This document shows, piece by piece, positions 1 through 32,318 of a DNA stretch of 32,318 nucleotides (positions within the stretch are counted from its first letter, which is position 1; each line of letters begins with the position of its first letter). The notes under the pieces were generated by a model. That model made no database searches. It was not told the DNA's origin and was given only the letters and a program-made list of their open reading frames with translations. Both the position numbers and the translations under genes were made by a program. The stretch comes from Saprospiraceae bacterium (lineage in GTDB: Bacteria > Bacteroidota > Bacteroidia > Chitinophagales > Saprospiraceae), in assembly GCA_022448945.1 (NCBI GenBank), contig JAKVCV010000019.1, positions 1 through 32,318 on the forward strand, given 5' to 3'.

Positions 1-3000
1 AGTTTGTCCTGCAGCCGAACCACTCCACTGGTAGGTGAAGTTACCTACTCCGCCGGAGGGGAATGCCGTTGCAGTACCTGAAGCGGCACCAAAACAAAGG
101 GCATCGACTATTACTACAGAATCTATTAATACGAGTGGAGGTTCAACAATATCAATAGTAAGTTGTATTTCACAGTTGTTACCATCACGGACAACGACCG
201 TATAGGTTCCTGCACCAAGATTACTGAAGTTATTTACCGCACTAAAGACGTTTCCGGATTGTCCGGGGCCTGTTATTTTATATTCGTATCCGTTTACTCC
301 AAGGGTTCCTGTACCGGGCGTAGCCGTTACAAGGATCTGTCCGTTGGCATCACCATTACAGAAAATATCAACTTTTGTAAAAGTAGCAGCCAGTGGTACC
401 GGGTCACTAATGGTAACGCAAGTATCAGCAGTACATCCAACAGCATCGGTTACGGTAACGCAATATGTATCTTCCAATAGTCCGCTGATCACGGGCGTGT
501 TTTGGCCTAGTGGAGACCAGGTATAGGTGAGCCCGCCTGTTCCTCCTGAAGCGGTTACTCCAACTGATCCATCTGCTGCACCGGGGCAGCTAATGGGAGA
601 TCCGTTGAAATTGGACAGCACCTGTGGGTCGACAACTATAGGCGCAGGGTCGGACAAAGATCCACCTACACTAACAGTACAATTATTGGCATCAGAAACG
701 GTAACATTATGCGTGCCGGAGCATACTCCAGTAGCAATACTCGATGTTTGACCATTGCTCCAGATAAATGTATAGTTCGGTGTAGCACCAAGAGCGTCTA
801 CTTCTATCATTCCATCACAGGAGCCATTACACAGCGGATTGCTCTGATTAATGATACTTGCTGTAAGTATTGTCAGCGGTTCAAAGACCTGGTCATTATC
901 AGTAATTGTACAACCATTAAAGTCTGTTACTGTAACTGTATAAGTTCCAATAGCTAAACCTGTTGCTATAGCTGTGTTTTGATTGTTTGCAGTTGGATTC
1001 CATAAATATGCATAAGGGAAATTTCCGCCAGATACAATAGCTTCAATTTGCCCGCTGCTACCATTTTTGCATTGAACGGAGTCTACAACAAGGGATATTT
1101 GTAATGGTGTTGGTTCAGAAACGGAGGAACTAGCTGATATTGTACAACCATTTGCATCACTAATTGTTACGGTATATGATGTTGCGCTTAAACCTGTTGC
1201 AGTAGTTGTAGTTTGATTATTTATATTCCATAGATATGAATAAGGAGAAACACTTCCAGTGACATTTACATTTAATTGTCCGTCATTCCCACCAAAACAT
1301 GAAACATTTATCGGGATGAAAGTAGGTGTGCTAAACCCAGAGGGTTCATTTACCTGAATACAGGTGTCCACTGAACAACCATTAGTATCTGTAGCAGTTA
1401 CACAATGTAATCCAGCCAAAAGTCCTGTTGCTGTAGCAGTGGTTTGAGAACTGCTGTTCCAGACATATGTAAAGCCACCTACCCCTCCGCTTACATTAAT
1501 GCTTGCTGTACCATCAGCATAACCATTACAAGAAGCATCTGTTGTTCCAATTGTAAAGCTCATAGCTGATGGTTCGGTAATTGTATAATTTTCTGTTATA
1601 GTACATCCATTCCCATCCGTAACAGTTACAGTATGAACTCCTGCGGTGCCAAATGGAGAGCCAGGGCTAGTCGTTGAAGTTGTAGATCCGTTGCCCCAAT
1701 CAAAAGTGTATGGAGGAGTATTTGGATTACCTCCTGCAATGATAGTTGCTATTCCATCATCGCCACCATTACAGCTTATAGGAGTTGTTGTTATTGTAGC
1801 AGTTATCTGACTAGGTTCAGTTATAGTCACATTTGTAGTATTAGTACAATTATTAGAGTCAGTTACTGCAACAGTATATATTCCTGCTGTTAATCCAGTA
1901 GCTTGAGTCGTAGTTTGGTTCTGAATATCTGACCATGAAAACGAATAAGTACCTCCTGTTCCGCCTAACCCAATTGCAGTAGCAGTACCATTAATACCAT
2001 TATTACATGTCACACTTGTCGAACTTGAAATAGAGGCTGTGACACTAGTTGGTTCTGTAATGGTAGTACTAGTTTGACTTACACAACTTGAATTATCAGT
2101 AACAGTTACAGTATATGTTCCTGCAGCTAATCCAGAAATATCTTCAGTTGTGGCATTATTTGACCATAGATAAGTTAAGCCAATACCTGCGCCAGTAATG
2201 AATATAGAACCATTAGTCCCTCCATTGCAAGAAATATTAGTTGTGCTATCTATGAGAACTGCTGAACCTCCAGTCGAAGTAATATTAACAGTTATAGTGT
2301 CAGTACAACCATTTTGGTCTGATACGGTCACTTGATAAGCGCCGCCAATTAAACCAGTTGCGGTTGCTGTAGTTTGATTTGATGCAGATGCTGGCCATAA
2401 AAACGAGAATCCACCATTGCCGCCACTTCCTGAAGCAGTAGCTTGACCAAGAGTAGCACATGAGCTATTGACAACGTTTGAAATAGTGGCCGTTACAGCT
2501 GAGGGTTCAGTAACAGACACATTAACAGTATCAGCACATAGATTATCATCAAAAACAATCACTTGATAATTACCAGGACATAAACCAGTTGCAGCAGCAG
2601 TAGTTTGACTACCTGCAATAGAATCCCATTGATAGGTAAAGTCGCCCGTTAGAAGTGTAATGCCACCAGCTCCTATTACTGTAGTTACAGCATCACATGC
2701 ACTATTACAACTAATATCAGTTCCATTATAATTACTTGTAACTGCAGCTGCTGCAGTTACAGGAGCACCATCAATAATTACAAAAGGAATTGTATCGGTT
2801 TCACAGGCGGATTTTTGAACTTCAATAAAAATAGTTTCAGTACCTTCACTTAAGCCATCAGCTATAGCAGTAAGCGATATAGTGACAGAACTATCTCCTG
2901 AATTAATAAAAATAGTATCAGGTAACAGGGAATAATCAGTACCGTTGATTGCGGAACCAAAAATATTTAACGGAATAGGATATGGAGATGATACAATACC

Positions 3001-3960
3001 ACTCGCTAAAGTAAACGTTAAAAAGGGATCATCTCCACAACCTTCTACTAAAATTGAATCAGGCCGATCCCGAACTACATCAATATCTAATACGTCTGAA
3101 GTAAAACTATTTGCTTCAAAAAAAACAGCAGAGTCAAATGCTCCGTCGAATGCATCAGCAATGGCTAATTTGATGTGGTAAGTCGAACAGGGAATTACAA
3201 CAGCAACCGCTTCTAAAACAGTTGTTAAGCCATCAAATTGAAATGTAGCACTAACAGAGTTGTCTACATAAAATGCAGAAAAAGCCAACGAGCCATTTGG
3301 AGGCACACATGTATGAGGAATAGAAGCACTTAACCCTGGAATACCAGGATTAATAGTATTGATAGAAACGGGTAGTGGAGGTGCTGAGCCTGGCACTACT
3401 GCAATGTTTTGAGTTCCAGCAATTCCGGGCCCACTTAAAAAGAACGCAAAAACGTCATTAAATGTAGCGCAGGCAAATTCAGGATACTCTTCGGAAGCCA
3501 TTACATATCTAAATCGAACAGTATCTGATAATGGTATGAAATCGAATTCAAGAACAGCTGCGTCATGTGATGGATTTGGTGTAATAATAGCGTCGAGGTC
3601 TGTATCATTTGGACCACATACACCACCTCCTAAACATCCACCACCTCCTATGGAGGTGAATCCTTGTTGAGTATTTCCAACATTATTAAAATCATCTGAA
3701 TAGCCAGAACATAACATTACTCCTGAGCTAAATGGAAGTGCTGAATTTGCATTGGTAAATCGTGCAAATTGACGAGGGTCGGCTCCCGCTCCAATATTTG
3801 TTGTGATGTTACTAATTGTAATACCAGCTCCAACAAGATCTTGCTGTACTAAAGATGTAGGTGTAACACCAACAATATTTGTTCCGGTAGCAACAAATTG
3901 TGCATTAAGATAAACGGGGGCTATTGCTATTAATAATAAAAGAATGTAATTACGAACCAT
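1..3960 (-). CDS. SprB-repeat surface adhesin with choice-of-anchor-L head (partial, C-terminus outside window)
   Basis: The minus-strand frame stays open from an ATG at 3960 to base 1, giving 1320 codons with no stop, so the C-terminus is missing. Residues 1 to about 20 form a signal peptide (hydrophobic core, then LNAQ). Residues of about 25-245 match the choice-of-anchor-L domain, seen in the stretches SSGVMLCSG, AAVLEFDF and ASEEYPEF. Residues of about 305-395 resemble a Calx-beta fold (NGTDYSLLPDTIFINSGDSS). From about residue 395 come roughly eleven SprB-type repeats of 76-87 residues. Each has the pattern ITEP...SCNG...G..TY.W.....T....GL..G.Y.VTV.D..GC. Family knowledge: such proteins are exported by the type IX system and displayed on the surface, SprB itself being the mobile gliding adhesin. 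A T9SS sorting domain would be expected beyond base 1. The distal repeats (about 1-870) are markedly richer in G+C than the rest. Identification of the family is firm; its exact role (gliding, adhesion) is inferred. Confidence 0.9.
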   Translation of the reverse strand, partial: MVRNYILLLLIAIAPVYLNAQFVATGTNIVGVTPTSLVQQDLVGAGITISNITTNIGAGADPRQFARFTNANSALPFSSGVMLCSGYSDDFNNVGNTQQGFTSIGGGGCLGGGVCGPNDTDLDAIITPNPSHDAAVLEFDFIPLSDTVRFRYVMASEEYPEFACATFNDVFAFFLSGPGIAGTQNIAVVPGSAPPLPVSINTINPGIPGLSASIPHTCVPPNGSLAFSAFYVDNSVSATFQFDGLTTVLEAVAVVIPCSTYHIKLAIADAFDGAFDSAVFFEANSFTSDVLDIDVVRDRPDSILVEGCGDDPFLTFTLASGIVSSPYPIPLNIFGSAINGTDYSLLPDTIFINSGDSSVTISLTAIADGLSEGTETIFIEVQKSACETDTIPFVIIDGAPVTAAAAVTSNYNGTDISCNSACDAVTTVIGAGGITLLTGDFTYQWDSIAGSQTTAAATGLCPGNYQVIVFDDNLCADTVNVSVTEPSAVTATISNVVNSSCATLGQATASGSGGNGGFSFLWPASASNQTTATATGLIGGAYQVTVSDQNGCTDTITVNITSTGGSAVLIDSTTNISCNGGTNGSIFITGAGIGLTYLWSNNATTEDISGLAAGTYTVTVTDNSSCVSQTSTTITEPTSVTASISSSTSVTCNNGINGTATAIGLGGTGGTYSFSWSDIQNQTTTQATGLTAGIYTVAVTDSNNCTNTTNVTITEPSQITATITTTPISCNGGDDGIATIIAGGNPNTPPYTFDWGNGSTTSTTSPGSPFGTAGVHTVTVTDGNGCTITENYTITEPSAMSFTIGTTDASCNGYADGTASINVSGGVGGFTYVWNSSSQTTATATGLLAGLHCVTATDTNGCSVDTCIQVNEPSGFSTPTFIPINVSCFGGNDGQLNVNVTGSVSPYSYLWNINNQTTTTATGLSATSYTVTISDANGCTISASSSVSEPTPLQISLVVDSVQCKNGSSGQIEAIVSGGNFPYAYLWNPTANNQNTAIATGLAIGTYTVTVTDFNGCTITDNDQVFEPLTILTASIINQSNPLCNGSCDGMIEVDALGATPNYTFIWSNGQTSSIATGVCSGTHNVTVSDANNCTVSVGGSLSDPAPIVVDPQVLSNFNGSPISCPGAADGSVGVTASGGTGGLTYTWSPLGQNTPVISGLLEDTYCVTVTDAVGCTADTCVTISDPVPLAATFTKVDIFCNGDANGQILVTATPGTGTLGVNGYEYKITGPGQSGNVFSAVNNFSNLGAGTYTVVVRDGNNCEIQLTIDIVEPPLVLIDSVVIVDALCFGAASGTATAFPSGGVGNFTYQWSGSAAGQT

Positions 3961-4394
3961 ATGGGATAATATTTTAACAAAAGGCAAAGAAACGCACTAA
4001 AACAACCTGTTGTATATCTTTTTGTTCAACATTTTGGCCTCTGATAATGTGATACTGTAAATACTAAATAAGAATGTAATATAAAAGTACTTATTATACA
4101 AAACGTTTTAATTACTTAATTTGTATCTATTGAAACAAAAAACTTTATACAAAAATAAGAAAATACAGCTAACATTGTAATTTCGAATTAAGAAGATCAT
4201 TTAATCCCGAATATTTCTTTTAGCTAATAATCCTTTATTAGTCATTACAAATAATACTATACCCGCTTTTTTAAGGAATCAAAAGAATTAATCTCCTATT
4301 GCATCGATAATTAGAAACAAACTATTTTTGTTATACTTGTTGAAACATTTTATAGCTATCTGATTTATGTTTTATTTACATTAAATTTTTTTAG
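3961..4394. other. 434-bp divergent intergenic region, no gene seen
   Basis: Very AT-rich spacer between the adhesin (leftward) and the transporter (rightward), so it should hold both promoters. No open frame of note and no RNA fold recognised. A short perfect inverted repeat, ACAAC-CT-GTTGT, lies at 4002-4013, about 45 bp upstream of the adhesin start. The best promoter candidate for the transporter is listed separately at 4298-4330. Confidence 0.6.
4298..4330 (+). promoter_or_regulatory. Candidate Bacteroidota-type promoter for the EamA transporter
   Basis: ATTG at 4298-4301 and TATTTTTG at 4323-4330 are separated by 21 bp. They resemble the Bacteroidota primary sigma consensus (-33 TTTG, -7 TAnnTTTG, spacing about 19-21). 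It lies 65 bp upstream of the ATG at 4395. Such boxes are common by chance in AT-rich DNA. Confidence 0.4.
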
Positions 4395-5249
4395 ATGGGA
4401 ATTCATAAACATTACCTTCAAATACATTTGGCAGTTTTGTTATTTGGTGGAGCAGGGTTATTTGGTAAATTAATTCAAATGTCTTCAGGGGGGATTGTTT
4501 TAGGACGTGCTTTTTGGGGCGCTTTTTTTATTTTGTTAATAAAAAATAGTTTTAATGTTAGCTTTAAACCAAAGACTACAAAAGACCTGTTAGTTTTTTG
4601 TTTGCTCGGAGTTATTCTTGCATTTCATTGGGTTGCTTTTTTTGAATCGATTCAATTATCTTCAGTAGCCATTGGAGTGCTTACTTTTTCAACATTCCCA
4701 ATTTTCACGAGTTTATTGGAGCCATTTGTAGATAAAGAAAAAATTAAACTTAATAACTTAATTTTATCAGCTATTACTTTTGTAGGCGTTGCGCTTGTTT
4801 TACCTTCTTTTGATATTCAGGATGAGTATACGCAGGGGGCATTATGGGGAGTCGCTTCAGGAGCATCCTTTGCTGTGCTGGCATTAATTAGTAAACATAT
4901 GATTAAAAATTATTCAGCTAACACAGTTTCTTTTTATCAAAATAGTGTAGCATCTATGATTTTGATGCCATTTTTCATAGTAGATGTTATAGTTGGAAGT
5001 TATCAGGATTGGCTATATTTGATTGTTTTGGGGGTGATTTTTACAGGTATAGCACATACTTTATTTATTCATAGTATGAAAGGGATGAAAGCACAAACAG
5101 CTAGTTTGATTACTTGCCTGGAACCATTATATGCAATTTTACTGGCTTGGATATTGTTAAATGAAGTTCCAACTTTTAGAATGTTCATTGGGGGCTTAAT
5201 AATTTTAACAGTTACTATTTATGTTACAATGAATTCTGAAGCAAATTAA
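4395..5249 (+). CDS. EamA/DMT family transporter
   Basis: A 284-residue, strongly hydrophobic protein with about ten predicted membrane helices arranged as two halves, as in the drug/metabolite transporter superfamily. The N-terminal half begins with HLAVLLFGGAGLFGKLIQ and has an ILAFHWVAFFESIQLSSVAIG segment typical of EamA proteins. The second half ends with LITCLEPLYAILLAWILLNE, the conserved EamA glutamate/proline motif, followed by a last helix (GGLIILTVTIYVTMNS). Length is normal for the family. Members export small metabolites or amino acids at the inner membrane, but the substrate cannot be told from sequence. It stands alone: the next gene begins 139 bp downstream with no obvious terminator between, so partial read-through is possible. 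Confidence 0.9.
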   Translation: MGIHKHYLQIHLAVLLFGGAGLFGKLIQMSSGGIVLGRAFWGAFFILLIKNSFNVSFKPKTTKDLLVFCLLGVILAFHWVAFFESIQLSSVAIGVLTFSTFPIFTSLLEPFVDKEKIKLNNLILSAITFVGVALVLPSFDIQDEYTQGALWGVASGASFAVLALISKHMIKNYSANTVSFYQNSVASMILMPFFIVDVIVGSYQDWLYLIVLGVIFTGIAHTLFIHSMKGMKAQTASLITCLEPLYAILLAWILLNEVPTFRMFIGGLIILTVTIYVTMNSEAN

Positions 5250-5388
5250 AATGATAAAAGCTAACTTTATACAGTATTGAAAGCTGTATATATAATTGAT
5301 GATTTGATTAAATAATTAATAAAAACATTACAGGAATTCTAACAAAAATTATATATTCAATTAAAGAGGGAATTTAATATTTAATATT

Positions 5389-5820
5389 ATGGCAAGATCA
5401 ACATGGTGGATAGGCTTGGCGGAAAACTGGGAAGTTATCCAAAGAACATCTTGGAATGAACCTAGACCTGCTATAAATCCTGATGTTCATATGTGGATTA
5501 AAAAAAATGAAACTGATGAACTTATAAGTACTCCCAATAAAAAAGGAGCTATGGTATATGATTATTCTATCTGGAATAGTTCATTTGGTAAAAGAGATTT
5601 TTTTCCTGTTCAGGAATGGTCAATTGTAGGAATTAGTACTCCCAGAACGTGGAAACTCAGAAAAAATATATACATACATTTAGAAGATCCTTACAGGGTT
5701 GTAAAGGGTGTTTTAGCTGAATCAGATAATAATTGGCCACTACAAAAGGTTTTTACAAAAATCGATTATAAAATTGCAGTTTTTGATAGTTGGGAAGCAT
5801 ATGAAAAACAAAAAAGCTGA
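5389..5820 (+). CDS. Tryptophan-rich hypothetical protein
   Basis: A 143-residue protein that I do not recognise. It has no signal peptide and no membrane segment, so it is probably cytosolic. It contains ten tryptophans (7 percent), spread along the whole chain (STWWIG, ENWEV, TSWNE, HMWIK, SIWNS, EWSI, RTWKL, NNWPL, DSWEA), many near predicted beta strands, which suggests a compact beta-rich fold. The ATG at 5389 follows an A-rich stretch with GAGGGAA about 20 bp upstream. Its stop codon lies next to the first arm of the terminator at 5811-5848, so the hairpin partly overlaps the coding end. No function is assigned. The reading frame is convincing because codon use is even and the terminator sits exactly at its end. 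Confidence 0.7.
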   Translation: MARSTWWIGLAENWEVIQRTSWNEPRPAINPDVHMWIKKNETDELISTPNKKGAMVYDYSIWNSSFGKRDFFPVQEWSIVGISTPRTWKLRKNIYIHLEDPYRVVKGVLAESDNNWPLQKVFTKIDYKIAVFDSWEAYEKQKS

Positions 5821-5848
5821 TATCAATTTGAAACCAGCTTTTTTATTA
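5811..5848. terminator. Bidirectional intrinsic terminator between the Trp-rich gene and thrS
   Basis: AAAAAGCTG (5811-5819) pairs perfectly with CAGCTTTTT (5835-5843) across a 15-nt loop and continues into a T run. Read on the minus strand the same hairpin is followed by TTTTTTG, so it can also end thrS transcription. Confidence 0.8.
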
Positions 5849-5866
5849 TTTTAATATTTTTTTAAA

Positions 5867-7804
5867 TTATCCTTCTTCATTAAGTAGTGAATTAAAAAAA
5901 TCGATAAAGTCATCTGGCAACATTGCACCCTTGTCACCGTCCTCTTTTCCTTGAAGTCGTACTGAAACTGTTCCTGCTTCAACATCTTTACCACCAACGA
6001 TTAACATTATGGGTACTTTTTTAATTTCGGCGTCTCTTATTTTACGTTTTAGAGTTTCATTTCTATCATCCATGTATCCTCTGATATCAGCAGATTCAAG
6101 TTGGTTTTTAATAGATTTAGCATAATCAATGAACTTATCGGAAATTGGTAAAATAGCATATTGCTCAGGAGTTAACCAAAGTGGGAATTTCCCTCCAGTG
6201 TGCTCTATCAAAACTGAAATAAATCGTTCCAAAGAGCCAAAAGGAGCACGGTGGATCATTACTGGGCGGTGTGGTGCATTGTCTGCTCCTATATATTCCA
6301 ATTCAAAACGTTCAGGAAGATTATAATCAACTTGAATAGTTCCTAGTTGCCATGAACGTCCAAGTGCATCACGCACCATAAAATCTAACTTTGGACCATA
6401 AAATGCAGCTTCTCCTAACTCAGTAACAGTATTCAAATCTAATTTAGCTACTGCATTAATAATAGCAGATTCGGCTGCTTCCCAATTTTTTTCTGAACCA
6501 ATGTACTTCTCAGGTTGATCAGGGTCGCGTAAAGATATCTGAGCTGTAAAATCAGCAAAACCCATTTTTTTGAATACTAATAAGGTAAGGTTTAATACAG
6601 CAATAAATTCATCTTCCAATTGATCTACAGTGCAAAATAAATGCGCATCATCCTGAGTAAAGCACCGGACCCGCGAAAGCCCATGTAGTTCTCCACTTTG
6701 TTCATAACGGTAAACCGTTCCAAATTCAGCTATCCGTAAAGGCAGTTCTTTATATGAATGTGGCTTGTGTGCAAAAATTTCGCAATGATGCGGACAATTC
6801 ATTGGTTTTAGGAAAAATTCCTCACCTTCTTTTGGTGTTTTAATGGGTTGGAAACTGTCGTCGCCATATTTTTCGTAATGTCCAGAAGTTATGTACAGGT
6901 TTTTATGGCCAATATGTGGAGTTGTTACTAATTGGTAGCCACCCTTTATTTGTTCTTTGGTAAGAAAATCTTGCAATCTGTTTCTTAAGGCAGTACCTTT
7001 TGGTAACCAAATAGGTAATCCTGCACCAACTTTCTCAGAAAACATAAAAAGTTCCAGTTCTTTTCCAAGTTTACGATGATCTCGTTTTTTTGCTTCCTCA
7101 ATCATTTCGAGGTAATGCTTTAATTCTTTTGCTTTTGGGAACGTGACCCCATAAACACGAGTCATTACAGCATTGTTTTCATTGTTTTGCCAGTAAGAGC
7201 CTGATAGTTTAGTTAGTTTTATTGCTTTTATAAAACCCGTGTGTGGAATATGTGGTCCTCTGCATAAATCAGTAAAACCACCCTGTTTGTATAGTGTAAT
7301 TGTTCCATCTTCAAGTTTTTCGAGCAATTCAAGTTTGTACTCATCACCCTTTTTTTCAAAATATTCAATAGCATCAGCTTTGCTGATAGGTTCTCTAAGA
7401 TATTCATTTTTTTGTCGCGCCAATTCCAGCATTTTATTTTCAATAGCTTCGAATTCATTACTTGAAAGACTTTTGTCTCCAAGGTCAATGTCATAATAGA
7501 AACCATTCTCTAAAGATGGCCCGGCACCAAATTTAACGCCAGGATATAAAGCTTCCAATGCCTCAGCCATTAAGTGAGCAGAAGAATGCCAAAAAGTAGC
7601 TTTACCATCATCATCCCGGAAAGTTAGAAGCTGTACACTCGAATCTGAAGAAATTGGTCTTGTTGCATCCCAAACTTCTCCATTTACTTTTGCTGCCAAT
7701 ACATTTCTAGCGAGGCCTTCACTTATTGAACTTGCAATGTCTAATCCGGTAACTCCTGATTCATACTTACGAACGCTGCCATCAGGAAGAGTAATTTTAA
7801 TCAT
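5867..7804 (-). CDS. thrS: Threonyl-tRNA synthetase
   Basis: A 645-residue class II aminoacyl-tRNA synthetase that charges tRNA-Thr in the cytosol; full length for the bacterial enzyme. Domains in order: TGS (residues 1-62, starting [19 protein letters not shown]), the second additional/editing domain with HSSAH (H73, H77) and CRGPH (C181, H185) as the editing-site signature, the class II catalytic core with the zinc site [10 protein letters not shown] (C337) and AHLF (H388), motif 2 around [15 protein letters not shown], motif 3 [13 protein letters not shown], and the C-terminal anticodon-binding domain ending in LIVGGKDVE...VSVR. The ATG at 7804 gives the expected TGS start. No T-box or ribosomal-protein partner (infC, rpmI) is adjacent here. 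It ends at a terminator shared with the convergent gene. Confidence 0.98.
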
Positions 7805-8075
7805 AATGATAATTAGTTTTTTGGAGGTTTTTAGTTATTAATTGTTTCTACAATTAATAACGGTAATTTAATAGAACCTCAGTGAGTAATTATAAAACAT
7901 TTTTACAATAAGAATCTTACTTCAAATACAAACATGATTATCGTTTCTTAATGTTGAGAGCAAAAATAGACAAAATATAATGTAGAACGATTAATGAATA
8001 ATTAAAATTCAACTTTTGGGTGTTTTTATTAACTTTATGTACCAAAAAATAAATTTATACTTTTAAAATGAAAAC

Positions 8076-8651
8076 ATGATGTTTAAAAATAGTCTTTATT
8101 TATGTTTGATTGTTTGCTTTCCTTTATTTGCTTTGTGTCAAGAGCCATTAGATGTCACAACAAAAACCAACCGACAGACCTTATCAAAAGTTCTTGAAGG
8201 AGATTTTAACCGTTTTTTTAATTTAGAAGAAAAAGCCAGAATAGCTTTGTCACCTGAAGAAATGAATATTCACTATAAAACCGGAGGGTTTCAGGAATAT
8301 ATTGATATTTATTTGGTAATGAATAAAGATCAAAGACTTCTTAGTTCAAAATTAATTGTCAGCAGAGAATGGATGAAAGGAGCCAATCTTAAATTTGCTA
8401 TTGATATTATCAAAAGCTTTGTACTTGAATTTTCAATAGATAAAGAACATATCCAACCTTTGGCAGATAAATTATGGAATTTTGGAACAGATATGGAACC
8501 TGAGTTGACAGACGAAAATCTTATTGGTTGCTTTGATGTTTTTCAAGGAAAGACAATGTCATATACGTTCAACTACAAAGATCAGGGTTTTGTTTTTAAT
8601 AATAAAAAAGGAGAATCTGGAGTATATGTTTTTGTTGTAGAGGTTAATTAA
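8076..8651 (+). CDS. Secreted hypothetical protein
   Basis: A 191-residue protein with an N-terminal signal peptide (LYLCLIVCFPLFALCQ, likely cleaved near residues 20-22), so it should reach the periplasm or beyond. The mature part is mixed alpha/beta and mildly charged, ending in alternating strands (SYTFNYKDQGFVF, GVYVFVVEVN). I recognise no domain or catalytic motif. Two adjacent ATG codons (8076 and 8079) could start it; the second gives MFKNS, equally compatible with the signal peptide. It is monocistronic: 271 bp separate it from divergent thrS, and a strong terminator follows its stop within 30 bp. Called real because of the signal peptide, the length and the correctly placed terminator. 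Confidence 0.75.
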   Translation: MMFKNSLYLCLIVCFPLFALCQEPLDVTTKTNRQTLSKVLEGDFNRFFNLEEKARIALSPEEMNIHYKTGGFQEYIDIYLVMNKDQRLLSSKLIVSREWMKGANLKFAIDIIKSFVLEFSIDKEHIQPLADKLWNFGTDMEPELTDENLIGCFDVFQGKTMSYTFNYKDQGFVFNNKKGESGVYVFVVEVN

Positions 8652-8680
8652 TGAGATTTTAAAGTGTTTTTATAATCATA

Positions 8681-8720
8681 AAAAAACCTTCAGAAATCAA
8701 ATCTGAAGGTTTTTTTTTAT
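8681..8720. terminator. Bidirectional intrinsic terminator
   Basis: AAAAAACCTTCAGA (8681-8694) pairs perfectly with TCTGAAGGTTTTTT (8702-8715) over a 7-nt loop, giving a 14-bp stem with T runs on both strands. It serves the secreted protein (+) and the superoxide dismutase (-), which converge on it. Confidence 0.92.
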
Positions 8721-8740
8721 TAATTATAAATGAACCATTA

Positions 8741-9349
8741 CTACTTATTAGCAGCATATAGTTCAGCAGCTTTGTCCCAGTTAATAACATTAAAAAATGC
8801 TCCAACATAATCAGGACGACGGTTTTGATAATTCAGGTAATAAGCATGCTCCCATACGTCTAAACCAAGAATAGGGTGACCACCGCATCCGATGCCAGGC
8901 ATTAAAGGGTTGTCTTGGTTGGGGGTAGAACAAACTTCTACTTTTCCACCTTTATGGACACATAGCCAAGCCCATCCCGACCCAAAACGTGTTCCAGCAG
9001 CTTTAGAGAAAGCAGCCTTGAATTCATCAAATGATCCGAAAGCATCATTGATAGCTGCAGCTAATTCTCCAGTTGGCTGTCCTCCTCCGTTTGGAGACAT
9101 TCCTTCCCAAAAAAGACAGTGATTGTAATAACCTCCACCATTATTTCGGACAGCAGCATTATTCATGTCTAATCCTGCCAAAATATCGTCAATACTTTTA
9201 CCGGCATTAGCGGTATTTTCAATAGCAGCATTAAGCTTATTTGTATATCCATTATGGTGTTTCCCATGATGAATTTGCATTGTTTGAGTGTCTATATGTG
9301 GTTCTAATGCATTATGAGCATAAGGTAATTCAGGTAATTTGAAAGCCAT
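8741..9349 (-). CDS. sodA: Superoxide dismutase, Fe/Mn family (Mn-type residues)
   Basis: A 202-residue enzyme that converts superoxide to oxygen and hydrogen peroxide. The four metal ligands are visible: H27 (MQIHHGKHH), H77 (YYNHCLFW), and D164 and H168 in [27 protein letters not shown] at about 121-129 is the family core. Gly at about 73 (GGYYNH) and Gln145 (PNQDNP) are the residues usually seen in Mn-specific enzymes rather than Fe-specific ones, so Mn or cambialistic use is inferred. No signal peptide, hence cytosolic. Compared with the E. coli enzyme there is a slightly Gly- and Cys-rich insert (PGIGCGGHP). A tandem repeat lies just upstream (9400-9458). Transcription ends at the shared terminator at 8681-8720. 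Confidence 0.95.
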
Positions 9350-9399
9350 GATATAAGATTTTAATAATGATATATAATAAAAGAGTCTTGGATACTTCT

Positions 9400-9458
9400 A
9401 ATTTTCAGGTCACAATATAGATAAAATACCAATTTTCAGGTAAAAAATATAGAAAATT
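9400..9458. repeat. Imperfect tandem repeat upstream of sod (two copies, 31-bp period)
   Basis: AATTTTCAGGT followed by an A/T-rich AATATAGA core occurs at 9400-9427 and again at 9431-9458. The first 11 bases are identical, with about 4 mismatches in the rest. The block fills the short gap between the sod start (9349) and the DUF3810 stop (9457). Read on the minus strand each copy begins CTATATT, which could act as promoter core or a repeated operator for sod. Confidence 0.6.
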
Positions 9459-10560
9459 AATTGTTTTTGTTGCGCCAACTTGAAACCAGTATCACCACTT
9501 TATTATAACTTTTAATTCCATCTCTAATACCTTGAACTTTTAAAAAAACATCATAAACAGCAGGTTGTAAAAAGGGGATGAAAGGAGGGTGCTTATCTTG
9601 TGCGGCATAAATAGCTTCAATGTCATTATGCATGCCTCTCGAAATTTTTGACCGTTCAACAAGATATTCTTCTTCTGTCATAAATTCCATCAATGCTCCA
9701 TAAACATAGCGCCAATACATGATATAGCCAGAATATTGAATGGCTTTGTTTTTTGAGCGAATACAAGATAGAAAGCCAAGGAAATTGCAAACAGCTTCAT
9801 TGCCAAATCCATATCCATGTCCCATTTCGTGCGCTAGTGTAAATGGTTTTGTAATAGGGTGTAAGTCATTATCAATATGCCCTTCTCCTGTGAATGGGAA
9901 ATATAACCCAGAACTACTAAATCTCAGTAAAATGCCATTAGGTTTTAGAAATCGCCCTCTTACATTTCCTGAGTTATCGTATCCATATTCATTAAGTACT
10001 TGTTTAAGAAGGGTGCGCATTTCTTCCTCAAGGTTTTCGGGATAAAAGGAAGCATTAATTGGGTTTGTATCAATATTAGGGATTTTATTTCTTAGGGCAA
10101 TGCAGGTTTTTGTAATGTATTGTGCTTCATCCCAAACTTCCTGAAAGGTCATTGTTTCGGGCACATTTATACCAATTTGTTGTGCCATTGGAATGCGTGC
10201 GTAGTTGTAGCCCCATAATAGTAAAAACCAAAAAATTACAGCAGAACAAAAAGAAAGAAAAGTGAAACCATAACCTTTTCCTCTTAAACTCTGGCGGCGA
10301 ATTAACACAGAGAACAGAAATTTCCATATTTTTGGAAGCGCCCATAGCAAAAAAACTCCTGTCAAAATATATATCCCAGCAAAAGGAAGTCTGCCAATTG
10401 TCTCGTCAAAAAATGTGCGGATCCAGGGATAGATCCCCCTGGAATATAGACTTTCACATAGCTGAGGAAAGAAAGCGAAGATAATACGTATTATAATTGC
10501 CCCAAGACCTAATCTTATCCATGTTGAACGGCGATCATTTTTAGGGAGTTTAAAAGTCAT
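9457..10560 (-). CDS. DUF3810 family membrane protein with zinc-protease-like motif
   Basis: A 367-residue protein with hydrophobic helices at about residues 17-33, 60-76 and 100-118, followed by a soluble domain. LLWGYNYARIP (about 114-124) and the segment TLAHEMGHGYGFGNEAVCNFLGF (H244, E245, H248) are the hallmarks of the Bacteroidota family DUF3810. The HExxH arrangement is that of zinc metallopeptidases, but activity of the family has not been shown as far as I know, so this is inference. The topology suggests an inner-membrane protein with the catalytic-like domain on one side. It lies 81 bp downstream of lpdA on the same strand with no terminator seen between, so co-transcription is possible. 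Length and start (MTFKLPKNDRRSTW) are as usual. Confidence 0.88.
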   Translation of the reverse strand: MTFKLPKNDRRSTWIRLGLGAIIIRIIFAFFPQLCESLYSRGIYPWIRTFFDETIGRLPFAGIYILTGVFLLWALPKIWKFLFSVLIRRQSLRGKGYGFTFLSFCSAVIFWFLLLWGYNYARIPMAQQIGINVPETMTFQEVWDEAQYITKTCIALRNKIPNIDTNPINASFYPENLEEEMRTLLKQVLNEYGYDNSGNVRGRFLKPNGILLRFSSSGLYFPFTGEGHIDNDLHPITKPFTLAHEMGHGYGFGNEAVCNFLGFLSCIRSKNKAIQYSGYIMYWRYVYGALMEFMTEEEYLVERSKISRGMHNDIEAIYAAQDKHPPFIPFLQPAVYDVFLKVQGIRDGIKSYNKVVILVSSWRNKNN

Positions 10561-10641
10561 AATCTAGTAGCTAATAGCATAGAATTCACTGAAGTCGGAT
10601 AGTGCTTTAGTATTTAAATTAACCTCAAAAGAGAAATATGT

Positions 10642-12057
10642 CTAAATATGTAAGGGGCGATTGTCAGCTGCTGCGAGCGCTGCTTCTTTAACTGCTTCAG
10701 TAAATGTCGGGTGTGCATGGCTGATGCGTGAAATGTCTTCAGCAGAAGCCCGATATTCCATAGCTACTACAGCTTCAGCAATAATGTCTGCAACACGTGC
10801 GCCAATCATATGAACACCTAAAATTTCGTCTGTTTCTTTGTGGGATATAATTTTGACAAAGCCATCCAAATCTGTACTTGCACGAGCACGACCCAGAGCA
10901 CGGAAAGGAAATTTTCCTGTTTTAATAGGAATTCCCGCATCTTTTAGTTCTTGTTCAGTTTTGCCTACAGCAGCTACCTCAGGCCAGGTATATACAACAC
11001 CTGGAATAAGGTTGTAATTAATGTGTGGATGTTGGCCTGATATATATTCCGCGACATAGACGCCTTCTTCTTCTGCTTTGTGAGCCAACATAGCCCCTTT
11101 AACTACATCACCTATGGCAAAGACCCCTTCAATATTCGTTTGTAAATGTGTGTCAGTTTCTATACGCCCCCGCTCGTCTAATTTAATTCCTGCATTTTCA
11201 AGGCCTAGATTGTCGGTATAGGGCCGGCGACCTATTGCAATTAAACAATAGTCTGCTTTTAAAGTCATTTCTTTGTCGTCTTTCCTGGATTTTGCAGTTA
11301 CAGTTACTTGTTTTGTTGTTGAGGAAACTGCTGTTACCATATGGTTAAGGTGAAAATTGAACTTCAGGTCTTTTTTCAAAACTTTACGCATTTCTTTTCC
11401 AATATCTTTGTCCATTGTAGCAAGCACAGCATCTGCATACTCTACCACTTCTATCTTTGTTCCCAATCTTGCATAAACAGAACCAAGTTCAAGCCCTATT
11501 ACTCCTGCACCAATGATAATCATGTTTTTGGGAACTTTTGTAAGATCCAGACTTTCTGTTGAGGTAATGATGCGCTTTTTGTCATAATTGAAAGATGCTG
11601 GGGTCACAGGCTTGGAACCTGTAGCAATAATTACTTTGTCTGTTTTTATTGTATCAATAACATTTGAGTTGTCTTTTTTATCTGCTATTTGAATTGTGTT
11701 TTTATCAACAAAAGACCCGTGTCCGTGAAAAACATCAATTTTGTTTTTTTTCATCAGGAACTGTATGCCATCACATGTATTGGAAACCACATCGTCTTTA
11801 CGTGCAATCATAGCTTTCATGTCAACAGAAAGGTTGTCCAGATTGATTCCGTGCAGACTAAATTTTTTCTCAGCGTTGTGAAAGTGTTCTGAAGAATCAA
11901 GAAGGGCTTTTGAAGGGATGCAACCTACGTTAAGGCATGTACCTCCAAGAGTGGGGTAGCGTTCAATAATTGCAGTTTTAAGACCAAGTTGTGCACACCG
12001 GATAGCGGCAACATAACCACCGGGGCCGGAGCCAATAACAGTAACATCGTATTTCAT
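10642..12057 (-). CDS. lpdA: Dihydrolipoyl dehydrogenase (E3)
   Basis: A 471-residue flavoprotein that reoxidises dihydrolipoamide with NAD+ as the E3 component of the pyruvate, 2-oxoglutarate and branched-chain dehydrogenase complexes and the glycine cleavage system. Visible: the FAD Rossmann motif GSGPGGYVAA (residues 9-18), the redox-active disulfide in GGTCLNVGCIPSK (C41, C46), the second nucleotide-binding motif IIGAGVIGLELGSVYARLG, the second FAD contact FAIGDV, and the C-terminal HAHPTFTEA with the active-site His-Glu pair. Full length. It is not next to E1 or E2 genes, which is common for a shared E3. The next gene downstream on the strand is DUF3810. Confidence 0.97.
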   Translation of the reverse strand: MKYDVTVIGSGPGGYVAAIRCAQLGLKTAIIERYPTLGGTCLNVGCIPSKALLDSSEHFHNAEKKFSLHGINLDNLSVDMKAMIARKDDVVSNTCDGIQFLMKKNKIDVFHGHGSFVDKNTIQIADKKDNSNVIDTIKTDKVIIATGSKPVTPASFNYDKKRIITSTESLDLTKVPKNMIIIGAGVIGLELGSVYARLGTKIEVVEYADAVLATMDKDIGKEMRKVLKKDLKFNFHLNHMVTAVSSTTKQVTVTAKSRKDDKEMTLKADYCLIAIGRRPYTDNLGLENAGIKLDERGRIETDTHLQTNIEGVFAIGDVVKGAMLAHKAEEEGVYVAEYISGQHPHINYNLIPGVVYTWPEVAAVGKTEQELKDAGIPIKTGKFPFRALGRARASTDLDGFVKIISHKETDEILGVHMIGARVADIIAEAVVAMEYRASAEDISRISHAHPTFTEAVKEAALAAADNRPLHI

Positions 12058-12187
12058 TATATCGGGTTTTATTGCATTACAGTTTAGATGAGAGCAGAAA
12101 ATTATCCCTATCTGAGTTCAAAAAACAAATATAGAAAAATTATTTGTTAGTTGTCTTTTTGTATCTCAAATTGAAGGTTTAATTCTA

Positions 12188-12213
12188 GCCCCTTTTTAGG
12201 GGCATGTTTTTTT
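12188..12213 (+). terminator. Terminator-like hairpin pointing rightward, between two leftward genes
   Basis: GCCCC (12188-12192) pairs with GGGGC (12199-12203) over TTTTTA and is followed on the plus strand by ATGTTTTTTTG. No plus-strand gene lies upstream of it: both lpdA and the neighbouring barrel protein run leftward. It may stop antisense transcription of lpdA. The minus-strand reading lacks a T run, so it does not look like the terminator of the barrel gene. Confidence 0.45.
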
Positions 12214-12262
12214 GTTTTGATATTAATTGTTTCGTGTTTATTAATGTATAGTGGGTTTTATC

Positions 12263-13285
12263 TTAAAACATTATTATTCCATCAATTGTAGATCCTAATA
12301 GTGATTTTTTGAAGGAATAGAATAAAGATAAGCCACCGTAAGTAGATGGCCCTAGTTCAGGTTTATTGAATGGAGGTGTATCCCACCTAAAATTTGTTAA
12401 TTGATAAGGAAAAACCCCAATTTCAAAATACAACTTGAATTGAGGGCTGAGTTTGAAGTTGAAATTCAATCCAGTTTTTATTCTGAACCCTCCAATAACA
12501 TAGCGATAAATTTCTGTGCTTGTATTTTCTTTATATCCAAAAGCAGTTGAAAATCCCGAAAGACTTGCCCCTAGATCAATTTTGAGTTTCTTAGATGCTT
12601 TCCATGAAAGTTTTATTTGTACTGGCAATGTTATATTTAGCCATAATTTATTATATAATTTTGCCTGAAATCCCAAAAAAGCAGCAGGAATAATCTGGTC
12701 ATTATCATAGCTAAAATATATACCGTAGTACCAATAGAAGTTGATGCTTTTCATATGAGCGAAACCTACGTATGCTCTAAATGATGGGAGAGGGGACCGT
12801 TGAAGTGATTGATAATCTTCCATCATGCCCAAGGTTATTGTATAAAACAGAAATTTTGGTTTTTTTAAAGGTTTTGTTAGTAAATGAATTCCGGTGATAC
12901 CTGTAGAAAAACCGTATGAAAAGTGAGGCCGATTATAAAAAGGATTTGAATTTGTTGTGTTTTTGTATCTAAAGTCCAGATACATGAATTTTGGCCGAAA
13001 ATTCCAGAATATTTGATAAACTTTAAGTTTGGTAGCTTTTTTGAATTGAAGGTTGAGTATTTTTTTCCAATCGACTTTCAATTTTAATTTGCTTTTAATA
13101 GGGATGATACAATTGATGTTGAACTGTCCAATATCCAATTGGTCTTTATCCACGAAATTGAAGTCATGACTATATTGACTGTTGAATCTAATACTTGGTT
13201 GAAAAAATTGATTAAAAATAAAAGATTGACTTTTTGAAAAGGAAGAAATAAACAACAAGCCTCCAATAATATAAATGCGATACAT
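12263..13285 (-). CDS. Hypothetical outer-membrane beta-barrel-like protein
   Basis: A 340-residue protein with a signal peptide starting MYRIYIIGGLLFISSFSKSQS. I place the start at the ATG at 13285 because an upstream ATG at 13330 would add a charged 15-residue tail in front of the signal peptide. The rest is rich in Tyr, Phe and Lys with alternating polar and hydrophobic residues (NFRPKFMYLDFRYKN, KSINFYWYYGIYFSYDND, LKLYFEIGVFPYQLTNF), the pattern of amphipathic outer-membrane strands. It ends with FSTAFGYKEN-like turns and GGLSLFYSFKKSLLGS. No family was recognised and the substrate or role is unknown. It is separated from lpdA by 205 bp and is monocistronic as far as seen. It diverges from the ParA gene, which starts about 330 bp to the right. 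Confidence 0.7.
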   Translation of the reverse strand: MYRIYIIGGLLFISSFSKSQSFIFNQFFQPSIRFNSQYSHDFNFVDKDQLDIGQFNINCIIPIKSKLKLKVDWKKILNLQFKKATKLKVYQIFWNFRPKFMYLDFRYKNTTNSNPFYNRPHFSYGFSTGITGIHLLTKPLKKPKFLFYTITLGMMEDYQSLQRSPLPSFRAYVGFAHMKSINFYWYYGIYFSYDNDQIIPAAFLGFQAKLYNKLWLNITLPVQIKLSWKASKKLKIDLGASLSGFSTAFGYKENTSTEIYRYVIGGFRIKTGLNFNFKLSPQFKLYFEIGVFPYQLTNFRWDTPPFNKPELGPSTYGGLSLFYSFKKSLLGSTIDGIIMF

Positions 13286-13483
13286 ATATAAAGATGAATT
13301 TTTGATGCGATATTGAAATTTTTCAGACAAAAAAACAGATTTTTCGTTAAGATATCTCTTAAACTAACATAAAAATTTGCTAAATTAGTATCATAAAAAT
13401 TCAAATTGATAATAAAATAAAGAAATTGATACAACTTGTTGATTTTAATGTGTATTTAATTATTAATTAAATTTAAATTTTAT

Positions 13484-13491
13484 TATTTTTG
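13484..13491 (+). promoter_or_regulatory. Candidate -7 box upstream of parA
   Basis: TATTTTTG fits the Bacteroidota TAnnTTTG element, 120 bp upstream of the ParA start. No clear TTTG -33 box is seen at the right distance, so support is weak. Confidence 0.25.
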
Positions 13492-13611
13492 AGTGGTAAC
13501 GTATTTGTTTTTGGAAAACCATGATCTTTTTTAGCTTTTTCAAGCTGTCTTATCAAAAAAACATTTGAATTAGTTTATCTGAGTTCATTAAAAAATGTGA
13601 AAAATAAAAGG

Positions 13612-14376
13612 ATGAGTGTAATTATTTCTTTGCTTAATCATAAAGGAGGAGTTGGGAAAACTACTTCTGCAATTAATATTGGAGCCGCATTAGTTCAATT
13701 AGGCAAGCAAGTCCTATTAGTAGACTTAGATCCCCAAGCGAACTTGACACTTTCTCTCGGAATACCCCGACAGAAAATTACTATTTATGAAAATATAAGG
13801 GGTGAGGCTGAATTATCCCCATTTACTGTTAAAGAAGGCCTTGATGTCGTAACATCAAACCTGGATTTATCTGGTGCAGAAATGGAACTAATAAATGAAG
13901 CAGGAAGAGAGTTTATTTTGAGAGAGCTTTTTGAGCCTGTAACTCATGATTATGACTATATAATCATCGATTGTCCCCCTTCTCTAGGTTTGTTGACTTT
14001 AAATGCGTTAACTGCTTCAAATTATGTTATGATTCCTATGCAAACGGAATTTCTTGCTCTTCAAGGAATTGTAAAAATCAAACAAGTAACAGATAAGGTG
14101 CGTTTCCGCCTAAATAAAAAATTACAGATTGGAGGTGTTATTGCTACGATGTATGATAATCGTAAGGTTTTGAATCGTGATATTGTTGGAACAATTGAAA
14201 AGTTCTTTGGCGATAAGGTTTTTGAAACCAGAATCCGTAATAATGTTTCTTTGGCAGAAGCTCCTAGTGTAGGTAAAGATATATTTGATTATAGTAAGAC
14301 AAGTCATGGAGCACTTGATTATCTTGCGCTAGCAAAGGAAATTGTTGCTAGAATAGAAGCTGTTCCGGTTGTTTAA
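13612..14376 (+). CDS. ParA family ATPase (orphan)
   Basis: A ParA/Soj-type Walker ATPase of 254 residues that would bind DNA or a surface in its ATP form and position a cargo (DNA, protein cluster). Motifs: deviant Walker A KGGVGKTT with the signature lysine (K11 to T18), A-prime LLVDLDPQANLT (D38, D40), Walker B YIIIDCPPSLGLLT, and MQTEFLALQGI plus NVSLAEAPSVGKDI typical of chromosomal ParA. It has no N-terminal helix-turn-helix, so it is the short type. The start is placed at the ATG at 13612 (MSVIISLLNHKGG) by analogy with ParA proteins; a GTG at 13597 would add five residues. It lies 55 bp upstream of a basic ribbon-helix-helix protein with no terminator between, so the two probably form an operon. 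No ParB with a CTPase domain and no oriC genes are nearby, so it may not be the main chromosome partition protein. Confidence 0.93.
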   Translation: MSVIISLLNHKGGVGKTTSAINIGAALVQLGKQVLLVDLDPQANLTLSLGIPRQKITIYENIRGEAELSPFTVKEGLDVVTSNLDLSGAEMELINEAGREFILRELFEPVTHDYDYIIIDCPPSLGLLTLNALTASNYVMIPMQTEFLALQGIVKIKQVTDKVRFRLNKKLQIGGVIATMYDNRKVLNRDIVGTIEKFFGDKVFETRIRNNVSLAEAPSVGKDIFDYSKTSHGALDYLALAKEIVARIEAVPVV

Positions 14377-14431
14377 CAAAGGTTTAGAAATCAATAATGT
14401 CGTTTTAACCAATTTTCAATCGTATAATTGA

Positions 14432-14974
14432 ATGAGTCGCAAAAAAAATAAAAAATCATTTTCGGATAACCTGGAGTTGTTGTTCCAGGAAAGAATGCAT
14501 GATGATAATGCCCAAGATACCCTTGCTTTGATTGAGGATGAGCCAGAAGTTGAAAATAGTACTGTTGTGGTAAAAGAACCTAAGGTTAAACAAACTACTT
14601 CTATCACTACTCAATCCCAAAAACAGAAAAAGAAAAAAGGTAAATCATTTGCCAATAATCTTCAGCAGTTTTTTCAGGAAAGTTTGGATGAGCATGATGA
14701 GGAAAAAGTTGTTGCAGTTAAAAATAAGAACAAGCAAGATGGTAAGGGAGAATCAAGAGTAGTGGGTTTAGACTTGCTTATAAGACAGACCACAAAAGAA
14801 AATATTAAATATAAATCACGAAGAAATAAACTAAACACAAAACGTGTTACAGTCGTTTTGGAGACTAAAAAAATTGACGAGCTTAAACGAATTGCTAAGC
14901 TAGAAAAACTAAGACTCTATCAAATAATTGGTGGTTTGGTTGCAGGTTACATCGATGAAATGAACCAAAAGTAA
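14432..14974 (+). CDS. ParA partner candidate: duplicated KSFxxNL motif plus C-terminal ribbon-helix-helix
   Basis: A 180-residue, Lys-rich protein, 55 bp behind the ParA gene. Residues 8-20 (KSFSDNLELLFQE) and 71-83 (KSFANNLQQFFQE) are two copies of one motif, both followed by acidic residues and joined by a low-complexity linker. At 112-120 is GLDLLIRQT, which recalls short ParA-contacting peptides at the N-termini of ParB proteins (a resemblance only). Residues of about 137-178 (KRVTVVLETKKIDELKRI...LRLYQIIGGLVAGYIDEM) read as strand-helix-helix, a ribbon-helix-helix DNA-binding fold. By analogy with ParG-like partners, the tail would contact ParA and the C-terminus would bind DNA as a dimer; this is inference. 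An inverted repeat lies directly after its stop codon. I do not recognise a named family. Confidence 0.8.
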   Translation: MSRKKNKKSFSDNLELLFQERMHDDNAQDTLALIEDEPEVENSTVVVKEPKVKQTTSITTQSQKQKKKKGKSFANNLQQFFQESLDEHDEEKVVAVKNKNKQDGKGESRVVGLDLLIRQTTKENIKYKSRRNKLNTKRVTVVLETKKIDELKRIAKLEKLRLYQIIGGLVAGYIDEMNQK

Positions 14975-14997
14975 ATCAAATATAGAAGATATTTGAT
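14975..14997. repeat. Perfect inverted repeat immediately after the ParA-partner stop
   Basis: ATCAAATAT (14975-14983) and ATATTTGAT (14989-14997) are exact reverse complements around AGAAG. No T run follows, so it is not a standard terminator. It could be a mRNA-end hairpin or a binding site for the adjacent ribbon-helix-helix protein. Confidence 0.55.
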
Positions 14998-15324
14998 GCC
15001 TTAATAACTAACTAATTCCCTTTAAAAAAAGAACTATATAATACCTGTTTTTTATCTTAGAAAACTTGACTTTTAATTTTTAATAAGTTGTATATCTATT
15101 TCTTTTTTAGATACTAATATCTGGTACTTGGTGTTTCCTGTACATAGTCGTTAGCGACAATTAGTAAGTACAAATAGACAGGCAAAATACCCACCAAAGA
15201 ATAATTTAAATAAGTTATATAGATAAAATGGATTGTTAAACTAAGGTGCAGTTCTGGTCCTACAGTAAAAAACTTAGGATTTTTTGAATTAGCATTATTA
15301 TTAATTAACTTAAATTCAATTAAG
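14998..15324. other. 327-bp intergenic region with a possibly structured segment
   Basis: No convincing gene; the open frame on the minus strand here is AT-rich and lacks homology that I can see. At 15128-15197 short nested complementary arms occur: TTGGTG with CACCAA, CCTGT with ACAGG, and GTCG-TTAG-CGAC in the centre. They are separated by unpaired stretches. This might be a structured 5' leader for the membrane protein at 15325 or chance. Confidence 0.35.
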
Positions 15325-16059
15325 ATGGAATCAAAGTATAATAAGTTTATCATCACTTTTTTAGCAAAGCTCGACGATGGAGATGTTTTTAAAAATATAA
15401 TTACACTTTTATTTTCTATTTCAGCCTATTTGCTTTTGTTTGGAGGCATTTATTTAACTGTTAATGGAATTTTGGGTAGTGACGGATTTATTACTAGCAA
15501 TATTACTGTTGATAATATTGCTGTTGGTACAGCAATTGGTTCTAGTATAGGGCTATTATTAGGTTTTTTGATTAGTTTAATAAGTGTCTGGATTTTATTT
15601 AGCATTTTAAAGAAAAGGTCCGAACAATTGAAAGAAGTAGAATACACAGGACTAATAGACTACATTTTTAATAAAACTTTGCCTAAACTTATTTTAGTTA
15701 TTGGCGAATTGGTTTTTATCCTTGTCTTTTATGGTGGTATTCTTCAAATAATCGCTTCTTTAGCAGGTTCCAATGTTTACGCTCCTTTAGGTGGTTTCCC
15801 AAGTATAATTTTAAACATGCTACCTGGTATGGATATATTTTCACAGTATACCATTACTCAAGTCTATGGTGATTATGATTATTTTAGTGAATTAATTACA
15901 ATGGGTATTTCAAACGTTGTTGCTTCTTTTATTATATTAATAGCATTTTATATTTATAAAGAAATATATGTTTATTTGTTAAAATTGGCAACTAATTTTA
16001 TTGGGTTTTTACCAAATTTTGCCATCAAATTAGCAATAAGAACAAAAAATGAGAATTAA
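15325..16059 (+). CDS. Hypothetical four-helix membrane protein
   Basis: A 244-residue integral membrane protein. Hydrophobic spans lie at about residues 25-50 (ITLLFSISAYLLLFGGIYLTV), 66-97 (with glycine-rich AIGSSIGLLLGFLISLISVW), 112-145 (LPKLILVIGELVFILVFYGGI) and 190-225 (VASFIILIAFYIYKEIYVYLL). Loops are short, with an extracytoplasmic-type stretch of Tyr and Asp between the third and fourth helices. No catalytic or transport motif was recognised. It is monocistronic, with a clear terminator 53 bp after its stop. The upstream 350 bp contain no gene. Inner-membrane location is inferred from the helices; function is unknown. Confidence 0.75.
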   Translation: MESKYNKFIITFLAKLDDGDVFKNIITLLFSISAYLLLFGGIYLTVNGILGSDGFITSNITVDNIAVGTAIGSSIGLLLGFLISLISVWILFSILKKRSEQLKEVEYTGLIDYIFNKTLPKLILVIGELVFILVFYGGILQIIASLAGSNVYAPLGGFPSIILNMLPGMDIFSQYTITQVYGDYDYFSELITMGISNVVASFIILIAFYIYKEIYVYLLKLATNFIGFLPNFAIKLAIRTKNEN

Positions 16060-16111
16060 AAAACAGCCTATAGCTGTTATTAAAACTGATAATATTAATC
16101 ATAACAAAATT

Positions 16112-16140
16112 AGCCCATAGAAATTATGGGCTTTTTTTTT
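16112..16140 (+). terminator. Intrinsic terminator after the membrane protein gene
   Basis: AGCCCATA (16112-16119) pairs with TATGGGCT (16125-16132) over a 5-nt loop, followed by nine T. On the minus strand it is followed by AATTTTGTT and could also help end the T9SS cargo gene. Confidence 0.9.
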
Positions 16141-16251
16141 GCATATAATAATAACTCTATATATAGCCTAATATTCGAGATAGCTGTGGTATAAAAAACT
16201 TTAATTTGCTTTCTTTATCTTGTACTATAATGTATATTGAAATTCTGAAAT

Positions 16252-17475
16252 TTAGTTTTTAAACACAGCTTGTGTGCCCTTTGTTTTTGAACCTTTTATT
16301 CTTAAGAAATAATAGCCTTCAGGAATATTTTCTGTATCAACTTCAATTTGTTGATTCCCTTCTGATAAGTATTGATTCTGACTATAGTATAACTGACCGG
16401 TTATTCCTATTAATTGTAAAAGGTAATTTCCTTCAGAGGCATTAAAATTAATCTTCATCCAATTATTAAAGGGATTCGGGATAACTTCAAAAGGTAATTT
16501 TTTAATATTCAATAATTTAATAGAAATAGTTGGAGCTAAAATTACAACTATAGTATCTGTAGGTCCACAGCCTATCAATGATTCAACAACAATCCAAGCC
16601 GTGTCAGCAGTATTTCCTGTATTTGTGATTTCACCAGTAATAGTATTAACATGTATATTTGATAAACTATCTGTATTGTGCCATGCAAGGGAGTCTATTG
16701 CTGTATTTGGCAAGAATGTTGCTGTTAGGTTAGCAGTGTCACCAAGCGCTATTATAAGTGTATCTTGTGCTATATTAACACTGTATGGTGTGTTAGGTTC
16801 AGTTACAATGTAATGATCCATAGCTGCATCAGTATTCATTATTGCATAGCATAATTCCTGTACATTATTAGAACAATTACCAAATAATGGCAGCAAATCA
16901 TTCATCTGGGTTATGGTTAATATAATATTTTCTATAGAAAAAGAAGATTGATCTAAATTAATATCAGCAAAAATACTCATAAGTGTAAAGAAGTCATCAA
17001 GGTTGTTTATGTCTGCACTTGAATTGATTCCATTGGCAATAATTGAATCACAAAATCCAGATAAAAAAGATCCAATAAACTGGCAACAAGTTTGATTTGC
17101 ATCATAATTTAGATTGAATAAATTGTCAACTAAAACTTTTAATTGATTGATGTCAAAAGATACAGCTACTACTGAAAAATTGCTGCATGTAGTTAATCCA
17201 TAATCGGCGGGAACCATTCGTCCATCTGCATTAGTACCTATAATTTTATATCCTAGCGAGTCTGTAGCAAGACTGTCTTTATGGATAAAAATAAATTCAG
17301 TATTTGGTAGAAAAGGTGGACTTATATTTAAAACTGGTGCCGGAGTAGTGTCATTTAGAAGTATACCAGAAGTAGTTCCACTTAAGTAACCGGGTGTAAC
17401 AGTGGGACATTGACCATTTAAGATTGAATAGGTAGAAAATATAAATAAGAACTGTAAAAGTTTGAGGTGATTCAT
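16252..17475 (-). CDS. T9SS type A sorting domain-containing secreted protein
   Basis: A 407-residue protein with a signal peptide (LKLLQFLFIFSTYSILNGQ) and, at about 328-407, a type A sorting domain of the type IX secretion system. That domain shows VIPNPFNNWMKINFN, YLLQLIGITGQLYY, IPEGYYFLRI and a final basic stretch ending QAVFKN. Such domains target proteins through the outer membrane and are then cleaved. Between lies an Asn/Asp/Leu-rich region with paired cysteines (TCCQFIGSFLSGFC, FGNCSNNVQELC) and a beta-sandwich-like part at about 230-300 (GDTANLTATFLPNTAIDSLAWHNTDS), resembling a bacterial Ig-like domain. No catalytic motif was seen, so the cargo role is unknown. It requires the T9SS core, which is not in this window. 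It diverges from the GldM-C-like lipoprotein gene across a 345-bp gap. Confidence 0.88.
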   Translation of the reverse strand: MNHLKLLQFLFIFSTYSILNGQCPTVTPGYLSGTTSGILLNDTTPAPVLNISPPFLPNTEFIFIHKDSLATDSLGYKIIGTNADGRMVPADYGLTTCSNFSVVAVSFDINQLKVLVDNLFNLNYDANQTCCQFIGSFLSGFCDSIIANGINSSADINNLDDFFTLMSIFADINLDQSSFSIENIILTITQMNDLLPLFGNCSNNVQELCYAIMNTDAAMDHYIVTEPNTPYSVNIAQDTLIIALGDTANLTATFLPNTAIDSLAWHNTDSLSNIHVNTITGEITNTGNTADTAWIVVESLIGCGPTDTIVVILAPTISIKLLNIKKLPFEVIPNPFNNWMKINFNASEGNYLLQLIGITGQLYYSQNQYLSEGNQQIEVDTENIPEGYYFLRIKGSKTKGTQAVFKN

Positions 17476-17820
17476 GATCTTCTTTTTTAAGTTTAAATAA
17501 TTACTATTGAAACTAATGGATTATACAAAAATACAAAATTATATATGAACAAAGGATAAATTTTATTTTTTCAACGCTAAATTATTGATTTGGTTTATAA
17601 GCGCTTATGTATGATAAGTAATCTAAACAAGATCATTATATCTATAAAAGTTAATGATTATACGCGTTGTATGGTGAATAATAATATGTATATTAGCACT
17701 CTCAAAAATAGGTATATGAATGTTTTTTCTACGGCATTATAGTTTTTCTTAATTAATATTAACTTCGATTTGAAAAAATGATTCAATCAGTTGATTTCTA
17801 GCTAAAAAATAAATTAAATC
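17476..17820. other. 345-bp divergent intergenic region with one long palindrome
   Basis: AT-rich spacer between the T9SS cargo gene (leftward) and the GldM-C-like lipoprotein gene (rightward), both envelope-related. No gene or RNA recognised. A perfect 12-bp palindrome, ATAAGCGCTTAT, sits at 17597-17608, about 120 bp from the cargo start and 210 bp from the lipoprotein start; it could be an operator. Confidence 0.4.
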
Positions 17821-18591
17821 ATGAGATTAATTAATTGTTCTTTAATTGTTCTTTTTCTAATCATTATCAACAATGCATGTATGTTGCCATATGCACTTAT
17901 GTCTGTAGAACCACCAGAGGATATGATAGCTTTCGAGGAAACTAAAGATGCTCAAGTTCTACAAGAAGAATTGATTGAATCCAAATCCAATTCACATCCA
18001 CCTTTGACTATAGAGGCCGGGGAACAAAACAAATTATTATTTGCAGGTTTAACTAATCGGATAAAAATTCATATTGAAGGGGCTTCAACAAGGCATTTAG
18101 AAGTTTCTGCAAATGGACAGATCTTAGAAGCAACGGATGTAGACAATGGGACTTATAGTTTTTTTAGTAAACATGCCGGTTTTGTTGTAGAAATAGTTGC
18201 TAAAGATTTACAAACGGGACATATAGTAGCTAAAGTTTTCGACTTAGTTAATGTTCCAGCGCCTGATGCTTATGTATGGAAATATAGAACTGTTTTTAGG
18301 AATCAGACTAAATTTACAGCTGAACAATTTAAAATGCAAAATGCCATCATTTTGCAACACAATAATATTAAGGTTCCAGTGCTTTGTGGTCCAATTAGTT
18401 ATATGATAGTGAGGATCGATCAGGATGGAAATCGTTATTCACATAACAACCTAGGTAAAAGAGGTCAATTTGACACAGAGACAAGAAAATTGGTTGATGC
18501 TGCAAAAAAAGATGATATATATATATTTAAGTCAATAAAGTCTAATTGTACGCAAGAAGAGATCAAGGATATAGTATATATAATGGACTAA
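17821..18591 (+). CDS. Lipoprotein resembling the two C-terminal domains of GldM
   Basis: A 256-residue protein whose N-terminus (SLIVLFLIIINNAC) looks like a lipoprotein signal with Cys20 as the anchor. Residues of about 72-150 match the third periplasmic domain of GldM in pattern: LFAGLTNRIKIHIEG..., ending FDLVNVPAPDAYV, as in the DLPDPxPYV linker. Residues of about 165-250 match the fourth domain: FTAEQFKMQNA..., GPISYMIVRID..., then GQFDTETRKLVDAAKKDDIYIFKSIK. True GldM has about 520 residues, an N-terminal membrane helix and two further domains, and sits in the gldKLMN cluster; here those parts and neighbours are missing. It is therefore a free-standing paralogue. Interaction with T9SS or gliding components is a guess. 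It is monocistronic, with a terminator at 18632-18660. Family assignment is from pattern memory and moderately sure. Confidence 0.65.
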   Translation: MRLINCSLIVLFLIIINNACMLPYALMSVEPPEDMIAFEETKDAQVLQEELIESKSNSHPPLTIEAGEQNKLLFAGLTNRIKIHIEGASTRHLEVSANGQILEATDVDNGTYSFFSKHAGFVVEIVAKDLQTGHIVAKVFDLVNVPAPDAYVWKYRTVFRNQTKFTAEQFKMQNAIILQHNNIKVPVLCGPISYMIVRIDQDGNRYSHNNLGKRGQFDTETRKLVDAAKKDDIYIFKSIKSNCTQEEIKDIVYIMD

Positions 18592-18631
18592 AGTATTCAT
18601 ATCATTAAGGGCTATATTATAAGTGATATTA

Positions 18632-18664
18632 AAAAGAGACTGTATATTACAGTCTCTTTTGTAT
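18632..18664. terminator. Intrinsic terminator after the GldM-C-like gene
   Basis: AAAAGAGACTGTA (18632-18644) pairs perfectly with TACAGTCTCTTTT (18648-18660) over a 3-nt loop. The T run is short, but the stem is long, and it faces convergent rnpB as well. Confidence 0.82.
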
Positions 18665-18695
18665 TTAAATGTATAGTATGCATTAAAAAACAATC

Positions 18696-19080
18696 ACAAG
18701 CCTATAAGCCGAATCCTGTACTCTGGTGATTCCACCAAAGCCTCTATCATTTATCTAGGCTAAAAGTCACCTTTTAGCTCTATCTGCCTACCCTCCAGCT
18801 AAAGCGAGCAACCCTTCAGGTTCAATTGAACCTACGCTGGTATACATGGCATTTCAACTCAAAAGGTTTATCCCCTGTAGATGTCGCCAAATACAGTCGT
18901 GCGCTCTTACCACACGTTTTCACCCTTACTCCGCAACAAGTTTGGAGCGGTTGTTTTCTGTGACACTTTCTGTATTCTCTTATTATAGAGAACCCCACCA
19001 GTTAGGTGGTATGATGCTCTGCGTTGTTCGGACTTTCCTCATTCCTGGCATTTTACCAGGCCCGCGATAGAGCAGCTTGT
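18696..19080 (-). ncRNA. rnpB: RNase P RNA (bacterial class A)
   Basis: The catalytic RNA that removes 5' leaders from precursor tRNAs. Read on the minus strand, the 5' end ACAAGC (19080-19075) pairs with the 3' end GCTTGT (18701-18696) as helix P1. The conserved blocks follow in order: CCTGG-TAAAAT-GCCAGG as P3, GAGGAAAGTCCGAACA (CR-I), GGTAAGAGCGCAC, GGGTAGGCAGATAGAG near the 3' half, AGATAAATGATAGAGG (CR-IV) and ACAGGATTCGGCTTAT (CR-V). The length of about 385 nt is normal. Six T (as A at 18685-18690) follow P1 at the 3' end and serve as a terminator. A TACATTTA box at 19094-19087 lies 7 nt before the 5' end, in the right place for a Bacteroidota -7 element. The exact ends are taken from P1 and could be off by a few bases. 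Confidence 0.96.
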
Positions 19081-19383
19081 AATTGTTAAATGTAAAGTTA
19101 AATATAAATAGTGATTTCAGAATATGAATAGTAATTAAATAATATATTTATCATTATTTACAAACTCATTTTTTTAAAGTTTACAAAAAATGATTTTAAT
19201 GTAGCAGAATTATAAGCTTTAATATAGGTTAGAATCGTTCTAAATAAAAACGAGTGACAAATAAGCAATACTATAGGTTGCAAAATTGGTATTGAATAGA
19301 TATTTTGTGTCATCTTATACATAAAATATGCTAGATTTACATTCAGTAAGAAAAATATTTAAAACTAAAATTATCATTAAAAC
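19081..19383. promoter_or_regulatory. Divergent promoter region of rnpB (left) and sdhCAB (right)
   Basis: A 303-bp gap without genes. For rnpB, TACATTTA (minus strand, 19094-19087) ends 7 nt before the RNA start. For sdhCAB, TAGATTTA (19332-19339), with TTTG at 19304-19307, is the best candidate; the spacing of 24 bp is longer than the usual 19-21. Both differ from TAnnTTTG only at the last base. The rest is featureless AT-rich sequence. Confidence 0.4.
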
Positions 19384-20094
19384 ATGAAGTGGATTATAGA
19401 ATTTTTACTGTCCTCTCTTGGCAAGAAATTGATTATGTCTCTTACGGGATTATTTCTTTGTTTGTTCTTAGTTGTTCATATGCTAGGAAATTTACAATTA
19501 TTTTTGCCATCGCCAGAAGGTATGCCAGAAGGTTATGTTTTTAATATGTATGCTTATCATATGACACATAGTTCTTTGATAAAGATTATTTCTTATGGAA
19601 ATTACTTTTTTATTTTATTACATGCATTACAGGGTATTCTGATTACTGTTTATAATAGAAAGGCAAAAGGTGGAAAATATCAGGGAAAAGGTGTTTCAGA
19701 TACCGCAGCTAAGATGGCTTCGCGCAATATGATTTTTTTGGGAGTACTGCTTCTTGCTTTTATAGGGTTACATATGTATCAATTTTGGGCGCAAATGCAT
19801 TTCAATTCGGAAATGCCTGTAATGGCTGGTATTATTGAGGACGGAGAAGAAGTAAAAGATTTATTTGCTATTGTTAGTGTAGCGTTTAAACAACCTTGGG
19901 TTGTTATTGTTTATTTAATATCTCTATTGGCATTGGCATTACACTTAGTACATGGTTTTTGGAGTGCATTTCAAACAATGGGCTTGAGCAATAACAAATA
20001 TGGGCCTATTATTAGATTTGTTGCTATGGCATATGCAATACTCATACCGCTTGGGTTTGCTACTATGCCTATTGTGTTCTTTTTGTTTTATTAA
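19384..20094 (+). CDS. sdhC: Succinate dehydrogenase cytochrome b subunit
   Basis: A 236-residue membrane anchor with five predicted helices, of the diheme type B family in which one large subunit replaces SdhC plus SdhD. It begins SSLGKKLIMSLTGLFLCLFLVVHMLGNLQLFLP, the usual start of Bacteroidota and epsilon-type anchors. Histidines suited as heme ligands occur in VVHMLGN, LLHALQG, GLHMYQF and LALHLVHGFW. It passes electrons from the iron-sulfur subunit to menaquinone in the inner membrane. First gene of sdhCAB: sdhA starts 55 bp downstream and sdhB follows. The order C-A-B is standard for the phylum. Confidence 0.95.
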   Translation: MKWIIEFLLSSLGKKLIMSLTGLFLCLFLVVHMLGNLQLFLPSPEGMPEGYVFNMYAYHMTHSSLIKIISYGNYFFILLHALQGILITVYNRKAKGGKYQGKGVSDTAAKMASRNMIFLGVLLLAFIGLHMYQFWAQMHFNSEMPVMAGIIEDGEEVKDLFAIVSVAFKQPWVVIVYLISLLALALHLVHGFWSAFQTMGLSNNKYGPIIRFVAMAYAILIPLGFATMPIVFFLFY

Positions 20095-20149
20095 TCTAAA
20101 GTAGCACTATAATCTTAAAAACGCTTAAAGAAAAAATAAATTCATTAAT

Positions 20150-22168
20150 ATGAAAAAATTTCAATCAAATGTCCCGGAGAGTGAAACGCTAGAAGATAAA
20201 TGGACTGAATATCGCTCTAGAATGCCACTTGTTGCACCTAATAATAAACGTAACATTGAAGTTATTGTTGTAGGAACAGGTTTGGCAGGTGCTTCTGCTG
20301 CTGCGACTTTGGGAGAGCTTGGATATCAGGTCAAAGCATTTTGTTTTCACGATAGTCCTCGACGCGCACACTCCATTGCAGCGCAGGGGGGTATTAATGC
20401 TGCAAAAAATTACCAAAACGATGGAGATTCTGTTTATCGGCTTTTTTATGATACTGTAAAGGGAGGTGATTATCGTTCTAGGGAAGCTAATGTTCATCGT
20501 TTGGCTGAGGTGTCAAGAAATATAATAGATCAATGTGTTGCTCAAGGAGTCCCTTTTGCCAGAGAGTATGGTGGTAATTTAGCTAACCGTTCTTTTGGAG
20601 GAGTACAGGTGTCGCGCACATTTTATGCTCGTGGACAAACAGGGCAACAATTATTAATTGGTGCGTACAGTGCATTGTCTCGTCAGATTTCTCTTGGAAA
20701 TGTGGTTATGTATAACCGCCACGAAATGTTGGATCTTGTTGTTGTTGAAGGTAAAGCACGTGGAATTATTGCACGCAATTTATTGACAGGGCAACTAGAA
20801 CGTTATGGTGCTCATGCAGTAGTATTAGCTACTGGCGGATATGGTAATGTTTTTTATTTATCAACTAATGCAATGGGGTCCAATGTAACTGCAGGTTGGG
20901 TTTCTCATAAACGAGGAGCATATTTTGCTAATCCTTGTTACTGTCAGATTCATCCAACATGTATTCCTGTATCTGGAGATTATCAATCTAAATTGACTTT
21001 AATGTCTGAATCGCTTCGCAATGATGGTCGAGTTTGGGTTCCCAAACATAAAAAAGATGTTGAGGCTTTGAGAGCGGGGAAAATGAAACCAACAGAATTG
21101 TCGGAGGAAGATAGAGATTACTATTTAGAGCGTATATACCCTGCTTTCGGGAACCTTGTCCCACGAGATGTTGCTTCACGTGCTGCAAAATATCGTTGCG
21201 ATGACGGTTATGGTGTAGGGTCGACAGGATTAGCTGTATATCTTGATTTTGCTGCTGCCATCTTGCGATATGGTAAGTCAGCTGCAACTTCTCAAAATCT
21301 AGTAAATCCATCTGATGAAAAGATAAAGGAGTTAGGTCGGGCAGTAGTTGAGAAAAAGTATGGTAATTTGTTTGAAATGTATGAAAAAATTACTGGTGAA
21401 GATCCTTATAAGACACCAATGCGTATTTTCCCTGCTGTACATTATACAATGGGAGGTATATGGGTGGATTATAACCTTGAAACTTCAATACCAGGATTGT
21501 TTGCTACAGGAGAATCTAATTTTTCTGATCATGGAGCTAATAGACTTGGTGCTTCTGCATTGATGCAAGGATTAGCAGATGGTTATTTTGTGTTACCATA
21601 TACTATTGGTGTGTTTTTAAGTAAAGAGATACGTACTCCCAAAATTTCTACTGATACTCCAGAATTTGAAGAAGCTCAGAATAATGTCCAAACTAAAATT
21701 AATAAATTATTAAGTATTAATGGGACGCGTTCAGTTGAATCTTATCATAGAGAATTAGGAGTTGATATAATGTGGCAGTATTGTGGTATGGCCCGTAATG
21801 CTGAAGGACTTAAGATTGGCCGTGAAAAAGTTCGAGCATTAAGAGAAGATTTTTGGAAAAATGTATATGTCCCTCATTCAGATAAAGATGGTCATGAATT
21901 TAATCCCGAATTAGAAAAAGCATTAAGGGTAGCTGACTTTTTTGAATTGGCTGAATTGATGATGGTTGATGCTAATGATAGAAAAGAATCTTGTGGGGGT
22001 CACTTTAGGGATGAATATGCAACAGCTGAGGGTGAAGCTGAAAGGAATGACAAAGATTATGCTTATGTTTCAGCTTGGGAATATAATGGCTTAGATGATG
22101 ATCCTATTCTTCATAAGGAAAAACTTGAGTTCAAAGACATTGAATTGAAAACACGTTCTTATAAATAA
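20150..22168 (+). CDS. sdhA: Succinate dehydrogenase / fumarate reductase flavoprotein subunit
   Basis: A 672-residue catalytic subunit that oxidises succinate to fumarate (or the reverse) in the TCA cycle, at the cytoplasmic face of the inner membrane. The FAD Rossmann motif [19 protein letters not shown] is at residues 40-58, and the covalent flavin histidine is H74 in [15 protein letters not shown]. Substrate-binding and active-site segments include the [18 protein letters not shown] stretch, [12 protein letters not shown] and [29 protein letters not shown]. Length matches the type B enzyme of Bacteroidota. It lies between sdhC and sdhB in one operon. Nothing unusual was seen. Confidence 0.97.
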
Positions 22169-22214
22169 AAATGTAAATTGTTTTATACATTTTCTTTTGA
22201 AAAAAACAGAGACT

Positions 22215-22994
22215 ATGGCTCACGAAAATATAAAAGTAAACTTATACGTTTGGAGACAGAATGGACCCAATGATCCGAATGCGGGCATTAAAGTCTATTC
22301 AGATCTTGAAATTAATACACATATGTCCTTTTTGGAGATGTTGGATGTATTGAATACACACATAATTGAAAATAAAGATAAATATCCAGAAGGGCCTGTT
22401 GCTTTTGAACATGATTGTAGAGAAGGCATTTGTGGTGCTTGTTCTTTGGTTATAAATGGACGTCCTCATGGTCCTATGCAAGGAACGACTACTTGTCAGT
22501 TGCATATGCGTCATTTCAATAATGGGGATAATATTTATATTGAACCTTTTAAAGCAAAGGCCTTTCCTATGATAAAAGATCTTGTTGTAGATAGAAGTTC
22601 CTTTGATAAAATTATCCAAGCTGGTGGATATATTTCTGTAAATACGGGTGGAACACCTGATGGCAATGCAGTTCCAGTTCCTCAGGATGTGTCTTCTGAA
22701 GCTATGGATGCTGCTGCATGTATTGGTTGTGGTGCTTGTGTAGCAGCTTGCCCTAATGCCTCTGCAATGTTGTTTACTTCCGCTAAAGTTTCACATTTGG
22801 GACTTTTACCTCAAGGTAAAACAGAAGCTGCAATTAGGGTTAAAAGAATGGTTTCCCAGATGGATAATGAAGGATTTGGTCTTTGTTCGAATGTTGGTGC
22901 TTGTGAGGCAGATTGTCCTAAGGAAATATCAATTAACAATATTGCCAGAATGAATAGAGCATATATTTCTTCTACATTTACAAATGATCATTAG
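22215..22994 (+). CDS. sdhB: Succinate dehydrogenase iron-sulfur subunit
   Basis: A 259-residue electron-transfer subunit. The [2Fe-2S] ligands are in CREGICGAC (C68, C73, C76) and TTTC (C94). The [4Fe-4S] and [3Fe-4S] clusters use [11 protein letters not shown] (C169, C172, C175, C179) and [12 protein letters not shown] (C224, C230, C234). I chose the ATG at 22215 ([13 protein letters not shown]) over an in-frame TTG at 22197, because the family starts here and the upstream codons read KKTET. It is separated from sdhA by 46 bp and is the last gene of the operon, which ends at the terminator at 23023-23057. Confidence 0.96.
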
Positions 22995-23022
22995 AAAGTT
23001 TTTTTTTAATAAAAAATAAATT

Positions 23023-23057
23023 ATCCCTTTTTCAGTATTGAATAAGGGGTTTTTTTA
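23023..23057 (+). terminator. Intrinsic terminator of sdhCAB
   Basis: ATCCCTT (23023-23029) pairs with AAGGGGT (23044-23050) with one G-T pair. The inner TTCA/TGAA arms extend the stem, and a run of T follows to 23057. Confidence 0.85.
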
Positions 23058-23251
23058 TGTCAAATTTCAACACTTTTAGATTTAATAATTGAATTTTTTT
23101 AAAAAAATAAAAAAAACTTTCAATATAAGTTCACACTTTAATATTTGAAACCATTAATAGAGTGTAAATCAAATGAAAGGAAAAAGTCCTTTACTTTTAT
23201 TTATAACTTACTATAGATAGATCTACTGAATATAACAGATGATCTCTGTAT
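23058..23251. other. Intergenic part between the sdh terminator and the tandem small-RNA units
   Basis: AT-rich, without genes. AAAGGA-AAAAG-TCCTTT at 23176-23192 could form a weak 6-bp hairpin followed by ACTTTTATTT; a third, diverged small transcript cannot be excluded, but the support is poor. Confidence 0.3.
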
Positions 23252-23356
23252 TAAAAGCAAATACTAGATTTGCGACCTTGAAAAGAAATAAAGAAGTGTG
23301 TTTTATAGATTAGATAGTATGTTTAATTGACCCGGCGGGGGCCGGGTCATTTTTTA
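23252..23356 (+). ncRNA. Candidate small RNA gene, unit 1 of a tandem pair
   Basis: The 75-nt block at 23252-23326 is repeated exactly at 23416-23490. It contains TAGATTTGC at 23265-23273, a perfect match to the Bacteroidota -7 element TAnnTTTG, and ends directly at an intrinsic terminator: TGACCCGGC (23328-23336) pairing with GCCGGGTCA (23341-23349) over GGGG, then a T run to 23355. A transcript starting about 7 nt after the box, near 23279, would be roughly 75 nt long, with an A/G-rich unstructured 5' part. No start codon gives a peptide of useful length, so a non-coding RNA is the best reading. No clear -33 box is seen. The family was not recognised. Confidence 0.6.
23328..23356 (+). terminator. 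G+C-rich intrinsic terminator of small-RNA unit 1
   Basis: A 9-bp perfect stem TGACCCGGC/GCCGGGTCA with a GGGG loop and a following T run. It is strikingly G+C-rich for this genome. Confidence 0.92.
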
Positions 23357-23415
23357 AAACTTTGAAAAAGACACAAAGTGTATTGACCTGCTTTTAAAAA
23401 AAGATGGAATTTACA

Positions 23416-23524
23416 TAAAAGCAAATACTAGATTTGCGACCTTGAAAAGAAATAAAGAAGTGTGTTTTATAGATTAGATAGTATGTTTAACCTAACATAG
23501 CGGCGGCTTTGTTAGGTTTTTTTT
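23416..23524 (+). ncRNA. Candidate small RNA gene, unit 2 of a tandem pair
   Basis: Second exact copy of the 75-nt block (23416-23490), 164 bp after the first, with the same TAGATTTGC box at 23429-23437. It is followed by a different terminator: AACCTAACA (23489-23497) pairs with TGTTAGGTT (23510-23518), enclosing AGC-GGCG-GCT, then a T run to 23524. The predicted transcript starts near 23443 and is about 80 nt. The two units thus share promoter core and 5' body but have unrelated 3' hairpins. It ends 16 bp from the 3' end of the convergent SDR gene. Confidence 0.6.
23489..23524 (+). terminator. Intrinsic terminator of small-RNA unit 2
   Basis: A 9-bp stem AACCTAACA/TGTTAGGTT with an inner 3-bp AGC/GCT stem above a T-T mismatch, then a run of T. 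The minus-strand reading has no T run, so it does not obviously serve the SDR gene. Confidence 0.9.
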
Positions 23525-23539
23525 GTACTTAACGGATGC

Positions 23540-24229
23540 TTAAATGTCTCCTAGCTGAGGGCGAAGGATGATTTCCTCAACTACTGTTTGATCACTTAGT
23601 TTATAAATGTCTAATAAAGATTTTGCAATATCTTCAGATTTCATAAAACGTTCTTGTGGGAGTTCAGTTCCTTCCCAGGAGGCTGTATATGTTGCTCCAG
23701 GAAGAATTGAAGTTACTCTTATTCCTTTCTCTTTTACTTCTTCTCTTAATACTTTTGAAAAGCCTAACATTGCATGTTTCGAAACTGCATAAGCCCCATA
23801 GGGCATAATACTGGCAATCGAACAAATGTTAAATACATGTCCTTTCGATCTTTTTATCATCATAGGTATGATTCCTTGAGTCATATAGTAAGTGCTGTAA
23901 AGGTTGAGGTCCATCATCATTTCAAAAGCATCTTCATTGTCTTCATTTGTTAGTTCACAGGGTATAAAGACACCAGCATTGTTTACTAAGATATCTACAG
24001 AATCCCATTCTTTTTGAATTTTTAATATAAATGTTTTGACTTCCGTTTTTTTTGACATATCAACAGCTAAGGCAAGTACTTTTATTTCATGTTTTTCAAG
24101 ACTGTCTTTAAGGGTATCAAGATCAGCCTGAGTTCGCGCACATACTGCTACATTAAAACCATTTTTTGCTAATAATTCTGCTATTGCTTTGCCAATACCT
24201 TTAGTTGCTCCCGTTATTATTGCATTCAT
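23540..24229 (-). CDS. Short-chain dehydrogenase/reductase (SDR family)
   Basis: A 229-residue classical SDR, using NAD(P)H to interconvert a carbonyl and an alcohol on an unknown substrate. Visible: the cofactor motif TGATKGIG (residues 6-13), CART after the second strand (which suggests NADP preference), NNAG at 83-86, the catalytic serine in NICSIAS, Tyr147 and Lys151 in YAVSK, and PGATYT after the active site. It resembles the subgroup annotated as 3-oxoacyl-ACP reductase-like or sepiapterin-type enzymes, but the substrate is not known. It lies 22 bp downstream of the TMTC-like gene on the same strand, so the two are probably one transcript. Confidence 0.93.
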   Translation of the reverse strand: MNAIITGATKGIGKAIAELLAKNGFNVAVCARTQADLDTLKDSLEKHEIKVLALAVDMSKKTEVKTFILKIQKEWDSVDILVNNAGVFIPCELTNEDNEDAFEMMMDLNLYSTYYMTQGIIPMMIKRSKGHVFNICSIASIMPYGAYAVSKHAMLGFSKVLREEVKEKGIRVTSILPGATYTASWEGTELPQERFMKSEDIAKSLLDIYKLSDQTVVEEIILRPQLGDI

Positions 24230-24251
24230 TTTTTAATAGGTTATATAGTTA

Positions 24252-26507
24252 TTATTGTGCTTGTGGGTTGTAATCAGGTTCTATTGCTTTCCACATACTA
24301 TTGTATTGTTCTACTTTTGCAATATCTCCAAGGTGCCTATAAGCCATTTCTAGGTTAAATAAAATTGGTACAGATTTCGGATTCATTTCCAATGCCTGCT
24401 CAAAATAATTGATGGCTTTGTAATGAGATTGTACTCCTAATTGTGCCTGGCTCCGTTGTTGTAAAAATATTCCTTTCATTCCATAAGCGACACCAAGTAA
24501 ACGGAAGCTTTCAAAATCTTTAATAGAATAGGTTAATGATTTTTCAATAGATGCGATTGATTCATCTAGTTTGTTCAATCTTTGACCAAGTAACTTTCCT
24601 CTGTCTCTGTAAACAACCGTAAAGTTTCTTTTAACGTCTGGATGATCTGGTCTAAGACGCGTAACTTCTTTATATGCAACTATTCCTGCATCAAAATGTT
24701 TTAATGCTTTAAGGTAGAGTGTGTTTTTTGCGTCAGGGTTTGATTTTTGGCTACCTTCAAGCTCTGCCATATTTCCCAACATTACATTAGCATTACCACG
24801 TAATAACCAGGCATTGTTATAAGTAGGGTGGAGGTTAGTTGCTATAATGGATTTTTCTAGCGCTTCTTCTAGTAGACCTTTTTTTTGTATTTGGTTCGCT
24901 GTTTTAATTGCCTTATCTTGAAGTACCCCTGAAACAGCATTATTAAGTTTTGCACTATGTGGTGAATTAACGATGTCAGTCGTAAATAAAACATAGTCGT
25001 CATACCAGGCATAGTTTCTCGCATAAGTTTTTATAGAATAAAGTATACAAACGAAAGCTAAAATATATGCAGGTGTTTTTATAGCTTTTTCGATTCCTTT
25101 AGATTTTCGGGTGCGGAAGATCAATTCATAAAGCCCCATAGCACATAAAGCACTAAAGCCTACAGAAGGCAGGAACATAAATCGTTCAGCCATATTACTT
25201 CCAATCGAGAAGATTAGGTTTGAGACTACAGAAAAAGTAGCCAGATAGAATAAAATAAAGAAAGCAAAAGGTTTTTTCTTTAATGTTCCCAATACCATTA
25301 AAACTCCCATTAAAAGGTGCAAAAGAATGGAAAAAATAACTTTACCCATTTGAAAATTTGGAATTAAGTCCATGTCAGTCCGAATATGTTTCGGGTAATA
25401 ATCATTAGTCAGTGGATGTGGGTACACCAAAAGTTTGATGTATTCAAGCCAGGTATATAATACTGTAGAAAACCGCTCTTCAAAGGTAAAAGGAACATAA
25501 CGGTTGTTTTCAATTTTCAAGAAAGGATCATTCATTAATTCGGTTGCAGGAGCATTTTCGCCACCTGTAATAGATGCTGCTTCACCAAGTATGGGTGCTC
25601 TTATCCCAAACCAAAAAATTCCAACTACAATTAAAAAGGGTAGGGTAACTAATGCTATTTTTTTTATAGAACTATTGGTGAAGAAGTATAATGAAGCTGG
25701 AATTATTACAAGAAAAGTAACTGCATTTTCTTTTGAAAATATAGAAAAAATAAAGGCCAATACAGCTCCAAAATAATATAGCATTGCTTTTTGCGGTTTA
25801 GCAACTGCTTTTAAGACCCAATAAACTGCAAGTACAGAGCCCAATAAAACCATGATTTCATCTCGTCCTTTTATATTAGCAATTGCCTCTGTATGAATTG
25901 GGTGTGTTACATATAATAAAGCACCCGCTAAAGCAATAAAATAACCTTTTAGATTATTTTGTTCCTGCTTTGGATTGAACATTTGTAGTAACATCAGATA
26001 GATGATAATGCATAGTAAGGCATATAGTAAAATATTAACAAAGTGACTAATGAAGGGTTTCCCTTGATAATTAATATCACCTTCAGCATCCAAAATAGGG
26101 TTGCCATTTTGATCTTTAATAACGGTACCGAATAGTTGAAGTTCAATTGCAAAAGTTGCCAAAGATAATGGACGATAACGCCCACCGGCTACAAGATTCC
26201 TTTTACTGCCAAAAAAACCAGTAAAAGTATCTTCTCCCCAAATCCCTTTCATTCCTGAAATTCCTTTTTTTGTGAATTGATTGCGTAAAATGACAATACT
26301 GTCATCTACAGCATATTGGTGGTTAAGGGTATTAATATATAGGCCGCAACTTAAAAAAAAGATAAGGATCAAATGCAACTGTTTATTTACCCAAAATGAA
26401 TTTTGAATAGAGGTGACAGTTGTTTTATTAGAAACTTTTGTTTTAGGTTTCTGCGTATTATCGGTCTTTATAGTTTTCTTTTTATTGGACTTTTTCTTTT
26501 TGCTCAT
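24252..26507 (-). CDS. TMTC-like membrane protein with C-terminal TPR repeats
   Basis: A 751-residue protein. Residues 1-32 are extremely Lys-rich (KKKKSNKKKTIK), probably cytoplasmic. A first membrane helix (HLILIFFLSCGLYINTL) is followed by a loop with YAVDDSIVI (D68, D69) and GGRYRPLSLATFAIE, then about ten membrane helices up to residue 480. This is the layout of GT-C glycosyltransferases and of animal TMTC O-mannosyltransferases, which also carry C-terminal TPRs. Residues of about 515-745 contain TPR-like helices (YNNAWLLRGNANVMLGN, YKEVTRLRPDHPDVKRNF, YFEQALEMNPKSVPILFNLEMAYRHLGD). Glycosyl transfer to a protein or lipid is inferred from the family; no donor or acceptor is evident. It heads a likely two-gene unit with the SDR. 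Confidence 0.85.
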   Translation of the reverse strand: MSKKKKSNKKKTIKTDNTQKPKTKVSNKTTVTSIQNSFWVNKQLHLILIFFLSCGLYINTLNHQYAVDDSIVILRNQFTKKGISGMKGIWGEDTFTGFFGSKRNLVAGGRYRPLSLATFAIELQLFGTVIKDQNGNPILDAEGDINYQGKPFISHFVNILLYALLCIIIYLMLLQMFNPKQEQNNLKGYFIALAGALLYVTHPIHTEAIANIKGRDEIMVLLGSVLAVYWVLKAVAKPQKAMLYYFGAVLAFIFSIFSKENAVTFLVIIPASLYFFTNSSIKKIALVTLPFLIVVGIFWFGIRAPILGEAASITGGENAPATELMNDPFLKIENNRYVPFTFEERFSTVLYTWLEYIKLLVYPHPLTNDYYPKHIRTDMDLIPNFQMGKVIFSILLHLLMGVLMVLGTLKKKPFAFFILFYLATFSVVSNLIFSIGSNMAERFMFLPSVGFSALCAMGLYELIFRTRKSKGIEKAIKTPAYILAFVCILYSIKTYARNYAWYDDYVLFTTDIVNSPHSAKLNNAVSGVLQDKAIKTANQIQKKGLLEEALEKSIIATNLHPTYNNAWLLRGNANVMLGNMAELEGSQKSNPDAKNTLYLKALKHFDAGIVAYKEVTRLRPDHPDVKRNFTVVYRDRGKLLGQRLNKLDESIASIEKSLTYSIKDFESFRLLGVAYGMKGIFLQQRSQAQLGVQSHYKAINYFEQALEMNPKSVPILFNLEMAYRHLGDIAKVEQYNSMWKAIEPDYNPQAQ

Positions 26508-26703
26508 AGTATAATATCTTTCAAGCTACAAAATAGCATTTCTTTTTTTTAAATTCAAGAGCATGTCGTATAGAAAGTGACATTGGAGGTAATTCCTTCT
26601 TTATTTTTGTTAATAAAAAATCACACTTATGTAGGTTTTTGAATTGGCAAAAAAGGTTGAATATTATTCTAGATATATCTTAGTGCTAAGTCTTAAAATT
26701 AAT

Positions 26704-27417
26704 TTATTCTAATACTTTTACAATCATACGAATATCTTTTGCCGGGCGATCAGGTAATTGTGGATTTATAGAACGATGCGTTTTCGCATGTACAATTTTA
26801 TTTAAAACATTTATTCCTTCAACTACTTGTCCAAAAACAGTATATTTTCCATCTAATTGTGGTGATCCACCATACATTTCATACAGTTGAATTTGTTCTG
26901 GGCTGTAGTCAATTTTATTTTCCAGAGATATTTGATTTATTTGATAAGCTTTTAATGGTTGACCATGTATTATCATAAACTGAGAGCCATTTGATGACTT
27001 GTCCGGATAATATCCTGTTCCTCTATGAAATCCAGAAATCGCCCCTTGCCGCATGATGAATTTTGAAGAAATTTCTGCTTGAATGCGTTTTTCTGTTCCT
27101 CCCATTCCGAGAATTTTATTAGGCTCCACTTCTCCTCTGGACTCAGGGTCACCACCCTGAATCATAAAGTTTGGTTGTACACGATGAAAGAGTAGGCTGT
27201 CATAAAACCCTAAATCCGCTAGTCGTAAAAAGTTGTCTCGGTGCATGGGTGTTTCATTGAATAATTCAATGATCATTTCACCATATTTCGTGCTGATAGA
27301 GACTTTCTTCCTTGGTAGGCTGTCATAATCAGAATTTTCATTCTTTGAATCATTGTCATATGAACAGGAGGTCAGATATACGATAAATGAAAATAGGAAC
27401 AAAAATGATTTATTCAT
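26704..27417 (-). CDS. Cyclophilin-type peptidyl-prolyl isomerase, lipoprotein
   Basis: A 237-residue protein with a lipoprotein signal (LFLFSFIVYLTSC, Cys18) and an acidic, Ser/Asn-rich linker after it. Residues of about 40-237 form a cyclophilin domain that speeds proline cis-trans isomerisation during folding in the periplasm. The active-site segment FHRVQPNFMIQGGDP carries R79, F84 and Q87; GSQFMIIHGQ and GKYTVFGQVVEGINVLNKI follow. Compared with E. coli PpiA it has an insert of about 35 residues (PLKAYQINQISLENKIDYSPEQIQLYEMYGGSP), common in Bacteroidota relatives. It starts 3 bp after the stop of the upstream small protein gene, so translation is likely coupled. Confidence 0.93.
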   Translation of the reverse strand: MNKSFLFLFSFIVYLTSCSYDNDSKNENSDYDSLPRKKVSISTKYGEMIIELFNETPMHRDNFLRLADLGFYDSLLFHRVQPNFMIQGGDPESRGEVEPNKILGMGGTEKRIQAEISSKFIMRQGAISGFHRGTGYYPDKSSNGSQFMIIHGQPLKAYQINQISLENKIDYSPEQIQLYEMYGGSPQLDGKYTVFGQVVEGINVLNKIVHAKTHRSINPQLPDRPAKDIRMIVKVLE

Positions 27418-27420
27418 TTT

Positions 27421-27813
27421 CTATGAGTTCTTTACATTGTTGATGTATTCAGTTATTTTTCTTTTTAGTAAAATTTCCTGTTTCGCACGTCCAATCGGAG
27501 GAATTGCCAATTGTTTCCAATGTGGCCAACCATCTGCATCATAACCTTCCAGTTCATAGTAATTGTCGTAACTAAGCAACCTGCAAACAGCAATGTGCAT
27601 TAAGTCCTGCCGTTCTTCTTTGGTAAAGTCATCACGTATTTGACCTAATTCTTGTAGGCCAATAGCGAACAATATACCCTGCAAGTCTGGCAATTTTGCT
27701 AATCCTAGTAGTTCCTTGATTTCGAATCTCGCTTGTAACCATTCAGCATCTCCAGCCTCACTGTCTTCGTATAGGTCATCTGCGTTGATGTCGAGCCCTT
27801 TAAATTTATCCAT
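27421..27813 (-). CDS. Hypothetical acidic protein co-transcribed with the cyclophilin
   Basis: A 130-residue soluble, mostly helical protein that I do not recognise. It has no signal peptide or membrane helix. The N-terminus is acidic (DINADDLYEDSEAGDAEW). The middle has helices (FEIKELLGLAKLPDLQGILFAIGLQELGQI; KEERQDLMHIAVCRLLSYD), and the C-terminus is basic (GRAKQEILLKRKITEYINNVK). The segment YELEGYDADGWPHWKQL is distinctive. It is the first gene of a two-gene unit: its stop is 3 bp before the cyclophilin start. The pairing does not prove a folding role, because this protein is predicted cytosolic while the isomerase is a lipoprotein. Confidence 0.75.
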   Translation of the reverse strand: MDKFKGLDINADDLYEDSEAGDAEWLQARFEIKELLGLAKLPDLQGILFAIGLQELGQIRDDFTKEERQDLMHIAVCRLLSYDNYYELEGYDADGWPHWKQLAIPPIGRAKQEILLKRKITEYINNVKNS

Positions 27814-28138
27814 AATTCAAAGTTAATTTATTATCATGCGAAAGTAAGATATTTTTTATTAATTGGACAATAATTAATTTAAAATAGGGTATAAACAATA
27901 GAAGCATGGCTTAATAATTTCATTAGGTGATTAAATAAGCTTTTATCTTCATTAATTTTAGTCAGTGTTTAAAAAAGCTTTTATTTTTGTTTTCATTTTT
28001 ATGTTTTATTAAAAAATGTATTAATTTAAATTTGCATTTTTCTGTAATTTATTGATTCTTTTGACCAATAGGCTAGTAGTCTATAATAACTTTCTTTAGC
28101 CCAGATCAATAGGAAACTATCTGTTATTTTTATTTATT
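27814..28138. promoter_or_regulatory. 325-bp divergent intergenic region, candidate kinase promoter
   Basis: No gene or RNA recognised. TAAATTTGC at 28027-28035 contains the perfect TAnnTTTG element, 105 bp before the kinase start; no good -33 box is at the right distance. The left part should carry the promoter of the leftward small gene and cyclophilin. Confidence 0.35.
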
Positions 28139-30052
28139 ATGTCGAAGTTTTTATTAATCTTTTTATGTTTTTGTAGTAATGCAGTATTTGCACAAAATGT
28201 ATTTACTGTTAAAGATCAAAGTATAACATATATTGGTAATTATATTGGTTTGCATGATCCCAAAATTCATGTAAATGACATTGAGCAAGTAAAAAATAAC
28301 ACTTTTGTGTATTCAAATTCCAACCGTGATATTTTACATCTAGGCCCATCTGATTCTTATTTATGGCTCAAGTTTTCTATTCAAAATAATTTATCTAACT
28401 CAGATCTAGTTCTTTCAATTGACCAGCCAGCAATTAATTTTGTCAAGCTTTTTAAGATGGATGTTAATGGCACTTTTTCAAGTGTAGAATTAGGTGAGCA
28501 TTTGCAATTTTCAAATCGAAAATACGATCATCCAGTATATATTTTTGATCTTAACTTAGAGTTAGGCGCTACAGCTACTTACTATCTGCAGATAAAAAGT
28601 GATGAAAATAATACTTTGCCTATTGCTGTTTCCAGTAAAAGAGCCTTAAATAATTATCTAAGTGATAAAGATGTCTTTATAGGTTCTTTTTTGGGTGTTA
28701 TGGTGGTTATGTTTCTTTACAATTTTATGATTTTTTTATTTGTAAAGGATAGAAGCTATTTGTTTTATATTATTTATTTAGGATTTCTATCCTTGACTCA
28801 GTTGAGTGTTCAAGGTTATACTTTTAAATACCTTTGGCCTAATAATCTTTTCCTCGTTACAACGGGTGTAATTCTGTTTGCCTGTATAGCTACAATAGCA
28901 GGTATTCTGTTTGCCATTTCATTTTTAAAAATAAAAAAATCAATTCATCCCAAAATATATTATTTTTTATATGCTCATATATCTCTTTTTGTATTAACGT
29001 TTTTTTTAGGATTAAGCTCTAATTTTTATTGGGCATATACTTTTTTAAATCTATTTACCTCATCAGTAAGTCTTGGTTTGCTTTTTATAAGTTATTATTT
29101 TCTTTATAAAGGGTATGAACCTGCTAGGTTTTTCAGCTTAGCTTGGACGTGTTTGTTGGTTTTTGTTATTCTTTTTACATTGAGGGATACTGGAATTATA
29201 GAACATAGCTTTATCAGTTTTTATGGCGTTATTATTGGTTCAATGATAGAGGTAATATTCCTTTCTATTGCATTAGCTGACAGAATAAACCATTATAGAA
29301 ATGAGACTGTTGTAGCCATTAAAGAGAAAGAATATATTCTGGCTGAGCAGAATTCTAAACTGGAATTATTAGTTGAGGACAGAACTAAAACGATTAATGA
29401 AAATTATAAAAAAATAAAAGAACAAGACTCTGAGAAAGAAGTTTTACTTAAGGAGATTCACCACCGTGTAAAAAACAATCTTCAAATAATTACGAGTTTA
29501 TTAAGTTTGCAGAATCAAAACCTTAATAACCCTGAACTTAAAAATATTTTTACTTCCAGTCAATATCGGATTAATTCAATGGCAATTATTCATGAAATGC
29601 TGTATAAGTCAAATAGCCTTTCTAGTTTAAAGTATGAAGAATACCTTGTAAAACTAATGGAAAGTCTTCTCAATACATTTGATGTGGACAAAAAGAATAT
29701 TGAATTTAAAATTTCTGCTCCTGATATCATTATGAACCTCGAAACGGCTATTCCGTTGGGGCTTATCATAAATGAAATAGTCACAAATGCATTGAAATAT
29801 GCCTTTAAAAAGAATCAAAAAGGGTGTATAACTATTGAGATGTCAGAATTAAATCAAGATGATTTCCTTTTAAAAATTGGTGACAATGGCATAGGGATTT
29901 CAGATGATTTTAATCCTTTAAATTCTGATTCACTAGGCACTAAGTTAATCCGGAAATTAACAATTCAGCTTGAGGGTGCCCTAGAAATGAATAATGAGTT
30001 GGAGGGCACTAATTATAATATTACTTTTAAAAAAGCACGAACAACTTTATAA
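28139..30052 (+). CDS. Sensor histidine kinase, 7TM-DISM plus HisKA_2
   Basis: A 637-residue membrane sensor. A signal peptide (LIFLCFCSNAVFAQ) precedes a periplasmic sensory domain at about 20-170 of the DISMED2 type (SYLWLKFSIQNN, YYLQIKS), which is often carbohydrate-binding-like. Seven membrane helices follow at about 178-385. Then comes a coiled coil (about 390-435), the H-box LKEIHHRVKNNLQIITSLLSLQ with His441/His442 (HisKA_2 subgroup), and a HATPase domain with N-box LGLIINEIVTNALKYAF, G-box IGDNGIGI and a final DSLGTKLIRKL. It should autophosphorylate on sensing a periplasmic signal, but no response regulator lies in the window, so its partner is unknown. The next gene, mfd, is 182 bp downstream on the same strand and has its own promoter candidate. 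Confidence 0.93.
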   Translation: MSKFLLIFLCFCSNAVFAQNVFTVKDQSITYIGNYIGLHDPKIHVNDIEQVKNNTFVYSNSNRDILHLGPSDSYLWLKFSIQNNLSNSDLVLSIDQPAINFVKLFKMDVNGTFSSVELGEHLQFSNRKYDHPVYIFDLNLELGATATYYLQIKSDENNTLPIAVSSKRALNNYLSDKDVFIGSFLGVMVVMFLYNFMIFLFVKDRSYLFYIIYLGFLSLTQLSVQGYTFKYLWPNNLFLVTTGVILFACIATIAGILFAISFLKIKKSIHPKIYYFLYAHISLFVLTFFLGLSSNFYWAYTFLNLFTSSVSLGLLFISYYFLYKGYEPARFFSLAWTCLLVFVILFTLRDTGIIEHSFISFYGVIIGSMIEVIFLSIALADRINHYRNETVVAIKEKEYILAEQNSKLELLVEDRTKTINENYKKIKEQDSEKEVLLKEIHHRVKNNLQIITSLLSLQNQNLNNPELKNIFTSSQYRINSMAIIHEMLYKSNSLSSLKYEEYLVKLMESLLNTFDVDKKNIEFKISAPDIIMNLETAIPLGLIINEIVTNALKYAFKKNQKGCITIEMSELNQDDFLLKIGDNGIGISDDFNPLNSDSLGTKLIRKLTIQLEGALEMNNELEGTNYNITFKKARTTL

Positions 30053-30163
30053 AAGCAAAAATCCCCCTACCGTGTATATTTCAAAAGCACAGAAAATAGA
30101 ACAATTATATTTGATAAAATATTACTAATTATCTTATTTTAATTAGTCTATTTAATAAAAACA

Positions 30164-30195
30164 TGTGCTTTCACCCTACTTTTTTATTACCTTTG
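30164..30195 (+). promoter_or_regulatory. Candidate promoter of mfd
   Basis: TACCTTTGC contains TAnnTTTG at 30188-30195, with TGTG at 30164-30167 as a one-mismatch -33 box and 20 bp between. The ATG of mfd is at 30235. Confidence 0.45.
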
Positions 30196-30234
30196 CAATG
30201 GGTAAATAAACAAATAATAGGTATTTAATTTGAC

Positions 30235-32318
30235 ATGAATTTAGAGCATATATTTGAACAGTATAAAACTGATTCGCGCAGCAAAAAAATTGTTGCAGCT
30301 TTAAAGAAAAATGATAAGACCTGCTTGCAGTTAAAAGGACTAGTAGGGGCACAGGCTGCTTTTGTAATTGCAGCGACGAATCAACTTTGTGAAAAACCTT
30401 TTTTGGTAATTGCTTCTGATAAAGAAGAGGCTGCTTTTTGGCAGAATGATATAACTTCACTTAAAGAACGAAAAAACCAAGCACTTTTTTTACCAGATTC
30501 TTATCGTCGTCCAACAGGATTTGATAAACTGGATCGGACCAATGTACTCCAAAGAACAGAGACGGTAAGTAAATTGGTCAGTTTCCCAGATGCTGCCCCC
30601 GTTATAGTTACTTATCCTGAAGCCTTATTCGAAAAAGTTGTAGCCCCTTCCAATCTGAATAAGGCTGCAATAAAAATTAAAGTTGGGACTGAACTTGATG
30701 TGCCTTTTTTGGTAGAGATCTTGGTTGAATATGGCTTTTCTAGGGTAGATTTTGTATATGAACCTGGGCAATTTTCTGTTCGTGGAGGGATTATTGATAT
30801 TTATTCTTATGGTAATGAACTTCCTTATCGAGTAGATCTTTTTGATCTTGAAGTAGACAGCATACGGACTTTTGATCCAACATCTCAACTTTCTACAAAA
30901 AAAATTGATTTTGTAAACATTATTCCTAATGTTAATACTGAGTTTGATTCTAGTAAAAAAGTTTCTATTCTTGAAACATTGCCATGTCAGACAGTGGTAT
31001 GGGTAGCAGATATGCAGGTTCTTTTGGATAAGTTGCAGGATTGTTTTGAAAAATCTGCATTGATTTTTCAAAATGCTGAAGAGCTTGTAAATAAGGACAG
31101 AAAAGAAGAGTCGACATTGCTTAAAGAGGCTGCATTTGTGTACCCCCGCGAAATAATGAATGGATTAAAGTCCTTGTCAGTGATAGAAATGAGCAATAGT
31201 AAAATGTTAAATCCTGATGCAGTAATCATATATAAGGGAGCACCACAACCTTCTTTTAATAAGAACTTTAAGTTCTTAATTCAAAACTTAAGTGAGCATA
31301 AAAAAAGTACGATTACCAACTATATTTTTGCTGAAAACCCTAAACAACTAGAACGTTTTTACAGTATTTTTGAAGATCTCGAAGTTTTGGTACAATGGCA
31401 TGCTATCCCCAAAGCCTTACATCAGGGATTTATTGACTACAAGTTGAAAATAGCAGCATATACAGATCATCAAATATTCGAACGTTATCATAAATCGCGG
31501 ATGCGTCAGGGCTTTGATAAAAATACTGCTCTAAAGATAAAGGCATTAAGTGAATTAAAACCTGGCGATTTTGTTACACACATTGATCATGGTGTAGGAC
31601 GTTACGGAGGGTTAGAAAAAATAGAATTGCAAGGCAAACAGCAGGAAGCTGTTAAATTGGTCTATAAAGATAATGATATATTATACGTAGGAATTCAATC
31701 ATTGCATAAGATATCCAAATTTACGGGAAAGGAAGGTACTACTCCAAAAGTTCATAAATTAGGCTCGAATGCCTGGGTTAATACTAAGCGTAAAGCAAAG
31801 AAAAAAATCAAGGAACTTGCTTTTGATTTGATAAAGTTATACGCAAAACGTAAAGCTTCACCTGGAGTTGAATTTCCTCCTGATTGTTATTTGCAAAATG
31901 AATTGGAGGTGTCATTTATGTATGAGGATACTCCTGATCAGGCTAAAGCAACATTGGCAGTAAAAGAAGACATGATGAAACCATATCCGATGGATAGATT
32001 GATTTGTGGAGATGTAGGGTTTGGGAAAACTGAAATAGCAATAAGAGCCGCATTTAAAGCAATTGTAGCTGGTAAGCAGGTTGCTGTTCTAGTACCAACT
32101 ACTATTTTGGCGTTGCAACATGCTCAAACGTTTAGAGCACGACTCAAGAAATTTGATATTGAAGTTGAATATATTAATAGGTTTCGTACAGCAAGGGAAA
32201 AAACACTTATTTATAAAAAATTAGAGGCTGGAAAGATTGATTTATTGATCGGAACACATGCCATCTTAAACAAAAAAGTAAAATTTAAAGATCTTGGTTT
32301 ACTAGTTGTTGATGAAGA
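30235..32318 (+). CDS. mfd: Transcription-repair coupling factor Mfd (partial, C-terminus outside window)
   Basis: The frame is open from the ATG at 30235 to the end of the window: 694 codons of an enzyme of usually about 1100. Mfd removes RNA polymerase stalled at DNA lesions and recruits UvrAB. The N-terminal UvrB-like region (about 1-330) shows YRRPTGFDKLDR, the GFSRVDFVYEPGQFSVRGGIIDIY motif and a final YRVDLFDLEVDSIRTFD. The RNA polymerase-interacting domain (about 440-530) has LKPGDFVTHIDHGVGRYGGLEKI, typical of the CarD/TRCF fold. The translocase motor begins with Walker A GDVGFGKTEIA at about 587-597 and motif Ia LVPTTILALQHAQTF, and reaches the Walker B LLVVDE at the window edge. It starts 182 bp after the kinase gene. 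Confidence 0.97.
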   Translation, partial: MNLEHIFEQYKTDSRSKKIVAALKKNDKTCLQLKGLVGAQAAFVIAATNQLCEKPFLVIASDKEEAAFWQNDITSLKERKNQALFLPDSYRRPTGFDKLDRTNVLQRTETVSKLVSFPDAAPVIVTYPEALFEKVVAPSNLNKAAIKIKVGTELDVPFLVEILVEYGFSRVDFVYEPGQFSVRGGIIDIYSYGNELPYRVDLFDLEVDSIRTFDPTSQLSTKKIDFVNIIPNVNTEFDSSKKVSILETLPCQTVVWVADMQVLLDKLQDCFEKSALIFQNAEELVNKDRKEESTLLKEAAFVYPREIMNGLKSLSVIEMSNSKMLNPDAVIIYKGAPQPSFNKNFKFLIQNLSEHKKSTITNYIFAENPKQLERFYSIFEDLEVLVQWHAIPKALHQGFIDYKLKIAAYTDHQIFERYHKSRMRQGFDKNTALKIKALSELKPGDFVTHIDHGVGRYGGLEKIELQGKQQEAVKLVYKDNDILYVGIQSLHKISKFTGKEGTTPKVHKLGSNAWVNTKRKAKKKIKELAFDLIKLYAKRKASPGVEFPPDCYLQNELEVSFMYEDTPDQAKATLAVKEDMMKPYPMDRLICGDVGFGKTEIAIRAAFKAIVAGKQVAVLVPTTILALQHAQTFRARLKKFDIEVEYINRFRTAREKTLIYKKLEAGKIDLLIGTHAILNKKVKFKDLGLLVVDE

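Follow-up and report, generated by a model that had tools for sequence, protein, structure and literature searches.

The window analysed here, a stretch of 32,318 nucleotides from a genome of Aureispira, a genus of Saprospiraceae (class Saprospiria), probably carries two arrayed units that belong to an undescribed family of trans-pairing small RNAs restricted to Aureispira, which is built like the FopS family of Bacteroides and is not a member of it. Each unit would comprise a small upstream hairpin, a linker and a core of 28-29 nucleotides followed directly by an intrinsic terminator, and the core would most likely act as an antisense seed that pairs with mRNA leaders near the start codon, so that translation is blocked. 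The terminator would need only to fold, which would leave its sequence free to drift by paired changes or to be exchanged. The observations behind this reading are an invariant core in a constant position ahead of a hairpin, its locus, the change in copy number, the divergence of the hairpins and one exact leader complementarity in a relative; from them we infer transcription, pairing in vivo, translational block and gene conversion. If the reading is true, it adds a small RNA family with a conserved core and a free terminator outside Bacteroidales, and the locus illustrates the extent of terminator divergence behind a fixed seed.

The array lies between the gene of an iron-sulfur subunit and a convergent SDR gene (Table 1). 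The former is a non-conserved neighbour, with different sequence upstream in the relatives G003, G004 and G006, as judged by eye. The units are intergenic, end in a hairpin and a T run and are conserved in relatives, all of which are features of intrinsically terminated small RNAs; the twin-unit locus has no open reading frame of 80 amino acids. The Rfam comparison proposed in the original prediction yielded no known family that reaches its cut-off at this locus, the nearest being FopS. Elsewhere in the window, class A RNase P RNA occupies 18689-19083 on the minus strand (234.8 bits).

Table 1. Features of the twin-unit locus, in window coordinates
Feature	Position	Strand	Basis or remark
75-nt block, copy 1	23252..23326	+	exact repeat, letter check
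75-nt block, copy 2	23416..23490	+	exact repeat, letter check
Small inverted repeat GCAAAT-ACTAG-ATTTGC, copy 1	23257..23273	+	contains TAGATTTG at 23265-23272; from sequence
Inverted repeat, copy 2	23421..23437	+	TAGATTTG at 23429-23436; from sequence
Invariant core, copy 1, lacking one T that other species have	23296..23323	+	exact pattern and alignment
Invariant core, copy 2	23460..23487	+	exact pattern
Predicted intrinsic terminator T1	23328..23355 (stem 23328-23349, then T run)	+	terminator scan
Predicted intrinsic terminator T2	23491..23524 (stem 23491-23516, then T run)	+	fold only; outside terminator-scan criteria
GTTCACACTTT-N12-CATTAA after A-rich tract, candidate promoter/operator of the locus	23129..23157	+	conserved upstream; function inferred
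SDR oxidoreductase gene, convergent and syntenic with the array	23540..24229	-	adjoins the array in 7/7 core-carrying genomes
Succinate dehydrogenase/fumarate reductase iron-sulfur subunit gene, upstream neighbour	22197..22994	+	NF005746

The basic description given in the original prediction holds: the two 75-nt blocks are identical letter by letter, their flanks differ outside the 75 nucleotides, and each block runs into a terminator-like hairpin with a T run, the first located by a terminator scan (shuffle mean 0.2) and the second by folding. No exact direct repeat in the window is longer than this block; the longest repeat in 20 first-order Markov sequences of window length is 14-17 nt, and the longest in the stretches before and after the pair is 16 and 14 nt. 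When T1 and T2 are compared in stem register, 13 of 26 positions agree, with five pairs the same and four changed on both sides; arm-shuffled hairpins reach this agreement in 1701 of 20000 trials (8.5%), a level at which the two terminators may be unrelated, as the original prediction had it, or related. No third copy of the block was found in the source genome, either by similarity search at E 0.001 or by the exact core pattern. In the source genome, with its two copies, the block is thus no scattered repeat of the kind that the original prediction named as a refutation, although in G003 the core is present in five prophage-like elements.

The distribution of the core, GTGTGTTTT(T)ATAGATTAGATAGTA, which is 28 nt long in the window copies and 29 nt elsewhere, appears confined to one genus among the genomes searched. 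A search of 60 genomes (source included) with the 75-nt block matched seven, all Aureispira, and scanning genome_contigs for exact copies of the core yielded four contigs, again all Aureispira. The cultured strain CCB-QB1 has a single unit. Among nine genomes of the genus, the core pattern has 15 exact sites in seven and the reversed pattern none; there are two sites in the source genome, one each in G004, G005, G006 and G008, three in G007 and six in G003. Ten of these 15 sites represent a single locus beside the convergent SDR gene, where the array, in one, two or three copies, is at most 30 nt away from the SDR match in all seven carriers, and the other five lie in the G003 elements. The two remaining genomes, G001 and G002, have no core by the exact pattern: G002 possesses the SDR gene but lacks a core even when 8 edits are allowed, and also lacks TTCACAC on the plus strand of the locus, and in G001 the SDR gene itself is unmatched at E 1e-40. 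A model of core plus hairpin (R1), built from seven of the core sites that it matches, recovers core sites of all seven carriers at 46.7-96.2 bits; in 199 genomes of the family, with 25 candidates scored per genome, it gave no convincing copy outside Aureispira, and two weak matches there (33.8 and 31 bits) were taken as chance by eye. A 25-mer of the core had no match in 295 genomes of the class, a pattern that also misses the window's own copies because it contains five T.

In the alignment of 14 of the 15 sites (A1; the site L014, whose core is the same as that of L012, is omitted), all columns from GTGTG to GTA are invariant except for one T, and little is conserved outside them. The variable T is absent from both window copies and present at all 13 other sites. 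The adjoining SDR gene is just 68-80% identical in DNA between carriers, except that G004 and G008 are 99.9% alike in this gene and consequently count as one, so that neutral drift is a poor fit to the invariant core, which is most likely, within the favoured explanation, the part of the unit under selection. Its mean unpaired probability is 0.38 and 0.45 in the two window units, values at which single-strandedness is not clear-cut. The comparison with relatives that the original prediction had called for thus bears it out in part: the body is conserved while the terminators vary, and units resembling small RNAs, with a common body and differing 3' hairpins, are supported.

A hairpin follows every core, and the hairpin sequences diverge, often by paired changes, as between the first two units of G007 (by eye). 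In a stem drawn by hand on seven of the 14 alignment rows, two of which (G004 and G008) are nearly the same, 90.9% of the cells are paired and 7 of 11 pairs are changed on both sides, and not one of 500 shuffles equals the stem on either measure; the number of pair types in the stem is no better than in shuffles (274/500). RNAalifold found no pair in alignment A1, because the hairpins differ in length and therefore do not line up. T1 is closest to the terminator of G005 (21/26 positions) and T2 to that of G003 (19/26), followed by G004 (17) and G006 (16), and body and terminators therefore have different histories. The SDR gene tree groups the window with G005 (support 80) and then with G003 (support 68), its two further nodes having supports of 36 and 49. 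Taken with the likeness of the terminators, this tree suggests that T2 may be the older form at the SDR locus and T1 the form common to G005.

The identity of the twin cores needs no special event, because every carrier has an identical core. The 44 nt upstream of the core, in contrast, are the same in both twins and different between species, and together with the missing T they point to homogenisation. The flank of copy 1 scores against the G005 flank at a level reached by 16 of 500 shuffles and that of copy 2 at a level reached by none, whereas the score of the two twin flanks against each other is reached by 210 of 500; the homology of the twin flanks is accordingly indirect, since each resembles the flank of G005 and not that of its twin. 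The twins would fit an older duplication with conversion of the block as well as a duplication of the block in which one hairpin was exchanged. In the explanation favoured here the units would descend from a tandem duplication that predates their present identity, and the 75-nt block would have been homogenised by gene conversion that spared the outer flank and the hairpin. The original prediction had preferred selection or gene conversion, or an exchange of hairpins, to a simple recent duplication, and the cores, flanks and terminators of the relatives argue for selection plus homogenisation or hairpin exchange.

The two blocks do contain the box TAGATTTGC that was originally read as a shared promoter, but this role is not supported by the comparison with relatives: TAnnTTTG is absent within 200 nt upstream of all 11 other units counted (G008 and one G003 copy being left out), the box lies at -31 from the core, and it belongs to an inverted-repeat arm. 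The proposed 5' end and length of 75-80 nt are accordingly provisional. The octamer TAGATTTG fits TAnnTTTG, the -7 consensus of PMC7366714, a pattern that occurs across the window at a background of 0.91 per kb and strand. The octamer begins 31 nt upstream of the core and forms the right arm of the repeat GCAAAT-ACTAG-ATTTGC. Single folds with RNAfold place a local hairpin, mostly of other sequence, before the first core in all seven loci folded. No promoter was found at a fixed distance from the core. What recurs is TTCACACTTT with CATTAA upstream of the first core in all seven loci read, TTCACACTTT beginning 98-178 nt before TAGATTAGATAGTA, and the spaced pattern GTTCACACTTT...CATTAA, which has one occurrence in the source genome and is present once per locus, not per unit, is, where it follows the A-rich tract, a better promoter candidate than TAGATTTG.

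The search for host targets gave a weak signal. Across 0.8 Mb of the source genome, with 548 predicted starts, an excess of pairing was found at one of four thresholds: at -16 kcal/mol there are 21 real cases against a shuffle mean of 11.05, with 0 of 60 shuffles giving as many and an internal control of 12 against 12.03, and at -14, -18 and -20 kcal/mol the real count is reached by 16, 13 and 15 of 60 shuffles. Genome-wide, complements of the core are not in excess when compared with the reversed pattern. The distances to gene starts were checked at 30 loci, part of the places with core complements, and the element gene of G003 also turned up among these. In G005 a small gene, lipoprotein-like by eye, has a two-mismatch core complement directly before its ATG (L113:1501-1519), with the start 19 nt after the first base of the complement pattern; the same distance occurs in G001, a genome without the core, and in G002 the distance is 117 nt. 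A three-mismatch core complement, TACTATCTAGTTTATAAAC, stands at G003:C1:6058468, 6060085 and 6061837, with spacings of about 1.6 and 1.75 kb.

The one exact complementarity is found in G003, where the core lies in five elements on the strand antisense to a gene leader, with a hairpin behind the core; the gene is the same in all five and encodes about 510 amino acids. The predicted mRNA of this gene contains the exact complement of the 29-nt core about 16-45 nt before its ATG, the duplex of core and leader has an energy of -42.3 kcal/mol, and 0 of 1000 shuffled cores do as well. This complementarity with the start region makes silencing of an mRNA by pairing possible, and makes the pairing directly testable. 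The five copies are mostly 93-98% alike and therefore constitute one independent case. On the opposite strand of the elements a hairpin and 4-6 T come after the core, so that the element may produce its own antisense RNA. The designation prophage-like derives from region L070, one of the five and the one annotated, which encodes endolysin-like, DNA methyltransferase and LPD1 proteins. The element gene has no Pfam match above the cut-off and no NCBIfam match, it has no match in the source genome, in phage records or, by six peptide patterns, in viral_contigs, and viral_contigs contains no copy of a 19-mer of the core. Homologous genes in G004, G008 and G002, and a distant one in G003 itself, have no exact core complement, and in nine other element-gene leaders the pairing with the core is equalled by 47-833 of 1000 shuffled cores. 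Separately, ACGGCGAC...ATATGCCGA was seen by eye in 11 of 13 element-gene leaders (L085:1171-1500, L071, L072, L073, L081, L082, L084 and L086-L089), before a hairpin and the start codon, and a T-arm-like GTTCGA stretch precedes ACGGCGAC in most of them. An Rfam search of nine element-gene leader loci gave no believable match; U7 matches in element loci pass the U7 cut-off, and they were taken as chance because U7 is a eukaryotic RNA.

The elements raise the question of which partner the core serves. It is possible, if rather unlikely, that the core is at root a regulator of prophage-like elements, as an antisense RNA of the element taken over by the host or as a host RNA that the elements use or are silenced by. 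The antisense arrangement with its hairpin in five elements and the gene content of L070 are consistent with this, as is the occurrence of FopS, too, in a Bacteroides phage. These elements amount to a single family, however, the exact complement is missing from the related genes, neither the core nor the gene was recovered from the viral collections, and in six of the seven carriers the core is limited to the chromosomal locus. A more speculative proposal, to which we give little credence, is that the array provides control at the RNA level, perhaps immunity, against such elements, in which case the core would shut off translation of the element gene and copy number and terminators would change under the contest. 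Exact conservation and presence in elements would equally fit a conserved DNA site, for attachment or protein binding, that acts without any RNA, but we regard this as improbable: the G003 core lies inside an element homology that extends on both sides and away from its end (L070 6567-15302 against L066, with the core at 8482), and wherever model R1 matches a site, the hairpin is on one and the same side of the core. The idea of a short peptide gene with a GTG start, for which G004 offers, by eye, the open frame GTG TGT TTT TAT AGA TTA GAT AGT ATG TTT TAA, is hardly tenable given that the missing T breaks the frame in both window copies, and the accompanying idea of a neutral repeat fares just as badly beside the divergent SDR gene.

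The alternative of a diverged but true homologue of FopS and GibS, in which Aureispira would have kept an ancestral Bacteroidota seed RNA and would use it on mRNAs of outer-membrane transporters, much as FopS represses SusC-type mRNAs at the start region, has an outside chance of being correct. FopS (RF04319) is the best Rfam match of the window locus, at 29.0 and 20.4 bits, and in relatives its best score is 32.5 bits (G005); all of these are below the gathering score of 56, two of the three G007 copies score 19.5 and 18.1 bits, the G004 copy is unmatched at E 10, and a limited first look with the FopS model over the source genome gave two other weak places, at 22.5 bits each, and missed the window. 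As to the FopS seed sequence R1/R1', when the start of the core, GTGTGTTTTT-ATAG-ATTAGAT, is aligned with GTGTTTTTCATAGTATTAGAT, the scores with six forms of FopS are reached by 0, 1, 2, 5, 42 and 53 of 3000 dinucleotide shuffles. In the reciprocal direction the genus model reaches 24.1 bits on a Prevotella copy of FopS and 17.8, 11.7, 11.3, 8.5 and 3.9 bits on five other FopS sites, against 17.3 bits elsewhere in these loci. All six FopS loci read have TAnnTTTG just before GTG (by eye), and the Aureispira units lack this sigma-ABfr box at GTG, the window's box being at -31 only and the 11 other units having none. The source genome has no RRM_1 (PF00076) match at E 0.001, the control Bacteroides ihuae being positive, and the family-wide search described above yielded no convincing copy beyond the genus. 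Since score, promoter place, copy number and RRM partner all depart from FopS, the Aureispira family is set outside it.

The explanation favoured here, a separate small RNA family, nonetheless has FopS as its closest parallel. Titles in the literature on Aureispira and on small RNA families gave no description of the core family, and those on Aureispira and small RNA together gave one paper, on fatty acid synthase, and nothing on small RNAs. FopS-like copies with a TAnnTTTG box were encountered in Parabacteroides and Prevotella records labelled as plasmids (L121, L122 and L123), outside Bacteroidaceae, the carriers named in the FopS paper (PMC11697453), and Bacteroides phage BX-TP2 has an unannotated FopS-like copy (L125:301-367) 290 nt from a DNA methyltransferase gene. 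GibS (RF04182, Bacteroides) shares the R1 seed with FopS and has a single-stranded 5' region and a terminator, according to PMC7366714, but its score for G007 is 17.0 bits against a cut-off of 115, and the window is not matched at E 5. The sibling small RNAs of Neisseria meningitidis (PMC5362039) are similar in being siblings. The differences from FopS lie in copy number (two in the source and 1-6 in other carriers, against 12-15), in the RRM partner (RbpB in FopS), of which none was found in the source genome, in the host class Saprospiria and in insertions and deletions. The likenesses are that both are of a multicopy short-RNA type, the Aureispira RNA being predicted; that the conserved 5' part GTGT..TTTTT.AT.G..ATTAGAT is similar in the two; that a terminator of variable sequence stands directly behind the conserved stretch, much as FopS is described with a single-stranded 5' stretch before its terminator (PMC11697453, section 8); and that copies occur in phage for FopS and in prophage-like elements for the Aureispira core, which is a parallel and not a proof. 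FopS is thus the nearest known family, and the Aureispira units, while not filed as FopS, plausibly work as FopS does.
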